Assembly (NCBI RefSeq): GCF_004366035.1
Contig: NZ_SOEE01000006.1
Span: 248,001-312,000 of the forward strand
Source of the DNA: Cytobacillus oceanisediminis
GTDB taxonomy: Bacteria > Bacillota > Bacilli > Bacillales > Cytobacillaceae
DNA: 64,000 nt
Direction: 5' to 3'
Part shown: piece by piece, positions 1 to 64,000 of the stretch
Position numbering within the stretch: the first letter of the stretch is position 1
Layout of the letters: every line of letters begins with the position of its first letter
Notes under the pieces: generated by a model
Databases searched by the model: none
What the model was told of the DNA's origin: nothing
What the model saw: only the letters and a program-made list of their open reading frames with translations
Position numbers and translations under genes: made by a program

Positions 1-234
1 TGGGGAAAAGGGTATGGTACAGAGGCAGCCAGAGCAGTTATTAAATATGGATTCGAAGAGCTGAATCATAACCGGATTTATGCCCTTGCTTTTACAGACA
101 ATCCTGGATCATGGAGGATTATGGAGAAGTCAGGAATGAAGCATGAAGGAACTTTGCGCCAGCATGCGATGAAAGATGGCAGGCCTGTAGACCTGACTTA
201 TTATGCGATTTTACGGGAGGAATATATAGGGTAA
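1..234 (+). CDS. GNAT family N-acetyltransferase, C-terminal part
   Basis: The reading frame is open from the first base and ends at TAA 232-234, giving 77 residues; the start lies outside the window. It begins with WGKGYGTEAA, the acetyl-CoA pyrophosphate-binding loop of GNAT enzymes (Q/R-x-x-G-x-G/A). It continues with NPGSWRIMEKSGMKHEG, the typical end of the RimJ/RimL-type fold, where an Asn and aromatic residues precede the EKSGF-like strand. Family membership is clear. The acceptor (ribosomal protein, small molecule or antibiotic) cannot be told from this fragment. Confidence 0.85.
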   Translation, partial: WGKGYGTEAARAVIKYGFEELNHNRIYALAFTDNPGSWRIMEKSGMKHEGTLRQHAMKDGRPVDLTYYAILREEYIG

Positions 235-306
235 GGTTCAGCCATTTGAATCCCGATCCGCATTATGTTTCAATGGAAGCAAATCATTTTTTTTATGGAG
301 GTCCAT

Positions 307-588
307 GTGAGGATCATTGCTTCCCATCCTTTTATAACAGTCAGCCGGAAGATCGACTGGAATCAGCAGCAATACATTGAAAAGGAACTTTATCTTCATT
401 TATTTGAGGATCACATTCTTTCCCCAACTGATAAATTTCTCATTGATGAAGTTTGGGATATGTCATACAGATCTTCCAATTGCGAAATTGGTTTTCTCTA
501 TCTTCATACCAATCGGGGACTATTCTCTTTTCAAGTAAAGTCTGAGCCAAACCAGTTTATAAATCTTTATAGAGATCTGAAAAAGTAA
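307..588 (+). CDS. Uncharacterised small cytosolic protein (possibly YhcU/DUF5365-like)
   Basis: The frame is open from 265, but a GGAGGT ribosome site at 297-302 points to the GTG at 307, giving 93 residues; the ATG at 295 is the alternative. No signal peptide or membrane segment is visible. The central part (KIDWNQQQYIEKELYLHL, then KFLIDEVWDMSYRSS) recalls from memory the Bacillus YhcU family, but I could not verify this. It is a single gene closed by a strong bidirectional terminator. Confidence 0.6.
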   Translation: MRIIASHPFITVSRKIDWNQQQYIEKELYLHLFEDHILSPTDKFLIDEVWDMSYRSSNCEIGFLYLHTNRGLFSFQVKSEPNQFINLYRDLKK

Positions 589-628
589 CAAAGCCGGAAT
601 TGTCATATACAACAATTCCGGCTTTGTT
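587..628. terminator. Bidirectional intrinsic terminator
   Basis: Perfect 17-bp inverted repeat (arms 587-603 and 612-628, core GCCGGAATTGT) with an 8-nt loop. It lies between the converging genes ending at 588 and 630. Confidence 0.9.
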
Positions 629-629
629 A

Positions 630-971
630 TTAAGCCTGTTCGGTCAGGCGTATAAGCATATGGGCCAGCTTATGCTTTTCTTCATCATTGCCAGCCTTCC
701 ATAATTCTTTCAGAAGCTGTTCCTCGCGATTTTTTGGCTCTACATTTTCAGCCAGGTAGCCAGCTACTTTTTCCGCTGTAACCGCAAGCTGTTCCTCATT
801 TAAACCCAGCTTTTTGCCCAGCTCGATTCTTTCAGCCAGATAGCTTTTAAATTCATCGAAACTGCTTAAAATATCTTCGGCTCTTTCATTTGACATCCTG
901 TCCATTGCATTCTTGATATTTTTTGTATCCAATTCACCATCTTGTTTGATTACATGATCCTGTTCATTCAT
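630..971 (-). CDS. DUF3243 family protein (YmfJ-like)
   Basis: Encodes 113 residues. The ATG at 971 is preceded by GGAGGT at 7-nt spacing, so the longer frame to 986 is not used. Residues from about 37 onward (FDEFKSYLAERIELGKKLG, then EKVAGYLAE and NREEQLLKELW) match the DUF3243 consensus as I know it from Bacillus YmfJ. It is a soluble, charged, helical protein with no known activity. The N-terminal extension of about 30 residues is longer than usual for the family. It is the last gene on its strand, downstream of tatC. Confidence 0.82.
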   Translation of the reverse strand: MNEQDHVIKQDGELDTKNIKNAMDRMSNERAEDILSSFDEFKSYLAERIELGKKLGLNEEQLAVTAEKVAGYLAENVEPKNREEQLLKELWKAGNDEEKHKLAHMLIRLTEQA

Positions 972-1035
972 TTTACAGACCTCCAAAAGAACGTTTTCTT
1001 ATTAAATATCCTTTTGAGGGCGAACCTAAACTTGT

Positions 1036-1764
1036 TTAAATCTCGCTGGATGGAGATTCCTGACCAGTTTTCAGTTTCTTGAATTTTAATTTTGACATAA
1101 TAACGCCAATTTCATATAGCCCGATAAGGGGCACAAGGACAAGAATCTGTGAAAATAAATCAGGAGGTGTAATTAGAGCTGATACAACAGCCATGATCAA
1201 GTATGCGTATTTCCGCATTGAGCTGAGCATGGCCGGGGTGACAATGCCAATTGTTGTCAGAAACAATAACAGCAAAGGCACTTCAAACAGAAAACCAAAA
1301 GGAATGGTCGACATCAGCAGGAAAGAAAAATACTCCCTGGCAGTGATCATCATTGCAAAATGTGATTCACCCAATAGCATTAAAAACTGATAAATAGCAG
1401 GGAATATAATAAAAAAGCCGAAGCAAAGGCCGCCGATAAAGCTGAAGAGAATAGCCGGAAAAAATATCAATGATACTTTGCTTTCTTTTTCCGTTAATGC
1501 AGGCTTCACAAATAGCCAGACCTGATAAGAAATAAAAGGAAGCGAAAGCCCAAGGCTGATGCTTCCTGCAATTCCCGTGTACAGCTTAATCACATCCAGC
1601 GGTCCAAGCATGACAAGTTCATGATCATTCACGAGCATGGGTATCAGCCTGTTGATGAAAAACAGACAAAGGGCAAAGCTGGCTAAAAAGAAAATCAGTG
1701 ATCGAATCAGCACTTTTCTCAGATCTATTAAATGCTCTACAAGGGTTTGTTCATCCGTTTTCAA
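1036..1764 (-). CDS. tatC: Sec-independent protein translocase TatC
   Basis: TatC is the membrane receptor of the twin-arginine translocase that recognises RR signal peptides and works with TatA. The 242-residue product has the diagnostic N-terminal EHLIDLRKVLI (cytoplasmic E-x-L-x-E/D-L-R motif) and about six hydrophobic segments with YQVWLFVKPALTEKE in the first cytoplasmic loop. The start is TTG at 1764, behind AGGAGGG at 6 nt. It lies 14 bp after tatA, so the two form a TatAC pair. The two-protein type (no TatB) is usual in Bacillaceae. A Tat substrate is encoded just upstream on the same strand. Confidence 0.95.
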   Translation of the reverse strand: MKTDEQTLVEHLIDLRKVLIRSLIFFLASFALCLFFINRLIPMLVNDHELVMLGPLDVIKLYTGIAGSISLGLSLPFISYQVWLFVKPALTEKESKVSLIFFPAILFSFIGGLCFGFFIIFPAIYQFLMLLGESHFAMMITAREYFSFLLMSTIPFGFLFEVPLLLLFLTTIGIVTPAMLSSMRKYAYLIMAVVSALITPPDLFSQILVLVPLIGLYEIGVIMSKLKFKKLKTGQESPSSEI

Positions 1765-1778
1765 TTTAAACCCTCCTA

Positions 1779-1997
1779 TTAAAGCGGTTTATCCTTCCGG
1801 TCAGCCGTTTCGATTGAACGTGTTTTTGAATCGGCTTCCTCATCGTCACTCATAATTTCTCTGGCTGATTTCTTGAATTCTGATAAGGTCCTTCCAAAGG
1901 CAGACCCGATTTCCGGAAGCTTTTTTGGCCCAAAGATTATTAAGGTAATAACGAGGATGATAATTAATCCGGGAATTCCGATATTTGAAAGCCCCAT
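1779..1997 (-). CDS. tatA: Twin-arginine translocase subunit TatA
   Basis: TatA forms the protein-conducting part of the Tat translocase. The 72-residue product has one N-terminal membrane helix (residues 7-22, [14 protein letters not shown]), the [10 protein letters not shown] hinge, the amphipathic [18 protein letters not shown] helix and a charged tail. ATG 1997 has AGGAG at 8 nt; GTG 2006 is an upstream alternative. It is followed closely by tatC and preceded, across a dispersed repeat, by a GMC oxidoreductase and its Tat-signal partner on the same strand. Confidence 0.96.
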
Positions 1998-2047
1998 GAT
2001 GTTCACTCCTTTTTGTGGATTTTTTAAGCATGTGAGTAAGTATTAAA

Positions 2048-2181
2048 TTGAACTTCGAGACCTGTCTAGCTCCACAAGGAACGCTTCGACAGGTTTGTCA
2101 TCGCACGACTAAAAGCGGTAGCTTTTAGGAGGAGCGCCTGCCCCCCTCGAGGTCGGGGCTGGGCAAGGCGCTTCCGCTTTT
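2048..2181 (-). repeat. Dispersed repeat family A, copy 1
   Basis: One of six related elements in the window. On the plus strand one end reads CTGTCTAGCTCC, an internal part reads CCCCCTCGAGGTC, and the other end reads GGCAAGGCGCTTCCGCTTTT. The last end sits 6 bp from the stop codon of the GMC oxidoreductase, so read in the gene direction the element starts directly after the gene. It contains no coding capacity I trust. Confidence 0.8.
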
Positions 2182-2187
2182 CCTTTC

Positions 2188-3897
2188 TTATGCAAGCAGG
2201 CCGCCTTCTTTGCTGTATTTGATGATTCCTTCAGCAGCACGGTAGGCGAGTGCACCAACTGTTCCTGTCGGATTATAACCTCCGTTGTGAGGGAAAGCGG
2301 ATGCACCAATGACAAATACATTTTCCGCATCCCACATCTGCAGATAGTTGTTTACAGCTGATGTTTCGGGCTCCGCCCCCATGATCACGCCGCCGGTATT
2401 GTGTGTTGTCTGATAAGGGACGATGTCATAGTGCTCCAGCTGCTGCCGGTCGTTAATTTTTGCCGGTCCCATCTCCTGCATGATTTTGTCTGTAATTTTT
2501 CCAACATAGTTATAAAGATTCTTATCCTGCTCGGTAAAATCATATGTCAGACGAAGCAGCGGCAGCCCGTAAGCATCTTTATAAGAAGGATCCAGGTCCA
2601 TATAATTGTGCTGCACAGGCATGGAAGCTCCCTGTGTCCCAATGCTTAAAGCCCTTGTGAAGTACTTAATGGAATTCTCCTTGAACTTGCTGCCCCATTT
2701 CGGTGTATCAGTCGGAACCATATTATATTGAATCGGACGGTATCCAGATTGGTTGAGGGAAATGGAACCGCCATGGATAAAGCCAAGATCCGAGTGATCA
2801 AAATTGTCTCCATTGTAATCGTCCACCGTTGCACCAAGAGCACCGGCACCCATGAATGTATTAAATTGTTCTTCATCAAAAAATCCAGCTGACCCGGGAA
2901 GTATCTGGTAGCAATAATTCTTTCCGATAACCCCTGATCCTGTATCAGGATTGTATGGACGCCCCAGTTTGGATGTCAGCAGCAGGCGGGTGTTATTCAT
3001 GACATAGCTTGTCAGGATAACCATTTCTGCCGGCTGGATGAATTCTTCCTTGGTTTGCACATCCACATAGCGCACTCCTGTTGCTTTTTTGCCGTCGTGA
3101 ATAATTTCTGTTACATTTGCAAAGTTGCGGATATCCACATTTCCAGTTTCTTTGGCAAACGGGATGACGGCAACGGTTGGATCTGCCTTGGCTCCATATT
3201 CACAGCCAAAACGTTCACAAAAAGCACAGTACTGACAAGGAGCCAGCTTAGCGCCATATTGGTTTTCATAAGCCTGGCTCATATTGCCGGATGGCATATG
3301 GTAAGGTTTCATACCCAATGATTTCGCGGCCTCTTTAAATCGCGCTGTAATGGGTGTTTCCTTCATTGGAGGATTTGGGAACGGATTCGCTCTCTTTGGC
3401 CCTAGCTCACCTTCTTCACCGCCAATTCCTGCTGCTTTCTCAAATTCATAGAAATAAGGCTCCAATTCATCGTATGTAATGCCCCAATCCTGAACTTGAA
3501 GACCCTTAATCTTTGCTTCTCCATATTTTTTAACCGTCTGGGATTTAATTTCAAAGTCATAAGGCAAAAAGCGGAAAGTATGTCCATTCCAGTGGACACC
3601 GGATCCTCCTAACCCTTCACCAAGCAAAAAGGAACCAAGCTGGCGCATTGGAAGAGCTCTTTCCTTCCCCTGGTTGCGGAAGGTAATCGTTTCTTTTGAA
3701 AGATCCTGCATTAATTCATAGCGGATTCCATAGCGAAGTTCATCATGGACAACATAGTAGTCCTTGACGCCGCGCTCTTTTCCCCGCTCCAGGCCGACCA
3801 CTTTTAATCCCTGTTTCCCTAGTTCAGCCGCAATGATTCCGCCGGCCCATCCAACTCCTACAATGACTGCATCTGTTTTTGGCAATGTTTTAGCCAT
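2188..3897 (-). CDS. GMC family FAD-dependent oxidoreductase (sugar/alcohol dehydrogenase catalytic subunit)
   Basis: This 569-residue flavoprotein probably oxidises a sugar, polyol or alcohol and passes electrons to the membrane chain. It has an N-terminal Rossmann FAD site (VIVGVGWAGGIIAAEL, then GLERG) and an NTGGVIMG plus HNGGYNPTGTVGALAYRAAEGI C-terminus typical of GMC oxidases. Residues around 222-234 hold four cysteines (C-x2-C-x2-C-x4-C), comparable with the Fe-S cysteines of FAD glucose dehydrogenases. The ATG at 3897 fits AAGGA spacing better than the GTG at 3906. It has no signal of its own and follows the Tat-signal subunit gene by 26 bp, so it is probably exported by hitch-hiking. 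The substrate is unknown. Confidence 0.88.
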   Translation of the reverse strand: MAKTLPKTDAVIVGVGWAGGIIAAELGKQGLKVVGLERGKERGVKDYYVVHDELRYGIRYELMQDLSKETITFRNQGKERALPMRQLGSFLLGEGLGGSGVHWNGHTFRFLPYDFEIKSQTVKKYGEAKIKGLQVQDWGITYDELEPYFYEFEKAAGIGGEEGELGPKRANPFPNPPMKETPITARFKEAAKSLGMKPYHMPSGNMSQAYENQYGAKLAPCQYCAFCERFGCEYGAKADPTVAVIPFAKETGNVDIRNFANVTEIIHDGKKATGVRYVDVQTKEEFIQPAEMVILTSYVMNNTRLLLTSKLGRPYNPDTGSGVIGKNYCYQILPGSAGFFDEEQFNTFMGAGALGATVDDYNGDNFDHSDLGFIHGGSISLNQSGYRPIQYNMVPTDTPKWGSKFKENSIKYFTRALSIGTQGASMPVQHNYMDLDPSYKDAYGLPLLRLTYDFTEQDKNLYNYVGKITDKIMQEMGPAKINDRQQLEHYDIVPYQTTHNTGGVIMGAEPETSAVNNYLQMWDAENVFVIGASAFPHNGGYNPTGTVGALAYRAAEGIIKYSKEGGLLA

Positions 3898-3923
3898 TTT
3901 TACCACTTCCTTAAGAGATAGTA

Positions 3924-4688
3924 CTATTTCGTATACGAATGAAGGCTATTTGGTTCAATTTTCACAAATTTTTCAGACTCAATTTGATTGATATAGCTCA
4001 TCTGATGGCCAGGAAAGTCCTTCATTTTCCAGCCTTCCATATTCTTGTTTCCGGCATAGGCAGGATCTGCGTAGACGCCTTCAATAGTTGCTGCCCGGAG
4101 AATATTAAAGAATGTCCTGGAGGTAACACCCCGAAGCTCTACTTTATCCTCCTCAAAGGCAGTAAGGATTTCATCCTGCTGTTCGCCCTCCAGTTCAGCA
4201 AAAGGCTTATTGAACTTATCGTTGCTGTATGTCTGCAGGGCAACAAGGCCGACATCAAAGACTTCATGCCGTTTTAAAGGGGATTGGTAACCCTGAAAGT
4301 TTGAACCTGGGAAGAATGGGCCCTGCATATATTCCCTTGTATTGTTTCCCCATGAACCTGCAAGCTGGTGGTCGATAAAAAATGGAACATCCAAATCATT
4401 AGCGCCAGGGCCATTTTCATCCTTTGGATAAATTCTCTCAACGGCCGCTTGAAGGATTCCGAATATCTCGGGGTTTGTGAAATATAAAGGTGACTGCTGA
4501 TAGGCAACCTGATTATGCCCGTTGGTATGAGCATTCTCTTCCGTTGCTGTACCGTCTTTATTCATGTTTGCACCAATTAAGCCGCCAAGAATGCCGCCTC
4601 CTACCAAACCGCCGGCAACTAACCCGGAATTGCGGATGAATCTCCTCCGGGACATGGTTGATTCTTGTTTTTGTTCATGTTCAGACAT
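3924..4688 (-). CDS. Gluconate 2-dehydrogenase subunit 3 family protein with Tat signal
   Basis: Encodes 254 residues. Residues 12-41 form a twin-arginine signal: MSRRRFIRNSG followed by a glycine-rich hydrophobic stretch. The rest matches the small (gamma) subunit of membrane FAD dehydrogenases (FTNPEIFGILQAAVERIYP, then DHQLAGSWG and TFFNILRAATIEGVYADPAYAGN), which is needed for maturation and Tat export of the catalytic subunit. The start is ATG 4688 behind AAAGGAGGT. It is the first gene of a probable operon with the GMC oxidoreductase; tatA-tatC follow on the same strand. No cytochrome subunit gene is adjacent, so the electron acceptor is unclear. Confidence 0.9.
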   Translation of the reverse strand: MSEHEQKQESTMSRRRFIRNSGLVAGGLVGGGILGGLIGANMNKDGTATEENAHTNGHNQVAYQQSPLYFTNPEIFGILQAAVERIYPKDENGPGANDLDVPFFIDHQLAGSWGNNTREYMQGPFFPGSNFQGYQSPLKRHEVFDVGLVALQTYSNDKFNKPFAELEGEQQDEILTAFEEDKVELRGVTSRTFFNILRAATIEGVYADPAYAGNKNMEGWKMKDFPGHQMSYINQIESEKFVKIEPNSLHSYTK

Positions 4689-4810
4689 TTATCTAGAAAC
4701 CTCCTTTTATTTGCCATTATGGTGAAAAAAATACATGTCTAAACAATGATTAGGAATTTTTTTAGGAGATAGGGAGAAAAGAAGAGGGGTTTTAGAGGAT
4801 TATAGGCATT

Positions 4811-4846
4811 AAAAAAGATGCAAACCGATTGGTCTGCACCTTTTTT
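4811..4846. terminator. Intrinsic terminator (either strand)
   Basis: An A6 tract, a 16-nt-arm stem with two mismatches around loop GATT, then a T6 tract. On the minus strand it would end the transcript that starts upstream of 5040. Confidence 0.7.
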
Positions 4847-5045
4847 AAGTCCGATGACGGACAACCTGAGGATTATGATTTGCATAGGGCCGAACCGATT
4901 TTAAATATATCGGTTATAGACGAGAGTGCCTTTCGAACGCTCTGCAAACCCTCCTTGGTTTCTTGCAATGCCAATGACGAACCTTGAAGTCGCTGTTGCG
5001 CTTTTCATCGTCAACCAGTCCCTTCTGTTTTGTTATTGGCCTTGC
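4811..5045 (-). ncRNA. Candidate structured RNA or small-gene transcript in a 470-bp intergenic region
   Basis: The gap 4689-5158 holds no convincing large gene. Read on the minus strand it gives a series of local hairpins: TGACGA/TCGTCA, GCAA..ACC/GGGTTTGC, AGAG/CTCT, ACCGAT/ATCGGT and TCCG/CGGA. It ends in a terminator-like stem at 4811-4846 with a T run. A 35-codon frame beginning MKSATATSRF also lies on this strand (ATG about 5003, weak AAGGGA site), so a small protein is possible instead. I do not recognise a known RNA family. Confidence 0.4.
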
Positions 5046-5158
5046 ATTATTTGTTTACCACGAGAAAATGACTTAAAACCTATTTCTTAAAAATGAAGTT
5101 CTTTTTCTATTCAGTTTTATCCCTTATGGATAAAATAAAAGAAAGGAAGTGAAACGTA

Positions 5159-5884
5159 ATGAATACGAAGAAAGAAATCCGTGAGTACATATGGAATTTT
5201 CTTGAGGAGAACAAGCTTGGCCGCTTTCCGTTTCCTTTGAAAAATAGAATCCCTAATTTCAAAGGAGCTGAAAAAGCTGCTGCATTTGTTTTTACTATGC
5301 CTGAGTATAAAGAGGCTAAGGTAATTAAGGTTAATCCTGATTCTCCGCAGCTGCCGGTCCGCGCACAAATTTTGAAGGATGGAAAGACATTGCTGGTTCC
5401 AACTCCAAGGCTTAGAGCAGGATTTATTATGGTAAAGCCGGAATGGGTGCCAGCCGGAGAGGAGCGAAAAGCAGTGAGTCTTAAGCATATCCACTCATAT
5501 GGTAAAGAAGTTCCTCTCAGAGAATTGCCGAAAATTGATTTATTTTTTGCCGGATCAGTGGGTCTTCATCGGGATGGACGGCGTGTCGGAAAAGGGGAGG
5601 GCTATGCCGACCGTGAATATGCCATCATCAGAGAGCTGGGAAATCCTGAAATTCCTGTGATTGGAACAGTCAACAGCGCCCAGGTTACAGAGGCTGATAT
5701 CCCTAGGGACCCATTTGATTTGACTGTCGACTGGATTGCAACCGAAAAGGAACTGATCAGAACAAATACGCCATATCCAAAGCCGGACGGCATTCAATGG
5801 GATCTTGTAACCGAGGAGGAAATGGAAGAGATGCCGGTTTTGCGTGAAATATGGGAGATCACAAAAGGAAAGGCAGCCAAGTAA
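5159..5884 (+). CDS. 5-formyltetrahydrofolate cyclo-ligase family protein
   Basis: The family converts 5-formyl-THF to 5,10-methenyl-THF using ATP. The 241-residue product is longer than the usual ~190-residue enzyme and resembles the MTHFS-domain (COG0212) branch. Diagnostic pieces are GRRVGKGEGYADREYAIIREL (the G-x-G-x-G-Y-x-D-R folate/ATP site, residues about 142-162) and the preceding KIDLFFAGSVGLHRDG. The start is ATG 5159 behind AAAGGAAG. It may be a paralogue with another substrate, because the N-terminus lacks the canonical basic loop. It converges with the selenoprotein gene; the stop codons are only 11 bp apart. Confidence 0.75.
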   Translation: MNTKKEIREYIWNFLEENKLGRFPFPLKNRIPNFKGAEKAAAFVFTMPEYKEAKVIKVNPDSPQLPVRAQILKDGKTLLVPTPRLRAGFIMVKPEWVPAGEERKAVSLKHIHSYGKEVPLRELPKIDLFFAGSVGLHRDGRRVGKGEGYADREYAIIRELGNPEIPVIGTVNSAQVTEADIPRDPFDLTVDWIATEKELIRTNTPYPKPDGIQWDLVTEEEMEEMPVLREIWEITKGKAAK

Positions 5885-5895
5885 TTGACTGCCTT

Positions 5896-6450
5896 TTAAG
5901 CGTTCACTTCATCCATTTTCATTAAAACATCACCAATCTTTGCGTGATTTTCAGGGGATTCATCAATATGCTTCCATAATATCTTTCCCTGAGGCGAGAA
6001 AAGCCATGTCCCGCCCTGAATGTAGACATCCTGGGTTTTCATGGATTTCATGACAAACTCCTTCTGTTTTTCATTATCAGGGACAAACCCTTTCACTTGG
6101 CCGGTTATAAATCCAAATGCTGCTTTTGAAAGAAGCTTCCATTTTGGCATGGTTTTATGTCCCATTCCTCTATAAGCTTCCCGGGAAGGATCACCGAGGA
6201 TTGGAAAAGGGAACGGGCCGAATTGCTGAAGAAATTGATTGATGAATGTTCCTTTGGAAGGAGCAATGACAATGACTTGAAAACCTCTGGAATCCAATTC
6301 ACTAATGCGCTCGCGCAACTGCGCAAGATATTCTCTGCACACCGGTCAGCCAAGATGGCGGACGAAAACAGCCATTGTATATTGGCCATTAATGGCCTGT
6401 TCGAGCGTAATATTTTTATCAGGATTCTGGGTTTCTAAAATATAATTCAT
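5896..6450 (-). CDS. Putative selenocysteine-containing PRXL2-like (AhpC/TSA) redoxin, in-frame TGA at codon 35
   Basis: Translating from ATG 6450 gives MNYILETQNPDK, then VFVRHLG-TGA-PVCREYLAQL and a full thioredoxin-fold protein to TAA 5896, 184 residues with TGA read as Sec. The TGA (6348-6346) replaces the first Cys of the C-x-x-C redox motif (U35-P-V-C38). That motif in peroxiredoxin-like PRXL2/FAM213 proteins is GC-x-x-CRE. Codons on both sides are in the same frame and conserved in character, including VIVIAPSKGTF, FPILGDPSREAYRGMG and QGGTWLFSPQGKILWKH. A stem-loop of SECIS geometry follows the TGA. A plain nonsense pseudogene is the alternative. The role is inferred to be thiol/peroxide redox. 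Confidence 0.85.
6310..6348 (-). promoter_or_regulatory. Putative bacterial SECIS element of the PRXL2-like gene
   Basis: The TGA occupies 6348-6346. Eighteen nucleotides later a 7-bp stem (CTTGCGC / GCGCGAG, one T-G wobble) closes the loop AGTT at 6320-6317. The loop begins 25 nt after the TGA with G as its second base. Published rules for bacterial SECIS ask for a 16-37 nt distance and a G in the first two loop positions. Seen by eye; no folding program was run. Confidence 0.7.
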
Positions 6451-6531
6451 TATTTTCCCGCCTTTCGGATTTACTCCTGATCTTACCTAATTCTTTTGAA
6501 GGAATAAAGAATTGCGGCTTGCACATAAAAA

Positions 6532-6553
6532 AACAGGAGTTCGCACTCCTGTT
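6532..6553 (-). terminator. Terminator of the Bax-inhibitor-like gene
   Basis: AACAGGAGT (6532-6540) pairs with ACTCCTGTT (6545-6553) around TCGC and is followed on the minus strand by a T7 run. It overlaps the stop codon of the 6553-7194 gene. Confidence 0.85.
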
Positions 6554-7194
6554 TAGTCCCTGCTCCCCAAAATTCCAAAAATGCGAAGAATATTAATGAA
6601 CAGGTTGATAAAATCAAGGTATAGGTTAAGAGCCATCAAAGGCACTTCTTCCGGTGATACTCCATAATGCTTCATGCGGTTAAAGTCGAATAGCACATAT
6701 CCGCTGAATACAAGCACTCCGATGAAGGAAAACGCCAGCATAGCATTAGAGCTTAACGGCCAGAAGATGCTGAAAATTGAGATCGCAATAAGGGCAAGCA
6801 ATGCTGCCATCAGCATGCCGCGAAGGAAAGATAAATCCCGCTTGGTTGTCGTAGCGTAAACTGCCAAACCTGTGAATACAACCGTTGTCGCTGCAAGTGC
6901 GACCAGCACGGGATTCGGGCCAATGGCAGCCAGGTAATGGGCAACAATCGGATAGGTGGTCATCCCTGAAATAAATGTAAATACATACAGGAATGGATAC
7001 CCAATGGCCTTTTTGCGGCGAAGCAGGAAAGCGAAAAGCAGCATTCCCAGTTCAAGAATCATGAGCGGCAAAAACAGGGCTGGAGGGATGAAAACACCCG
7101 CCATTGTTCCGATAAAAGCAATCCCCAATGATAAGGCAAACGCCCGTAAGACAGAAGGCAAATAACTGTTATTTGCAGTATGCTGTACATACAT
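6553..7194 (-). CDS. Bax inhibitor-1/YccA family membrane protein
   Basis: The 213-residue protein is almost wholly hydrophobic, with about seven predicted membrane segments. It ends with MALNLYLDFINLFINILRIFG, the signature end of the BI-1/YccA family, and has FDFNRMKHYG before the last helix. B. subtilis YetJ, the best-studied relative, is a pH-dependent calcium leak channel; whether this protein has that activity is inference. The D/N-rich gate residues (DFNRM; LYLDF) are present. The start is ATG 7194 with GAGGAG about 10 nt upstream. It follows mscL on the same strand after 69 bp, so both may serve membrane homeostasis. Confidence 0.9.
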   Translation of the reverse strand: MYVQHTANNSYLPSVLRAFALSLGIAFIGTMAGVFIPPALFLPLMILELGMLLFAFLLRRKKAIGYPFLYVFTFISGMTTYPIVAHYLAAIGPNPVLVALAATTVVFTGLAVYATTTKRDLSFLRGMLMAALLALIAISIFSIFWPLSSNAMLAFSFIGVLVFSGYVLFDFNRMKHYGVSPEEVPLMALNLYLDFINLFINILRIFGILGSRD

Positions 7195-7263
7195 TTTTTC
7201 ATTTCTCCTCTAAAATCATTTGTATATGTATATACGTCAGAACTATTGTTTAAGTTTCATTAT

Positions 7264-7635
7264 TTATTTTGTTTTTAAAAGGTCTCTTATTTCCGTTAAA
7301 AGCTCAATGTTTTTATCCACAGCTGGTGCAGGCTTTGCTTCTTCTTTCTTTTTAAAACGATTGTTGATAATCCTGATAAAGACGAAAATCGAGAATGCAA
7401 CAATGAAGAAATCAACCACATTCTGTATGAATAGACCGTATTTGACTTCAGCGCTTCCAACCTTTACCATCAGATCCCTAAAGTCAACTCCGCCCATCAG
7501 CAATCCTACAAGCGGCATAATGATATCATCTACAAGAGAAGATACAATCTTTCCGAAGGCAGCTCCGATAACAACTCCGACAGCCAAATCAAGCACATTT
7601 CCCTTTAGGGCAAATTTTTTAAACTCATTCCACAT
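7264..7635 (-). CDS. mscL: Large-conductance mechanosensitive channel MscL
   Basis: MscL opens under membrane tension during hypo-osmotic shock and releases solutes. The 123-residue length is typical. TM1 is preceded by [24 protein letters not shown], the conserved N-terminal amphipathic helix and pore-lining glycine/alanine helix. [10 protein letters not shown] follows, then TM2 ([19 protein letters not shown]) and a charged C-terminal bundle ([14 protein letters not shown]). All family hallmarks are intact. It stands alone upstream of the BI-1-like gene on the minus strand. Confidence 0.97.
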
Positions 7636-7781
7636 AACATGTCACCTTTCTTAGAAAATTACCGTAATTATACTATGTAGATTAATTGATAACCAGATAA
7701 AGAAGCCCCTATTGACAGAAACATGCTTTTTCTCTATAGTAACAATGACAATTATATTTCGAATATTCCCGTGTGAGCGGG

Positions 7782-7870
7782 AGAGGTTCATAGCTTCACC
7801 CTCTATAAAAAACTATGGCTTTGATTATAATAATCAACCATATCCATAAGAGGATATGGTTTTTATTTTT
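7782..7870 (+). promoter_or_regulatory. preQ1 class I riboswitch with terminator/antiterminator
   Basis: The aptamer (about 7782-7818) reads AGAGGTTCATAGCTTCACC, then CTCTATAAAAAACTA, matching the preQ1-I consensus: stem AGAGG/CCTCT and the A-rich tail that forms the pseudoknot. A terminator follows: AACCATATCC (7836-7845) pairs with GGATATGGTT (7852-7861) before a T run. A long alternative stem (TATGG..TTGATTA with TAATCAA..CCATA) overlaps both the aptamer end and the terminator 5' arm and is a ready antiterminator. PreQ1 binding should switch off the downstream queF gene. Confidence 0.93.
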
Positions 7871-7934
7871 TCAAGCTGTACTTTTTGGACCTCTCCTTAG
7901 GATCAGCGGGATCATATAAAGGGAGGCTTTTTTT

Positions 7935-8432
7935 ATGTCAGGAAGAAAAGATGAGGAATTAACGGATATTACACTATTGGGAAATCAGGGTACAAAATAT
8001 CTTTTTGAATACTCGCCTGAGATTCTGGAGGCTTTTGACAATAAGCATCCAAACCGCGACTATTTTGTAAAATTTAATTGCCCTGAGTTTACGAGTCTTT
8101 GCCCGAAAACGGGACAGCCGGATTTTGCGACCATCTATATCAGTTATATTCCGGATCAGAAAATGGTAGAGAGCAAGTCATTAAAGCTATATCTTTTCAG
8201 CTTTAGAAATCATGGAGATTTCCATGAGGATTGCATGAATATCATTATGAACGATCTTATTGAATTAATGGATCCGCGCTATATTGAGGTTTGGGGCAAA
8301 TTTACGCCGCGTGGCGGAATCTCCATCGATCCGTATTGCAACTACGGCAAGCCGGGGACGAAATATGAAAAAATGGCAGATTACCGTTTGATGAACCATG
8401 ACCTTTACCCGGAGACAATTGACAATCGTTAA
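7935..8432 (+). CDS. queF: NADPH-dependent 7-cyano-7-deazaguanine (preQ0) reductase
   Basis: QueF reduces preQ0 to preQ1 in queuosine biosynthesis, using NADPH. The 165-residue, single-domain (YkvM-type) protein has [19 protein letters not shown], with the catalytic Cys at residue 56 and Asp at 63. It also has [22 protein letters not shown], the E-[S/L]-K-S-x-K-x-Y motif unique to QueF, and [18 protein letters not shown] at the C-terminus. It is the only gene behind the preQ1 riboswitch, so the pathway product controls its own last deazaguanine-level step. A terminator follows at 8478-8498. Confidence 0.97.
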
Positions 8433-8477
8433 GACCATAGCTTGCTTAAAGTGCGATTTTAAAATAATATCAAAAAG

Positions 8478-8498
8478 GCAGAGCAATCTGCTTTTTTT
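8478..8498 (+). terminator. Terminator after queF
   Basis: GCAGA (8478-8482), loop GCAA, TCTGC (8487-8491) and seven T residues. Confidence 0.8.
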
Positions 8499-8555
8499 GT
8501 TGTCTAGGAATTAATAAAATATTACGATGTGAATAACTTTGATGAAAAATGATCT

Positions 8556-8787
8556 GCATCCAGCTCCAGCGCCTAGCCCCTCTTGTCATAAGCCAAATCA
8601 CTCCGGAAATCAGGAAAAGGAACGCTTCGTCAGCGATATATCGCCCGACCAAAGCGAGCTTTGGAAGGTTTCCTGCGTGATTCGTCTTATGCCTGTCAGA
8701 CCTGCACAGGATGTGCTGGCTTCAAGGTTCGCCACAGGACTGGCGCTTTTTAGTTGAAGTTCATCTCAGCAAGGCGCTTCCGCCTTT
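8556..8787 (+). repeat. Dispersed repeat family A, copy 2
   Basis: Fills most of the 451-bp gap between queF and yhdT. It starts with CAGCTCCAGCGCCTAGCCCC and ends with AAGGCGCTTCCGCC, and contains inverted sub-segments (ACTCCGGAA.. and ..TTCCTGCGTGA; CATAAGCC and GTCTTATGCC). Unlike the other copies it is not next to a stop codon on the strand that would match. No gene is seen in it. Confidence 0.75.
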
Positions 8788-8883
8788 GTTCTTGCAGAAA
8801 ATATACATAAGTGGGATTATATTTAGGGAATATTCTGTATTTCATGGCACGTTTACTATAATAAAGCTCTGAAGGGGGACAAA

Positions 8884-9174
8884 ATGAAGAAAGGCATACA
8901 TAAAAAAGATCCGCGCTTCAAAATCGCAGAGAGAGAGGCGTGGATTGGCATTGGTCTGGTGCTCTTCAATTTTGTATGGTGGTATGGGTTTGCCTATGGG
9001 ATGGGGTCTGGGCCTGCTGGTGAGTATACATATATTTGGGGGTTGCCTGCCTGGTTTTTCTGGAGCTGCGTAGCAGGGTTTGCCGTAATGGTGATTCTGG
9101 TAACAGCAGCTGTAAAATTTATGTTTAAAGAAGTTCCGTTTGAAGAAAACGGGGAAGGAGGAGAATCTGAATGA
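8884..9174 (+). CDS. yhdT: YhdT family small membrane protein
   Basis: The 96-residue protein has two hydrophobic helices (AWIGIGLVLFNFVWWYGFAYG and AWFFWSCVAGFAVMVILVTAAV) with the short loop motif YIWGLPAWFFWSC typical of YhdT/DUF997. Its stop codon overlaps the panF start by 4 bp (ATGA at 9171-9174), implying translational coupling. The same yhdT-panF order occurs in E. coli. A helper role for the transporter is often suggested from this linkage, but no activity is known. The start is ATG 8884 behind AAGGGGGA. Confidence 0.88.
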   Translation: MKKGIHKKDPRFKIAEREAWIGIGLVLFNFVWWYGFAYGMGSGPAGEYTYIWGLPAWFFWSCVAGFAVMVILVTAAVKFMFKEVPFEENGEGGESE

Positions 9175-10613
9175 AGTGGCAGGTTATTTTTCCTCTTCTC
9201 ATCTTTTTAATTTTTATTTTTCTCGTAGGGTTATGGTCCAGCAGAAAGATTGATACCGGGAGTTCATTCCTGCAGGATTACTTTCTGGGAGGAAGGCAGC
9301 TGGGCGGTTTTATTCTGGCTATGACCATGATTGCAACCTATGGAAGTGCAAGCAGTTTCATTGGAGGTCCCGGTGTTGCCTACACACAGGGGCTTGGCTG
9401 GGTGCTGCTTGCGATGTCACAGGTTGTTACTGGTTATTTCGTTCTCATGGTTCTGGGGAAAAAGTTTGCAATCACAGCAAGAAAGTATAATGCTGTGACG
9501 CTCATCGATTTTCTGAAAGAAAGATATAACAGCAGATGGGTTGTCTGGCTATCATCTCTCAGTATCATTATTTTCCTGTTTTCTGCCATGGCTGCCCAAT
9601 GGGTTGGCGGAGCAAGATTAATTGAGTCACTGACAGGATTAAGCTATTTATCTGCATTATTCATTTTTGCAGCTTCCGTTATGGTCTACGTGGTGATCGG
9701 CGGGTTCCGTGCTGTTGCCGTAACGGATGCTGTCCAAGGCGGAATCATGTTCATCGGCACCATGATCCTTCTGGCAGCTGTTGTTGTGGCAGGTGGAGGA
9801 ATACCGAATATTATCAGTGACCTGTCTGCAGAAAACCCGAATCTGATTACACCTTTTGGCTTTGATGGCGGATTGACTCCTTTATATGTATCCTCATTCT
9901 GGATTTTGGTGGGAGTTGGAGTTGTAGGCCTTCCGCAGGTTGCAGTGAGGGCCATGTCATATAAAAATGCCAGAGCCATGCATAGGGCAATTATAATCGG
10001 AACAATAGTAGTCGGCTTTATCATGCTTGGCATGCATTTAATTGGGGTATTTGCCCGGCCTATTCTTCCGGGGATTGAAGCGGGAGATAAAGTTATGCCG
10101 ATGATTGCCATGGAAGTTCTTCCTCCATGGCTTGCGGGAATTGTACTGGCTGCACCGATGGCTGCCATCATGTCAACAGTGGATTCCCTGCTCCTTCTGG
10201 TCAGCTCGGCGATTGTGAAAGATGTCTATATTAATTACATTAAGCCTGATGCCAAAGAAGCTGCCATCAAGAAACTGAGTTTTGCGGTTACAGCCCTGCT
10301 TGGGATTCTGGTTTGCATCATGGCTCTCAGTCCGCCTGATTTGCTGATCTGGCTGAATCTCTTTTCTTTTGGGGGACTTGAAGCAGCATTCATATGGCCT
10401 GTTGTGCTGGGCCTTTATTGGGCTAAGGGAAATAGATTTGGGGCAGTGGCCTCGATGATAACCGGAACTGCCTCGTATATTTTATTCCATACTTTTTATC
10501 CAAATGCATTAGGCATGAATACAGTCGTATTGCCTATTGCTTTGTCACTTGCGGCTTACGTATCTGTAAGTCTATTGACCGAAAAATCAGCACCTGCACC
10601 AGCAGAAATATAA
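9171..10613 (+). CDS. panF: Sodium/pantothenate symporter
   Basis: A solute:sodium symporter (SSS family) of 480 residues with about 13 membrane helices. It begins with the QDYFLGGRQLGGFILAMTMIATYGSASSFIGGPG segment containing the family's sodium- and substrate-binding helix. It has VTDAVQGGIMF and the late MSTVDSLLLLVSSAIVKD motif that defines the SSS signature. Assignment to pantothenate rests on this sequence style and on coupling to yhdT. Uptake would feed coenzyme A synthesis. The gene ends just before a strong terminator. Confidence 0.92.
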   Translation: MKWQVIFPLLIFLIFIFLVGLWSSRKIDTGSSFLQDYFLGGRQLGGFILAMTMIATYGSASSFIGGPGVAYTQGLGWVLLAMSQVVTGYFVLMVLGKKFAITARKYNAVTLIDFLKERYNSRWVVWLSSLSIIIFLFSAMAAQWVGGARLIESLTGLSYLSALFIFAASVMVYVVIGGFRAVAVTDAVQGGIMFIGTMILLAAVVVAGGGIPNIISDLSAENPNLITPFGFDGGLTPLYVSSFWILVGVGVVGLPQVAVRAMSYKNARAMHRAIIIGTIVVGFIMLGMHLIGVFARPILPGIEAGDKVMPMIAMEVLPPWLAGIVLAAPMAAIMSTVDSLLLLVSSAIVKDVYINYIKPDAKEAAIKKLSFAVTALLGILVCIMALSPPDLLIWLNLFSFGGLEAAFIWPVVLGLYWAKGNRFGAVASMITGTASYILFHTFYPNALGMNTVVLPIALSLAAYVSVSLLTEKSAPAPAEI

Positions 10614-10619
10614 GCAAGC

Positions 10620-10647
10620 GGCTCCGGAAATTATTCCGGGGCCTTTT
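10620..10647 (+). terminator. Terminator after panF
   Basis: GGCTCCGGAA (10620-10629) pairs with TTCCGGGGCC (10634-10643) around ATTA, followed by TTTT. The rest of the gap to 10885 holds a GCTTCATTCA/TGAGTGAAGC hairpin (10689-10714) and the inverted pair TGTTACA/TGTAACA near 10806-10840; their role is unknown. Confidence 0.85.
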
Positions 10648-10885
10648 GTCTCTTACTGAAAAACGCTGATAAATAAGGCATATGGTGCTTCATTCAATCG
10701 TTTGAGTGAAGCAGGAGAAGAGTCATATATTAAGGAAACGGGAGAAAACCCTTGTTTTTGTAAAAAAATGAGCATATTGATAGGTTTGTAGAAACGATCC
10801 CTATTTGTTACACTTAATTAGTTGAAACGTAATTGTAACATTTGACTTTAAATGGAAATGTTTTTATAACATTAGGGAGAATATA

Positions 10886-12082
10886 ATGAAAAATTTTATA
10901 AATATGATCATGATTGCCATGCTGTCATCCGTTATAGCAGGCTGTTCAAATGAAATAAATGCATCTTTAAATACAGAAGAATTAGAATTTGAAAAAGAAG
11001 ATAGAGTGGAAGCTGAACAGAATACAGCAGCTGTACAAGAGGCCGGGAAAGAGAAAAAAGATACTGTTTGGCTTGAAGGAAAGTCACTATTCCAGGTGGA
11101 CGCAGCAGATGGAAAAATGAAATATACAGTTTATCTATATGCTGAAGATGAAAGAAAAATTATTCTGGATGAGGACAGTGCGAAAGGGAAGAAAGGCGAT
11201 TCTTATTTTACAGGACATTATTCAGTTTTCCTGGCTGAGAAAGGTTCGAAAGAGGCTTATAGACAGGAAGCTTTGAATAACAGTGCTGAATTGTCATTTA
11301 ACCCTTCGAAGGAGCAGGTTTACACTCAGAAAATGAGGAACAAAACCATCATTTCGATTTTTCAGTCCAAGGGAGAAAATGCGGTTAAGGGCCAGCTGCT
11401 GGCTATTAAAGATGGAGAAGTGCTGAAAATCAATACAGAAAAAGAAGTGATCACTTCCTCCAAAGCGAAAATAAAAAATATTAATCAGAAGTTTCTTCAA
11501 ACTGCCCAAAATAAGAATGATAGATGGGTTATTTCAACATGGCTATTTAATGAAGAAACCCTTTTAATGAGCCTGCATGACCGAATAGAGCTTAACAAAG
11601 GGGATCATTCTAATATTGACTGGATGGATCTGTGGTTAAAAGAGGAAGCCCTCTACTATCCTTTTAAGAACCTGGCACTCAGCGTGGATGCCATTGAAAA
11701 AGCCAAACAGGGAATTCCGCTCGGAAGCCCTTATCCAATTGGCACAAATATATCCGAAATTAAGAAGTCAGATCCAAATTATATTAAGGAAGGGTTTGAA
11801 AATGACAGCCCTTTTGTTATGTACCCTGAAATCACCTATTATTTTGAACGGGAAACCGGCAATGTTACGGCAATTTCTATTCCTGGACAGCGGGTGAAAA
11901 CTTCCATTGACGAGATTACTGCTATGTTTGGCACTCCTCTTGAAGTAAGGGAAGAGGTGCTGTCAGGCGAAAGCATTTCCTCCTACCTGGCAGATAAATA
12001 TACTATCGAAATCATTTCTGATTTAGAAGGAAACGTTAGTGAAATAGTATTAATGAAAACAAAAAATCATGCGGCACAATAA
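10886..12082 (+). CDS. Uncharacterised lipoprotein
   Basis: The 398-residue protein starts with a lipoprotein signal (hydrophobic MIMIAMLSSVIAGC, lipobox VIAGC, Cys at about residue 19), so it should be anchored outside the membrane. A glutamate/lysine-rich linker follows. The last 120 residues (GIPLGSPYPIGTNISEIK, then EITYYFE and GTPLEVREE) resemble, by pattern only, the DUF4309/YjgB-like fold made of repeated small alpha/beta units. No catalytic motif is visible. It is monocistronic with its own terminator. Confidence 0.75.
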   Translation: MKNFINMIMIAMLSSVIAGCSNEINASLNTEELEFEKEDRVEAEQNTAAVQEAGKEKKDTVWLEGKSLFQVDAADGKMKYTVYLYAEDERKIILDEDSAKGKKGDSYFTGHYSVFLAEKGSKEAYRQEALNNSAELSFNPSKEQVYTQKMRNKTIISIFQSKGENAVKGQLLAIKDGEVLKINTEKEVITSSKAKIKNINQKFLQTAQNKNDRWVISTWLFNEETLLMSLHDRIELNKGDHSNIDWMDLWLKEEALYYPFKNLALSVDAIEKAKQGIPLGSPYPIGTNISEIKKSDPNYIKEGFENDSPFVMYPEITYYFERETGNVTAISIPGQRVKTSIDEITAMFGTPLEVREEVLSGESISSYLADKYTIEIISDLEGNVSEIVLMKTKNHAAQ

Positions 12083-12097
12083 CCGCATGATTTTTTT
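12064..12097 (+). terminator. Terminator overlapping the end of the lipoprotein gene
   Basis: AAATCATGCGG (12064-12074) pairs with CCGCATGATTT (12083-12093); a T7 run follows. Confidence 0.88.
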
Positions 12098-12118
12098 CTG
12101 AAATAAAAAGCATTAAAT

Positions 12119-12497
12119 TTTGAACTTCGAGAACTGTCTGGCGCAAGCAGCCTGCCCCCTCGAGGTCACAAGCTTGTCTAGTTGCGGCTCCTAGGGACTC
12201 GAGACATAAGCCAATCCCTTTCAGAAGGAAAGAACCCCTTCTTGCAGGGCTCGACTTATGCTTGTCGTCCCTGGGCAGTCGCCTCTACATTTCAGGCAAG
12301 CCACCCAAATGGAAAAGGGCGCCTTTCCGGGAGGCTCGTCTTGTGCTTGAGGCCCCCAGGACAGGGAAGACTTCGTCAGCATAGACATCGCACGACCGAA
12401 AGCGACAGCTTTTGGAAGGATGTGGGGCATGCAGACCTTCCACAGGTCGTGGCGTTCTTAGTCTTCGTTCCTTCGGTGGGCAAGGCGTTTCCGCTTT
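12119..12497 (-). repeat. Dispersed repeat family A, copy 3 (longest)
   Basis: About 380 bp. It opens with TTGAACTTCGAGAACTGTCTGG, then CCCCCTCGAGGTCACAAGC, and ends GGCAAGGCGTTTCCGCTTT. The last bases include the stop codon of the aminopeptidase gene. Internal segments such as AAAGGGCGCCTTTCCGGGAGG and GCATAGACATCGCACGACCG reappear in copies 1, 5 and 6. Apparent frames inside it (such as 12182-12499) are repeat-derived. Confidence 0.8.
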
Positions 12498-13728
12498 AAA
12501 ATGCCCAATCACCTTTCCTGAACACTGGTTCAGCCTTGCCGTCTTCAGTAATTCCATCGATATCCATTTCAGCGGAACCGATCATGAAGTCAACATGTGT
12601 TAAGCTTTCGTTCAAGCCGTTTTCAGCCAGTTCTTCACTGGACATTTTCTTGCCCGCATCAATGCAGAATGCATAGGCACTGCCAATGGCAAGGTGGTTT
12701 GAAGCATTTTCATCAAATAAAGTATTATAGAAAAGCAGATTGGACTGTGAAATTGGCGAGTTGAAAGGAACCAGGGCCACTTCACCAAGATAGTGGGAGC
12801 CTTCATCTGTCTCAACAAGCTGCTTAAGAATCTCTTCGCCTTCTTCGGCCTTCACATCGATAATGCGGCCGTTTTCAAATGTCAGGCTGAATTTGTCGAT
12901 GATATTTCCGCCATAGCTTAAAGGCTTTGTGCTGGAAACCGTGCCATTAACACCTGTCTTGTAAGGTACCGTAAACACTTCCTCAGTCGGCATGTTAGCC
13001 ATGAATTCGTGTCCCTGTTCATTAATGCTGCCTGCTCCGACCCATAAGTGGCCTTTTGGAAGCTCGATTGTCAGGTCCGTACCTGGAGCTTTATAATGCA
13101 GCTTCTGATATCGCTTGCTGTTCAAATAATCCACTTTTTCATGAAGTGTTTCATCATGCTTTTTCCAGGCTTCAACCGGGCTATCCAAATCAGCGCGAGT
13201 TGCTTTGAAAATAGCTTCCCAAAGCATTTCTACGCGCGATTCTTCCGGTGCGTCAGGGAATACCATGTTTGCCCAGGCTTGAGATGGAGCTGCAATGACA
13301 GTCCAGCTTACTTTATCAGACTGGATGAATTTTCGGTATTTTGCAAGCGCCTTTCCTGCAGCTTTCTGGAAGCTTGCGATTCGTTCTGATTTCACGCCTT
13401 TCAGCAAATCTGGGCTTGCTGAAACGATTGACATGAATGCCGCACCCTTTTCAGCTAAATCTTCGACTTCCTTCGCACGCCATTCCGGGTATTCGGAGAA
13501 AGACTCATCCGGTGCCAAATCGTACTTTGTGCGAGTAACTGCATCATCGCTCCAGTTCACAACTACGTTATGAGCTCCCGCTTCATAGGCCTTTTTAACA
13601 ATTGTACGAACCAGTTCAGCTGCATCAAGTGTTGTGTTAATAACAAGGGTCTGTCCTTTTTGTACATTTACACCGACCTTTACGGCAAGCTCTGCATATT
13701 TCTCTAAATTCGTTTGAAATTGATTCAT
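12496..13728 (-). CDS. M29 family aminopeptidase (AmpS/PepS type)
   Basis: A 410-residue cytosolic metallo-aminopeptidase that trims N-terminal residues from peptides. It matches the thermophilic aminopeptidase (M29) family end to end: KYAELAVKVGVNVQKGQ and VVVNWSDD at the N-terminus, EGSHYLGEVALVPFNSPIS with the metal-binding Glu, NASNHLAIGSAYAFCI, and THVDFMIGSAEMDIDGI at the C-terminus with His and Asp ligands. The start is ATG 13728 with AAAGGAG. It is monocistronic, and its stop codon is embedded in the end of repeat A copy 3. Confidence 0.95.
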   Translation of the reverse strand: MNQFQTNLEKYAELAVKVGVNVQKGQTLVINTTLDAAELVRTIVKKAYEAGAHNVVVNWSDDAVTRTKYDLAPDESFSEYPEWRAKEVEDLAEKGAAFMSIVSASPDLLKGVKSERIASFQKAAGKALAKYRKFIQSDKVSWTVIAAPSQAWANMVFPDAPEESRVEMLWEAIFKATRADLDSPVEAWKKHDETLHEKVDYLNSKRYQKLHYKAPGTDLTIELPKGHLWVGAGSINEQGHEFMANMPTEEVFTVPYKTGVNGTVSSTKPLSYGGNIIDKFSLTFENGRIIDVKAEEGEEILKQLVETDEGSHYLGEVALVPFNSPISQSNLLFYNTLFDENASNHLAIGSAYAFCIDAGKKMSSEELAENGLNESLTHVDFMIGSAEMDIDGITEDGKAEPVFRKGDWAF

Positions 13729-13853
13729 TATGTATTCTCCTTTGTCAGAATCTTCATTTTCATTGTAGCTGTTCTGTTTGCAAAAAGAAACCTATTGAAC
13801 TGAAAATCGTGCCCAAGAACCTTGGGTCTCCATCTGTGGATGGAGACGTAATT

Positions 13854-13882
13854 AAAAAGGAACCTTATACAGATTCCTTTTT
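13854..13882 (-). terminator. Terminator at the end of the MFS gene
   Basis: AAAAAGGAA (13854-13862) pairs with TTCCTTTTT (13874-13882). Just beside it is another perfect stem, GTCTCCATC/GATGGAGAC (13826-13847). Confidence 0.7.
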
Positions 13883-15145
13883 GGCATGGAATGCATTATT
13901 TTTTTCAGGTAAAGCAAACATCAGCCAATACAAAAACGCACTTACAACAGCCAGCAGCGCCAGTATTAAGAAAGTCCAGTCATATCCGATCCAGACTGTA
14001 AGCGGAATGGAGATAGGTGCAATGGTTTTCCCGATTGTGAATCGAAGGGAGGCAGCTGCAAAGTACTGACCCCGCATATGATCTGGAGCAATTTTTGATA
14101 CATAGCTCTGCTGAAGGCCAGCTGTCATTAATTCACCCATAGTGAAAACGGCCATAGCCAGAATTAATCCCCATATCCATTGCGTTTGCCCAAACATGAT
14201 GATGGCTGCTGCATAAGTAAGAGATGATAAGATAAAGACATTTCTTTCCTTGTACTTTAACATCATTTTCGTTACGGCTACGGTAAATAAGGCTACGAGG
14301 AAACCGTTCTCAGACAGCAGAATGCCAAAAGCCTGTTCTCCCTGAACAGAAAAGGACCAGTCATTCCATTTAAAAAGAGACTGATTATGAACTGCTTCAT
14401 TTGTATAGACAGGTATTAATAGATCAAGCTGCATAAAAGTCTGTGCAGCCAGAACACCTGCTATGATAAAAAGGAGAAAGGTTTTGTCCCTGAAGATAAT
14501 GCCATAATCTTTCGTTTGCTTTAATAAAACTGCATGCCATTTACTATTTCCGCTTTCTGTATGTATTTGTATTGGCAATGTTTCCCTTGTCCACCGGAAA
14601 AGGATGAAAGATAACAGAATACAGATAATGCCGGCGGCCATAAGAAGCTGAAAACGGTAATGGACATAGAAAATAGCTCCTAAAATGGGACCCACCACAA
14701 CTGCAATATTAATTGAAGTGTAAAAAATAGCAAATACCTGGCTTCTGTCCTTTTCCTCCACCACATCGGCAACCATTGCCTGGCTTGCCGGCCAATAAAA
14801 TGAACCGAATATTCCCACAAAAGCAAAGCAGATAAATCCAAGCACCGGAGAATTCAGCCAGGGTGAACTGGCAAATCCAAAAATGATAAATGAAAGTCCC
14901 TGTCCGAATGCAGAGAGAACCATCATTTTCTTGCGGCCAAAGCGGTCAGCTGTGTAACCGCCCATTAAGTTGGCAAGTACGGAGAATACCTGAGAAAAAA
15001 TGAGCAATAAGCCAGCCTTGTCTTTTCCGAATTCATCCGCGAAATAAATCGTTAAAAACGGGAAGAACATCCAGAATGTAATATTCATAAGCGCTTCCCC
15101 AAATAACCTTACTTTTAAATTCTTATCCCAATCTTTTATTTTCAT
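13865..15145 (-). CDS. MFS transporter
   Basis: A 426-residue major facilitator with 12 hydrophobic segments. The loop 2-3 signature is GGYTADRFGRKKMMVLSAF, and the N-terminal half shows the drug:H+ antiporter-like arrangement (LNMFFPFLTIYFADEFGKDKAGLLL-type). A hydrophilic loop of about 30 residues sits between helices 6 and 7, and another (HNQSLFKWNDWSFSVQGEQ) between 7 and 8, which is larger than usual. MdtG/YttB-like efflux is plausible, but the substrate cannot be inferred. It is monocistronic. Confidence 0.85.
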   Translation of the reverse strand: MKIKDWDKNLKVRLFGEALMNITFWMFFPFLTIYFADEFGKDKAGLLLIFSQVFSVLANLMGGYTADRFGRKKMMVLSAFGQGLSFIIFGFASSPWLNSPVLGFICFAFVGIFGSFYWPASQAMVADVVEEKDRSQVFAIFYTSINIAVVVGPILGAIFYVHYRFQLLMAAGIICILLSFILFRWTRETLPIQIHTESGNSKWHAVLLKQTKDYGIIFRDKTFLLFIIAGVLAAQTFMQLDLLIPVYTNEAVHNQSLFKWNDWSFSVQGEQAFGILLSENGFLVALFTVAVTKMMLKYKERNVFILSSLTYAAAIIMFGQTQWIWGLILAMAVFTMGELMTAGLQQSYVSKIAPDHMRGQYFAAASLRFTIGKTIAPISIPLTVWIGYDWTFLILALLAVVSAFLYWLMFALPEKNNAFHAKKESV

Positions 15146-15224
15146 GCTGTTTCCCCAACTTCAATCTCAGAATAACGCTATCATACTACCAAAATTGTAA
15201 GAAACACAAGAAGACTTTTTCCAA

Positions 15225-15255
15225 AAAAGCCAAACCTTGATTAGGCTTGGCTTTT
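15225..15255 (-). terminator. Terminator after the AtoE-type transporter
   Basis: AAAAGCCAA (15225-15233) pairs with TTGGCTTTT (15247-15255), with an extra CCT/AGG inside. It serves the gene ending at 15261. Confidence 0.85.
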
Positions 15256-15260
15256 CTTAA

Positions 15261-16574
15261 TCAATATACAAAAAACATCAAAATCGTAGTAACAATGCCC
15301 ACCCATATGGCCAGCAATGCACAGTAGCCCATTATATGACGAATATGGAGGCCGACCAAACTTAGTATAGGAAGGGCCCAGAAAGGCTGGATCAGATTCG
15401 TCCAGGCATCACCCCAGCCTACAGCCATAGCAGTAATGGCGGGATCCACACCAAGCTGGAGACCGGCAGGCACTTGAAGCGGCCCCTGCAATGCCCACTG
15501 TCCGCCGCCTGAAGGAGCAAGAATATTAACGAGACCGGCGGCCCAATAGGTGAATATATCAAAGGTGTCTTTACTTGCTATAGATGCCATCCCATTAATT
15601 ATAGACTCTGCTAACCCGGAGCTGCCGAGAACGGCGATAATGCCGGCGTAAAATGGGAATTGCAGAATGATAGGGGAAATGGCAGAACCCGCTTCTTTAA
15701 AAGCATTGGCGTATTGTACGAGCGATTTGTGAAGGATGAGTCCTAACGATAGAAAGGCAATATTGATAATATTCAAGTCAAGGTCACGCCCGTTTACAAA
15801 CTCAAATATGACATAGATTAACCCGATTAATCCGGTAATGATCCCGAGAAAGGGTGTTCTTTCGAGCTTTCCGGCGGGAGTTTTTAAAACTTCCTTCTGT
15901 TCAGCTTCCTGCTTGGGTGCCTCAGGGGGAACGTATGAGATAATGTCTTTTTTTGGTGCCATCAGCACAATGAAAATCGGCATAGTAATAACAAGAGCAA
16001 TTAAAATAGCAATTGTTCCAGGATGGAAAATGGTCTCCGAAGTTGGGATGACGCCAGCCACTTCCTCCAGAAAATGGCCCTTGGTTGCAACAGTCAAACC
16101 AATTGAGCTTGATAATCCAGCAGTATAAAGAGCAGTTGGTGCATAGGCTGCAGCCACTAATAGGGGGAAGTGTGCGTTCTGATTTCTTTTCCCTACTTCA
16201 CGGGCAATAATGGCGCCAACGACAACAGCAAGGCCCCAGTTAATATAATAAGCTGCAGATGAAACGAGAAAAGTCAGCACGTAGGCCTGGTTGGCTGTCT
16301 TCGCTTTGGAGGACAGCTTTTCAAGTATACGCTGTACAGAAGGAACAGAAGCAAGCGCCATGCCTGTCATTAAGAGGAGCACCATTTGCATAGTAAAAGC
16401 AAGATACACCCAGAAGCCGTCACCGAAGGATTTAAACAGCTCAACAGGTTCGGAAGGCTTCATGAAAAACCCTGCAATAAACACAAACAGAGTCATTAAT
16501 ACCGCAATGACAAAGGCGTCCGGGAGATACCTTTCCACAAGCTTGGAGAAACGGTCTGCCACTCTGGTTAACAT
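15261..16574 (-). CDS. Short-chain fatty acid transporter (AtoE/TIGR00366 family)
   Basis: A 437-residue membrane protein with about 11 helices. AtoE-type permeases import short-chain fatty acids such as acetoacetate or butyrate. Characteristic stretches are YLPDAFVIAVLMTLFVFI near the start, AAYYINWGLAVVVGAIIAREVG, and ILAPSGGGQWALQGP followed by GWGDAWTNLIQPFWALPIL near the end. The start is ATG 16574 with GAAAGGAG. No fatty-acid activation genes are adjacent, so the physiological substrate is open. Confidence 0.9.
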   Translation of the reverse strand: MLTRVADRFSKLVERYLPDAFVIAVLMTLFVFIAGFFMKPSEPVELFKSFGDGFWVYLAFTMQMVLLLMTGMALASVPSVQRILEKLSSKAKTANQAYVLTFLVSSAAYYINWGLAVVVGAIIAREVGKRNQNAHFPLLVAAAYAPTALYTAGLSSSIGLTVATKGHFLEEVAGVIPTSETIFHPGTIAILIALVITMPIFIVLMAPKKDIISYVPPEAPKQEAEQKEVLKTPAGKLERTPFLGIITGLIGLIYVIFEFVNGRDLDLNIINIAFLSLGLILHKSLVQYANAFKEAGSAISPIILQFPFYAGIIAVLGSSGLAESIINGMASIASKDTFDIFTYWAAGLVNILAPSGGGQWALQGPLQVPAGLQLGVDPAITAMAVGWGDAWTNLIQPFWALPILSLVGLHIRHIMGYCALLAIWVGIVTTILMFFVY

Positions 16575-16646
16575 CTTATCACTCTCCTTTCAGTATAGTA
16601 CATGCTATGGAGAGGACAAGCTGAGTATGACTGTTCATACAGAAAG

Positions 16647-16668
16647 AGCCCTGGCATCAGCCAGGGCT
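16647..16668 (-). terminator. Terminator after topB
   Basis: AGCCCTGG (16647-16654) pairs with CCAGGGCT (16661-16668) around CATCAG, next to the end of topB at 16674. Confidence 0.8.
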
Positions 16669-16673
16669 ATATA

Positions 16674-18767
16674 TTAATCCTTATCTTCCATGGCAGCCTT
16701 AAGCAAATCACCAAGACTTGTTCCAAAGGAATCTTCCTTCTGGGTGTATTTCTGAACAAGTTTTCGCTCTTCCCGTTTGTTGACGGCTTTCTTTTTGTCC
16801 TGGGCTTTTTCCACCACATTACATGGCCGGCACTGGAAGTATGCTCCTGCTTTGCCCTGGTGGATCTCCATTTTTTTGCGGCACTGAGGGCAGCGGCGGT
16901 TTGAAAGCTTTGGATCTTTGCGCTTTCGGAAATTGCAATCAAGATTAGAACAGACAAGTATTTTTCCGTCCTTGGTATTCCTTTCTTTTAAGAAGGAATC
17001 GCATTCTGGACATTTTGAGCCCGTGAGATTGTGGGCACGGTAAGATTTATCGCTCTTTTTAATTTCTGAAACCAATGTCCGTGTCTGCTTGCGGATATTC
17101 TGCAGAAACTCTTTGGGATCTGCTTTTCCTCGTGCGATTTTCTCCAATTCCTGTTCCCATTTAGCAGTCAGTTCAGGTGATTTCAGATCTTCATTCACGA
17201 GGTCCATCAGCTGTTTGCCCTTTTTAGTCGGGAACAGACGTCCATTTTGCCTTTCAATCGCTTCCGTATCAAGGAGCCGTTCAATGATTTCCGCTCTTGT
17301 CGCAGGTGTTCCCAGGCTGTATTTTTCCATCTGTGTCAAAATGTCAGCTTCGGAATAGCGAAGAGGAGGTTCAGTATGCTTGGCGGACAATTCAGCCGTT
17401 TGTACCGTAAAGCTCTGTCCTTTTGAGATGTTCTTCAGGTTCTGTTTACCTGTTTCTTCATCACTGCTTCGTTCAACCTTGCGATAACCCAGGTCGATAA
17501 CTGCTGTTTCCTTAGCTGTGAATGTCTCACCGTTCACATCAATCGAAGCATGGATGGTTTCATACTTATAAGGGTTATGGAAGATGGCCAGAAATCTGCG
17601 CAGAATCAATTCGTACAGCTTTCGCTCATCAGCAGACAAATCACCGAGGTGTACACGTTCTTCAGTGGGAATAATTGCATGATGATCAGTTACTTTTTCA
17701 TTATTAAAGACTCGCTTTGCCAGGACCTTGCCCTGATTCGCAAGGATCGGCTTCACTTCGTCCTTATAGGAAGCTGCAATGCCATGAAGACGATCCATCA
17801 TGGTGGCTTCCATATCTTTTGTCAAATAGCGTGAGTCTGTCCGCGGATAGGTGACAAGCTTATGCTGCTCATAAAGTTTCTGCAGTACATTTGACGTTTT
17901 CTTGGCGGAGAAGCCGTAACGCTTATTGGCGTCACGCTGCAGCTCAGTCAAATCATAAGGAAGCGGCTGCGGCTCTGCTTTTTCCTTCCGGTTAATGGAC
18001 TGGATAACCGCTTTTTGCCCCTTCACTTTAGAAAGGACTCCTTCAGCTGCCTCTTTTGAAAAGATGCGCTTTTCACCATTTTTCTCCCAGTCAGCCTGCA
18101 GGGGGCCAATTTGTGCGTAAATCGTCCAATACTCTTTTGGAACAAATTTTTGAATGAATGTTTCCCTTTCCATCACGAGTGCCAGTGTCGGCGTTTGCAC
18201 CCGGCCCGCGGATAGGGGATCCTTGTATTTAGTAGTCAGAGCCCTTGTGACATTCAGCCCGATGAGCCAATCGGCCTCTGCACGGCAAACAGCCGATTCA
18301 TACAAATCTTCAAATTGTTTTCCTGGCTTAAGGTTTTGAAAGCCGTCACGGATGGCGCGGTCCGTTACAGAAGATATCCATAAGCGTTTGATTGTCTTGC
18401 GCCAGCGGATTTTCTCCAAAATCCAGCGTGCGACAAGCTCCCCTTCGCGTCCTGCATCAGTAGCAATGATAATTTCTTTAATATCCTTCCTCTTTGCCAG
18501 GTTCTCAATGGCTTTATACTGGTGGCTGGTCTGCTTCATCACCTTAAGGCCCATTTGGTCAGGAATAATCGGCAGATCCTCCAGATTCCAGTTTTTATAT
18601 TTGCTGTCATAATGCTCAGGCATCTTTAACTCAATTAAATGGCCAAGAGCCCATGTCACGATATATTTATCGCCTTCCATATAGCTTTTATGAGATTGCC
18701 GGCATCCCAGAACCCGTGCAATTTCACGGGCAACACTGGGCTTTTCAGCAAGAACAAGTGATTTCAT
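16674..18767 (-). CDS. topB: DNA topoisomerase III
   Basis: A type IA topoisomerase (697 residues) that relaxes and decatenates DNA by passing single strands. It has an N-terminal Toprim domain (MKSLVLAEKPSVAREIA, then ATDAGREGELVARWIL), the active-site region KLVTYPRTDSRYL with catalytic Tyr, and SAGRVQTPTLALVMEREXF-type domain II residues. It ends with two zinc-ribbon-like modules (CPECDSF..CSNLDC and CPQCRKK..CRPC). ATG 18767 fits the AAAGGAG site; the frame extends to 18797 without a better start. It stands alone. Confidence 0.96.
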   Translation of the reverse strand: MKSLVLAEKPSVAREIARVLGCRQSHKSYMEGDKYIVTWALGHLIELKMPEHYDSKYKNWNLEDLPIIPDQMGLKVMKQTSHQYKAIENLAKRKDIKEIIIATDAGREGELVARWILEKIRWRKTIKRLWISSVTDRAIRDGFQNLKPGKQFEDLYESAVCRAEADWLIGLNVTRALTTKYKDPLSAGRVQTPTLALVMERETFIQKFVPKEYWTIYAQIGPLQADWEKNGEKRIFSKEAAEGVLSKVKGQKAVIQSINRKEKAEPQPLPYDLTELQRDANKRYGFSAKKTSNVLQKLYEQHKLVTYPRTDSRYLTKDMEATMMDRLHGIAASYKDEVKPILANQGKVLAKRVFNNEKVTDHHAIIPTEERVHLGDLSADERKLYELILRRFLAIFHNPYKYETIHASIDVNGETFTAKETAVIDLGYRKVERSSDEETGKQNLKNISKGQSFTVQTAELSAKHTEPPLRYSEADILTQMEKYSLGTPATRAEIIERLLDTEAIERQNGRLFPTKKGKQLMDLVNEDLKSPELTAKWEQELEKIARGKADPKEFLQNIRKQTRTLVSEIKKSDKSYRAHNLTGSKCPECDSFLKERNTKDGKILVCSNLDCNFRKRKDPKLSNRRCPQCRKKMEIHQGKAGAYFQCRPCNVVEKAQDKKKAVNKREERKLVQKYTQKEDSFGTSLGDLLKAAMEDKD

Positions 18768-18968
18768 AAGAACTCCTTTCAAATTACATTCATCCATTTC
18801 TGTACAAACTAAGTATAGCTGAAAATCTTCAATATTTGTAATGGGATAAATTTTGCCGGGCAGTGAAGTGAATAACTGCCTAAGTTGTATTGCTTTTCAT
18901 TAGTCACAAATCATTCTACAATGAACTTACCAGTTTGTTTACAAATAGAAAGAGACAAGGTGAAATGA

Positions 18969-19808
18969 ATGAATGCAAAAAATCGGCTTCTTTATGATTA
19001 CATTCAGGAGAATTCAATAAATATCACAGATACGTGGCTGTCTTTAAGGGATAAACAGAAAGGCTCCATTTATTCTGCTGATGCAGACCCCGCTTATGAG
19101 AAGCTCCTGAGAGAACAAAATACGTTTACCAACCGCACCGTTTCAGCAGCTTTGATTGATGAGGAGACATTTAAGAGGAATATGGAAGAATGGGCCATTA
19201 CAGTAGCGGAGAGCAGAGTGGATTCTAATACGCCCATTTTTCAAGTACTGGAAGCTTTAAGCAATGTGCGGGAAACCTATTGGCATTTTGTTGAAAAGTT
19301 CATTAACGAAAACAAGTCTGAGGTCACAGCAGATGATGTATTGAAATGGAGCACGATCATTAACAAGGCTTTTGATAAGCTCATCAATAAATTTTCAGAG
19401 AAATATTATGAACTGACGACCAATCGGCTTGTTGCCCAGCAAAGTCTGATTAATGAACTTGGGACTCCGGTCATTCCTGTAAAAGACCATACAGCTGTAC
19501 TGCCGCTTATCGGCAATATTGACACGGAACGTGCACGAATCCTGCTCGAGGAAATTCCGAAAAAATGTGCAAAAGCAGATGTGGAACATCTATTCATTGA
19601 TTTATCAGGTGTGGCCATCATCGACACGATGGTTGCCCATCAAATATTCTCTTTAACGACAGCTTTAAAGCTGCTGGGGGTAAAATCTACCATCTCCGGT
19701 ATCAGCCCTGAAGTTGCCCAGACTTCCATTCAGCTTGGCCTGGACTTCACAGGCATTAATACTTACGGTACATTAAAGCAAGCACTGAATAGACAAGACA
19801 TTGAATGA
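18969..19808 (+). CDS. RsbR-type stressosome protein (STAS domain)
   Basis: The 279-residue protein has an N-terminal non-haem-globin-like sensor part (to about residue 150) and a C-terminal STAS domain. Key pieces are LINELGTPVIPVKDHTAVLPLIG (linker helix and first strand), IDLSGVAIIDTMVAHQIF (phosphorylatable Thr/Ser site by RsbT) and ISGISPEVAQTSIQLGLD. RsbR paralogues form the ~1.8 MDa stressosome with RsbS and release RsbT to activate SigB. It is not in an rsb operon here, so it is an orphan paralogue of the RsbRB/RC/RD kind. SigB-type promoters occur elsewhere in the window. Confidence 0.92.
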   Translation: MNAKNRLLYDYIQENSINITDTWLSLRDKQKGSIYSADADPAYEKLLREQNTFTNRTVSAALIDEETFKRNMEEWAITVAESRVDSNTPIFQVLEALSNVRETYWHFVEKFINENKSEVTADDVLKWSTIINKAFDKLINKFSEKYYELTTNRLVAQQSLINELGTPVIPVKDHTAVLPLIGNIDTERARILLEEIPKKCAKADVEHLFIDLSGVAIIDTMVAHQIFSLTTALKLLGVKSTISGISPEVAQTSIQLGLDFTGINTYGTLKQALNRQDIE

Positions 19809-19813
19809 AACCT

Positions 19814-19839
19814 AGCTGGCAGAAATGCCGGCTTTTTTA
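19814..19839 (+). terminator. Terminator after the RsbR gene
   Basis: AGCTGGCA, loop GAAA, TGCCGGCT (19814-19833), then T6. Confidence 0.85.
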
Positions 19840-19913
19840 TATGGCTAAAATAAAAACGCTTTACTGTGTTACCATTCTAACAATCTAACTTGTTAAAAAA
19901 TGGCAAAAATCAA

Positions 19914-19942
19914 TTGACATCCTCTCATATGGCACATAGAAT
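19914..19942 (+). promoter_or_regulatory. SigA-type promoter for hutH
   Basis: TTGACA (19914-19919), 17-nt spacer, TAGAAT (19937-19942). It lies 160 bp upstream of the hutH start, leaving a long leader. Confidence 0.85.
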
Positions 19943-19972
19943 TAATTATATTCAGAAAATATATCAAAATTA

Positions 19973-20074
19973 GGCTGTGATAAAGATGAGGCATCTAAAA
20001 ACTGATACTGCAAATAATCTTTTTAAAAAGGCTGTATTTCAAACCTGTGTTTGAGATACAGCCTTTTCTTTATC
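19973..20074 (+). promoter_or_regulatory. Attenuator-like leader of hutH
   Basis: A strong stem (AAAAGGCTGTATTTCAAAC at 20026-20044 with GTTTGAGATACAGCCTTTT at 20049-20067, followed by CTTT) lies between the promoter and the gene. Upstream, GGCTGT (19973-19978) can instead pair with ACAGCC of the 3' arm, and GATAAAGA (19979-19986) with TCTTTATC (20067-20074), so a competing fold exists. In B. subtilis hut is controlled by HutP antitermination. Here I see only one UAG triplet in the leader, so the factor is uncertain. Confidence 0.6.
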
Positions 20075-20101
20075 TCGCTAACGTACCGGGGAGGATATGA
20101 A

Positions 20102-21649
20102 ATGGAAAAATTGACAGATTCGATGATGACTTTAACTCGCGGGGAGGAAAACAAAGTGGTTACTTTAAATGGAAATACTCTTACTTTGTCTGAAGTCAAA
20201 AGAGTGCTTTTTGAAGGAGTAAAGGCTGCAGCATCGGAGGAAAGCATGCTGCGTGTAAAAAAAAGCCGTGAAGCCGTTAAGAGAATTGTAAGTGAAGAAA
20301 AGGTTATTTACGGCATTAACACTGGCTTTGGCAAATTCAGCGATGTAAGAATTGATCAGGGAGATGTAGAGGATCTTCAGTTGAATTTAATCCGCTCGCA
20401 TGCCTGCGGTGTAGGGGAACCATTCCCTCAGGCTGTTTCGAGAGCCATGCTTTTATTAAGAGCAAATGCTTTATTGAAAGGATTCTCAGGGGTCCGTCCT
20501 GTCGTGATAGAAACTCTTTTAGCGCTTGTGAATAAACAAATCCATCCTGTTATCCCGCAGCAGGGATCGCTTGGAGCAAGCGGCGATTTGGCTCCTCTTT
20601 CCCATTTGGCATTAGTTTTAATGGGAGAAGGGGAGGTGTTTTCTAAGGGTGAAAGAAAACCCGCGCTGGAAGTGCTTGTTCAGGAGGGAATCGAGCCTTT
20701 AACATTACAGGCGAAGGAAGGGCTTGCCCTGATTAACGGTACTCAAGCGATGACGGCAATGGGAGTCATTGGTTATCTGGAAGCGGAAAAAATCGCTTAT
20801 CAAAGTGAATTGATCGCTGCAGTTACAATGGAAGGCTTAAACGGAATTATTGATGCGTTTGATGAAAATATCCATCAGGCAAGAGGCTATCAGCAGCAGG
20901 TCGATACAGCAAGAAGAGTGAGGGAATACCTGTCAGGCAGCAGCCTGATCACAAGACAGGGAGAAATCCGGGTGCAGGACGCCTATTCCATCCGCTGCAT
21001 CCCGCAAGTGCATGGAGCATCTTGGCAGGCGCTTGATTATGTAAAAGAAAAGCTTGAAATTGAAATGAACGCAGCCACGGATAACCCGCTGATTTTTGAA
21101 AACGGGGAAAGTGTCATATCCGGCGGAAACTTTCATGGGCAGCCAATCGCACTTGCAATGGACTTCATGAAAATTGCGGTTGCGGAATTGGCCAATATTT
21201 CAGAGCGCCGGATTGAAAGGCTAGTTAATCCGCAGCTGAGTGACTTGCCGCCATTTTTAAGCCCGGAACCTGGACTGCAGTCTGGTGCGATGATTCTCCA
21301 ATATGTTGCAGCTTCACTTGTTTCGGAGAATAAGACACTTGCCCATCCCGCAAGTGTGGATTCAATTCCTTCATCCGGGAATCAGGAAGACCATGTGAGC
21401 ATGGGAACCATCGGATCAAGACATGCATATCAGATTATCCAAAATGTTAATAAAGTACTTGCAATTGAACTGATTTGCGCGCTGCAGGCAGCAGAATACC
21501 GAGGTTCAGAAAAAATGGCTGATAAAACAAAACGTTTTTACGAAGAAGCAAGAAAAGTGGTGCCTTCCATTAAAAAAGACCGCGTATTTTCAAAGGATAT
21601 TGAAGCATGCGCGTCCTGGCTGAAAGAAGTGGAAGTAGACGCAATATAA
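20102..21649 (+). CDS. hutH: Histidine ammonia-lyase
   Basis: Catalyses L-histidine to trans-urocanate plus ammonia, the first step of histidine degradation. The 515-residue protein has [15 protein letters not shown], the [21 protein letters not shown] segment whose Ala-Ser-Gly (residues 159-161) cyclises to the MIO prosthetic group, and [23 protein letters not shown]. The start is ATG 20102 behind GGGGAGG at 7 nt; the in-frame extension to 20051 lies inside the leader hairpin. No hutP, hutU, hutI or hutG is adjacent, so the pathway is split. A terminator follows at 21655-21681. Confidence 0.96.
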
Positions 21650-21654
21650 GCAGC

Positions 21655-21681
21655 AGGGGCCTGAATGTTATGCAGGCCCCT
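21655..21681 (+). terminator. Terminator after hutH
   Basis: AGGGGCCTG (21655-21663) pairs with CAGGCCCCT (21673-21681). Confidence 0.82.
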
Positions 21682-21708
21682 ATTATAAAATTTATTAAGA
21701 AATAATTA

Positions 21709-21784
21709 TGAACGTCGATAATAGTCTAGCTCCAGCACCTGCTCCCTCGAGGTGTCGGGGGTGAGCAAGGGGCTTCCGCTTTTC
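21709..21784 (-). repeat. Dispersed repeat family A, copy 4 (minimal)
   Basis: A short copy with both ends joined: TGAACGTCGATAATAGTCTAG then CTCCAGCACCTGCTCCCTCGAGG, and GAGCAAGGGGCTTCCGCTTTT. The second end is 1-2 bp from the stop codon of the 21785-21973 gene. It shows that the middle of the larger copies is dispensable. Confidence 0.8.
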
Positions 21785-21973
21785 TTATTCTTTGGCTCTT
21801 TCCTCAAGTTCCTTTGCTTCATCTTCTTCAAAGCGGTTTTTAAATGCTTCCTGAGTCACAATAAATTCTTCGTCTTCCTGTGCCTCAGTAGTGTGGCGCT
21901 CGACCATTGTATGTTCAGGAAATTCCCCGGGGTGATGTTTTCTCTTATGATTAAAATGGACTCCGCGTGACAT
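21785..21973 (-). CDS. Small charged protein of unknown function
   Basis: Encodes 62 residues, starting MSRGVHFNHKRKHHPGEFPEH and ending in an acidic/basic helix (DEAKELEERAKE). ATG 21973 lies 7 nt after AAGGAG; the long frame to 22210 would start inside the divergent selenoprotein gene and is rejected. The histidine- and charge-rich composition resembles other small spore-former proteins, but I do not recognise a family. It is divergent from the peroxiredoxin gene, and repeat A copy 4 begins right after its stop. Confidence 0.65.
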   Translation of the reverse strand: MSRGVHFNHKRKHHPGEFPEHTMVERHTTEAQEDEEFIVTQEAFKNRFEEDEAKELEERAKE

Positions 21974-22133
21974 AATCATGCTCCTTTCATTCTTGAATAT
22001 TATTCTTTCACTATTTTTCCCTTTGACACCTGGACTATGTACGGCTGTTTCACTCAATATTTTCCGTTCAATTTTACCTTTGTTCGCATAAGTATATATA
22101 GCAGAGACAAAAGTGGAAGGGAGGGGGATAGCC

Positions 22134-22721
22134 ATGAACGATCCGAATGGTTCCGTATTCTGTGCGGGCCGGGGAGACCGAGCTCCTTTTTTTACGGCAG
22201 ATGCTGTCATTGATCATCAAATAAAAAAGGTCACTTTGGAGAATTATATTGGAAAATGGGTGCTGCTGTTTTTTTATCCGAGTGACTTCACGTTTGTCTG
22301 ACCGACAGAATTGGCGGCGGTCGCCGCTGTGAATCCATACTTAAAAGCCTTAAACTGTGAAGTAATGTCCATCAGCACGGATAGTGTATACGCCCATAAA
22401 GTATTTAAGGAAACATCTCCCTCTTTGAAAAATGTAAATTATCCAATGGTAAGCGATCGAACCCATCAAATAAGCAGAGCTTATAGGGTTTTGGACGAAA
22501 GTTCAGGAGCGGCAATCAGGGCATCCGTTTTTATCGACCCTCATGGCATTATTGCGGCGAAGCTCATTTACCCTGGAGAAGTCGGCAGAAATCTGCATGA
22601 GCATGTCAGAATCATGCAGGGAATTCAATATGCACAGCAGACAGGAAAAGGTGTGCCGGCCAATTGGCAGCCTGGCCAGACCGGGATTAACATGGATCCG
22701 AACTTAATAGGCAAAATCTGA
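22134..22721 (+). CDS. Putative selenocysteine peroxiredoxin (AhpC/Prx family), in-frame TGA at codon 56
   Basis: Peroxiredoxins reduce peroxides through a peroxidatic Cys. From ATG 22134 (after AGGGAGGGGG) the frame gives FYPSDFTFV, then TGA (22299-22301), then [15 protein letters not shown] and on to TGA 22719-22721, 195 residues. The TGA sits exactly where AhpC-type enzymes have Cys in P-x3-T-x2-C-PTE. The rest of the active site is intact: the conserved Thr of DFTFV, and the Arg of [15 protein letters not shown]-like hairpin follows. The resolving Cys (usually VCPA-x-W) is missing: the sequence reads KGVPANW, so it would be a one-Sec enzyme. The split frame (22134-22301 and 22311-22721) is what gene callers would report. 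The alternative is a nonsense pseudogene. Confidence 0.9.
22299..22329 (+). promoter_or_regulatory. Putative bacterial SECIS element of the peroxiredoxin gene
   Basis: TGA 22299-22301 is followed by 12 nt, then GCGGC (22314-22318), loop GGTC (22319-22322) and GCCGC (22323-22327), with two flanking G-T wobbles. The loop starts 17 nt after the TGA. GGUC is the same loop motif as in the E. coli fdhF SECIS contacted by SelB. Seen by eye. Confidence 0.82.
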
Positions 22722-22849
22722 CGGGAGGAGGCGCAAGCTTTCTCTTGATTTTTCTGCAGTCCTCCATATCATATAGATAATTACTTTAATAAGCAGCGCT
22801 GAAAATATATAATAATAAGTAACAAATGAAGTGAAGGGGGAACTTGAGA

Positions 22850-23224
22850 TTGGACTTCTTTTCTATACTGTCTGAAGATCGCATCAAAAAAGCGTACAAG
22901 GATGGCGAGTTTGATCATTTGCCAGGCTATGGGAAACCGCTTCCGTTCGATGACCTGTCTTCCGTCCCTGAGAATTTGCGCATGGCCTACCGCATCATGA
23001 AGAATGCAGGATTCACTGATGAAGAAAACCGAATGAAGAAGGAAATGCTGACGATCGAAGATCTGATTAAACAATGTGAGGATCAGGAAGAGAAAAAAGC
23101 GTTGCAGAAGAAGCTTAACGAAAAGATGCTCCGCTTTAACAGCATGATCTCGAAAAGAAGACAAAACACCAACTCATCCCTTTTTAAAAACTACGAAGAG
23201 AAAATTAACAATAAATTATTCTAA
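22850..23224 (+). CDS. DUF1992 (DnaJ-homologue subfamily C member 28-like) protein
   Basis: The 124-residue protein has the DUF1992 core near its N-terminus: DFFSILSEDRIKKAYKDGEFDHLPGYGKPLPFDD, then VPENLRMAYRIMKNAGF. A coiled-coil-rich lysine/glutamate tail follows. The function is unknown. The start is unusual: a TTG at 22850, 9 nt after GAAGGGGG, gives the family-typical DFF beginning; another TTG at 22844 is too close to the ribosome site. It lies between the peroxiredoxin and STAS genes on the same strand. Confidence 0.82.
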   Translation: MDFFSILSEDRIKKAYKDGEFDHLPGYGKPLPFDDLSSVPENLRMAYRIMKNAGFTDEENRMKKEMLTIEDLIKQCEDQEEKKALQKKLNEKMLRFNSMISKRRQNTNSSLFKNYEEKINNKLF

Positions 23225-23255
23225 TGGATTAGATGGTTGGAATTGAGGAGAATAC

Positions 23256-23717
23256 ATGAACAAAGATGAATATATAAAGGTCCTTGAAAAAAGAGTGGAA
23301 GAATATGAGGCAGCCATAGCGGATATGACCGCACCGATTATACCATCGATCATTCCCCAGACGATACTGGTGCCGATTACAGGCCTGCTCATGGCAGAAA
23401 GATTCGAAAAAATTACGGCTAAAGTCCTGAATCATATTAAAGAGCATGACACTGAATTTGCCATCATAGACTTTACAGATATTACAGTCGACCGATTAGA
23501 GCAGATGTGCCTTTCCGAACTTGGACAGCAAATCCGCAACCTGACTGATTCCATTAACCTCATGGGAGTAAAGCCTTACTTTGTAGGAATGACCCCGCAG
23601 CTGATAAAGGAAATCGTTTTATCCGGCATTGAATTAAATGCTGAAACACATGCTACTTTCCAGGCGGCCTTAAAGCATTTAATGAAAATAAATAGCCTCG
23701 TCTTTCAAAAAATATAA
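23256..23717 (+). CDS. STAS-domain protein (RsbR/RsbS-like)
   Basis: A 153-residue protein. A short N-terminal coiled segment (YIKVLEKRVEEYEAAIADMTAPIIPSII) leads into a STAS domain (TILVPITGLLMAERFEKITAKVL, FAIIDFTDITVDRL, LMGVKPYFVGMTPQLIKEIVLSGIEL). It lacks the ~150-residue sensor half of a full RsbR. At the usual phospho-site the sequence is DFTDITVDRLEQM, with Thr available. It may join stressosomes or act in another STAS partner switch. It follows the DUF1992 gene by 31 bp, with ATG 23256 behind TTGAGGAG. Confidence 0.85.
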   Translation: MNKDEYIKVLEKRVEEYEAAIADMTAPIIPSIIPQTILVPITGLLMAERFEKITAKVLNHIKEHDTEFAIIDFTDITVDRLEQMCLSELGQQIRNLTDSINLMGVKPYFVGMTPQLIKEIVLSGIELNAETHATFQAALKHLMKINSLVFQKI

Positions 23718-23858
23718 TTTCTCAAAACTCCTCTCCTGAATAGGACAGGTTTTTTTTTTCTTTAAACAGGCACATTTTCTTTCCGATTGGGGATTTGTCC
23801 ATGCGAAAACCATCTGTGGCACATATTCTATAGTATCCATGAGAAAGGAGGTAGACTT

Positions 23859-24323
23859 ATGTCGAGAGATTGGAGAAGAAGATTTGAGATTAATGCAGAT
23901 GAAGTGGAAATCAGAGCCGAAAGAGTTATTGTAAAAGAAGATGATGACCGCCGCCGAGATGATGTACGTGGAGCGGAAGACCGCCGCAGGAAGCACCGCC
24001 GAGATGATGTAGGAGGAGCAGAAGACCGCCGAAGAAAGCACCGCCGAGATGATGTAGGAGGAGCAGAAGACCGCCGCAGGAAGCACCACCGTGATGACGA
24101 TGTATTTGGTATCGAAGATAATCGCGGAAGACATTGCGGCTGTAGAAGGGACAGTGTGGGCGGATCAGAAGACGACCGCAGAAGGCATCGCCGCGATGAT
24201 ATACGCGGTGCTGGCGACTTATGGCACAACAGAGATTTAGCTGGATCTGGAAGAGGATGCAGACGCCGCCGAGATGACGATGACCGCAGAAGAAGAGGTT
24301 TCTGCGGATGCCGCTGGATCTAA
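23859..24323 (+). CDS. Arg/Asp-rich tandem-repeat protein (possible spore-surface protein)
   Basis: A 154-residue protein starting at ATG 23859 behind a perfect AAAGGAGGT. After a 30-residue head (WRRRFEINADEVEIRAERV) it has three near-identical 15-residue repeats, RRDDVxGAEDRRRKH (residues 32-76). Decayed copies follow, with an HCGCRRDSVGGSE unit and a GFCGCRWI end. It is extremely polar, with no membrane segment. CATATTCTA (23822-23830) fits the SigK -10 pattern CATAnnnTA, but no clear -35 is seen. The charge-repeat plus cysteine-tail style recalls spore coat proteins such as CotG; this is inference only. Confidence 0.72.
   Translation: MSRDWRRRFEINADEVEIRAERVIVKEDDDRRRDDVRGAEDRRRKHRRDDVGGAEDRRRKHRRDDVGGAEDRRRKHHRDDDVFGIEDNRGRHCGCRRDSVGGSEDDRRRHRRDDIRGAGDLWHNRDLAGSGRGCRRRRDDDDRRRRGFCGCRWI
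23952..24086 (+). repeat. Three 45-bp tandem repeats inside the Arg/Asp-rich gene
   Basis: Each unit encodes RRDDVxGAEDRRRKH. The DNA is nearly identical between units (such as CGCCGAGATGATGTAGGAGG), so the expansion is recent or conserved by gene conversion. Confidence 0.9.
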
Positions 24324-24338
24324 AAACAATGAAAACGA

Positions 24339-24367
24339 AGGCAGGGGAAGCACCTCTGCCTTTTATA
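24339..24367 (+). terminator. Terminator after the Arg/Asp-rich gene
   Basis: AGGCAGGGG (24339-24347), loop AAGCA, then CCTCTGCC (24353-24360) and TTTT. Confidence 0.75.
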
Positions 24368-24460
24368 TATGAAAAAATTCCTAAAGAACTGTAAAAATCA
24401 TCCGAAATTAATAATAGAAGGGAATAGAGATTTTCAGACTACATAGAAGGTGTGGCTTGC

Positions 24461-25255
24461 ATGGATAAAACAACGATTATAGGAGTAATTTTAGGGATCA
24501 TAGCAGTTGGAGTAGGGATGGTTTTTAAAGGGGTTTCCCCGTCTGTTCTGATTAATCCGGCCGCTATTTTGATCATTATCCTGGGAACTGCAGCAGCAGT
24601 GGCTATTGCATTTCCAACAAATGAAATCAAACGGGTGCCCAAGCTTTTCGGCATTTTATTTAAAGAAGAAAAGCTGATGAACCCGGCTGAGATGATTAAG
24701 ATGTTTTCGGATTGGGCCCAGCTGGCAAGAAAAGAAGGATTGCTTGCACTCGAAGTCAAAACGAACGAAGTCGAAAATACTTTTTTAAAGAACGGCTTAT
24801 CTCTGGCCGTTGATGGGCAAAGTGCCGATTATATACGTGATGTATTAAGCGAAGAAATCGAAGCGATGGAAGAAAGACATCAGGCCGGAGCCCAAATTTT
24901 CAGCCAGGCAGGCACCTATGCCCCATCCCTTGGAGTGCTGGGAGCAGTAATTGGATTAATTGCAGCACTGGGAAATATGGATGACACCACCAGTCTCGGT
25001 CATGCCATCAGTGCTGCATTCGTAGCGACTTTACTGGGGATTTTCACGGGTTATGTGTTTTGGCATCCGTTTGCCAATAAGCTAAAGAGAAAATCCAAGC
25101 AGGAAGCTAAGATTAAAAGCATGATGATCGAAGGAATTCTTTCAATATTAGAAGGGGAGGCTCCCCGGGTAATAGAACAAAAGCTTGCTTCCTACCTTCC
25201 TGCTGGTGAACGCCGGAAATTCCTTGAGGAAAGCAGCGTGGCAAAGGATGAGTAG
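24461..25255 (+). CDS. motP: Sodium-type flagellar stator protein MotP
   Basis: MotP pairs with MotS to form the sodium-driven flagellar stator in Bacillus. The 264-residue MotA/TolQ-family protein has four membrane segments: near residues 5-22 and 32-51, and in the stretch SLGVLGAVIGLIAALGNM..ISAAFVATLLGIFTGYVFWHPF. The cytoplasmic loop has RKEGLLALE and SEEIEAMEERHQAGAQIFSQAG. It is closer to MotP (MDKTTxIGVxLG, FKGVSPSVL) than to proton-type MotA. ATG 24461 follows AAGGTG. It overlaps motS by 8 bp. Confidence 0.93.
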   Translation: MDKTTIIGVILGIIAVGVGMVFKGVSPSVLINPAAILIIILGTAAAVAIAFPTNEIKRVPKLFGILFKEEKLMNPAEMIKMFSDWAQLARKEGLLALEVKTNEVENTFLKNGLSLAVDGQSADYIRDVLSEEIEAMEERHQAGAQIFSQAGTYAPSLGVLGAVIGLIAALGNMDDTTSLGHAISAAFVATLLGIFTGYVFWHPFANKLKRKSKQEAKIKSMMIEGILSILEGEAPRVIEQKLASYLPAGERRKFLEESSVAKDE

Positions 25256-26045
25256 GCGGAAAAAGAAGCAGCACCATGAGGAGCATGTAGATGAATCGTG
25301 GCTATTGCCGTATGCTGATTTATTAACACTGCTTCTGGCCCTATTCATTGTACTATTCGCAATGAGTTCCGTAGATGCTCAGAAATTTCAGAAGCTCTCA
25401 AAGGCATTCAACGATGTCTTTTCAGGGGGAACAGGGGTATTTGAATTCCCAAGTCCAATGCCAGAAGGCCAAATGCAATCCACTGATGCGGTGTCCGAAA
25501 AGCCAAGCAAGGATCTGGAGGAGATGGCAGCTTTGGATGAATTAGAGAAAGAAAAGCTGAAGCAGGCTGCCGATCAGGAAGAACTGGCAGAGTTGCAGCA
25601 AAGAGTCAACGCTTTTATCGAAAATCAAAACCTGGCGGATAAACTGGAAACCTCTTTAACCACAGAAGGACTGCTTGTGTCTATCAGGGATAATGTCCTG
25701 TTCGGCTCAGGAAGTGCAGAAGTCCGTGCGCAGGATTTAAATATGGCAAGTGAAATCGCGGAGCTTCTCATCATGGACCCGCCAAGAAACATTATCATAA
25801 GCGGCCATACAGACAATGTCCCGATCCGCAACTCAAACTTCGAGTCCAACTGGGAGCTCAGTGTGATGCGCGCAGTCAACTTTATGAAAATAATCCTGAA
25901 AAATGACCAGCTGGACCCTAAATGGTTCAGTGCCAAAGGGTTTGGGGAATTCCAGCCGGTTGCTGGAAATGATACCAGGGAAGGCAGAGCAAAGAACAGA
26001 CGGGTAGAAATTTTAATATTGCCAAGAACGGGAAATCAGCCTTAG
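25248..26045 (+). CDS. motS: Flagellar stator protein MotS
   Basis: The MotB-family partner of MotP anchors the stator to peptidoglycan. In the 265-residue protein, one N-terminal helix (WLLPYADLLTLLLALFIVLFAMSS) contains the conserved ion-binding Asp of YAD. A plug/linker region rich in Glu follows, and then an OmpA-like domain with NIIISGHTDNVPIRNSNFESNWELSVMRAVNFM and AKNRRVEILILP. The start ATG 25248 overlaps the motP stop. It is followed by a terminator at 26037-26060. Sodium specificity is inferred from family resemblance. Confidence 0.92.
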   Translation: MSRRKKKQHHEEHVDESWLLPYADLLTLLLALFIVLFAMSSVDAQKFQKLSKAFNDVFSGGTGVFEFPSPMPEGQMQSTDAVSEKPSKDLEEMAALDELEKEKLKQAADQEELAELQQRVNAFIENQNLADKLETSLTTEGLLVSIRDNVLFGSGSAEVRAQDLNMASEIAELLIMDPPRNIIISGHTDNVPIRNSNFESNWELSVMRAVNFMKIILKNDQLDPKWFSAKGFGEFQPVAGNDTREGRAKNRRVEILILPRTGNQP

Positions 26046-26060
26046 CGGGCTGGTTTTTTT
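26037..26060 (+). terminator. Terminator after motS
   Basis: CAGCC (26037-26041) pairs with GGCTG (26048-26052), followed by G and T8. Confidence 0.8.
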
Positions 26061-26075
26061 TGCAGTGAAATAAAA

Positions 26076-26099
26076 AAAGCGCTGTGATCCAGTCGCTTT
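26076..26099 (-). terminator. Terminator after the 38-residue membrane protein gene
   Basis: AAAGCG (26076-26081) pairs with CGCTTT (26094-26099). On the minus strand a T7 run follows. Confidence 0.75.
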
Positions 26100-26112
26100 G
26101 AAGTGAAAAAAA

Positions 26113-26229
26113 TTATTCATTTGCTTTCTGTTCCGTGCCATCCGGTTTGCACATGCGATCCACCATTACACCAAATAGAAATACACAGGCAATTGGAATA
26201 GAAAAATTCAATACATGAACAATGGTCAT
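26113..26229 (-). CDS. Small membrane protein, 38 residues
   Basis: A frame from ATG 26229 to TAA 26113 encodes MTIVHVLNFSIPIACVFLFG then VMVDRMCKPDGTEQKANE. It has one hydrophobic helix and a polar tail. GGGAGG lies 7 nt before the ATG, and a minus-strand terminator follows. It is too short for standard callers. No family is recognised. Confidence 0.6.
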   Translation of the reverse strand: MTIVHVLNFSIPIACVFLFGVMVDRMCKPDGTEQKANE

Positions 26230-26350
26230 CAGCGAACCTCCCAAAAGGTATTAATTACATTATATGCCAAGGTTCACAAAAAAGACGAAAAAAATTCAGA
26301 AAATATACATAATTTCAGACTGCCAAAAGAAAAGAGCCGCACATGGGCTC

Positions 26351-27547
26351 TTAAAAGGGAAGATTTGCTTCTGAATGAATGGTTTTTGGCTCTGTCTTTT
26401 TTCCATGAAGCAGGTAGTAAACAAGCAATCCAAACAGTGCTACGCCCGCAAGCATAAAATAAAGTGAAGCGAAGCCTGTTTCTACAGCAAGTATTCCAAG
26501 AACATAGGATCCTAGTCCAATTCCGGTATCAAAGAGTGTGAAAAAGGTCGAGGTAGCAAGCCCGCGTTTAGCGGGATCCGCCTGCTTGATTGCAACCGTT
26601 TGAAGACTCGGAACAATGGTGCCATATCCCAACCCGATTATCGCACCTGACAGCAGAAACACAAAGGTGCTGTTTGCCTGGCTGAGCAAAAATAACCCTG
26701 CGGCAAAAAGAATAATGGCCGGATAGATCACTTTATTTTCTCCGTACGCATCAAACCAGCGGCCTGTAAATGGGCGGGACATAATAATGAATGCCGCATA
26801 TACCACAAAAAAGAAGCTGGCAGCTTCAAGCAAATCAAGCTCTTTCGCATAAACAGATATAAAGGAAAGAATTCCAGAGTAAGCGAAAGCGAGGATGCCT
26901 GCCGAAATCGCCACAGGAACCGCATTTTTTTCAAATAAGCTTGAAAGTGTAAATTTTGGATGCTTCGCAGAACTCTCTGCTTTTTGCGGTATCTTAACAA
27001 AAGCACCCAGCACTATAGCAATAAAAGATAAAACGGTACATAAAGCAAAAATCCATGTGAAGCTTGCATATTGAACAATTGTCAAACCGGCAAACGGGCC
27101 AATGACCATGGCCAGATTCATGAACATCGCATAATAGCCCAGTCCTTCGCCTCTGCGTTCATTCGGAACAATATCAGCAACGATAGCCCCAGTAGCTGTG
27201 GTGGCCATGCCAAATCCAACTCCGTGCAGGAATCGCAGTGCTAAAAGAGCAGGTGTAGAGTCAGCCCAGAAATAAAGCAGGGAAGATACGGCAAACACAA
27301 TCAGGGAAGCCAGCAGGATCTTTCGGCGTCCAACCTCGTCAATCCATTTCCCTGTAAATGGCCGGCTGATTACTGCAGCAATCAGAAAGACCGAAATAAT
27401 CAGGCCTACCTGTGTTTCGTCCCCTTTTAAATCATCCAAAATATAAAGAGGTAGCGTAGTCAGCAAAACATAAAACCCCATAAATAAGAAAAAACTCGTA
27501 ATAGAAATACTCAAAAAATCCTTCGTCCATAATGGCTGTTTCTTCAT
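26351..27547 (-). CDS. MFS transporter
   Basis: A 398-residue, 12-helix major facilitator. The loop 2-3 signature is TGKWIDEVGRRKILLAS and the second-half repeat is TGRWFDAYGENKVIYPA. GYGTIVPSLQTVAIKQADPAKRG near the C-terminal half is typical of the YwoG/YfcJ-like drug or small-molecule exporters. It lies 54 bp downstream of a MarR-family gene on the same strand, and the gap holds a long palindrome. A MarR-controlled efflux pump is the natural reading; the substrate is unknown. Confidence 0.87.
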   Translation of the reverse strand: MKKQPLWTKDFLSISITSFFLFMGFYVLLTTLPLYILDDLKGDETQVGLIISVFLIAAVISRPFTGKWIDEVGRRKILLASLIVFAVSSLLYFWADSTPALLALRFLHGVGFGMATTATGAIVADIVPNERRGEGLGYYAMFMNLAMVIGPFAGLTIVQYASFTWIFALCTVLSFIAIVLGAFVKIPQKAESSAKHPKFTLSSLFEKNAVPVAISAGILAFAYSGILSFISVYAKELDLLEAASFFFVVYAAFIIMSRPFTGRWFDAYGENKVIYPAIILFAAGLFLLSQANSTFVFLLSGAIIGLGYGTIVPSLQTVAIKQADPAKRGLATSTFFTLFDTGIGLGSYVLGILAVETGFASLYFMLAGVALFGLLVYYLLHGKKTEPKTIHSEANLPF

Positions 27548-27567
27548 GTTGTCCTCCTAACAATGAA

Positions 27568-27616
27568 GTACCAGGTACTCAGACCAATTTGGTGAACTGG
27601 TCTAGGTGCCTGGTAC
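27568..27616. repeat. 49-bp near-perfect palindrome between marR and the MFS gene
   Basis: Arms 27568-27586 (GTACCAGGTACTCAGACCA) and 27598-27616 pair over 19 positions with one mismatch and two G-T pairs, around an 11-nt loop. It overlaps the marR stop codon. No T run follows, so it is not a standard terminator; an operator or RNA-processing stem is possible. Confidence 0.8.
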
Positions 27617-28030
27617 CATATTTTCTCTCATTTTTGCCATAAGTCTGATCATCGTGCTGATTTCTTCTTCCGTAATATTCTGCAGGACATTGCTTTCACT
27701 TAATCGCACGGAGGCAAGCCAATTGTCGTATTCCCGGATGGCTGCATCAGTCAGTGAAATCAATTTTTCACGTTTGTCTTTTCCTGCTGTTCTGGTGATC
27801 CAGCCCGATTTCTCAAGACGGGCTAATGTCCTGGTCATGGTCGGAGCCTCAACTCCCAGATAAGAAGAAATCTCTTTTTGAGTGCTCGGGCCTCCAATTT
27901 TCAGACGGTAAATAATCGTCCATTGAGCAGCATATAAACCAAGCGGCACTAAACTTTCATTAAGTACTTTGGAAAAATGGCGTGTAAATTGGTTAATGGA
28001 ATGAAAAAATTCACTTTGATTAGGGTGCAT
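27602..28030 (-). CDS. MarR family transcriptional regulator
   Basis: A 142-residue winged-helix repressor. The recognition segment STQKEISSYLGVEAPTMTRTLARLEKSGWI and the wing RTAGKDKREKLISLTDAA follow the MarR consensus, including the conserved D-x-R-x-K/x-L-x-LT. ATG 28030 is preferred over GTG 28039. It lies upstream of an MFS exporter and is divergent from the alanine symporter. The shared upstream region contains a perfect palindrome likely to be its operator. The ligand is unknown. Confidence 0.92.
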   Translation of the reverse strand: MHPNQSEFFHSINQFTRHFSKVLNESLVPLGLYAAQWTIIYRLKIGGPSTQKEISSYLGVEAPTMTRTLARLEKSGWITRTAGKDKREKLISLTDAAIREYDNWLASVRLSESNVLQNITEEEISTMIRLMAKMRENMVPGT

Positions 28031-28079
28031 TGTATTCACCTGCTTAAATTAATTACCTAGCTAACTATACATGAAAAAT

Positions 28080-28105
28080 AAGAATATGTCTACCTACATA
28101 TTCTT
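28080..28105. promoter_or_regulatory. Palindromic operator candidate between marR and alsT-like gene
   Basis: Perfect inverted repeat AAGAATATGT (28080-28089), 6-nt spacer, ACATATTCTT (28096-28105), flanked by two copies of GCTAACTA (28060-28067 and 28108-28115). Confidence 0.65.
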
Positions 28106-28188
28106 TTGCTAACTAAGTGTTTAACTGGCAAATGAAAGGGAATGGAGTAACAAGGGCAACTGTGCATAACAATAAGGGGGAAATTTTT

Positions 28189-29574
28189 TTGGATAAGTTA
28201 TTAGAAGTCGTAGGAGATATTTCAGGATGGCTGTGGGGATATCCCATCATCCTATTATTAGCCGGAACCGGGCTGTATTTAACCTTTTTGCTTGGTTTCT
28301 TCCAGTTCCGTTATCCGGTTTATATTTTTAAGCAAACATTTGGAAGTGTTTTTAAAAAGCCGAAGGGAAAAGGAACCGTTACACCGCTGCAGGCACTCAC
28401 ATCAGCGCTGGCTTCCACCATTGGTGCCGCAAATATTGTAGGTGTACCGGCAGCCATCATGTTTGGCGGTCCGGGTGCCGTATTCTGGATGTGGGTTATT
28501 GCGCTCATTGGAATGGCCATCAAGTTCTCGGAAAGTGTATTAGCCATTAAGTACAGAGAAAAAAATGAAGATGGGGAATATGTGGGCGGCCCTATGTATT
28601 ACATGACGAAAGGGCTTAACATGAAGTGGCTTGGTGTGATCTTTGCGTTCGCGCTGATGATTGAACTGATTCCAAGCATCATGGTACAGGGAAATGCAGT
28701 AGCAGCTGCGGTTGGAGAGACATTTAAGATTGATGGATTGTATACCGGAATTGCTGTAGCGGTACTTGTTTCTTTAGTTGTGTTTGGCGGGATTCAGAGA
28801 ATCGGCAAGGTCACTGAAATCTTTGTTCCTTTTATGGCTCTCATCTATGTAGGTGCGGCATTAGTAGTCTTATTGATGAATCTGGGCAAACTTCCTGAAG
28901 TGTTGGAATTAATCTTCACTTATGCGTTTCAGCCAATGTCTGCAATGGGCGGATTTGCCGGAGCGGCCATTGGCGAAATCATTCGCTGGGGATTTGCACG
29001 AGGATTATATTCCAATGAGGCAGGACTTGGAACTGCTCCGATTGCCCATGCTGCAGCCACAACCGATCACCCTGTACGCCAGGGATTTTGGGCAATTGTT
29101 GGAATCGTTGTTGATACGCTGATTGTTTGTACTGCAACAGCATTTGTCGTCCTATCCTCCGGAGTGTGGACAAGGGAAGGAGCTATGGAAGATCCATCAG
29201 CCCTGACAGCAGCGGCATTTACGGAATATTTTGGATCATTCGGCGGTATTCTTGTTGCTGTATCACTGGTATTCTTTGTCATTTCAACCATTATTGTCGT
29301 AGTCTTTTATGGATCCAAAATGGCAGAGTTCCTATTTGGTTCTTTTGCCGGAAAAGCCATCAAAGTCGTTTACATTGCTGCCATTGTTCTTGGGTCAGTG
29401 GGAGCAGCAAAAACAATCTGGCAGTTCCTTGATCTGGCTCTTGCCATGATTTTGATACCGAACATCGTGGCTGTTCTCCTTCTAAGCAAAGAGGTTAAAC
29501 AGCTGAAAAATGAGTTTTTCACTTCGGAAAAGTATTATTTAAAGGATATTAAAAAAGATGATAATGCTGCGTAA
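28189..29574 (+). CDS. Sodium:alanine symporter family protein (AGCS)
   Basis: Imports alanine or glycine with sodium. The 461-residue protein has about 11 membrane helices and the AGCS hallmarks: LQALTSALASTIGAANIVGV, GGPGAVFWMWVIALIGMAIKFSES, the GGPMYYMTKGL signature, and RWGFARGLYSNEAGLGTAPIAHAAA. Translation probably starts at a TTG (28189), 8 nt after AAGGGGG; the frame runs back to 28117 but without a ribosome site. A terminator follows at 29581-29610. AlsT is the nearest Bacillus relative known to me. Confidence 0.92.
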   Translation: MDKLLEVVGDISGWLWGYPIILLLAGTGLYLTFLLGFFQFRYPVYIFKQTFGSVFKKPKGKGTVTPLQALTSALASTIGAANIVGVPAAIMFGGPGAVFWMWVIALIGMAIKFSESVLAIKYREKNEDGEYVGGPMYYMTKGLNMKWLGVIFAFALMIELIPSIMVQGNAVAAAVGETFKIDGLYTGIAVAVLVSLVVFGGIQRIGKVTEIFVPFMALIYVGAALVVLLMNLGKLPEVLELIFTYAFQPMSAMGGFAGAAIGEIIRWGFARGLYSNEAGLGTAPIAHAAATTDHPVRQGFWAIVGIVVDTLIVCTATAFVVLSSGVWTREGAMEDPSALTAAAFTEYFGSFGGILVAVSLVFFVISTIIVVVFYGSKMAEFLFGSFAGKAIKVVYIAAIVLGSVGAAKTIWQFLDLALAMILIPNIVAVLLLSKEVKQLKNEFFTSEKYYLKDIKKDDNAA

Positions 29575-29580
29575 AGTTTG

Positions 29581-29610
29581 GTCTTCCGCTAATGGCGGGA
29601 GGCTTTTTTT
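29581..29610 (+). terminator. Terminator after the alanine symporter gene
   Basis: GTCTTCCGC (29581-29589) pairs with GCGGGAGGC (29595-29603), then T7. Confidence 0.85.
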
Positions 29611-29650
29611 ATTGATTTCTAAATTAGGTTAATTTTTAGAAAAATAATAC

Positions 29651-29687
29651 TTGCAACACAATTGAACAAGTGTCTATAATATAGACA
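29651..29687 (+). promoter_or_regulatory. psuKG promoter with overlapping palindrome
   Basis: TTGCAA (29651-29656), 18-nt spacer, TATAAT (29675-29680). The -10 is embedded in the perfect palindrome TGTCTATAATATAGACA (29671-29687), which would let a repressor block the promoter directly. Confidence 0.75.
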
Positions 29688-29713
29688 AAAGTTTAAAAAG
29701 ACAGGGCTGATCA

Positions 29714-30814
29714 ATGATGAATGATAAAGAAATATTGATTTTGCAGCTGATTAAAGAGGATCCTTTTATTGCCCAAAACGAGCTGGCTGAAAAAACGGGA
29801 CTTTCCAGGTCCGCTGTAGCCGGCTATATCTCTTCACTGACCAAGCAGGGGAAAATTCTTGGCAGAGCTTATGTCCTGCCGCAAAAGAAAGAAGTGCTTT
29901 GTGTTGGAGGGGCCAATGTGGACAGAAAAATCCAGACAACAGGGCAGCTCCAATACGGAACATCGAACCCTGCAGAAAGCTCCCAATCCTGCGGCGGAGT
30001 GGCCCGCAACATTGCTGAAAATCTTGGCAGGCTGGGCTGTGATGTAGGTTTGATGACAGTAGTGGGTGATGATCCGGAAGGAGAATGGCTTCTTGAATAT
30101 ACGAAAGCTTTTGCTGATGTCACTCCTTCACAGTCGCTGGCAGGGTCCACCACCGGTACCTATACAGCAGTGCTTGACCTTGAAGGAGAAATGGCTGTAG
30201 CACTCGCTGATATGTCCATTTATGAAAGCGTTAACAGAGAATTTGTCGAGAAAAAGTGGGGTTACCTGGCATCTTCTGAAATGGTGATCTTGGATACAAA
30301 CTTCCCGCCAAAGGTTTTAGAACAGATTATTACAAGGTGTTATGAAGAGAACATTCCGCTTTGCATTACGCCTGTTTCAGCACCAAAAATAAAAAATCTG
30401 CCGGAAGATATGAAGGGTGTTACGTGGCTGATTGCCAACAAAAATGAGGCAGAAGCACTAACGGGGATAGAGATCAGCAATGAAGGAGACTTCTTTAAAG
30501 CGGCACAGAAAATTATGAAAAAAGGTGTTGAAAAAGTCGTCATCAGCCGGGGAGATAAAGGGCTGATTTACTTTACAAACACAGGTGAAGCAGGTGTACA
30601 GCTTCCTCCGAAGGTGAAAATTGCTGATGTGACAGGTGCGGGCGATTCGCTTGTATCAGGAATTATTTTTGCCCATTTAAAGGGCCTGAGCACAGAGGAT
30701 GCCTGTAAAATCGGCATGTCCTGCTCCATGCTGGCTCTGCAGTCCCTTGAAACCGTTAACCCGAATCTAAACAACACACGCTTGCAGGAAACATTCAAAC
30801 AATATTTCGACTAA
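29714..30814 (+). CDS. psuK: Pseudouridine kinase (PfkB family) with N-terminal winged helix
   Basis: Phosphorylates pseudouridine to pseudouridine 5'-phosphate. Residues 1-55 form a DNA-binding winged helix ([37 protein letters not shown]). Residues from 62 form a PfkB/ribokinase fold with [16 protein letters not shown] and the C-terminal [13 protein letters not shown] anion hole and catalytic Asp. The gene sits 14 bp before psuG, which confirms the substrate. The fused HTH may bind the palindrome over its own promoter. The length of 366 residues fits the HTH-fused PsuK/YeiI-like branch. Confidence 0.9.
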
Positions 30815-30828
30815 GGAGAAGTGACATC

Positions 30829-31740
30829 ATGTTAGAAAAATGGCTTGAGTATTCAGAAGAAGTATTAGAAGCAAAGAAAGCAAATAAACCGGTTGTAGCC
30901 CTTGAATCCACAATCATTTCACATGGAATGCCATACCCGCAAAATGTTCAGACAGCAAAAGAGGTAGAGGAAATCATCCGCAAAAACGGTGCTGTTCCTG
31001 CAACGATTGCCATTATAAACGGAAAAATTAAAATCGGCCTGTCAGATGAGGAGCTGGAGTTCCTGGCCCAAAGCAAGGACGTTGAAAAAGCAAGCCGCCG
31101 TGACCTTCCATATTTAGTAGCGAAAAAGAAAAATGGTGCGACTACCGTTGCTGCGACCATGATCTGTGCAGAGCTTGCCGGCATTGAAGTCTTTGTCACA
31201 GGCGGAATTGGCGGAGTGCACCGTGAAGCTGAAACTACAATGGATATCTCGGCTGACCTTCAAGAGCTTGCGATGACCAATGTTGCCGTTATCTGCGCAG
31301 GTGCGAAATCCATTCTGGATATCGGTTTGACGCTTGAATATTTAGAAACGCACGGGGTTCCGGTCGTTGGCTTTGAAACAGATGTATTGCCTGCCTTTTA
31401 CACACGCACAAGTCCGTTCAGCGTGAACTACCGGGTGGACCATGCAGAAGAAGCGGCCGAAATGATCCGCACTAAATGGGAACTGGGCCTAAAAGGCGGC
31501 GTTGTCATTGCCAACCCAATTCCTGAAACAGATGCGCTGGAAGAAGCGTTTATCACAAACGTGATAGAATCTGCCCTAAAGGAAGCAAAAGAAAACAATA
31601 TCGCCGGCAAAAAGGTAACCCCATTCCTTCTAGGAAAGGTAAAAGAACTAACAGAAGGAAGAAGTTTGACAGCGAACATTGCATTAGTGAAGCATAATGC
31701 CGAAGTGGGTTCTAAGATTGCTGTTAGCTTGAACAAGTAA
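30829..31740 (+). CDS. psuG: Pseudouridine-5'-phosphate glycosidase
   Basis: Splits pseudouridine 5'-phosphate into uracil and ribose 5-phosphate, completing pseudouridine salvage started by PsuK. The 303-residue protein matches the IndA/PsuG family: [34 protein letters not shown] with the catalytic Glu/Lys environment, [29 protein letters not shown], and [20 protein letters not shown] precedes ATG 30829. A terminator follows. Confidence 0.96.
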
Positions 31741-31744
31741 AGAG

Positions 31745-31774
31745 AAAGCCAGACTCAAAGAGTCTGGCTTTTTA
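31745..31774 (+). terminator. Terminator after psuG
   Basis: AAAGCCAGACTC (31745-31756) pairs with GAGTCTGGCTTT (31760-31771) and is followed by TT. The 140 bp up to the sortase stop hold no further gene. Confidence 0.9.
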
Positions 31775-31914
31775 TACTGATAGAATGATAGCTGTGATGA
31801 TAATGGCTAAATATAATAGTAATCTTAAGAAATTGATTATTAGGATCTGTCCCTTCTGGAAACCCATATAGTAAAGGATATGTACAGTTTTTTATATGGG
31901 GGAAGGGTGTTTGT

Positions 31915-32565
31915 CTATATGCAGTAAAAAGGGCACTTTCCTTTGGAAGTGCCTCTTAATTTTGAGTTCTTTGCATTCAGGATGTACCGGGAGGGGGCAT
32001 TGCCCACATAAGAGAATGGATAGCAGGTGGAAACGGTAAGGATTTCTTCGGGAGCGGTAGAACGGATCACGGTGGTATCATCCGGATCTACAATCTTTGA
32101 ATCTGTAATTACGTAAGTAAACTCACCATATGGCATGCTGACTTGAAAAATATCCCCGATTTCCAGTTCGCTGAGGCTGCGAAATACCGTATCTCGGTGC
32201 CCTGATAATAAAATTTGATCATGCTGCCCTGGAAATACAGTTGTGGAGTAATGACCGACCCCTTTATCCAGCTCATCCTCATCTGTTCCTTCTATAATCG
32301 GGAGTTCAGCTTTCAAGCGGGGGATCTTAAAAATGCCAATGGCTTCACCCTGCTCGAAGGAAACATCAATTGGGTGTTCTGTTTGGAGAACGCTTTTGCT
32401 TTCTTTGTTCATTTCTCTTTGAATTCTTTCTTGTGCCTGGGCTAAGGAATCATTGTTTTTTTTCTCCTGAGCATACAGTTCCTGCAGCGAGAAAAGGACC
32501 AATTCGCCTCCGATTAGGATAAGGAAGGAGGCAGCAATAATCAGCAAACGGCCTCTGACCTTCAA
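31915..32565 (-). CDS. Class D sortase
   Basis: Sortases attach LPxTG-type proteins to the cell wall. The 216-residue protein has an N-terminal membrane anchor (residues 7-29), then the sortase beta-barrel with LLSGHRDTVFRSL (catalytic His123), TVSTCYPFSYVGNAPSRYI (catalytic Cys181, Arg193). The order and the TCYPF-x-Y-x-G-x-APxRY motif fit class D. The start is TTG 32565, directly after the TAA of the SinR-like gene, using a GGAGGT inside that gene, so the two are translationally coupled. No LPxTG substrate is seen nearby. Confidence 0.9.
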   Translation of the reverse strand: MKVRGRLLIIAASFLILIGGELVLFSLQELYAQEKKNNDSLAQAQERIQREMNKESKSVLQTEHPIDVSFEQGEAIGIFKIPRLKAELPIIEGTDEDELDKGVGHYSTTVFPGQHDQILLSGHRDTVFRSLSELEIGDIFQVSMPYGEFTYVITDSKIVDPDDTTVIRSTAPEEILTVSTCYPFSYVGNAPSRYILNAKNSKLRGTSKGKCPFYCI

Positions 32566-32913
32566 TTATGCTTTACCTCCCTTCATCTTCTTAAATTTAA
32601 TGAACTCCAGATAATAGGCAAAGTCCTCTTTCGTGATTCCCTGTCTAATAGCTTCTTTGACAAGGGAAACCCATTCCTCATCCAGCTTAGACAAGTCGGT
32701 AATTTCATCTTTGTTCTCTTCCAGCAGATCCTCAAGATTAGCATCCAGTGTCCTGGCGATTCGCGATAAAACCTGCAATGAAGGATTCTCCTGTATGCCT
32801 CTCTCAATGTAGCTCAAATACGATTTGGATACCTCCGCTTTGTCAGAAAGCTCATTAATTGAGTATCCCTTCTTAATTCTTAAGGTTTTAATCCGGCCAC
32901 CTATCATAGGCAT
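32566..32913 (-). CDS. SinR-like XRE regulator with Sin dimerisation domain
   Basis: A 115-residue protein. The N-terminal helix-turn-helix (GGRIKTLRIKKGYSINELSDKAEVSKSYLSYIERGIQENPSLQVL) is like that of SinR. The C-terminal part (LDEEWVSLVKEAIRQGITKEDFAYYLEFIKF) is the SinI/SinR interaction domain. It is clearly distinct from the SinR at 34376-34699. It forms an operon with a class D sortase and is preceded by SinR-type boxes. It could therefore be a SinR/SlrR-like player in the biofilm switch. It may heterodimerise with SinI or SinR; this is inference. Confidence 0.9.
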   Translation of the reverse strand: MPMIGGRIKTLRIKKGYSINELSDKAEVSKSYLSYIERGIQENPSLQVLSRIARTLDANLEDLLEENKDEITDLSKLDEEWVSLVKEAIRQGITKEDFAYYLEFIKFKKMKGGKA

Positions 32914-32952
32914 AATACTCCCTTATCATAAAATATAAGATATTTTCATTAT

Positions 32953-32969
32953 AAAGAACAAATTGTTCA
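32953..32969. promoter_or_regulatory. SinR-type palindrome upstream of the sinR-like/sortase operon
   Basis: AAAGAAC-AAATT-GTTCAAT. The core GAAC-N5-GTTC is repeated upstream of sinR (34763-34775). It contains the published SinR box (GTTCTYT) on one strand. Confidence 0.7.
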
Positions 32970-33013
32970 ATAAAAAATACAAAATAATGAGAATTCTCGA
33001 GATATTCTTAGAA

Positions 33014-33034
33014 AAAGAACGAAAAGTGTTCTTT
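33014..33034. promoter_or_regulatory. Pair of inverted SinR boxes
   Basis: AAAGAAC (33014-33020) and GTTCTTT (33028-33034) are perfect, inverted GTTCTYT boxes about 110 bp upstream of the sinR-like gene. The gap 32914-33269 holds no gene I can support. Confidence 0.65.
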
Positions 33035-33269
33035 AAAACGAAAAAACGGCTGAATTTACAATTTTAAATAATAATCCAGATGACCTATATTTATATTAAT
33101 AAAGTTTTTTATAAAGTATGAATATTAACCTGTTACATATAGTAGGATATAAAGGTTTAGGAAATGTTTTAGAATTGAATAGTGAGCGCAAAAAAAGCGA
33201 GTCTAGATCGAAAATTAGTAAATAGATATATTAGACAAAATTTGATGTTTTTATGAAACACTGATTTAG

Positions 33270-33574
33270 TATCTTGCTTTTATTAAGTTACTAGATACAT
33301 TCCTTACTGCAATCGGCTACGACTTTAATGAAATAGAAGAATGCAACCCACTAATGCGCAATCTTTATGACCATAATCTCTTACTATTTCTTTTGCTCAG
33401 AATCATTCTTTCGAGGCTTCTAATCATATTTTCTTTATTTATTACTTCGATTTCTAAGATTTCCTTCTGGCAGCTGGAGCTGCGATTTTGTACACATTTG
33501 CATTCTTGCTTCAGTTTCTTGGGTTGCTTCATTATTCGTTACAATTAGTGAAACTATTTAGGATACTGTATTAA
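33270..33574 (+). pseudogene. Remnant of a small membrane protein gene (DUF5658-like)
   Basis: One frame gives KLLDTFLTAIGYDFNEIEECNPLMRNLYDHN followed by hydrophobic residues. Near 33465 the sensible continuation jumps frame to LAAGAAILYTFAFLLQFLGLL, ending at TAA 33572-33574. The first part has the LLD-x-x-x-T-x-IG..EE-x-NPLM pattern of DUF5658-type membrane proteins, but there is no start codon after the stop at 33267-33269. It is best read as a decayed gene with at least one frameshift. Confidence 0.5.
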
Positions 33575-33599
33575 TACAATTCTTAGCTGGAGGACTCCT

Positions 33600-33851
33600 A
33601 TGTATCAAAAAAAATGCAAAAAATGCAATAGCTCATCTTTCAGTAGCAGTGAAACCGGAGAATGGCTGTGCCCAGTTTGTGGAAATGAATTGACGAGCGA
33701 AATTTTTCTTAATGCTATGACACGAGAACCAGTCCATATTATTTGCAAGAAAAAGAAGATTCCACACTCATATTCCCTTCAGCAAGTATATAAGAATTAT
33801 AGAAAAAGAATCGGCCTTTCTTACTACTCGAATAAAAGGACAATTGATTAA
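33600..33851 (+). CDS. Small zinc-ribbon-like protein
   Basis: An 83-residue protein. CKKCNSSSF and LCPVCGNEL (residues 6-9 and 23-26) form a two-knuckle C-x2-C zinc-ribbon pattern. The basic C-terminal half (KKKKIPHSYSLQQVYKNYRKRIG) could contact nucleic acid. ATG 33600 has GGAGG at 6-7 nt. It lies between the sinR-like/sortase operon and the riboswitch-sinI unit, on the same strand as sinI. The function is unknown. Confidence 0.7.
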   Translation: MYQKKCKKCNSSSFSSSETGEWLCPVCGNELTSEIFLNAMTREPVHIICKKKKIPHSYSLQQVYKNYRKRIGLSYYSNKRTID

Positions 33852-33883
33852 GTATTAAATCTGAGGCCGTTTTAAAAGAATAT

Positions 33884-33890
33884 TGTCGAA
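33884..33890 (+). promoter_or_regulatory. Spo0A box (0A box)
   Basis: Perfect TGTCGAA, as TTGTCGAA, in the 271-bp gap upstream of the riboswitch and sinI. In B. subtilis phosphorylated Spo0A activates sinI. Confidence 0.6.
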
Positions 33891-33997
33891 AAACAAATTA
33901 ATTTAATATTAAAATAATTAACTGTAATTACAAAAAATGACAACGTTAGCAATACGGTCATAGTAGAATACATCTATGGAAAATATTTCTTTGAGAC

Positions 33998-34092
33998 GAT
34001 AGGCACAGAAAAAGGCAAACTCATTGAAAGATGAGGACGCAAAGTCACGGGTCTAAGGTATTAAATAATACTACGATGGCCGGGTTGCCTGG
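33998..34092 (+). promoter_or_regulatory. Cyclic di-GMP riboswitch, class I (GEMM-I)
   Basis: The conserved pieces occur in order: GCACAG, AGGCAAAC, a CTCAT/ATGAG stem with GAAA tetraloop, GGACGCAAAG, GGGTCTAAGG, a variable GTATT/AATAC hairpin, and GATGGCCGGGTTGCC, closing with AGGCA/TGCCT. This matches the GEMM-I consensus including the tetraloop and the GACGCAAAG linker. After it a short hairpin (GG-A-ATACG/CGTATCC, 34091-34109) adjoins the GGGGGGAG ribosome site of sinI, so control may be at translation initiation. No terminator is visible. Confidence 0.93.
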
Positions 34093-34122
34093 AATACGAT
34101 ACGTATCCTGGGGGGGAGAATT

Positions 34123-34269
34123 TTGACAGAGCAAAATGTAAAGGTCGAAGGAATTGATTTGGAGTGGCTGCAGTTAATTATGGAAGCAAAGAACTTAGGC
34201 CTGCAAAGGGAAGAAATTAGAGAGTTTTTACATAATAACAGAGCCAATGAGGTTCTGATCGAAACTTAA
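34123..34269 (+). CDS. sinI: SinI-type anti-repressor
   Basis: A 48-residue protein starting at TTG 34123, directly behind GGGGGGGAG. Residues 10-38 (GIDLEWLQLIMEAKNLGLQREEIREFLHNN) match the SinI helix-turn-helix that binds and titrates SinR (consensus LDxEWVxLMxEAKxxxIsxEEIRxFL). It is too short for usual callers. It follows a c-di-GMP riboswitch and a Spo0A box, and converges with sinR. In B. subtilis sinI precedes sinR in tandem, so this arrangement separates their expression. Confidence 0.92.
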   Translation: MTEQNVKVEGIDLEWLQLIMEAKNLGLQREEIREFLHNNRANEVLIET

Positions 34270-34338
34270 TATCCATATGGTAAAGGGTAAAGTATTTCTG
34301 TTAGGGGCACCTCTTTATGGAAATGCTTTTTATTTTTC

Positions 34339-34367
34339 CAAAAAAAATAAGCCTGTACATTCAGGCT
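34339..34367 (-). terminator. Terminator after sinR
   Basis: AGCCTG (34350-34355) pairs with CAGGCT (34362-34367). On the minus strand it is followed by TTATTTTTTTT. Confidence 0.8.
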
Positions 34368-34375
34368 CATTGCAT

Positions 34376-34699
34376 CTATGATTTTTGTCCGCTTCTCCAC
34401 TTATTAAAATCCAGAAACTCCCGAAATTGCTCCTTTGAAACACCAGACTCCATCGCTTCCTTCACAATTTTCATCCATTCAGAATCAAGATCTTCCTTGT
34501 TGATCTGCTCATGTATCAGATGGTCCACGGGAACATTTAGAACACCCGCGATTTTTTCAAGAAATTGAATCGATGGGTTGGTTTGCAGATTGCGCTCAAG
34601 CGAACTTAAATATGATTTTGCCACACCGGCCTGGTCCGCAAGCTCGGATAAGGACATTCTCTTTTCCTGGCGAAGTTTTTTTACACGATCACCGATCAT
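34376..34699 (-). CDS. sinR: Biofilm master regulator SinR
   Basis: A 107-residue repressor of matrix genes. The HTH (MIGDRVKKLRQEKRMSLSELADQAGVAKSYLSSLERNLQTNPSIQFLEKIAGVL) is nearly the B. subtilis SinR sequence as remembered. The C-terminal SinI-binding domain DLDSEWMKIVKEAMESGVSKEQFREFLDFNKW is complete. ATG 34699 gives the family-typical MIG start. A GAAC-N5-GTTC palindrome lies about 65 bp upstream, so it may autoregulate. It converges with sinI. Confidence 0.96.
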   Translation of the reverse strand: MIGDRVKKLRQEKRMSLSELADQAGVAKSYLSSLERNLQTNPSIQFLEKIAGVLNVPVDHLIHEQINKEDLDSEWMKIVKEAMESGVSKEQFREFLDFNKWRSGQKS

Positions 34700-34762
34700 C
34701 GTATACCACACACCTTATTTTGTATGTAATAGGATTATATCATATATCTAGTTCCATATTAA

Positions 34763-34775
34763 GAACGATTTGTTC
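34763..34775. promoter_or_regulatory. SinR-type palindrome upstream of sinR
   Basis: AAGAAC-GATTT-GTTCAAT, the same core and spacing as at 32953-32969. Confidence 0.65.
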
Positions 34776-34868
34776 AATATTATTATCATCATACCACAGT
34801 GTTAACCGAATTAAATAGTTAGTTATCTATGTTTTATAAAAATATATCTTTTGTCGCTCGCAAAAAGT

Positions 34869-34897
34869 AATGCTCCGCGTCAGAGGACGGGAGCATT
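34869..34897 (-). terminator. Terminator at the end of mnmH
   Basis: AATGCTCC (34869-34876) pairs with GGAGCATT (34890-34897). On the minus strand ACTTTTTG follows. Confidence 0.75.
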
Positions 34898-35938
34898 TTG
34901 GTTTTCAATAATATGAATAATTTGTTGTGCAGCTGCTTCCACATCATCCGCATTTACGTGGTGGAATTGGCCTTCATAGTCATGCTGTTTAAAGGCATAG
35001 CGCGGATCGTAATAGTGTTCTAATAAAAGCTTGATAAACAGTTCGTAGTTTTCTGCTTCAGCTGATTCATCCAGTTGCTCGCGGATTTCAGTATCTTTCA
35101 GACGTTTTTTAATAAACACGAGGCTTTCATCCACTTTCGGCTTGAACCATTCTTCTCTTTGATAAGGTTCCACATAGTCACGGAGGATACGTTGCACACG
35201 GGACTCCATGCTTGCAAACATATCAATATGAATACCAGTTTTTTTGGTATCAAGAAGCTCGTCCGGCTGAACAGCCTTTCCTATTCGCTTGCTTTCAGCT
35301 TCCATAATAATATAAGGGGAACCTTTAACCTCAGAAAGGGCTTGATACAATAGTGCATCAAATGTTTTCTGGGTACTGCCGTCTCCCATGCCAAAGGATC
35401 CGAAGATTGAACCACGATGTCCTGCCATTTCTTCAAGATCAATAGCAGGATATCCTTTTTCGCTTAACACCTTCAGCACATCCGTTTTCCCGACGCCGGT
35501 CATACCGTGCAGAACAACTGCTTTTTCAGGAATCAAGTCTGCTGTGTTTTCAAGTATATATTGACGGTACGCTCTATAGCCCCCAGTTAAACGAGGGATT
35601 GAAATACCGGCATATGTGATAAAAGTAGTGACCGCTTTACTGCGCATGCCGCCGCGCCAGCAGTATATGACAGGCTGGAAGCCATCATCTTTCAGGTCTC
35701 TGATTTTCTGCATCATGGACGGAATTTTAGGTGAAACGATTTCCATCGCTCTCCACTTAGCCGCATCAGATCCTTCTTTTTTATATAGTGTTCCGATTTC
35801 CACACGTTCTTCATTAGTGAAAAGCGGCACATTGACAGCACCGGGAATGCTGCACTCCTCAAATTCAATTGGAGACCTGACATCGACCGGAATTGCGTTG
35901 TCCATTTGGATATATTGTTCTACTGCTATTTCTCTCAT
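34880..35938 (-). CDS. mnmH: tRNA 2-selenouridine synthase MnmH (SelU/YbbB)
   Basis: MnmH replaces the sulfur of 2-thiouridine at tRNA wobble position 34 with selenium from selenophosphate, via a geranylated intermediate. The 352-residue protein has an N-terminal rhodanese domain (VDVRSPIEFEECSIPGAVNVPLF) with the family-specific loop YCWRGGMRSKA (catalytic Cys93). A P-loop (GMTGVGKTD, 145-153) follows, then a C-terminal domain with GHRGSIFGSFG. The start is ATG 35938 behind GGAGG. Its presence implies that the cell makes selenophosphate (SelD), consistent with the two UGA-containing redoxins. Confidence 0.96.
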   Translation of the reverse strand: MREIAVEQYIQMDNAIPVDVRSPIEFEECSIPGAVNVPLFTNEERVEIGTLYKKEGSDAAKWRAMEIVSPKIPSMMQKIRDLKDDGFQPVIYCWRGGMRSKAVTTFITYAGISIPRLTGGYRAYRQYILENTADLIPEKAVVLHGMTGVGKTDVLKVLSEKGYPAIDLEEMAGHRGSIFGSFGMGDGSTQKTFDALLYQALSEVKGSPYIIMEAESKRIGKAVQPDELLDTKKTGIHIDMFASMESRVQRILRDYVEPYQREEWFKPKVDESLVFIKKRLKDTEIREQLDESAEAENYELFIKLLLEHYYDPRYAFKQHDYEGQFHHVNADDVEAAAQQIIHIIENQNAPVL

Positions 35939-36165
35939 TTTAATGCCTCCAAAAAATATTGCTATATATCGCCCTAAAAGGAACGTTAATTGATTTAACT
36001 CTCTCTATTATACAGGATTTTGAAAAATATAGGTGTCTCCCACAATCATACTCCTATTTTCAAAAGTTTGTTCTAATAATTTTTTCCAGACATTGTAATA
36101 TCAGCATATCCATTGGTTTTGCTTTTTAAAAAGGAGGTTAAATAAAAGGCAAAGGTGGTGGAACC

Positions 36166-37473
36166 ATGTCCATGAATACAGAGATTGCAATTGTGGGCGG
36201 AGGGATTGGCGGTTTGACGCTTGGATTGAAGCTGGCTCGAGCCAATATTGAAGTCCTCGTTCTGGAAAAGCTGGATGCCCCATCTTCCGTTTATAAGGGA
36301 GAACTCCTGCAGCCGAAGAGCCTGAAAATTTTTAAGCGGCTAGATGCTTTGGATGTAATCCGCGAGAATGGGTTTTCATTTTCCCGAATTGCGTTTGAGG
36401 AAGGGGAAAAAGAGTTTGCCATGGATTATAGCATTCTGCCGGGGGAGTATGATTACTCCCTCATGATCGAGCATGAAAAGCTGAAAGGAATCCTTCTCAA
36501 AAGAGCGCTTCGATATCCAAGCTTTCATTATTTGTCAGGGACCCTGGCAAAAGAATATGACAATGGAGAATTAATAGTTAAGCGGAAGGATGTAAAGGAG
36601 CAGCTGACAGTGAAGGCTGACTTTTTTATAGGTGCTGAGGGAAGGAATTCCATAACAAGAAAAGTAATGAACAGTAAGATTAAAAAGATTGAGTATAATC
36701 ATCAATTTTTAACTGTCACGTTCCCCCGGCCTCAATCACTGGAGGAAGGGAAGATCATTTCTAAGGATGAACGGTTCCTTGGCTTATTTCCACTGCCGGA
36801 TGCGAAAGTACGGTCAGTCTATTTAATTCCTGAGGGCACTTATAAGAAACATCTCCAGAAAGGAATTCACCATTTCCATAAAAACTATTTAGAGCTTTTG
36901 CCGGAATTGGAGGGGTATGTGACCAGACTGAAAAACTGGAAGGATATTCAGCTGATGATTCCGACAGCCTTTTATGCAGATAAATATGTGGATGGAAGAC
37001 TCGCCATTTTGGGGGATGCGGCCCATACGGTCCACCCGATGGCAGGTGAAGGAATGAATATGGCGATTCAGGATGCGGATATACTTGGTGAATTGCTTGC
37101 TGAGATGTATACGAGCGGAAGAATTTCGCCGGACAAGCTTAAGTGGTATGAAAAAGTCCGGAAGCCCCGGGCTGAAAATATGATCAGTCTCAGCCATTTA
37201 TCCGCCATAGCGTATTCCTATTCTAACCGGGTTATTACTGGAATACGCCGTAAAGGCCTGAAGCAGATTGAAAGAGATAAAACCCTGCAATATAAGCAAA
37301 TGCTGAATGTTTCAGGCCTCGGATATTGGCCAGAGAGCCTGTGGGATCGATTGATTCAGGCAGGTATGCTGCCGGCAAGAAGACCAGAATTATCAGCGGC
37401 GGATAAAAGCCATTATTTTTATACAGAAAAAGATGACTATCCCTGGAAGAAGGTTGAACAGTATGATAAATGA
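36166..37473 (+). CDS. FAD-dependent monooxygenase (UbiH/PHBH type)
   Basis: Group A flavoprotein hydroxylases insert oxygen into aromatic or quinone-like substrates using NAD(P)H. The 435-residue protein has an N-terminal GxGxxG site (IAIVGGGIGGLTLGLKLARANIEVLVLEK), the middle FIGAEGRNSITRK (DG-like motif) and the second FAD motif RLAILGDAAHTVHPMAGEGMNMAIQDA. There is no signal peptide. It overlaps the next gene, a methyltransferase, by 11 bp, so the two should act together (hydroxylation then methylation). The substrate is unknown. Confidence 0.88.
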   Translation: MSMNTEIAIVGGGIGGLTLGLKLARANIEVLVLEKLDAPSSVYKGELLQPKSLKIFKRLDALDVIRENGFSFSRIAFEEGEKEFAMDYSILPGEYDYSLMIEHEKLKGILLKRALRYPSFHYLSGTLAKEYDNGELIVKRKDVKEQLTVKADFFIGAEGRNSITRKVMNSKIKKIEYNHQFLTVTFPRPQSLEEGKIISKDERFLGLFPLPDAKVRSVYLIPEGTYKKHLQKGIHHFHKNYLELLPELEGYVTRLKNWKDIQLMIPTAFYADKYVDGRLAILGDAAHTVHPMAGEGMNMAIQDADILGELLAEMYTSGRISPDKLKWYEKVRKPRAENMISLSHLSAIAYSYSNRVITGIRRKGLKQIERDKTLQYKQMLNVSGLGYWPESLWDRLIQAGMLPARRPELSAADKSHYFYTEKDDYPWKKVEQYDK

Positions 37474-38452
37474 ATATGTGAGATTACTAAAAGCACGAAA
37501 TTGGATGAAAAAGAACCAGCCGTTTTTGTACAGCTGGCATGCGTATGTAGGCTTCGAGCTTGACCTTTTTTCCCAGTTCCGCAGCTGGAAAACGGTAAAA
37601 GAGGTGGCATCAAGCAGAAATCTTCAGGAGGAGCTGCTTTTAAGGTGGGTGGAGGTGGGGCTTTCGATCCGCCATTTGAAAAAGAAAGGAAAGGATAAAA
37701 TTAAGACAGCATCTAAATTCAGCCTTCCGTCCACGCCGAAAAACCCCCGATCTACAGGAATCATCCTGAAGGAAATGATGGAATTGCATATCCCGACTCT
37801 ACTCTCTTATCCAGAACTGCTCCGTTCCAATAAGAAAAACACTTTTGATCATGAAGAGCATGGACCTACCGTAGCGAGAACGTCGTCACTGCTTGAACAG
37901 CTTGCACTGCCGCGTCTGATGAAAACCATAAAAAAAAACAAAATGGAAAGGATCATCGACATTGGCTGCGGGGAAGGCGGCTATTTAAGCAGAATCAGCC
38001 AAAAATTCCCCCAAGCAAAACTGGCAGGCATTGAAATTAATGAAGAGGTGGCAGATTCCGCCAGAACCAATTGCAAAGATATTCCGAACATTAAAATTGT
38101 CACAGCGGATGTTCATGAATACTCACCTGATCAGCAGGCTGATTTAATTATGGTCAATAATTTACTGCACTATATCCAGCCGGAGGATCGCAAGCAGTTG
38201 CTATCCCGCTTGAAAAGATGGCTTAGCCGGAAAGGATCCATAACTATTATCACGCCCATTCTTCATTCGAAGAAAGGGGAAGAGTTTTCAAGTGTTTTTA
38301 ACAGCTTCTTCTCTGCATTTGAAAACCTCTATCCTACCCCGACCGAGGAGGATATACATCAGATCGCTAAAGAGCTGAAGCTAAAAGTAAAAACCTTCAA
38401 GCCGGTCATAACCGAAGGAGGATGGTATTTTATCCAGCTGTCCAACAGGTAA
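37463..38452 (+). CDS. Class I SAM-dependent methyltransferase
   Basis: A 329-residue protein. The Rossmann motif I is IIDIGCGEGGYLSRI (about residues 179-193), motif II LAGIEINEEV and motif IV ADLIMVNNLLHYI. The N-terminal 100 residues form a helical, winged-helix-like part, as in small-molecule O-methyltransferases. The ATG at 37463 lies inside the end of the monooxygenase gene, indicating coupling. The last residues (GGWYFIQLSNR) are complete. Target unknown. Confidence 0.87.
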   Translation: MINEYVRLLKARNWMKKNQPFLYSWHAYVGFELDLFSQFRSWKTVKEVASSRNLQEELLLRWVEVGLSIRHLKKKGKDKIKTASKFSLPSTPKNPRSTGIILKEMMELHIPTLLSYPELLRSNKKNTFDHEEHGPTVARTSSLLEQLALPRLMKTIKKNKMERIIDIGCGEGGYLSRISQKFPQAKLAGIEINEEVADSARTNCKDIPNIKIVTADVHEYSPDQQADLIMVNNLLHYIQPEDRKQLLSRLKRWLSRKGSITIITPILHSKKGEEFSSVFNSFFSAFENLYPTPTEEDIHQIAKELKLKVKTFKPVITEGGWYFIQLSNR

Positions 38453-38512
38453 ATGAAAGCAGTCACAATAAATGGTAGAATGGTGTAAAACATGACTGAA
38501 ATGGTGATTGAA

Positions 38513-39241
38513 ATGAGAAATAATAAATACTTAGTGATTTATGAGGAGCTTGCCCAAAAAATTCAGGAAGGCAAGTATCCCGCCAGATCCATTCTGCCAT
38601 CTGAACATGAATTGACGGAGATGTATTCCACTTCAAGGGAAACCATCCGCAAAGCTTTGAATTTGCTTGCACAAAACGGCTTTATCCAGAAAATCCGCGG
38701 GAAAGGCTCGATGGTCCTTGATTTGAAAAAGCTTCAGTTCCCCATATCGGGTCTGGTCAGCTTTAAAGAGCTGGCCGGGAAGATGGGTCAGCGTGCCGAA
38801 ACGGTTGTGGACGAATTTTCACTCATCCAGCCTGACGCAGAAAAGATAAAACACCTCCATATTGATAAAAGTGAAAAGGTATGGAAAGTCTTTCGTGTCC
38901 GGAAAATTGAAGATGAGCGGATTATTTTGGACAAAGACTTTTTAGTTGAGAAATATGTCCCTGGCTTGACCAAAGAAATCTGCCAGAGCTCTATTTTTGC
39001 CTATATTGAGGGCGAACTCGGAAAAAAAATCAGCTTTGCCAAAAAGGAATTTACAGTGGAAGAACCAACTGCCGAAGATCGCAGGCTCCTTGATATGGAA
39101 GGATTCCATGCTATTGTTGTGGTGAAAAATTATATCTACTTCGACGATGCTACCCTTTTCCAATACACAGAGTCCAGACACAGACCGGACAAATTCAGGT
39201 TTGTTGACTTTGCAAGAAGAATGGACAGCGGGGTGTTTTAA
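38513..39241 (+). CDS. treR: GntR-family regulator, TreR-like
   Basis: TreR represses trehalose uptake and hydrolysis genes and is relieved by trehalose-6-phosphate. The N-terminal GntR winged helix (YLVIYEELAQKIQEGKYPARSILPSEHELTEMYSTSRETIRKALNLLAQNGFIQKIRGKGS) and C-terminal UTRA domain (FPISGLVSFKELAGKMG, LTKEICQSSIFAYIEGELG, LFQYTESRHRPDKFRFVDFARR) closely follow Bacillus TreR. Start choice is uncertain; ATG 38492 also lies in frame, but 38513 matches the family start. No treP or treA is adjacent, which is unusual. Confidence 0.88.
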   Translation: MRNNKYLVIYEELAQKIQEGKYPARSILPSEHELTEMYSTSRETIRKALNLLAQNGFIQKIRGKGSMVLDLKKLQFPISGLVSFKELAGKMGQRAETVVDEFSLIQPDAEKIKHLHIDKSEKVWKVFRVRKIEDERIILDKDFLVEKYVPGLTKEICQSSIFAYIEGELGKKISFAKKEFTVEEPTAEDRRLLDMEGFHAIVVVKNYIYFDDATLFQYTESRHRPDKFRFVDFARRMDSGVF

Positions 39242-39261
39242 AGGTGAACATGTATTTTTAC

Positions 39262-39286
39262 GTTTAAGATTGTCCATTCAGGGAAA
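39262..39286 (+). promoter_or_regulatory. SigB-type promoter for the yfkM-like gene
   Basis: GTTTAA (39262-39267), 13-nt spacer, GGGAAA (39281-39286). The general-stress consensus is GTTTAA-N12-15-GGGWAW. Confidence 0.82.
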
Positions 39287-39325
39287 TCTCCTTATGTGAA
39301 GATTTTTTCAAAGGAGATGTTATAA

Positions 39326-39841
39326 ATGAGTAAAAAAATCGCATGCTTAATTACAGAGATGTTCGAAGATAGTGAATACACGGAACCTGCCCAAGCATTT
39401 AAAGAAGCCGGCCATGAAGTCGTGACAATTGAAAAGGAACAAGGCAAATCCGTTAAAGGAAAACAGGGTGAAGCCACTGTTCAAATAGATCAAAGCATTG
39501 ATAACGTAAATCCGAAGGACTTTGATGCCCTGTTCCTGCCAGGCGGATTTTCACCGGATCAGCTTCGTGCCGATGACCGTTTTGTTCAATTTACAAAATC
39601 CTTCATGGACGAAAAGAAACCAGTATTCGCCATCTGCCACGGACCGCAGCTATTGCTGACAGCTAAAACACTGGAAGGCCGCGACGCAACCGGCTACAAA
39701 TCCATCCAAGTCGACATGGAATACGCAGGTGCCAAATTCCAGGACTCAGAAGTCGTCGTCTGCCAAAACCAGTTAGTAACAAGCCGCCAGCCAGATGATA
39801 TTCCGGCATTTACACGTGAATCGCTTAAGTTGTTAGGTTAA
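39326..39841 (+). CDS. yfkM: DJ-1/PfpI family general stress protein (YfkM/Gsp18-like)
   Basis: A 171-residue DJ-1/PfpI-fold protein. ALFLPGGFSPDQLRADDRF carries the elbow, and FAICHGPQLLLTA the reactive Cys with its His neighbour. YfkM of B. subtilis is a SigB-dependent deglycase/methylglyoxal-response-like protein; the exact reaction is debated in the family. A near-consensus SigB promoter stands 40 bp upstream. The start is ATG 39326 behind AAAGGAGATG. It opens the yfk-like region and has its own terminator at 39854-39876. Confidence 0.93.
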   Translation: MSKKIACLITEMFEDSEYTEPAQAFKEAGHEVVTIEKEQGKSVKGKQGEATVQIDQSIDNVNPKDFDALFLPGGFSPDQLRADDRFVQFTKSFMDEKKPVFAICHGPQLLLTAKTLEGRDATGYKSIQVDMEYAGAKFQDSEVVVCQNQLVTSRQPDDIPAFTRESLKLLG

Positions 39842-39853
39842 TAAAATTGACAG

Positions 39854-39881
39854 CCCTCTGCCTGATTGGCAGGGGGTTTTT
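39854..39881 (+). terminator. Terminator after yfkM
   Basis: CCCTCTGCC (39854-39862) pairs with GGCAGGGGG (39868-39876), then T5. Confidence 0.88.
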
Positions 39882-39954
39882 AATATTTGATTAATGGATT
39901 TTTTAAGGGGATTATCCATTCGCGTTTTGATTTCCTAAAATTCTTATAAATACC

Positions 39955-40089
39955 GTGCTGATTGGAGCAGAAGGGACTCGATCCTCGAAAATGCTGACGC
40001 ATTTTCTTCGTGCGGTGTTCATTCAGGGAAGCTTATTCAATGTCCTGCGGGAGCAGCGGAAAACGAGTCCCTGCAGCGGAAATCAGCAC
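39955..40089. repeat. Dispersed repeat family B, copy 1
   Basis: A 135-bp element with terminal inverted repeats GTGCTGATT/AATCAGCAC, an inner pair GGGACTCG/CGAGTCCC and a central hairpin GAAAATGC-TGAC-GCATTTTC. It can fold into one long stem. It resembles the widespread GATTGGAGCGGAA.. repeats of Bacillaceae. Confidence 0.85.
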
Positions 40090-40135
40090 CCTAGGTCACC
40101 AGCTGTAAATTATGTCATAGGCATAGTAAAACCAT

Positions 40136-40161
40136 CAAAAAAACAGCCCTCAAAAAGGCTG
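40136..40161 (-). terminator. Terminator after yfkK
   Basis: CAGCC (40144-40148) pairs with GGCTG (40157-40161). On the minus strand a T run (40136-40143) follows. Confidence 0.75.
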
Positions 40162-40169
40162 CTTCATAA

Positions 40170-40400
40170 TTACTTATTCTTCCTCAAATTCCCCAGCTCT
40201 TCAACCAGCGCCTGCATTTCATTCGGACTAAACGAATTCTTCTTCATAACAAGATCATAAATATCCTTCAATTCCTCATACATTTCCTCATCAAAGTGGG
40301 AAGGCTTTATAGCACCTAAGTTTAAAACCTTCAGCTTTTCCTTAATAGCCTCAATCATAAACTCCACATTCTCAACCGATTTTTCCGACAAATTATTCAT
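40170..40400 (-). CDS. yfkK: UPF0435/DUF1128 family protein (YfkK-like)
   Basis: A 76-residue helical protein. The [22 protein letters not shown] segment, then [33 protein letters not shown], matches UPF0435 from memory of Bacillus YfkK. It has no known function. ATG 40400 follows an AGGGTG site; the frame extends to GTG 40409. It is convergent with yfkM, as in the yfk region of B. subtilis. Confidence 0.85.
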
Positions 40401-40576
40401 TTCGGACACCCTCTCTTAGCTATGTATTTGGACGCACACACTTTTCTTATCATCTTTCCACGATATCAACAAATTGTCAATATAAATTAGGCTTGCATGT
40501 ACCATGGAAATTAGTAGAAAATAAAGGAGAAGTTTGTACAAATCACATAAGATAATACAAGAAAAGGACGAGTCAG

Positions 40577-40602
40577 GTTTCGTCAGCCGGAAAATAGGGA
40601 AA
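40577..40602 (+). promoter_or_regulatory. SigB-like promoter for the ytxH/yihY genes
   Basis: GTTTCG (40577-40582), 14-nt spacer, GGGAAA (40597-40602), 49 bp upstream of the first gene. The -35 differs from GTTTAA at two bases. Confidence 0.6.
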
Positions 40603-40650
40603 AATTGAATCAAATTTTCATATAATAATTTTGCTAAAGGAGAATAAAAT

Positions 40651-41031
40651 ATGGGGAAATCATTGTTTTGGAAAGGTGTACTATTTGGAGCACTTGCAGG
40701 CGGTGCGCTAAGCCTTCTTGACAAATCCACAAGGGAAACCGTTCTGAATAATTGCCGGAATACGTCCACCAATGTCGGCTATTACTTAAAACACCCAAGT
40801 GAAGCAGTGAATCAGGTAAAGGATGTTTCCAACAAAGTCAAAACAGCTATTGACCAGGTTAGTGAAGACGTCGCTTTTATTACTGGGACAGTAGAAGAAA
40901 TAAAAGAAATGGCACCGGAAGTAACACAGATTGTCCAGAATACAAAACAGGCCTTTTCAGATATTAAGCTGAAGGGATCAAGCGAACTGCCGGAAAAATC
41001 TGCTGACGATTCAGTTCAGATTCCGCATTAA
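40651..41031 (+). CDS. YtxH domain-containing protein
   Basis: A 126-residue protein with one N-terminal glycine-rich hydrophobic helix (FWKGVLFGALAGGALSLLD) of the YtxH type. A long amphipathic helix-rich tail with heptad spacing follows (VNQVKDVSNKVKTAIDQV..VEEIKEMAPEVTQIVQ). It is probably membrane-anchored with a cytoplasmic coiled coil. YtxH-type genes are often general-stress genes, and a SigB-like promoter is present. The next gene (YihY-like) starts 19 bp later. A second YtxH protein is at 52043. Confidence 0.85.
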   Translation: MGKSLFWKGVLFGALAGGALSLLDKSTRETVLNNCRNTSTNVGYYLKHPSEAVNQVKDVSNKVKTAIDQVSEDVAFITGTVEEIKEMAPEVTQIVQNTKQAFSDIKLKGSSELPEKSADDSVQIPH

Positions 41032-41050
41032 AAACAAGTGAGGTGTTGGA

Positions 41051-41875
41051 ATGGGACGAACTTTTTCGGCTCTGATTCCAAACTTATGGAGGAGATCAGA
41101 AGAAGATGACGTGTTTGGACTTGCTGCCCAATTGGCGTATTTCTTTCTTCTCTCTCTTTTTCCACTGTTAATTTTCCTGGTCACACTCGTTCCTTATTTG
41201 CCGATCACACAGCAGGATATCTTAAATGTTGTTCGCGACTTTGCACCAGGAGAGACCATGAAGCTCATCGAAACCAATATCTATGAAATTACGCAAAGAA
41301 ATGGAAAGCTGCTTTCCTTTGGGATCATCGCTACGCTCTGGTCAGCTTCAAATGGAATCAATGCCGTGGTGAAGGCTTTTAATAAGGCGTATGACGTAAA
41401 GGAAACCCGTCATTTTATTATTGCACGCGGGATGGCGATATTACTGACGTTTGCGATGATTTTTGTGTTTGTGCTGGCGTTGCTCCTTCCTGTTTTCGGA
41501 AGACAGATTGGTTTGTTTTTATCTTCGGAATTTGGTTTATCAGGCCAATTTCTGGCGATATGGAATATGATCCGCTGGTTAGTGAGTCCATTCATCCTAT
41601 TTGTGGTGTTTACAGGGTTATATTGGATTGCCCCCAATAAAAAATTAAAGTGTATTAGTGTTGTGCCAGGAGCCATTTTTGCAACAGTCGGCTGGGTGCT
41701 GTCATCACTTTCCTTTTCATATTATGTCAGCAGCTTCGGCAACTTTTCCGCTACATATGGAAGCATTGGGGCTATTATTGTACTTATGATCTGGTTTTAC
41801 ATATCCGGCATTATCATCATTATTGGCGGGGAAATCAATGCCATCAATTCCAGGATCAATAAAGAGGATTGCTGA
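41051..41875 (+). CDS. yfkH: YihY/BrkB (UPF0761) family membrane protein (YfkH-like)
   Basis: A 274-residue protein with six membrane helices. The family landmarks are GLAAQLAYFFLLSLFPLLIFLV, LWSASNGINAVVKAFNKAYDVKETRHF, YWIAPNKK, PGAIFATVGWVLSSLSFSYYVSSF, and YGSIGAIIVLMIWFYISGIIIIIGGEINA. It was once annotated as ribonuclease BN; that activity belongs to another protein. The true role is not settled. It is probably cotranscribed with the YtxH gene. Confidence 0.92.
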   Translation: MGRTFSALIPNLWRRSEEDDVFGLAAQLAYFFLLSLFPLLIFLVTLVPYLPITQQDILNVVRDFAPGETMKLIETNIYEITQRNGKLLSFGIIATLWSASNGINAVVKAFNKAYDVKETRHFIIARGMAILLTFAMIFVFVLALLLPVFGRQIGLFLSSEFGLSGQFLAIWNMIRWLVSPFILFVVFTGLYWIAPNKKLKCISVVPGAIFATVGWVLSSLSFSYYVSSFGNFSATYGSIGAIIVLMIWFYISGIIIIIGGEINAINSRINKEDC

Positions 41876-41956
41876 TGAAAAAGTTACCTTCTTAAAAACA
41901 TTCTCTCCGTAGCACAATAGTAATGGGGGAAAATGAATTTTCAGGAGGGCATCGAT

Positions 41957-42061
41957 ATGACAAAACACACGAAAAAAGATGGCGGCACAAAGCAAAAAGG
42001 CAAAAATAAACCTAAACAAAAAACATCCGGATCTGCTAACGGGCAGAACGGCTACCATTAA
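41957..42061 (+). CDS. Small lysine-rich protein, 34 residues
   Basis: ATG 41957 has AGGAGGG at 8-9 nt, and the frame ends at TAA 42059-42061. The product is MTKHTKKDGGTKQKGKNKPK followed by QKTSGSANGQNGYH. It is very basic and unstructured, like several tiny spore or nucleic-acid-associated proteins, but I do not recognise it. Repeat A copy 5 starts just after its stop. Confidence 0.6.
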   Translation: MTKHTKKDGGTKQKGKNKPKQKTSGSANGQNGYH

Positions 42062-42062
42062 A

Positions 42063-42250
42063 AAGAAAAGCGGAAGTGCCTTGCCCACGTAGGACCGCAG
42101 ACTAATGACGCCACGTCCTGTGGCAACGTCTGCATGACCCCCATCCTGGGGGCCCCAAGCACAAGACGAGCCTCTCGGAAAGGCGTATTTTGCCTTTTTG
42201 GGAGGATTGGTTTGTGACCTCGAGGGGGTAGGCTGCTTGCGCCAGACAGA
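42063..42250 (+). repeat. Dispersed repeat family A, copy 5
   Basis: Begins AAGAAAAGCGGAAGTGCCTTGCCC within 3 bp of the upstream stop codon and ends GTGACCTCGAGGGGGTAGGC, then GCGCCAGACAG. Read along the gene strand it has the same polarity as copies 1, 3, 4 and 6. Confidence 0.8.
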
Positions 42251-42253
42251 ATA

Positions 42254-42283
42254 AAAGCCTGGGAAACTGAGTTCCCAGGCTTT
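42254..42283 (-). terminator. Terminator after zosA
   Basis: AAAGCCTGGGAA (42254-42265) pairs with TTCCCAGGCTTT (42272-42283). On the minus strand TTAT follows. Confidence 0.85.
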
Positions 42284-42285
42284 CC

Positions 42286-44211
42286 TTATGATCTCAATAA
42301 CCTTAGGCTATTTAAAATAACTAAAATGGTAGATCCTTCATGGCCGATTACTCCATAAGGAAGGTCAAGTATTTGCAGGAAGTTGGATGCAATTAAAAAC
42401 ATAATGACCGTTATAGAAAAGATGACATTTTGTTTGATGATGCGATTCATTCGGCTTGAAAGTTCAATGGCTTCTGCAATTTTTGGCAGGTCATTTTTCA
42501 TTAAGACAACATCAGCTGTTTCGAGCGCTACATCCGTTCCTTCGCCCATGGCAATTCCGACATTTGCCGTTGCAAGGGCAGGGGCATCGTTAATTCCGTC
42601 ACCGACCATGGCGACATTGCTGTATTTTTCCTTCAGCTTTTTTAAATGCTCCACTTTGTTTTCAGGCAGGCATTCGGCAATATGTTCATTAACATGGCTT
42701 TCGCTGGCAATCGCTGCGGCCGTGGTCTGGCTGTCTCCAGTAAGCATAATGGTGTAAATTCCTTGCTGCTTCAATAGGTCAATAGCCTGTTTGGTTTCTT
42801 CACGGACAACATCCTTTAGGGAAACAAGGCCGATTACTTCTTCATTTTTCTGTACAAACACAACAGTTTTCCCTTCACTTGCCATGCGATCGGCAGCAGC
42901 TTCTGCAAACGCCTTGGCCTCTGCTTTTCCTACAAAAGAGGCTTTGCCGATTTTCCATTCATCCTGATCAACTTTGGCTTTGACTCCAAATCCAGTAACA
43001 TCTTCAATGCTTTCCGGACGAATAAGGGATTCTGATAGTGTTTCTTTGGCATATTTGACTATGGCATTTGCAAGCGGGTGGTTTGAATGACTCTCAATGG
43101 AAGCTACCTTTAGAAGCAGCTCTTCCCTGGAAAGACCATCCTTGACTATTACATCGGTTACTTCCGGTTTTCCTTTTGTCAGTGTGCCGGTTTTATCAAA
43201 GGCGATTGCCTTAAGGTGGCTTAAGTTTTCGAGGTGCACGCCTCCTTTAAATAGAATTCCGTGCTTCGCACCATTCGAAATGGCTGATAAAGTCGCCGGC
43301 ATGATTGATGCAACCAGGGCACAGGGTGAAGCGACGACAAGCAGAATCATTGCCCGATAAAAGGTTTCTGTCCAGCTCCATCCTAAAAGAAAGTGAGGAG
43401 CAAACATCATTAAAACAACAACAGCCAAAACCACTTTGACATAGGTTCCTTCAAACTTTTCAATGAAAAGCTGTGAAGGGGATTTCTCACTTTGGGCTGA
43501 TTGGACCAGCTCAATGATTTTTTGAAAAAGGGTTTCGTTATTTGGTTTTGTTATTTCAACTGTAATCGATCCGTTCAAATTCACAGTACCGGCAAATACC
43601 TGGTCATCTGCTCCTTTGGAAACTGGCAGTGATTCACCCGTGATGGCTGCCTCGTCCAATGATGAATGGCCTTTTACAATCGTTCCATCCGATGGAACAC
43701 GTTCACCTGGTTTCACCAGAATTAAATCCCCAATTTCCAGCTCAGAAACATGCACACGTTCCTCGGACCCGTCTATGATCCTCAAGGCTTCTTCCGGCTG
43801 AAGCTCCATGAGGGAAGAAATTTCTTTATGGCTCTTGTTCATGGTGTATGTTTCTAAAGCACCGCTGACCGCAAAGATAAATATCAGGATTGCACCTTCT
43901 GTCCAATACCCGATAATGGCTGATCCGATCGCAGCAAAGATCATCAGCATTTCAACATTCAGCTCTTTATTCTCAATGGTCTCTTCGATGCCTTCTTTTG
44001 CTTTCGCAAAGCCGCCGATAATGAAAGCCAGCAGGTAAGCGGCAATCGATGCAGCCTCCATATTGCTTCGGTCTAATAACCAGCCTGCCAGAATCAACAC
44101 ACCGCTTAAAAGAGCGGCAATCAGTTCAGCATGTGGTTTGATTTTTTCTAAAAGGTTTTCTTCAGATGCAGTGCTGCTTTTAAGCAATGCCTTTGCCTCC
44201 ATACTCATCAT
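42286..44211 (-). CDS. zosA: Heavy-metal P-type ATPase (ZosA-like)
   Basis: A P1B-type metal-transporting ATPase of 641 residues. It has about eight membrane helices, an actuator TGES loop (AAITGESLPVSKG), the transmembrane metal site SPCALVAS (Ser in place of the first Cys of CPC), phosphorylation DKTGTLT, HSNHPLANAI (HP locus) and GDGINDAPALA hinge. No N-terminal CXXC domain is present. The SPC site and the C-terminal GHEGSTILVILNSLRLL fit B. subtilis ZosA (zinc uptake under peroxide stress). The metal and direction are inferred. ATG 44211 or 44208 may be used after AGGAGG. Confidence 0.88.
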   Translation of the reverse strand: MMSMEAKALLKSSTASEENLLEKIKPHAELIAALLSGVLILAGWLLDRSNMEAASIAAYLLAFIIGGFAKAKEGIEETIENKELNVEMLMIFAAIGSAIIGYWTEGAILIFIFAVSGALETYTMNKSHKEISSLMELQPEEALRIIDGSEERVHVSELEIGDLILVKPGERVPSDGTIVKGHSSLDEAAITGESLPVSKGADDQVFAGTVNLNGSITVEITKPNNETLFQKIIELVQSAQSEKSPSQLFIEKFEGTYVKVVLAVVVLMMFAPHFLLGWSWTETFYRAMILLVVASPCALVASIMPATLSAISNGAKHGILFKGGVHLENLSHLKAIAFDKTGTLTKGKPEVTDVIVKDGLSREELLLKVASIESHSNHPLANAIVKYAKETLSESLIRPESIEDVTGFGVKAKVDQDEWKIGKASFVGKAEAKAFAEAAADRMASEGKTVVFVQKNEEVIGLVSLKDVVREETKQAIDLLKQQGIYTIMLTGDSQTTAAAIASESHVNEHIAECLPENKVEHLKKLKEKYSNVAMVGDGINDAPALATANVGIAMGEGTDVALETADVVLMKNDLPKIAEAIELSSRMNRIIKQNVIFSITVIMFLIASNFLQILDLPYGVIGHEGSTILVILNSLRLLRS

Positions 44212-44572
44212 GTGTCCTCCTAAAATGATTTTAATGTTTTTTCAGTTGTCTTATTGAGAAGAATAATCACATTCAATACCCCTAAAAAACGACGAAAGCT
44301 GCCACCAATTAGGTGACAGCGTTAAAATCCAGTCATATCAGGTAATGCAGCTAGCATTATGCAAATATTGTATTCTATTACACTTATTTTACTATATAGC
44401 CTATGAAAAGAAAAGTTAAACGGTCTCTATAAAAATTAAATAAATTAATTTTAGCTTATGAATTTTGCACGTCTATTTCCGCTGCGGGAACTTGATTTCC
44501 ACTCCAATCAACTCAGAGTAATTTAATTTGCATTTAAAAACCCCGCACTAATATTAAACTACTTTACAATGC
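44212..44572. other. Intergenic region upstream of zosA with small palindromes and a repeat B remnant
   Basis: 361 bp without a gene. It holds GCTGCCACC/GGTGACAGC (44302-44323), TAATGC/GCATTA (44343-44359) and, near 44465-44515, a decayed family B piece. On the minus strand the piece reads GTTGATTGGAGTGGAAATCAA, then CGCAGCGGAAAT. A TTATTGAG..AATAA partial match to a Per box is too weak to call. Confidence 0.5.
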
Positions 44573-45751
44573 TTAGAATGACTGGCTCTTTTCCAATACC
44601 TGCTGTTTATTTCCAAACAATGTGACTGCGCCAAAGATAATCAAAAGCATGACACTGATAATATTGAAGAAGCTTATGGAATTGAATAATTCAATGAACA
44701 GGCCGCCGAAATAGGGGCCAATCAGGCTGCCGAGGCTAAAAGCTACTCCGCATAGCAGGTTGCCGGTTGGAAGCAGGTTTTTTGGTATTAAGTCTGCCAT
44801 ATAGGTGATGCCAAGTGAAAAGGTTGATCCGACCGCCATGCCGGCAATGAATAAGCAAACTGTCAGAGCAAAAACCAATTCTTCGAGCATGCTTGCAGCG
44901 ACGAAGCTGATAAACCCGATAAAAAGAACACTCATTAACACATTGCGTCTTCCAAATTTATCACTCATGATTCCTAAAGGAAGCTGGAATATGATTCCGC
45001 CGATTGCAAATGAAGTCAGCAGCAGGGAAACACTTGAAACTTCCAGCCCGATGCGCAGGCCGTAGATAGGAAAGCTGCCATTCAAGGAGGCTTCAAGAAA
45101 CCCATAGCCCAACGCAGGCAAGAAGGCAACCCAGCCATATTTTGTGGCTTTTGAAAAACGTTTCATTGTTTCCCTGAATGAGTTGATTTCAATGGACTGT
45201 TCAGGGAAGTCATTTTTCAATGTAAATAAGAAAAGCCAGGCAATCAGACATAGCATGGAAGAAAGGACAAACGGCATGGTTTCATTAATTTTGACAAGCG
45301 GGGCCATTAATGGCCCTACAGCAAATCCTGCCCCGAAGAAAAGTCCATATAATGATATATTCCGGCCGCGTTTGTTTTCAGGTGAAAAGGACGTGATCCA
45401 TGTTTGTGTTCCGAAGTGCAGTGCATGGTCTCCAATTCCAATTAACAGCCGAAGAATGAACCAAAACCAAAAGGATTTCCAGAGAGGAAACAGGATGAGA
45501 GAAACCACCACTAATAAACCTCCAAGGACAATAACAGGCTTGTAGCCGTATTTGCGCAATGGATATTCCATAAAAGGAGAGATGAGCAGAATCCCAATGT
45601 ATAAACCTGTTGCATTCAAACCATTCAAGCTGGAGGAAATGCCGTCATTTTCAAAAATAATCGCAATTAAAGGAAGCAGCATTCCCTGGCTGAAACCTGA
45701 AATGGCAACAATGCTGATGAGAATCCAAAAACGCATTATTTCTTTATTCAT
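44573..45751 (-). CDS. MFS transporter
   Basis: A 392-residue, 12-helix transporter. The loop 2-3 is MEYPLRKYGYKPVIVLGG, and the loop 8-9 signature GIMSDKFGRRNVLMS is well conserved. GSTFSLGITYMADLIPKNLLPTGN recalls the quinolone/sugar efflux-like YfkF/YwoG group. In the B. subtilis yfk region YfkF is an MFS protein, so this may be its counterpart; that is inferred from position. It is monocistronic. Confidence 0.85.
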   Translation of the reverse strand: MNKEIMRFWILISIVAISGFSQGMLLPLIAIIFENDGISSSLNGLNATGLYIGILLISPFMEYPLRKYGYKPVIVLGGLLVVVSLILFPLWKSFWFWFILRLLIGIGDHALHFGTQTWITSFSPENKRGRNISLYGLFFGAGFAVGPLMAPLVKINETMPFVLSSMLCLIAWLFLFTLKNDFPEQSIEINSFRETMKRFSKATKYGWVAFLPALGYGFLEASLNGSFPIYGLRIGLEVSSVSLLLTSFAIGGIIFQLPLGIMSDKFGRRNVLMSVLFIGFISFVAASMLEELVFALTVCLFIAGMAVGSTFSLGITYMADLIPKNLLPTGNLLCGVAFSLGSLIGPYFGGLFIELFNSISFFNIISVMLLIIFGAVTLFGNKQQVLEKSQSF

Positions 45752-45911
45752 ATTAAAACCTCATTTTCTGACGTGAAATATAAATGTCTCCTAAATGATG
45801 GTATCGGGAATAGGGAATCTTGGCAAGAGAAAGTTGCTGGTCATAATATTTTTGTTTATAGATAAAATAGTGTAATCTCTAATATTAATAAGATAAAAAG
45901 GGGCGAATACC

Positions 45912-46295
45912 ATGGAATTTAAAATGAAGGAAGAAGCAGGCTTCTATACCGATTTGCCATTTGGACGCCTGGATGTTGCCGGGGATGAAGAGTATGGCTT
46001 CAGACCGTACCAGCTGCTTGTCGCGTCGCTGGCTGTGTGCAGCGGGGGTGTTTTGAGAAAGATCATGAAAAAAATGCGCATGGAATTTGAAGACATCGAA
46101 ATAAAAACCAATGTGGAAAGAAATCCTGAAGTTGCCGACCGTGTAGAGAAGGTACATATTCATTTCATCATAAAAGGAACTGACTTAAATGAGGCGAAGC
46201 TTCACAAAGCATTGGAATTGACTAGAAAGAATTGTTCCATGGTGCGCTCAGTGGAAGATAGCATTGAAATAGAAGAGACATTTGAACTTATTTAA
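45912..46295 (+). CDS. OsmC family protein
   Basis: A 127-residue OsmC/Ohr-fold protein. The first redox Cys is in LLVASLAVCSGGVLRKIMKKM and the second in LTRKNCSMVRSVEDSIEIE, matching the two-cysteine peroxidase arrangement of the family. It is shorter than Ohr proper and belongs to the YhfA/YkgA-like OsmC branch. Organic peroxide reduction is expected but not certain. A terminator (AAGAGG-ATG-CCTCTT at 46311-46325, then T run) follows. Confidence 0.88.
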   Translation: MEFKMKEEAGFYTDLPFGRLDVAGDEEYGFRPYQLLVASLAVCSGGVLRKIMKKMRMEFEDIEIKTNVERNPEVADRVEKVHIHFIIKGTDLNEAKLHKALELTRKNCSMVRSVEDSIEIEETFELI

Positions 46296-46440
46296 AACGC
46301 AAACAAGGAAGAGGATGCCTCTTTCTTTTTTTTATAGTCCAAGCTTTTCATCAGTATCTTTGTGATGGGGGAATGAAAAATAGTATAATAATTCCTATAA
46401 AAATAATAAGAATTAAATAATAGAAGTGAGGTGCCCCGCA

Positions 46441-47583
46441 ATGAAATTCCAAGACTTGCATACAGCCGAAGAAAGAATCCAGCTCATGGAAAAACTCTCC
46501 GAAACGTTTTTATCAAGAGCTGGCAAAAATGATGAAGAGGGTCTTTTCCCTTATGAAAATATAAAAGAACTCAAAGAATCAGGATATACATCATTAACAG
46601 TCCCCAGAAGATATGGAGGAAAGGAAATCTCCCTTTCTGAATTTCTGCGGCTCCAGGAAAAGATTGCTGAAGGAGATGGCTCCACAGCCTTATCCATTGG
46701 CTGGCATATGGGCATTATCAAAAGCCTTGGCGAGAAAAACAACTGGGATGAATCCGTATTTAAGGCTTTATGTGAAGAAGTAAAAAAGGGGGCTTTAATG
46801 AATAACTGTGCAACAGAACCGCAGACAGGCAGCCCTACAAGGGGAGGAAAGCCAGTTACCTCAGCCAGAAAAGAAGAAGCTTTCTGGATCATTAATGGCC
46901 GGAAAAGCTTTACGACCATGGCCCCTGTACTTGATTACTTCAATGTGAGCGCCACGATTGAAGAGAGCGGAGAAATAGGAAACTTCTTAATTCCGAGAAG
47001 TTCCAAAGGCTTGGAGATAGAGGAAACATGGGACAGCATTGCCATGAGAGGAACGGGGAGCCATGACCTTCTTTTAAAAAATGTAAGAGTGAAGCAGGAC
47101 GTGCTAGTCGAGCTGTTTCAGCCCGGCAAAAAGGGAGCGGCTGGCTGGCTTCTCCATATACCGGCCTGTTATCTAGGCATTGGACAGGCGGCTCAAGATT
47201 ATGCCATTACCTTCGCCAAAAATTATTCCCCGAACAGCATTAGCGGTGCCATCATTGATTTGGCCAACGTTCAGCAAAAAATTGGCGAGATGGAACTTGA
47301 ACTCATGAGAGCACGCCATTTCCTCTATTCGGTTGCAAGAAAATGGGATGAAGCAAACGATGAAACCAGAAACAGGATGCAGCCTGAATTGGGAGCCGTC
47401 AAGCTGGCTGTAACAAATGCGGCCATTACAGTAGTCGATTTAGCCATGCGGGTAGCAGGTGCCCGCAGTTTATCAGCAAAAAATCCTCTGCAGCGCTATT
47501 ACAGGGATGTGCGTGCCGGTCTGCATAATCCGCCAATGGATGATATGACGATTTTGGCCTTAGCAAAAAAAGCTATAAAGTAA
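46441..47583 (+). CDS. Acyl-CoA dehydrogenase-like flavoprotein (YdbM/DszC type)
   Basis: A 380-residue protein with the acyl-CoA dehydrogenase fold: helical N-terminus with LTVPRRYGGKEISLSEFLRLQEKIAEGDGSTALSIGWHMG, a middle NNCATEPQTGSPTRGG and FWIINGRKSFTTMAPVLDYF (FAD/Trp loop), and a C-terminal helical bundle ending HNPPMDDMTILALAKKA. The catalytic Glu of classical enzymes is not evident, and the HNPPMDD end is that of FMN/FAD-dependent DszC- or YdbM-like monooxygenases. ATG 46441 follows a GTGAGGTG site. It may act in sulfur-compound oxidation; this is uncertain. Terminators at 47589-47611 and 47642-47664. Confidence 0.83.
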   Translation: MKFQDLHTAEERIQLMEKLSETFLSRAGKNDEEGLFPYENIKELKESGYTSLTVPRRYGGKEISLSEFLRLQEKIAEGDGSTALSIGWHMGIIKSLGEKNNWDESVFKALCEEVKKGALMNNCATEPQTGSPTRGGKPVTSARKEEAFWIINGRKSFTTMAPVLDYFNVSATIEESGEIGNFLIPRSSKGLEIEETWDSIAMRGTGSHDLLLKNVRVKQDVLVELFQPGKKGAAGWLLHIPACYLGIGQAAQDYAITFAKNYSPNSISGAIIDLANVQQKIGEMELELMRARHFLYSVARKWDEANDETRNRMQPELGAVKLAVTNAAITVVDLAMRVAGARSLSAKNPLQRYYRDVRAGLHNPPMDDMTILALAKKAIK

Positions 47584-47588
47584 CCTGG

Positions 47589-47674
47589 AAGGCTGCTGTC
47601 TTAGCAGCCTTAGTTATTGGGTAAAACTTATATCATTGTAGCCCCAATCGCCTGGTGATTGGGGTATTTTGTTG
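47589..47674 (+). terminator. Two successive terminator-like stems
   Basis: AAGGCTGCT/AGCAGCCTT (47589-47611) and CCCCAATC/GATTGGGG (47642-47664) followed by TATTTTGTTG. Confidence 0.75.
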
Positions 47675-47721
47675 TCTTCAAGTCTGAATTAGCTTTAAGT
47701 TTCGGACAGCACAAGTCGTGA

Positions 47722-47895
47722 TAAAGTCTCCCCGAGTTCGGACAAGAGAAGAGAAAAAACCGTGGATTGGGTCCAAAGCCGCCCCTAGTTCGGACAGGAG
47801 AAGAGGAAAAATCCGTGAATTGTGTCTGAAGCCGCCCTGAGTCCGGACAGAAAAAGATGGAAAACCGTGGTTTGTGTCCCCAGAATTCAAACAGC
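47722..47895. repeat. Degenerate 52-53-bp tandem repeat, about 3.5 copies
   Basis: Successive units share GAGTTCGGACA(A/G)GAGAAGAG, AAAACCGTGGATTG(G/T)GTCC and AAGCCGCCC. Units begin near 47730, 47783 and 47836, with a partial one before. Apparent minus-strand frames here (47628-47897) are repeat artefacts with no ribosome site. The rest of the gap to 48146 holds nothing I can name. Confidence 0.78.
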
Positions 47896-48146
47896 AAAAG
47901 CTAAATTTCTGTTCATTCAGTCCCGATCATAACCTACATCTATAGGGAATTAATGATTTTACTAAACCAGAGTTTCTGGAATGGGGTTCCCTGCTTTTTA
48001 AAATGCCTAAATCCTGCTTCAAGTTTGAATCATTTCGAAATCGGCTAAAGAGAAAGAACGTTTTACATAAACTGACTGCATATAATCACATATGAAGGAA
48101 TGAGCAGGCAATACTAAAAAATATTAAAACGTAAGGAGAAAAAGAT

Positions 48147-49208
48147 ATGACAAATAAAGTTTTCATGGTATTGGCGTTTGCAGGTGTGCCGCTGTCTGTC
48201 ATCGGTACATTGATGCATTGGTCCAATATTTTGCTGTTTGTGATCTACTGCATTACCATTATTGCATTAGCCAGCTATATGGGAAGGGCCACAGAAAGCC
48301 TTGCCATAGTAGCCGGACCCCGAATTGGAGGGTTACTGAATGCCACCTTTGGAAATGCGGTTGAACTGATCATTTCGATTTTTGCTTTAAAAGCCGGCCT
48401 GATTAGTGTTGTTCTTGCATCACTGACAGGATCTGTATTGGGGAATTTACTGTTAGTGGCAGGCCTTTCTTTTTTCATTGGCGGAGTTAAATATAAGACC
48501 CAGTCCTTTAATGTCTATGATGCACGTCATAACTCAGGACTCCTGATGTTTGCCGTCATTGTGGCTTTTGTGATTCCTGAAGTTTTTTCAATGACCATGG
48601 ATGAAGCTGAAACGATTACTTTCAGCATAGGCATCTCAGTCATTTTAATCGCTCTTTACTTAGCTGCTTTGTTTTTCAAACTGGTCACTCACCGGGGTGT
48701 CTATCAGTCTAAAGAGGATGACAGAAGTTCTCATGAGGAAGAAACTCCGGAGTGGAGCAAAGGGAAAGCCATTGCTGTACTTGCCATTTCGACCATTGCT
48801 GTTGCTTATGTATCAGAGAATCTGGTTCACACCTTCGAAGAAGTTGGAGAAGCGTTTGGCTGGACAGAACTGTTTATTGGGGTGGTCATTGTGGCGATCG
48901 TGGGAAATGCCGCTGAGCATGCTTCTGCCATCATTATGGCTTATAAAAATAAAATGGATATAGCTGTTGAAATCGCTGTTGGTTCCACGCTGCAGGTTGC
49001 GATGTTTGTAGCACCTGTCCTTGTACTGCTTTCATTGCTGTTCCCGGCTGCAATGCCTCTTGTCTTTACATTGCCTGAGTTAATTGCCATGGTTACAGCG
49101 GTGCTGCTTATGATTGTCATTGGCAATGATGGAGAAACCAACTGGTTCGAAGGCGCCACTCTGCTGGCAGCTTACGTTATAATGGGAATCGGATTTTATC
49201 TTTTATAG
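48147..49208 (+). CDS. Calcium/proton antiporter (CaCA/Cax family, YfkE/ChaA-like)
   Basis: Exports Ca2+ in exchange for protons. The 353-residue protein has 11 membrane helices in two inverted halves, each with the alpha-repeat ion-binding motif: LLNATFGNAVELIISIFALKAGLISVVLASLTGSVLGN and VGNAAEHASAIIMAYKNKMDIAVEIAVGSTLQ. An acidic loop (KEDDRSSHEEETPEW) separates them. B. subtilis YfkE was structurally characterised as such an antiporter and sits in the same gene neighbourhood. The start is ATG 48147 behind AAGGAG. Confidence 0.94.
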   Translation: MTNKVFMVLAFAGVPLSVIGTLMHWSNILLFVIYCITIIALASYMGRATESLAIVAGPRIGGLLNATFGNAVELIISIFALKAGLISVVLASLTGSVLGNLLLVAGLSFFIGGVKYKTQSFNVYDARHNSGLLMFAVIVAFVIPEVFSMTMDEAETITFSIGISVILIALYLAALFFKLVTHRGVYQSKEDDRSSHEEETPEWSKGKAIAVLAISTIAVAYVSENLVHTFEEVGEAFGWTELFIGVVIVAIVGNAAEHASAIIMAYKNKMDIAVEIAVGSTLQVAMFVAPVLVLLSLLFPAAMPLVFTLPELIAMVTAVLLMIVIGNDGETNWFEGATLLAAYVIMGIGFYLL

Positions 49209-49224
49209 TTATGACCAAACAGAA

Positions 49225-49262
49225 AACCGGCTCTGAATAAAATCTCAGGGCCGGTTATTTAT
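49225..49262 (+). terminator. Terminator after the calcium antiporter gene
   Basis: AACCGGCTCTGA (49225-49236) pairs with TCAGGGCCGGTT (49245-49256), then ATTTAT. The following 380 bp to 49648 are AT-rich and show no gene. Confidence 0.85.
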
Positions 49263-49648
49263 ATGGGTATTTAAGTACTTTTTTAAAGGATTATGTTTTT
49301 CAGAGAATGGTTCTGTTCGCTTTCAGTCATTGATCACCAACCTTTACGCTGATTTTTGACCATTAACCTTACTTGCAGATGACTTAACAAAAAAACTATT
49401 CTCCTCCTTTTACATAGTAGTGGGGTTGATTTCAACTGCCCTCCTTTTGTTTAGTAAGCCTATTATAATACATTATTAGATATTTGTAAATATTCAGATT
49501 TTTACAAAACCATTACAAATGAAATAATTTTGCAGTTGTTTCCTCCTCAAATCCCTCCCTTATTTTTCACGGGACGGATAATATCCACTTTCTCCGAAAA
49601 AACTAATATCAACCTAAAAAGATTGTGACTTGAAAGGAGAAAGACATC

Positions 49649-50470
49649 ATGAAAAAATACGTTAGCATTCTTTTTTTAGGTCTTATATTAATGCTGTCAT
49701 TCCATCCGGCCGCAGAAGCGCAGAAAGGGACTGAGAAATCGGCAAAACAGCCGCCGAAAGCCATTGCTGTCCCTAATTCGGTGCTGAATATTACAAAGGA
49801 AAATACGTATCCGAATCCGGCTCAGGATATGCCGACACTCCAGCCTAGTGAATTAACCCAGCAGCTCATTGATTCATCCAAGGTTAAAATCGAAAATCCG
49901 GATCTCATTCGAATGCTGAATGAAACCTCTGTGAGCAGCACTCCGTTCGCACTTGGATACAGAGCCATCGTATATCTCGGTCAGTGGCCGCTAAATTATG
50001 AGTCTGCTGAAACCTCCCCTAATTGGGAATATCAGAGGATTAATACGAATTATTTCGACAACCGCGGCGGCAAGGCCCCTTACCAGATTCATTATGTGCA
50101 GGAAGCCCAAAAGGTTGTCCGCGGAGGTCTGACTGCCAAGGTTCCCAATGCAGAGGATGTAAAAAAGATGATGCTTCTCAAGGCCATGGAGAAATCCGGT
50201 CTGCCTCTTGCTTTTGAAACGATAGTTGGCGCAGGCACCAAAAAAGATCATATCTATAACATTCCGCCCAAAAGATTAGGGTATCTATACGGCTATGCCC
50301 CTGCAATCAACGAAAAGGGGAAAGTAACGTATGGAGAAGTGTATTTAATGCTAAAAGGCAGCAAGAAAATGATTGTCATTAAAAATGTCACTTCACAGGG
50401 AATAGGTGCCTGGATTCCGATTCAGGATCATGTGACGTTTGGGTTTGTTGTTTCCGAAAGGCCTAGATAA
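49649..50470 (+). CDS. yfkD: YfkD family secreted protein
   Basis: A 273-residue protein with a Sec signal peptide (KKYVSILFLGLILMLSFHPAAEA, cleavage after AEA). The mature part (PNSVLNITKENTYPNP, YRAIVYLGQWPLNYES, WEYQRINTNYFDNRGG, then IPPKRLGYLYGYAPAI) fits the Bacillus YfkD family as I know it. The function is unknown. AAAGGAG precedes ATG 49649. It converges with yfkAB, as in B. subtilis. Repeat A copy 6 begins 3 bp after its stop. Confidence 0.87.
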   Translation: MKKYVSILFLGLILMLSFHPAAEAQKGTEKSAKQPPKAIAVPNSVLNITKENTYPNPAQDMPTLQPSELTQQLIDSSKVKIENPDLIRMLNETSVSSTPFALGYRAIVYLGQWPLNYESAETSPNWEYQRINTNYFDNRGGKAPYQIHYVQEAQKVVRGGLTAKVPNAEDVKKMMLLKAMEKSGLPLAFETIVGAGTKKDHIYNIPPKRLGYLYGYAPAINEKGKVTYGEVYLMLKGSKKMIVIKNVTSQGIGAWIPIQDHVTFGFVVSERPR

Positions 50471-50474
50471 TAAG

Positions 50475-50712
50475 AAAAGCGCAAGCGCCTGCCCACAAAG
50501 GAACGAGACTAAGAACGCCACGTCCTTCCAAAAACTAACGTTTTCGGTCGTGCGATGTTTATGCTGATGAAGCCTTCCTTGTCCTGTGGGCCTCAAGCAT
50601 AAGACGAAACTCACGGAAAGGTGTCCTTTGCCTTTTTGGGAGGAATGGCTTGTGACCTCGAGGGGGTAGGCGCAGGAGCTAGACAGTTATCGACGGTGCA
50701 AAATTTTATGCT
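50475..50712 (+). repeat. Dispersed repeat family A, copy 6
   Basis: Begins AAGAAAAGCGCAAGCGCCTGCC directly after the yfkD stop and ends GTGACCTCGAGGGGGTAGGC, AGCTAGACAGTTATCGACGG. It has the same polarity relative to the upstream gene as copies 1, 3, 4 and 5. Confidence 0.8.
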
Positions 50713-50724
50713 TTTTTGTAAGAA

Positions 50725-50751
50725 AAGCCAGCCTTACATCTAGGCTGGCTT
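50725..50751 (-). terminator. Terminator after yfkAB
   Basis: AAGCCAGCC (50725-50733) pairs with GGCTGGCTT (50743-50751). On the minus strand TTCTTAC follows. Confidence 0.85.
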
Positions 50752-50757
50752 AATCTT

Positions 50758-51873
50758 TTAGATATTGGAGCGTCTTGTTTTAAAATCTGTTTCTTTATAG
50801 TAGCTGTTCTTTACAAGAACGTTTGGGCCAAGACATCTAACCTCCGCACAATGACAGTTAAGTGAATCAGCCAGTTCTGTTCTGCTCCACTTTTGATAAA
50901 TGTCCTCAAGCTGATCGGTTTGGATATTTCCCAGCGGCGGTGTATCGCCAAAATCAGTGACAATGACATCGCCGGTGAAAATATTTATATTCAGCCTTGA
51001 TCTTCCATCAGGGTCATTCCGGACTGTTATATTATTTGATGAATGCAGTCTTCTTAAAAGTTCCAGGTCTTCGTTATTGCTGCTGCAGGCATAAAAGGGC
51101 AGGGTGCCAAACAGCATCCATGTATTCTCATCACGTATATCCAGCAGATGATGGATGGCCGATCTCATTTCTTCAAGAGTTAAAGTTTCTAATGAAGAGG
51201 CGAAGTCTGATGGATACATTGGATGGACCTCATGGCGCTGACAGTTCATTTCTTCTATAATCTGTTTATGAATTTTTTCAAGGTAAGGCAATGTCCGTTT
51301 GTTGAGCATTGTTTCAGCAGAAACCATTACTCCTGCTTTTACGAGCTCCCTGCTGTTTTCAATCATCCTGAAAAAGAGCCGCTTACGCTGCTCTATCGTC
51401 GGTTTTCTCTCCATCATCGCAAAGCCGCCCTCAATAAAGTCCTCCTCAGTTCCCCAGTTATGAGAAATATGAAGGACATCCAAGTATGGAATGATTTCTT
51501 CATAACGGGCTAACTCCAGTGTCAGATTAGAATTAATCTGTGTTCTAACCCCTCTATCGTGCGCATAGCGAAGCAGCGGCGCAACATAATTTTTAACCGA
51601 TTTTTTTGAAAGCATCGGCTCCCCGCCGGTAATGCTCAGTGAGCTTAAATGAGGAATTTCATCCAGCCTCTTAAGCATCAAATCAATGGGAAGGGCATCT
51701 GGGTCCCTCGGCTGAAGTGTATAGCCGACAGCGCAGTGTTCACAGCGCATATTGCATAATACAGTGGTTGTGAATTCAATATTTGAAAGCACCAATTTTC
51801 CGTGCTGATCGATATCGGAATAAGCTTCCCATGGATCATTTTCCTGTGTGATAGGTGAAAGTTGTGTTTTCAT
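50758..51873 (-). CDS. yfkAB: Radical SAM/CxCxxxxC motif protein YfkAB
   Basis: A 371-residue radical SAM enzyme. The [4Fe-4S]/SAM motif CNMRCEHC (C-x3-C-x2-C) is at residues 41-48, followed by SLSITGGEPMLS. The C-terminal CHCAEVRC fits the C-x-C-x4-C motif that gives the family its name and probably ligates another cluster. In the original B. subtilis annotation it was split into yfkA and yfkB; here it is one intact frame. The substrate is unknown. It converges with yfkD. Confidence 0.95.
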   Translation of the reverse strand: MKTQLSPITQENDPWEAYSDIDQHGKLVLSNIEFTTTVLCNMRCEHCAVGYTLQPRDPDALPIDLMLKRLDEIPHLSSLSITGGEPMLSKKSVKNYVAPLLRYAHDRGVRTQINSNLTLELARYEEIIPYLDVLHISHNWGTEEDFIEGGFAMMERKPTIEQRKRLFFRMIENSRELVKAGVMVSAETMLNKRTLPYLEKIHKQIIEEMNCQRHEVHPMYPSDFASSLETLTLEEMRSAIHHLLDIRDENTWMLFGTLPFYACSSNNEDLELLRRLHSSNNITVRNDPDGRSRLNINIFTGDVIVTDFGDTPPLGNIQTDQLEDIYQKWSRTELADSLNCHCAEVRCLGPNVLVKNSYYKETDFKTRRSNI

Positions 51874-51966
51874 ATGTATCTCCTTTTAAATCTAAGTCCT
51901 TTGTCATTATTTAATCTTTCAAATCCCTTGTCAATCGATAGTTTGGACTAAAAATGATATAAAAAC

Positions 51967-51991
51967 GTTTAATTTCTCCTCCTGCGGGAAT
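51967..51991 (+). promoter_or_regulatory. SigB-type promoter for the second ytxH gene
   Basis: GTTTAA (51967-51972), 13-nt spacer, GGGAAT (51986-51991), 52 bp upstream of the start codon. Confidence 0.82.
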
Positions 51992-52042
51992 TAACTCAAT
52001 AACAAGCGCGAAACACTTTTTAACATAAGAGGAGGATTTAAC

Positions 52043-52672
52043 ATGGAACAGAATAACACTTATAATACAACAAACACAACAAATGCTTTGAGATCAGATT
52101 ATGGACAGGATATGAATTATGACCATGATAACGGACCAAACAGCAAGCTGATGAAAGGGATTGTCATTGGCGGTATTATTGGCGGGGCTTTAGCAATGCT
52201 GGATAGTACAACAAGAACAAAAGTAAAAACGAAAGCAATGGATCTAAAGGATTCTTCTGCAAATCTTATTTCAGAAGTGAAAGAAAACCCTGGTGATATA
52301 AAGGAAAATATGATTAACCAGTTTAAGAGTGCTTCCAATACTCTTAAAGAGGCCATTAAAGATGCCCAGAGTTTGTACCAGCGTGTCAACGAAGATGTTT
52401 TCGGCAACATGGATATGGTAAAAGAAGTGTCTAACGAAGCCATGTCAACAGCAAAGGAAGCGAAAAGCGAACTGGCTGATATCGGGTCAAAAGTAAAGGA
52501 AGCAGGTTCAGAATTAATGGAAAGCCCTGTTGAAAACGGTGGAAATTCCACAGGCTCAAACTATCAGGCAGCAAGTTCAGTGAGCAGTTCAGACACCGCT
52601 TTTCCGGTAGAGCGTGGCGAAAGTGCAGTCACCTATAGTCCTGAGACTCAAAAGAACAGCAATAACCTTTAA
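52043..52672 (+). CDS. YtxH domain-containing general stress protein
   Basis: A 209-residue protein. An Asn/Thr-rich head (NNTYNTTNTTNA) precedes one hydrophobic glycine-zipper helix (LMKGIVIGGIIGGALAMLD, residues 36-54). A long amphipathic region with LEA-like repeats (KENMINQFKSASNTLKEAIKDAQ..AKEAKSELADIGSKVKEAG) follows, then a Ser-rich tail. AGAGGAGG lies before ATG 52043. A near-perfect SigB promoter supports a general-stress role. It is a paralogue of the 40651 gene. A terminator-like stem (CTGCTC..GAGTGGGGG with T6) follows at 52690-52719. Confidence 0.88.
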   Translation: MEQNNTYNTTNTTNALRSDYGQDMNYDHDNGPNSKLMKGIVIGGIIGGALAMLDSTTRTKVKTKAMDLKDSSANLISEVKENPGDIKENMINQFKSASNTLKEAIKDAQSLYQRVNEDVFGNMDMVKEVSNEAMSTAKEAKSELADIGSKVKEAGSELMESPVENGGNSTGSNYQAASSVSSSDTAFPVERGESAVTYSPETQKNSNNL

Positions 52673-52814
52673 TAATAATATAAAATTTCCTCTGCTCTTA
52701 TATGAGTGGGGGATTTTTTATTGGTTTTGTTTCCTAATGATGGTTGTTTTATATATACACTGAGGGGGTAACCCTTAACTATAGGGTATAGGACATTTTT
52801 TGGAGGTTACATTT

Positions 52815-54521
52815 ATGGGTTATAGACGAGGGAAATCATTATCAAAGGATATGGAAAAACAGTCTTACGAAAGAGAAACAGCTGTTGGAACTGCGGGGAT
52901 GGTAGTCAGTCCTCATTCAGCTGCCACAGATATAGGTGAAAAAATACTGCGGGAGGGCGGCAATGCAGTAGATGCTGCAGCTGCCATCCAATTTGCTTTA
53001 AATGTAGTGGAACCAATGATGACAGGCATTGGCGGAAGCGGATTTTTAATGGTTTACGACAATAAAAAGAAAGATGTAAAAATATATGATGGCCACACAA
53101 GGGCGCCAAAGGGCGTTCATCCGGAAATGTTCCTCGATGACAATGGGGAAGTAATCGACTTTCGCAAACGCTCCACACATGGAACAGCTGTAGGGATTCC
53201 GGGAATATTAAAAGCAATAGATACAGCTCTAAAGGAGCATGGTTCCAAGCCATTGGCCGATTTGATTCAGCCGGCAATAGATGCAGCAGAGAGCGGTGTA
53301 AAAGTGAACTGGGTGATGGAAGAGGCACTTCAGAACTTTCATTACAGACTGGGTGAGGAAGCGAAAGCCTTTTATTTTCCGGAAGGCAAATCTCTAAAGG
53401 AAGGTGACAGTATAGTCAAAGATCATTTAGCGAAGACATTCCGGATCCTGCAAAAAGAAGGAATATCCTCCTTTTATGAAGGAGAGATAGCTGAAGCCAT
53501 CGTAGAATCTTTAAATGAAGAGGGCGGCTTTATGACGGTTGAGGACCTAAAGAATTACCGGCTTACCATTGATGAGCCGATATGGGGCCAGTATAAAGGC
53601 TATAAGATTGCTTCGTCAGCTCCTCCAAGTGCAGGCGGGGTAACTGTTATCCAAATTCTTAAAATGCTGGAGAAGTTTGATTTGAGCAAATATGAGGCAA
53701 AGTCCTGGGAAAAGTACTATCTGATCACTGAAGCCATGCGATTGGCATTTGCGGACAAAGTTGCCTATTCAGGTGATCCTGAATTATCTGATCTGCCTAT
53801 TGAAGGCCTGCTTCATGATGATTATATTGCTGAAAGGGTCAAAGCTATTAATTTTAAAAGAAGAAATGATGCAATAGACTTTGGTAACCCATGGAAATAT
53901 CAAGACGGTGAGCCCAATCAGATTATCAGGCAGCCGGATGATTTAGAGAAAAGTGAAACTACCCATTTCACAGTTGTCGATCAATGGGGAAATATTGCCG
54001 CATGTACATCAACTGTTGAGCATCCATTTGGGTCAGGAATTATGGTAAAAGGCTACGGATTTTTATTAAACAATGAGCTCACAGACTTTGATGCCAACCC
54101 TGGCGGAATCAATGAGCCCAAACCGGACAAAAGGCCAGTCAGCTGCAAAAGCCCGACGATTTTATTTAAGGATGACCAGCCGGTTCTAACTCTAGGTTCG
54201 CCAGGCGGACCGACCATTATTGGCTCGGTTTTTCAGACGATTGTGAACATCATTGATCATAAAATGAATTTAAAAGAAGCTATTGAAGAACCAAGGATTT
54301 TTGCCACCACAGGCCCACTCATTGAATGGGAGCCAGGGATTAGCATGGAGTCCAAAGGAGAATTGGAATCAAGAGGGTTTGAGTTTGGAGATAATCCAAG
54401 CAGAATCGGGAATGTTCAGGCCATTCAGATTGACAGAGAGAAAGGCCGTCTATATGGTGCTGCTGATTCCAGCCGTGAAGGAAAGGCAGCCGGAATTACA
54501 GAGGAGCAAATAAAAAGCTGA
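52815..54521 (+). CDS. Gamma-glutamyltransferase (YwrD-like)
   Basis: Hydrolyses or transfers gamma-glutamyl groups, for example from glutathione-like thiols. The 568-residue precursor self-cleaves before a Thr (ETTHFTVVDQWGNIAA, Thr382), giving large and small subunits. The N-terminal GGNAVDAAAAIQFALNVVEPMMTGIGGSGFLMVYD is typical, and PTILFKDDQPVLTLGSPGGPTII lies in the small subunit. There is no signal peptide, so it should be cytosolic, like YwrD and unlike secreted Ggt. The start is ATG 52815, 9 nt after GGAGG. Confidence 0.93.
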   Translation: MGYRRGKSLSKDMEKQSYERETAVGTAGMVVSPHSAATDIGEKILREGGNAVDAAAAIQFALNVVEPMMTGIGGSGFLMVYDNKKKDVKIYDGHTRAPKGVHPEMFLDDNGEVIDFRKRSTHGTAVGIPGILKAIDTALKEHGSKPLADLIQPAIDAAESGVKVNWVMEEALQNFHYRLGEEAKAFYFPEGKSLKEGDSIVKDHLAKTFRILQKEGISSFYEGEIAEAIVESLNEEGGFMTVEDLKNYRLTIDEPIWGQYKGYKIASSAPPSAGGVTVIQILKMLEKFDLSKYEAKSWEKYYLITEAMRLAFADKVAYSGDPELSDLPIEGLLHDDYIAERVKAINFKRRNDAIDFGNPWKYQDGEPNQIIRQPDDLEKSETTHFTVVDQWGNIAACTSTVEHPFGSGIMVKGYGFLLNNELTDFDANPGGINEPKPDKRPVSCKSPTILFKDDQPVLTLGSPGGPTIIGSVFQTIVNIIDHKMNLKEAIEEPRIFATTGPLIEWEPGISMESKGELESRGFEFGDNPSRIGNVQAIQIDREKGRLYGAADSSREGKAAGITEEQIKS

Positions 54522-54542
54522 TGCTGCTTGGCATCAGCTTTT
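54513..54542. terminator. Bidirectional terminator between GGT and DUF421 genes
   Basis: AAAAGCTGATGC (54513-54524) pairs with GCATCAGCTTTT (54531-54542). It overlaps both stop codons. Confidence 0.88.
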
Positions 54543-55052
54543 CTTTGGGTCAATATCTGATAATGTACTCGCAGTGCTGTTTGAGCTGCTCCTTTTAATG
54601 ACTGACATACTGCCGTCAGTCTCGAATACAACTGCCTCAACATCTTCCATTGAGGAATACCCACTGGAACGAATAGCCTGTATAATTTCTGATTTCAAAA
54701 CCCTGTTTTTATTTAAGGCTGACTCTATGAATTGTCCTTGATAATATAGCAGGTCAGGACAGGATTTAATGAATTCATTGAATTTAGATGAATGAAGAGA
54801 AAGCCAGGCTACTGTATACTGCATGCCAATTAATAGAACATATGCAGTCAGCCCCTCTGCAAGTGAAACCTGTTTGTTAAGGAAAATAGTTGCCAGAGTA
54901 GACCCAAGGGCAACTGTTACCACTAAATCAAATGCATTCATTTTTGTTAAGGTCCGTTTTCCTGATATTCTCAGGAACAAAATCAGAAAAATATAGCTCA
55001 CAGCTCCAATAGAAAGAACTCTCCATAAATCTTGCCAACTGGAAAAAAGCAT
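54534..55052 (-). CDS. DUF421 (YetF/YdfS-like) membrane protein
   Basis: A 172-residue protein. Three N-terminal membrane helices (IGAVSYIFLILFLRISGKRTLTKMNAFDLVVTVALGSTLATIFLN) carry the RxSGKRTL..FDLVVTVALGS signature. A cytoplasmic domain with LLYYQGQFIESALNKNRVLKSEIIQAIRSSGYSSMEDVEAVVFETDGSMSVI follows. The family is linked to spore germination and membrane functions (SpoVAE-like neighbours in others), but the activity is unknown. The start is ATG 55052 with GGGAGG. Confidence 0.9.
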   Translation of the reverse strand: MLFSSWQDLWRVLSIGAVSYIFLILFLRISGKRTLTKMNAFDLVVTVALGSTLATIFLNKQVSLAEGLTAYVLLIGMQYTVAWLSLHSSKFNEFIKSCPDLLYYQGQFIESALNKNRVLKSEIIQAIRSSGYSSMEDVEAVVFETDGSMSVIKRSSSNSTASTLSDIDPKKS

Positions 55053-55227
55053 GAGTGCCTCCCTTCTTTATGGTTCTTATTCCTTTTATAGGAAGGCAGT
55101 AAACGGACGAATAATGATTCTTTTATGTTGCTGGAAGCCAATAGAAGGGTATATTAATTAAAAATACTTATTTGCTGAAATAACTAATTTCATGTAGGAT
55201 GTAATCGAGACGAAAGGAGAGAACGTT

Positions 55228-55410
55228 TTGGGCAGTCCGATTCAAGATAAGAATTCACAGGTTACTTTTCTAAAACAGCGCTTAAATATGTTCCTGGATG
55301 TACTGGAAGCTATTGAGCCGGAAGACACTGAAATCGAAGACATCGACCGTTTAATTGCTATGATCGATGACCTCGAATCCAAATGCCGTGAATTTAATAA
55401 CCGCGATTAA
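55228..55410 (+). CDS. SE1561 family small protein
   Basis: A 60-residue acidic helical protein: QVTFLKQRLNMFLDVLEAIEPEDTEIEDIDRLIAMIDDLESKCREF. This matches my memory of the SE1561 family in Bacillaceae and staphylococci. It starts at TTG 55228, with AAAGGAGAG about 9 nt upstream. The function is unknown. It stands alone ahead of the fumarase gene. Confidence 0.75.
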   Translation: MGSPIQDKNSQVTFLKQRLNMFLDVLEAIEPEDTEIEDIDRLIAMIDDLESKCREFNNRD

Positions 55411-55598
55411 TACAGGAGCCTGAGGGCTCTTTTTTTTATGGGAATAGCTTTGGAAATTTCCTCTTTCATCCTGTAAACGATTGCAACCTTTGTCTTTAAA
55501 TACGCATCAGATAGGAGTATAATGGTAGACGATTAATAATCGTAATTTTCATAAAAGATATAAGTTATATAGGGAGCAAAGGGAAGGGGACTAAAGCA

Positions 55599-57152
55599 AT
55601 GAATATCGATAAATTTCAGGAAAGCATGTATCAGCTGATTGTTGAGACATCCACTAATCTTCCGCGTGATGTGCGCCGTGCAATCAAATCAGCGAAAGAA
55701 AGAGAAAATGCTGGCACTAGAGCAGCGATGAGCTTAGATACCATTACGAATAATATTAAAATGGCTGATGATAATGTGTCGCCAATTTGCCAGGATACCG
55801 GATTGCCAACGTTCAAAATCAAGACGCCAGTCGGTGCTAATCAGCTTGTCATGAAGGAAGCGATCAAAAACGCAATCACCCTGGCAACTAAGGACGGAAA
55901 GCTTCGCCCGAACTCTGTTGATTCCTTAACTGGCGCCAACAGCGGGGACAACCTTGGCTTTGGGACGCCTGTTATTAAATTTGAACAATGGGAAAAAGAT
56001 TATATTGATGCCAGGCTGATTCTTAAAGGCGGCGGCTGTGAAAATAAAAATATCCAATATAGCCTTCCCTGCGAACTTGAAGGCCTTGGCCGTGCTGGAA
56101 GAGACCTTGATGGAATCCGCAAATGCATCATGCATTCTGTATACCAGGCGCAGGGACAGGGATGCAGCGCCGGCTTTATTGGTGTCGGCATCGGGGGAGA
56201 CCGCTCTTCAGGCTATGACCTGGCGAAAGAGCAGCTGTTCCGTTCTGTAGATGATGTGAATCCTAATGAAGACCTCCGCAAACTCGAGGATTACGTGATG
56301 GAGAATGCAAATGAGTTAGGAATCGGAACAATGGGCTTCGGCGGGGAAACCACCCTTTTAGGCTGTAAAGTCGGTGTTATGAATCGTATTCCTGCAAGCT
56401 TCTTCGTATCTGTTGCCTATAATTGCTGGGCGTTCCGCCGCCTAGGAGCAGCAATCAGCATGGAAACAGGCGAAATTAATGAATGGATGTACCAGGAAGG
56501 CGAGCACATCGACTTTGGTGCTTCTGAAGCTGAACTTGAGACAGCGGCAGCAGCAGAAACAGCAGAGCAAACAAACATCGTGACCTTGCAGGCGCCGATC
56601 ACTGAAGAACAGATACGCAATCTTAAAGTCGGTGATGTGGTTCAAATCAACGGCATGATGTACACGGGCCGTGACGCCATCCACCACCACTTGATGGACC
56701 ATGATGCACCAGTTGATCTTAACGGGCAGGTTATTTACCACTGCGGCCCGGTCATGATGAAGGATGAAGACGGCAAGTGGCATGTAAAAGCTGCTGGACC
56801 GACTACAAGTATTCGTGAGGAGCCATATCAGGGCGATATCATGAAAAAGTTTGGCATCCGTGCTGTTATCGGTAAAGGCGGAATGGGTCCGAAAACACTG
56901 GCAGCACTCCAGGAACATGGCGGCGTTTACTTAAACGCAATCGGCGGAGCGGCACAATATTATGCTGACTGCATCAAGTCGGTTGAAGGCGTGGACCTCA
57001 TGGAATTCGGTATTCCGGAAGCTATGTGGCACCTGAAGGTTGAAGGCTTTACTGCAGTTGTGACGATGGATTCCCACGGAAACAGTCTTCATAGGGATGT
57101 AGATAAATCTTCACTTGAGAAATTGGCTCAATTCGAAGAGCGTGTATTTTAA
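55599..57152 (+). CDS. Class I (iron-sulfur) fumarate hydratase
   Basis: Interconverts fumarate and malate with a [4Fe-4S] cluster. The 517-residue protein joins the alpha domain (SPICQDTGLPTFKIKTP, GGGCENKNIQYSLP, GQGCSAGFIGVGIGGDRSSG with the cluster cysteines) and the beta domain (YHCGPVMMKDEDGKW, GKGGMGPKTLAALQEHGGVYLNAIGGAA). This is the fused FumA/FumB-like architecture. The oxygen-sensitive class I enzyme may complement a class II FumC elsewhere. Tartrate dehydratase is a related alternative. A terminator follows at 57159-57192. Confidence 0.93.
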   Translation: MNIDKFQESMYQLIVETSTNLPRDVRRAIKSAKERENAGTRAAMSLDTITNNIKMADDNVSPICQDTGLPTFKIKTPVGANQLVMKEAIKNAITLATKDGKLRPNSVDSLTGANSGDNLGFGTPVIKFEQWEKDYIDARLILKGGGCENKNIQYSLPCELEGLGRAGRDLDGIRKCIMHSVYQAQGQGCSAGFIGVGIGGDRSSGYDLAKEQLFRSVDDVNPNEDLRKLEDYVMENANELGIGTMGFGGETTLLGCKVGVMNRIPASFFVSVAYNCWAFRRLGAAISMETGEINEWMYQEGEHIDFGASEAELETAAAAETAEQTNIVTLQAPITEEQIRNLKVGDVVQINGMMYTGRDAIHHHLMDHDAPVDLNGQVIYHCGPVMMKDEDGKWHVKAAGPTTSIREEPYQGDIMKKFGIRAVIGKGGMGPKTLAALQEHGGVYLNAIGGAAQYYADCIKSVEGVDLMEFGIPEAMWHLKVEGFTAVVTMDSHGNSLHRDVDKSSLEKLAQFEERVF

Positions 57153-57158
57153 TACGAA

Positions 57159-57192
57159 CGAGAGAGAGGCTGTTACAGTCTCTCTCTTTTTT
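57159..57192 (+). terminator. Terminator after the fumarase gene
   Basis: AGAGAGAGGCTG (57160-57171) pairs imperfectly with CAGTCTCTCTCT (57175-57186), then T6. Confidence 0.85.
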
Positions 57193-57272
57193 GTGCATTT
57201 ATTGCCAAAAAACCCTGCGAATGTTTTTATTTCATTCACAAACACTAAGAAAAAAATATTGGAGGAGCTCAG

Positions 57273-58064
57273 ATGAAAAAATTAAGTATCTTCCTGAGTG
57301 TTTTTATTTTGTTTTTTTCCGGAACAGCTTATGCGAATTATGGCAACTCTCCGGTTCATTGGGGATTCAAAAAAGCAAAAAATGAGGTGCCTGCCGAAGC
57401 AGGAAAGCCGCTCGACTCACTGCTTGAAAGACATGGTTCCTATTATAAAGGCGATACAAGCAAAAAAGACATTTATTTAACATTTGATAATGGATATGAA
57501 AATGGCTATACAGGGCAAATTCTAGATGTTCTGAAAAAGGAAAACGTTCCTGCTGCCTTTTTTGTAACGGGACATTATTTAAAAAGCGCACCCGATCTTG
57601 TAAAGAGGATGGCGGATGAAGGGCATATCATAGGCAATCACTCATGGCATCATCCTGATATGACAAGAGTGAGCGATGAGAAATTTCTTAAAGAGCTTGA
57701 AATGGTCCGCGCTGAAAACGAAAAGCTTACAGGTGTTAAGCAGATGGCTTATTTGCGGCCGCCTCGCGGCATTTTCAGTGAACGCACTTTGGCTTTAGCG
57801 AAAAAAGAAGGCTACACCCATGTTTTCTGGTCATTGGCATTTGTCGACTGGAACACAGACCGGCAGAAGGGCTGGCAGTATTCTTACGACAATATTGTGC
57901 GCCAGATCCATCCAGGCTGTATCCTTCTATTGCACACTGTTTCAAAAGACAATGCTGATGCTCTCCAAAAAGCCATACAGGATCTGAAAAAACGCGGGTA
58001 CACCTTTAAAAGCCTTGATGACCTGACATGGGAACAGGCAATTGGGGAGAGGATGCTGTACTGA
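57273..58064 (+). CDS. pdaA: Delta-lactam-biosynthetic de-N-acetylase PdaA
   Basis: Removes the acetyl group from muramic acid so that the delta-lactam of spore cortex peptidoglycan can form, a step needed for germination. The 263-residue protein has a signal peptide (LSIFLSVFILFFSGTAYA) and a polysaccharide deacetylase domain with TFDNGYENG, FFVTGHYLKSAPDLV, the metal site HSWHHPD (H-x3-H) and RPPRGIFSE. The first motif has Asn in place of the usual second Asp, as in PdaA. GGAGGAG precedes ATG 57273. It marks the organism as a spore former. Confidence 0.95.
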   Translation: MKKLSIFLSVFILFFSGTAYANYGNSPVHWGFKKAKNEVPAEAGKPLDSLLERHGSYYKGDTSKKDIYLTFDNGYENGYTGQILDVLKKENVPAAFFVTGHYLKSAPDLVKRMADEGHIIGNHSWHHPDMTRVSDEKFLKELEMVRAENEKLTGVKQMAYLRPPRGIFSERTLALAKKEGYTHVFWSLAFVDWNTDRQKGWQYSYDNIVRQIHPGCILLLHTVSKDNADALQKAIQDLKKRGYTFKSLDDLTWEQAIGERMLY

Positions 58065-58095
58065 ATTTTTTCAAAGCCCGGTATATCAACATGTG

Positions 58096-58207
58096 ACCGA
58101 TAAATCGGATATTTAACCGATAAACTTCCAAAAGTGACCGATATATTTGAAAACAGACCGATAAACAGAACAAACTGACCGATAAAAATGGAATTCTGAC
58201 CGTTATC
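58096..58207. repeat. Phased 20-21-bp tandem repeat, six copies
   Basis: ACCGATAAA or a variant begins at 58096, 58116, 58137, 58157, 58178 and 58199, with spacing 20, 21, 20, 21 and 21 bp. The remaining 11-12 bp of each unit vary, though most end in (A/T)G before the next copy. The array lies between pdaA and the glycosylase gene. No gene is in it. Confidence 0.88.
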
Positions 58208-58319
58208 TAAGGAAAATTTTTTTTCAGCAAAGACCCGGGGATACCCATTCTTCGGGTTTCTTGCTATTTTTACAGCCTATTTAGTAAAACTTCCTTAAAA
58301 AATGCTATAATCGGGGAAA

Positions 58320-59201
58320 ATGATAAAGGACGGATTCTTCTTGGAAAAGATTCAGGTAGAAGGACCTTATAATTTTGATCTGGTACTGAACAGGCTTTCT
58401 AATGACCCTCTTAATTCTGTTGATATTGGGAGCCGGTCTGTGAAGGTGCCGATGATGCTCAGCCATCAGCCGGTTGTGGCAGAAGTAAAAGCAATCGGAA
58501 CGACTGATAAGCCGGAATTTTTTATAACCGGAACGGATGGCCCTCTTAAAGAAAAAGCAGCAGAGCGCTTATCGGAAATTTTTCAATGGCATCTGCCTCT
58601 TGAGAGGATTCATAAACATTTTCAAAACACGGAATTACAGCCAATATTCGATGCTCATTATGGAACTCCAATTGTTCTGGACTTTGATCCGTATAGCTGT
58701 ATATTAAAATGCATTATTCACCAGCAGCTTAATCTTGCTTTTGCACACACATTAACAGAACGGTTTGTAAAAGCATTTGGGTTCGAAAGGGATGGAGTGT
58801 GGTTTTATCCGCTTCCTGAAAAAGTGGCAGAACTTAAGGTGGAAGACCTAAGGGAGCTGCAGTTCAGCGGTCGGAAGGCTGAATATGTAATTGGCATCGC
58901 AAAAGAAACGGCCTCGGGAAAATTAAACTTTGACGAGCTTAAAAGCCTTTCAGATGAAGAAATATATGATAAACTTATCAAATTGCGTGGTGTTGGTCCC
59001 TGGACTGTTCAGAATTTCCTAATGTTCGGACTTGGCCGGCCAAATCTTTTTCCAGCTGCAGACATTGGCATCCAGAATGCCTTAAAAAAACTATATAAAT
59101 TGGAAGCGAAACCGACTCTTGAGGAAATGGAGACATTCTCGAAGAGCTGGAGTCCCTATTTGAGCTATGCTTCTCTTTATTTGTGGAGGAGTATCGAGTA
59201 A
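58320..59201 (+). CDS. DNA-3-methyladenine glycosylase II (AlkA-like, YfjP)
   Basis: Base-excision repair enzyme removing alkylated purines. The 293-residue protein has an N-terminal beta domain, then the helical domain with FDPYSCILKCIIHQQLNLAFAHTLTERFV (AlkA-like IIxQQL), and the HhH-GPD motif KLIKLRGVGPWTVQNFLMFGLGRPNLFPAADIGIQNAL with catalytic Asp in AADIG. ATG 58320 is close to a GGGG; a TTG at 58341 after AAAGGACGG is a possible start. It is followed by the rRNA methyltransferase gene after 20 bp; yfjP-yfjO are adjacent in B. subtilis. Confidence 0.92.
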   Translation: MIKDGFFLEKIQVEGPYNFDLVLNRLSNDPLNSVDIGSRSVKVPMMLSHQPVVAEVKAIGTTDKPEFFITGTDGPLKEKAAERLSEIFQWHLPLERIHKHFQNTELQPIFDAHYGTPIVLDFDPYSCILKCIIHQQLNLAFAHTLTERFVKAFGFERDGVWFYPLPEKVAELKVEDLRELQFSGRKAEYVIGIAKETASGKLNFDELKSLSDEEIYDKLIKLRGVGPWTVQNFLMFGLGRPNLFPAADIGIQNALKKLYKLEAKPTLEEMETFSKSWSPYLSYASLYLWRSIE

Positions 59202-59221
59202 TTTTGGAGTGATGAAGTACC

Positions 59222-60601
59222 ATGAAACAAGAACAAACAGCTAAATTAAAACTAAAGCAAACGTTCCCGCTGACAATCAAAAGGCTTGGCATCAACGGGG
59301 AAGGTGTCGGTTATTTTAAAAGGCAGGTCGTATTTGTTCCAGGAGCACTGCCTGGCGAGGAAATCACAGCAGAAGCAACAAAGGTGAATCCAAAGTTTGC
59401 TGAGGCCAAAATAAAGAAAATCCGTAAGAAATCGGAGTTCCGTGTCCAGCCGCCATGCCCGGTATATCATGAGTGCGGAGGCTGCCAGCTGCAGCATCTC
59501 CGCTATGATCAGCAGCTGAAGGAGAAACGGGATATCATCATCCAAGCTTTAGAACGTCATACTAAGCTGAATCCTGAGAAGCTTGATATTAAAGAAACCA
59601 TTGGAATGGATGATCCTTGGAGCTACAGAAACAAAAGCCAGTTCCAGGTTGGCCAAAAAGACGGAAAGGTGCTTGCCGGATTATATGGCATGAATTCGCA
59701 CCGCCTGATAAATATTGAGCACTGTGCAGTACAGCACCCGCAAACAACAAAGGCGACTGAAACAGTGAAACGTATTCTCCAGGATTTGAGAATCCCAATC
59801 TATAATGAAAGAAGCCGAAAAGGCATCGTAAGAACAATAGTTGCCAGGGTGGGAATCCGGACAGGAGAGCTTCAGATTGTACTGATCACAACTCAAAAAG
59901 AGCTTCCAAAAAAAGAGATCATTATAGAAAAAATCAAAACTGAGCTTCCTGAAGTAAAATCAATCATCCAAAATGTGAATGGTGAAAAAACCTCCCTTAT
60001 TTTTGGACAGGAAACCCTGAATCTGGACGGAAGCGACTTTATCCAGGAAACACTCGGAGATTTGCAGTTTGAACTATCTGCACGGACATTTTTCCAGCTG
60101 AACCCTGAACAAACCGTTAAGCTTTATAATGAAGTCAAAAGAGCAGCGGCTTTAACCGGCAAAGAAAAAGTAGCTGACGCATACTGCGGCGTCGGAACGA
60201 TCGGATTATGGGTAGCAGATCAGGCAGCGGAAATCCGCGGCATGGATATCATCAGGGAATCGATTGAGGATGCAAAGAAAAATGCTGCCCGCCATGGAAT
60301 TAAACATGCCCAATACGTTGTCGGCAAAGCAGAGGAATGGCTTCCTAAATGGACAAAAGATGGATGGCGTCCGGATGTTATTATCGTCGATCCGCCAAGA
60401 ACAGGACTTGATCAACAGCTGTTAAAGACGATTTTAAAAGTCCAGCCGAAGAAAGTGGTTTATGTCTCATGTAACCCATCAACATTGGCAAAGGATATTT
60501 CGGTCCTGAGCCCCAAATATAAAGTAAATGGCATACAGCCTGTGGATATGTTCCCGCAGACCGCGCATGTGGAGAGTGTGACACAACTAGTTTTAAGATA
60601 A
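59222..60601 (+). CDS. RNA (uracil-5-)-methyltransferase, RumA/RlmCD family (YfjO-like)
   Basis: Makes 5-methyluridine in RNA using SAM. The 459-residue protein has an N-terminal TRAM domain (residues 13-67), the iron-sulfur cysteines [10 protein letters not shown] (79, 85, 88) with Cys168 (IEHCAVQH), [14 protein letters not shown], the SAM motif [21 protein letters not shown], and the catalytic [13 protein letters not shown]. subtilis has two such proteins, YefA/RlmCD and YfjO; the position next to yfjP and dus favours YfjO. The target (rRNA or tRNA) is therefore not certain. Confidence 0.92.
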
Positions 60602-60936
60602 CCCCAACATAAGCTTTGCTAAATACACCCTGATTTCGTAAAAAATATTTTTGCGGTTTTGGGGTCTTTTTTCTGTTAACCCCTGCAGTTTTTTAGGATG
60701 TTTTGCAAAGCTTTATTTTTTGCTCAGCAAGTGGAATACTGTTTAATATGATGGATGTCAGCTGGAGATATTTTGGCTGTACAAAAATTGTACAGTTAAA
60801 AATTACATTTCCAATCAGTTTGATAAAAAGTGCTTATGCATGGTATAAGTGTAAAAGAAGCAGGGTTACGCTGCTTTTTAATTTTGGGATATGGAGTTAG
60901 AATGGTATCCCTTAATGAGAGGATTGGAACGAAAAG
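60601..60936. other. Intergenic region before dus with palindrome and two terminator-like stems
   Basis: 335 bp. ACCCCAA (near 60601) can pair with TTGGGGT at 60658-60664 before a T6 run. CTGTACAA-AAA-TTGTACAG (60777-60795) is a perfect palindrome. AGCAG/CTGCT with loop GGTTACG (60860-60876) ends in T5. The frame at 60703-60900 has no ribosome site and is not called. Confidence 0.55.
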
Positions 60937-61905
60937 ATGAAAGAAAATTTTTGGCGTGAGTTACCACGGCCATTTTTTATACTGGCACCAATGGAAGAGG
61001 TGACGGATGTTGTTTTTCGCCATGTGGTGAGTGAAGCAGCCAGACCTGATGTGTTTTTTACTGAGTTTACAAACTCAGATAGCTATTGTCACCCTGAGGG
61101 GATCAATAGTGTGCGTGGGCGTTTGACTTTTACAGAGGATGAACAGCCAATTGTAGCCCATATATGGGGGGATAAACCTGAATACTTCCGGCAAATGAGT
61201 ATTGGGATGGCGGAACTGGGCTTTAAGGGATTGGATATCAATATGGGCTGTCCTGTACCCAATGTGGCACAGCATGGGAAGGGAAGCGGCCTGATCCGTC
61301 GCCCGGAAGTTGCAGCTGACTTGATCCAGGCAGCCAAAGCAGGAGGTTTGCCGGTAAGTGTAAAGACAAGGCTTGGCTTTACGGAAGTAGACGAATGGAA
61401 GGTCTGGCTGAAACACATTTTGGAACAAGACATTGCTAATCTTTCCATCCATCTGCGTACAAGGGACGAAATGAGCAAAGTGCCTGCGCATTGGGAGCTG
61501 ATCCCGGAGATTAAGAAACTTCGCGACCAGGTGGCACCGGATACCCTTTTGACAATCAATGGAGATATTCCTGACCGTCAGACGGGCATGGAGCTGGCCC
61601 AGAAATACGGTATTGATGGAGTTATGATTGGGCGCGGCATATTCCATAATCCATTTGCCTTTGAAAAGGAGAAGAAAGATCATAGCAGTGAGGAATTGCT
61701 TGACCTCTTAAGGTTGCATATGGATCTCCATGATCAATATTCGCATTTAGAGCTGCGGCCGTTCACGGCTCTTCATCGCTTTTTCAAGATCTATGTCAAA
61801 GGATTTCCAGGGGCAAGTGCACTAAGAAATCAATTGATGAACACTAGGTCAACGGATGAAGTGCGTGAATTGCTTGATGCCTTTGCGTCAAAGAATCTTG
61901 AATAA
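60937..61905 (+). CDS. tRNA-dihydrouridine synthase (YfjN/Dus-like)
   Basis: Reduces uridines in tRNA D-loops with FMN and NADPH. The 322-residue TIM-barrel enzyme has [17 protein letters not shown] (FMN phosphate loop), the catalytic Cys in [34 protein letters not shown], and [13 protein letters not shown]. Its overall form is closer to the DusC/YfjN branch than to DusB. The start is ATG 60937 after GGAACGAAAAG; the ribosome site is weak (GAGAGG further upstream). It continues the yfjP-yfjO-yfjN synteny. Confidence 0.92.
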
Positions 61906-62013
61906 AATAATTGATTTCTAAAGGGGGATGGGCAAGCGGTCCGTCCTCCTTTTTTTAAATAAATTTTGGCTTTTTTCACAAGGTTTGTTGCTTTTTTGTA
62001 TTATATTTACTGA

Positions 62014-62137
62014 GTTGATTGTAGCGGAAGGTGCGAGATCCTCGAAAATGCATACGCATTTTCTTCGTGCGGTGTTTACTCAAGGGAGCTTATTCAATGT
62101 CCTGCGGTTCGCTGACCAGCCTGGAGCGGAAATCAAC
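62014..62137. repeat. Dispersed repeat family B, copy 2
   Basis: 124 bp bounded by GTTGATT (62014-62020) and AATCAAC (62131-62137), with the same central hairpin GAAAATGC-ATAC-GCATTTTC (62044-62063) and TTCTTCGTGCGGTGTT as copy 1. Compared with copy 1 (GCTGATT/AATCAGC) both arms changed in a compensating way. Confidence 0.85.
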
Positions 62138-62208
62138 GGACAACAATGATAAGCGAAAAACAACAATTTATACGAAAAGAGCCTAAATTTTAAACTTGAG
62201 GGATGAGG

Positions 62209-62634
62209 ATGAAAGCTTTATTATTATGCACATTCATGGTATTTTCTTTTGCAATGATAGCAGGCTGTCAATCAGCTCCTGCTGAAAAAATGGTTCTTTT
62301 AGATGAAAAAATCAATGAAATTAAAGTTTCAAAATCAGAGGGGTTTGGGGAAATTAACGAAGATAAGTTTCTTTCCTTCAATGACAGAAAATCCATCGCT
62401 GCATTTGAAGAAGCAATAACTACAGCTGTAAAACAGCCAGGGAATGCAGATATTAGTAAACCTGAATATGATATCGCGGTTGAATACAAAGGAGATCTTC
62501 CTTCACACGGGATTCATTTATGGCTTGGAGAGGAGAATAAAAAAAGCGCCTTCATGTATATTACAGATGAATCGGTTTACCTGACCTCCCCAGAAGTGAC
62601 GATAAAACTAAGAAGCCTAATTCTCTCCCAATAA
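62209..62634 (+). CDS. Small uncharacterised lipoprotein
   Basis: A 141-residue lipoprotein. The signal ALLLCTFMVFSFAMIAGC ends in lipobox MIAGC (Cys at about residue 20). The mature part has alternating short strands (SFNDRKSIAAFEEAITTAVK, YDIAVEYKGDLPSHGIHLWLG) like small secreted YhfM-type proteins, but I cannot assign a family. ATG 62209 is chosen because GAGGG stands 6 nt upstream; ATG 62203 would be too close. Monocistronic, with repeat B upstream. Confidence 0.75.
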   Translation: MKALLLCTFMVFSFAMIAGCQSAPAEKMVLLDEKINEIKVSKSEGFGEINEDKFLSFNDRKSIAAFEEAITTAVKQPGNADISKPEYDIAVEYKGDLPSHGIHLWLGEENKKSAFMYITDESVYLTSPEVTIKLRSLILSQ

Positions 62635-62738
62635 CTGCAGCGATTGGCCATTTCATTTGCCTATGGAATTAAATTCCGTATGGTTAATTCACTTGGAAAA
62701 GGGGTATGGATCAGTAACCCAAAAGGAGGTGGCCAAGA

Positions 62739-62894
62739 ATGGAAGTAGAAGTTTTATGTAATGTAGAGAATTGCAAGTATTGGGCTGAAGGTGATAAATG
62801 TGTAGCCGACTCTATTTATGTGATTGGCCAGAATGGCCGGGAAGCTGATGGTGTTGAGGAAACAGCCTGTAAAACGTTTGAGCATAGTGAATAA
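62739..62894 (+). CDS. DUF1540 domain-containing protein
   Basis: A 51-residue protein with four cysteines: VEVLCNVENCKYWAEGDKC..ACKTFEH, fitting the DUF1540 Cys pattern (C-x4-C-x8-C..C) of small, likely metal-binding proteins common in spore formers. AAAGGAGGT lies 8-9 nt before ATG 62739. A terminator (CCTGAC..GTCAGG with T8, 62908-62950) follows. Its role is unknown. Too short for many callers. Confidence 0.85.
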   Translation: MEVEVLCNVENCKYWAEGDKCVADSIYVIGQNGREADGVEETACKTFEHSE

Positions 62895-63049
62895 GAGTGA
62901 GAGGGCCTGACTGCTGGCGTATTTAAAGAACCCGGCGTCAGGTTTTTTTTACATACAAAAGAGAAGATTATTAAGCCCGCTAAGTTTCTCAGGAAAGGGT
63001 ATAATAAATGAAAATGACAATAAATCCATGCAGACAGGAAGGAGATAGA

Positions 63050-64000
63050 ATGACGACTAGTAATGAAACCGGATGGAATTTTGATAATAGCTATGCACGG
63101 CTTTCGCAGACATTCTTTTCAAAAGTAAAGCCAAACCCTGTACCATCCCCTGAAATGGTGATCCTTAACGAGCCACTGGCGAAATCTTTAGGATTAAATA
63201 TTGATGCATTGACAAGTGAAGCAGGCATTGAGGTACTTTCAGGCTGTAAAGTTCCAAAAGAAGCTGAACCACTTGCTCAGGCTTATGCAGGGCATCAGTT
63301 TGGACACTTTAATATGCTTGGAGATGGCCGGGCGATGCTGATCGGCGAGCAGATAACCCCTGAGGATAAACGGGTTGACATTCAGCTGAAGGGCTCCGGC
63401 AGAACTCCGTTTTCACGCGGTGGAGATGGGCGGGCGGCTCTAGGCCCGATGCTCCGGGAATTCATTATCAGTGAAGCCATGTATGCTCTGGGAATTCCCA
63501 CTACCCGCAGTCTGGCAGTTGTAACAACAGGTGAAGCGATTATCCGCGAAACCGAGCTTCCAGGTGCTATCCTGACAAGAGTGGCTGATAGCCATATACG
63601 GGTGGGCACTTTTCAATTTGCGGCAAACTGGAGGCCAGTTGAAGAGCTTAAATCCCTGGCAGATTACACGATTCAGCGCCACTATCCAGAAATTAGAGAT
63701 GCTGAAAATCCTTACCTGGGACTCTTGCAGAACGTGATCCAGCGCCAGGCTGCACTCATTGCAAAATGGCAGCTGACAGGTTTTATCCATGGAGTCATGA
63801 ACACCGACAACATGGCCATTAGCGGAGAAACTATTGATTATGGTCCGTGCGCCTTTATGGATAAGTATGACTTGGCAACCGTATTCAGTTCCATTGACAG
63901 AGAAGGCCGCTATGCTTATGGAAATCAGTCTTATATAGGCGGATGGAATCTGGCAAGGTTTGCTGAAACCCTCTTGCCCCTGCTGCATGAAAATGAGGAA
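63050..64000 (+). CDS. selO: Protein adenylyltransferase SelO (partial, 5' part)
   Basis: SelO is a pseudokinase-fold enzyme that transfers AMP from ATP to Ser, Thr or Tyr of redox proteins. The gene starts at ATG 63050 behind GGAAGGAGA and runs off the window after 317 codons. Visible family parts are [84 protein letters not shown] and [19 protein letters not shown] (catalytic/metal loop HGVMNTDN). The eukaryotic Sec is at the C-terminus, outside this window, and bacterial members normally lack it. Confidence 0.95.

Follow-up and report, generated by a model that had tools for sequence, protein, structure and literature searches.

A predicted c-di-GMP-I riboswitch precedes sinI in Cytobacillus oceanisediminis and across much of the order Bacillales

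SinI is the protein that unlocks biofilm genes, and the circuit that it forms with SinR is usually taught from Bacillus subtilis. To our knowledge, the route by which cyclic di-GMP (c-di-GMP) reaches biofilm genes in spore-forming Gram-positive bacteria is poorly understood. A stretch of 64,000 nucleotides from Cytobacillus oceanisediminis (the window, to which all coordinates refer unless another locus is named) raises the question of whether this second messenger may act on SinI through the mRNA, as a first-pass annotation had read a c-di-GMP-I riboswitch directly before sinI and had taken it for a direct link to the SinI/SinR switch.

The candidate aptamer occupies positions 34004..34092 of the forward strand. 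It had been described as a GEMM-I aptamer with a GAAA loop, and the Rfam search proposed at that time bears this out: the covariance model RF01051 scores 82.4 bits (gathering score 35, E 1.1e-14) in a match that spans its full length of 87 positions (1-87) and has zero non-standard pairs flagged, and both the GAAA tetraloop and GGACGCAAAG are found in the sequence. The distance to the gene, previously put at about 30 nt, is indeed 30 nt from the aptamer end at 34092 to the TTG start at 34123 on the same strand. According to the portions of the structural literature drawn on here, the crystal RNA Vc2 contacts its ligand through G20 and C92, while A47 stacks on the ligand and the G14-C93 pair tops P1 (PMC3764141, PMC4744006). 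When the Vc2 numbering is transferred (using PMC3764141, PMC11218506 and PMC4744006), G20 corresponds by position to 34014, C92 to 34088, C93 to 34089, and G14-C93 to G34008-C34089, the C92 and C93 equivalents being our own assignment from their location after P3. The equivalents of the ligand contacts are kept, namely G34014, the first A of GCAAAG (A47) and C34088, as is the GAAA loop. Judged by its sequence, the RNA itself is an ordinary member of RF01051, for which binding of c-di-GMP is predicted.

The open reading frame behind the aptamer (34123..34269, forward strand, TTG start) encodes 48 amino acids, passes the Pfam SinI profile PF08671 (40.9 bits, cut-off 31.4) and aligns to B. subtilis SinI from the SinI-SinR complex (1b0n_B, E 6.6e-4). 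It misses the cut-off of the NCBIfam SinI equivalog NF046031 (30.1 bits vs 80) and is therefore called SinI-family here rather than an established orthologue of the B. subtilis protein, and the call leans on the domain and on the neighboring SinR. The earlier designation as a SinI anti-repressor thus stands as far as domain and adjoining SinR are concerned, but not at the level of the equivalog. The neighbor is a SinR orthologue on the reverse strand (34376..34711, start probably the ATG at 34705), convergent with sinI, which shows the SinR architecture of a helix-turn-helix domain (HTH_3, PF01381) and a C-terminal SinI-like domain (PF08671) and matches B. subtilis SinR 1b0n_A over 106 residues with E 4.7e-40. 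Behind sinI, a hairpin at 34289..34329 (forward strand) followed by a U-rich tract is a probable sinI terminator (-15.1 kcal/mol, matched by 8 of 200 shuffles), which the terminator scan of the window missed. An antisense action of the sinI mRNA on sinR was set aside because this probable terminator intervenes.

Several further elements were observed in the window. A second SinR-like gene (32566-32913, reverse strand) lies directly before a class D sortase gene (31915-32565, reverse strand). The palindrome GAACGATTTGTTC at 34763-34775, before sinR, as well as GAACAAATTGTTC and another site within 32956-33034, before the second sinR-like gene, are putative SinR-type operators and would make autoregulation possible. 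Upstream of sinI, a small zinc-ribbon-like open reading frame (33600-33851, forward strand) stays under the Pfam cut-offs. Rfam also reports two Bacillaceae-1 RNAs (42086-42152, forward strand; 8703-8769, reverse strand) and a PreQ1 riboswitch (7777-7822, forward strand).

The genome at large yields ten GGDEF matches (one a fragment), from which we conclude that c-di-GMP is probably made in this Cytobacillus. A TasA-type protein is present (PF12389, 250 bits), and its gene is preceded by open reading frames that resemble TapA and SipW as judged by eye. Exact GTTCTYT sites at tasA number three in 8 kb with 2.8 expected by chance, and since this is near chance no claim of SinR operators is made there. 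Besides the sinI leader, the genome has two more RF01051 matches, one before a small open reading frame and with a terminator-like platform (L001/L078) and one before the gene for a GGDEF protein (L003/L079). The upstream DNA of a second short SinI gene (C8:133438, L080) is devoid of a c-di-GMP riboswitch.

How far does the arrangement extend? RF01051 matches and SinI-domain matches are both present in all 36 Cytobacillus genomes, and by coordinates 29 of them have a short SinI gene with an RF01051 match immediately before it in the same orientation; with this recurrence, the pairing of aptamer and sinI is far from chance. The 29 leaders can be aligned from the promoter region through the start codon (alignment A2). 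In five genomes (G007, G008, G009, G026, G034), the sinI riboswitch is the sole RF01051 match. The arrangement is missing in seven of the 36 genomes (G012, G013, G015, G016, G021, G029, G035), two of which, G015 and G016, are without any short SinI match. G029 (L240, G029:C2:268800-270200) offers a case of natural sensor loss, in that the anti-Shine-Dalgarno platform before sinI is kept and the aptamer is degraded, scoring 24 bits with the whole-leader model R1 described below. The Cytobacillus-type leader also occurs in records titled Pseudomonas sp. ISL-84 (L111), Paenibacillus sp. FSL R5-0490 (L115) and Sporosarcina globispora (L096), titles that look misnamed, as these records seem to correspond to the Cytobacillus genomes G028, G024 and G009.

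A survey of sinI leaders in relatives, as had been proposed, was extended to the family and the order, and showed that the link is not peculiar to C. oceanisediminis. In the family, a single genome was sampled from each of 24 other genera, and 21 of these genomes have SinI-domain matches; the upstream DNA was inspected for 35 short SinI matches, drawn from 20 genera, and contains RF01051 or RF03167 on the same strand in 25 cases, and 19 of the 20 genera show at least one riboswitch-led copy. In the order, SinI-domain matches were obtained in 38 of 61 genomes, and 40 of the about 60 short SinI matches outside our own genome (an eye count), from 29 other families, were analyzed. Class I aptamers precede 23 of these 40 genes (13/20 and 10/20), and at one further locus, L194 (G190), the riboswitch immediately before the SinI open reading frame belongs to class II (RF01786, 63 bits; 212-295, reverse strand). 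Class I or II together thus lead 24 of the 40 genes in 21 of the 29 families, where these counts, like those for genus and family, are of related genomes and not of independent events. Riboswitches were found for 21 of the 32 order genes that lie beside a sinR-like gene and for 3 of 8 elsewhere, and sinI and sinR occur in convergent as well as tandem arrangements. The arrangement is conserved, and since conservation at genus and family level and in much of the order is the trace that a functional link would leave, the earlier reading of a c-di-GMP-sinI connection is supported and a function is very likely.

The converse was approached with a pattern of the anti-Shine-Dalgarno hairpin and Shine-Dalgarno sequence alone, free of the aptamer, which was run over contigs of about 85,000 species and returned 26 matches. 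A SinI-like open reading frame follows in 25 of them, for example in Mesobacillus campisalis, Lederbergia lenta, Bacillus infantis and Bacillus canaveralius; the remaining match, in a Roseibacillus MAG, has neither a SinI-like open reading frame after it nor an Rfam class I aptamer. Rfam was applied to 16 of the 26 loci and found class I at 15 (13 RF01051, 2 RF03167). In addition, the covariance model R1 was built for the whole leader on an RNAalifold structure that pairs AGGCAA with UUGCCU; this pairing is broken in leaders with CUACC and differs from the mechanism proposed below, and R1 was used as a detector only. At E<=1e-18 it matches 87 of 299 order genomes (34 of 117 genera, 22 families), and SinI is the next gene at all of the best 30 loci (the last being in G221). 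One R1 match within the order, L238 (G179:C8:611800-613100), has the sinI-type aptamer and platform with no SinI open reading frame behind it. In the rest of the class, 7 genomes match, and of the 6 loci checked, L232, L233 and L237 are followed by SinI and L234-L236 are not. Other variants include L155 (G059:C1:4122650-4123600), where two RF01051 matches about 520 nt apart lie upstream of one SinI open reading frame, and G041, with several short SinI genes, four of them with class I riboswitches, and two paralogous sinI leaders (L128, L129) that carry A at the position of Vc2 G20.

Between aptamer and start codon, two pairings compete. A hairpin beside the Shine-Dalgarno sequence (SD) had been noticed before, and it precedes the SD GGGGGGGAG at 34110..34118: by folding and leader alignments, CCUGG at 34088-34092 pairs with 34108-34112, and an inner stem joins 34094-34098 to 34102-34106 (together 34088..34112, forward strand). 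The competing helix is P1, with its 5' strand CAG at 34006..34008 and, when ligand is bound, its predicted partner CUG at 34089-34091; it has only three pairs in the window, and 94.9% of its cells are paired in alignment A3. As P1 and the anti-SD helix use the same bases and are mutually exclusive, ligand should open the SD.

The anti-SD helix is seen in the consensus fold of the 29 Cytobacillus leaders, where the CC pairs with the G's of the SD. Among 37 leaders preselected for this hairpin (4 from Cytobacillus and, with the window included, 33 of the 49 from family and order), 98.1% of its cells pair, as compared to 28-58% when the strands are slid, and covariation is weak (both-sided change in 1 of 10 pairs, 2 cells). 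Leaders with the canonical SD AGGAGG (e.g. L167, L169, L188) still have the same CCU opposite the SD, and the logic is unchanged in L152 and L135, whose stems are quite different, while L162, L172, L184, L191 and L197 fit the helix poorly. For P1, complementarity amounts to 2.74 pairs vs 2.33 with re-dealt partners (0 of 1000 as high; 47 of 49 leaders), at least three contiguous pairs are present in 33 of the 47 wider leaders, and compensation is visible in L135, L159 and L176; no P1 covariation was found in alignment A3. When C92-C95 is blocked in folds of the part after P3, mean SD openness rises from 0.40 to 0.73, with a gain above 0.1 in 38 of 49 leaders and a change from 0.47 to 0.62 in the window's own leader.

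The probability of the CC:SD pairing was rejected as sole proof of sequestration because base composition alone easily gives it: it reaches >=0.5 in 48 of 49 leaders, but shuffled loops give high values as well (leader means 0.28-1.0), and it is in only 20 of 49 leaders that no more than 5 of 100 shuffles attain the real value (29 of 100 in the window). The hairpin energy of the window is unremarkable (z -1.26), and z falls below -2 in 31 of 49 corresponding leader segments. Minimum-energy folding of the full leader gives a structure that differs from the proposed one, in that AGGCAA at 34013-34018 pairs with UUGCCU at 34085-34090 and the SD with the 5' leader.

Upstream of the aptamer, a nearly invariant TAnAAT hexamer at 33964-33969 across the 29 leaders suggests a -10 element (TAGAAT, forward strand, with T33964, A33965 and A33968 invariant in A2); no convincing -35 was found for it, and the promoter scan skipped the site. 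Further upstream, ATTGTCGAA at 33882..33890 (forward strand) is a candidate Spo0A box with one mismatch to TTTGTCRAA, which we take to be the consensus. Boxes with 0-1 mismatch occur on the forward strand in 17 of 28 Cytobacillus leaders (10 exact), a count made without a shuffle control and in related species; they sit at a fixed position, 115-117 nt upstream of the leader start used in that comparison, and the core TGTCGAA is present in 22 of the 28 leaders. In Bacillus methanolicus, a putative c-di-GMP riboswitch falls within the 5'-UTR of sinI as defined by RNA-seq (PMC4342826). Taken together, hexamer, Spo0A-type box and this 5'-UTR suggest that sinI transcription probably starts upstream of the aptamer and that Spo0A may act there. 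The candidate box also suggests a joint requirement of SinI for Spo0A~P and c-di-GMP, an AND logic that we infer from the co-occurrence of the two elements.

In our assessment, the sinI leader forms a c-di-GMP-I riboswitch, most likely one that switches translation ON. Transcription would start upstream of the aptamer, perhaps in a Spo0A-dependent manner. When c-di-GMP is absent, C34088-C34089 and the next bases would pair with the SD G-run at 34110-34112 in the hairpin, and little SinI would be made. When c-di-GMP is present, C34088 (the C92 equivalent) would pair with the ligand, C34089-G34091 would form P1 with C34006-G34008, and the anti-SD helix would be lost; the freed SD would allow SinI to be made and SinR to be neutralized, with the predicted effect on SinR targets. 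SinI would in this manner report Spo0A~P and c-di-GMP jointly. Translational control, which had been suggested from the hairpin, appears to be the best reading of the modeled pairings, in which the SD partner includes the C92 and C93 equivalents.

The same elements could be read in the opposite sense, such that the ligand-bound aptamer and the adjacent hairpin block the ribosome and c-di-GMP lowers SinI. The hairpin does end one base ahead of the SD G-run, and mcpA of B. thuringiensis is annotated as carrying an OFF c-di-GMP-I riboswitch (PMC7793685). However, we regard an OFF switch as unlikely, given that in the model ligand contact and P1 compete with the pairing of the SD, which ligand should thus open, and that sinI expression in B. 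thuringiensis was higher at high c-di-GMP, where the relevant part of the report names no riboswitch at sinI (PMC7793685). Slightly less probable still is an action on transcription elongation or mRNA stability instead of translation start. Downstream of L001, another class I leader of this genome, come a GC stem and a T-run as are usual for terminators, and such a mode therefore exists in this cell, but the scan of the forward strand from aptamer to TTG shows no terminator-like site, and the leaders in alignments A2 and A3 have the SD at the end of their platforms.

The identity of the ligand and the integrity of the aptamer leave much less room. Some class I relatives favor cGAMP when position 20 is A, and A variants such as L128 and L129, a paralogous pair in one relative, may have a different cyclic dinucleotide as ligand. 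That the natural ligand at the present locus is such a molecule, e.g. 3',3'-cGAMP, is nevertheless highly improbable, as G occupies position 20 in the window and in all 29 Cytobacillus leaders (an invariant column) and the genome encodes GGDEF proteins. We give even less credence to a functionless relic in this species: decay occurs, as the degraded aptamer beside the platform in G029 (24 bits by R1) illustrates, but here the 82.4-bit match retains every conserved position and is closely conserved over the genus.

How does this leader compare to known systems? In B. methanolicus MGA3, BMMGA3_08510 is listed as '(c-di-GMP)-sinI' in Table 4 of a transcriptome survey (PMC4342826). The gene link, a putative c-di-GMP riboswitch before sinI, is identical; the difference is that it appears there as one table row and part of a sentence, and the portion of the survey concerned gives no binding, mechanism or conservation. 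The previous impression that the link had not been described must be corrected by this row, although no dedicated study was found in the open-access papers searched, among which PMC4342826 alone names the link. As far as the relevant parts of the cited work go, Bc2 before cap/cbpA of B. thuringiensis is likewise a class I ON switch with a sessility-related target in a Bacillus relative, but it is a transcriptional switch of an adhesin gene and not of a regulator of the SinR circuit (PMC4933901, PMC11218506). Bc1 before mcpE of the same species shares class I and the equivalents of G20, A47 and C92, and differs by a 220-nt platform with two terminators and little in vivo response, whereas the platform here has 30 nt and ends in the SD (PMC11218506). 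In B. subtilis, SinI is a SinR antagonist under Spo0A control (PMC3163267), and both proteins as well as a probable upstream Spo0A box recur here; in contrast to B. subtilis, sinI is convergent with sinR and riboswitch-led. The first-pass annotation had held that the link is missing from B. subtilis, and its genome, one of 14 control genomes, yields no RF01051 match. New are the breadth of the sinI link, the pairing logic at the SD, the class II example and the co-occurrence with Spo0A.

On balance, we lean towards viewing control of SinI by c-di-GMP at the mRNA level as an old and widespread wiring of the Bacillales, realized by riboswitches of class I and at least once of class II, in which SinI detects the coincidence of Spo0A~P (for transcription) and c-di-GMP (for translation), with B. 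subtilis as the exception. The prediction is sharp and can be tested cheaply with one 125-nt leader and one reporter, for which the five Cytobacillus genomes with the sinI aptamer as only class I match would be clean systems. If the leader works as proposed, Spo0A and c-di-GMP inputs would converge on a single mRNA, a large share of the order would have the master switch of its matrix genes under direct control of c-di-GMP, and one signal could trigger biofilm formation via the messenger RNA itself.
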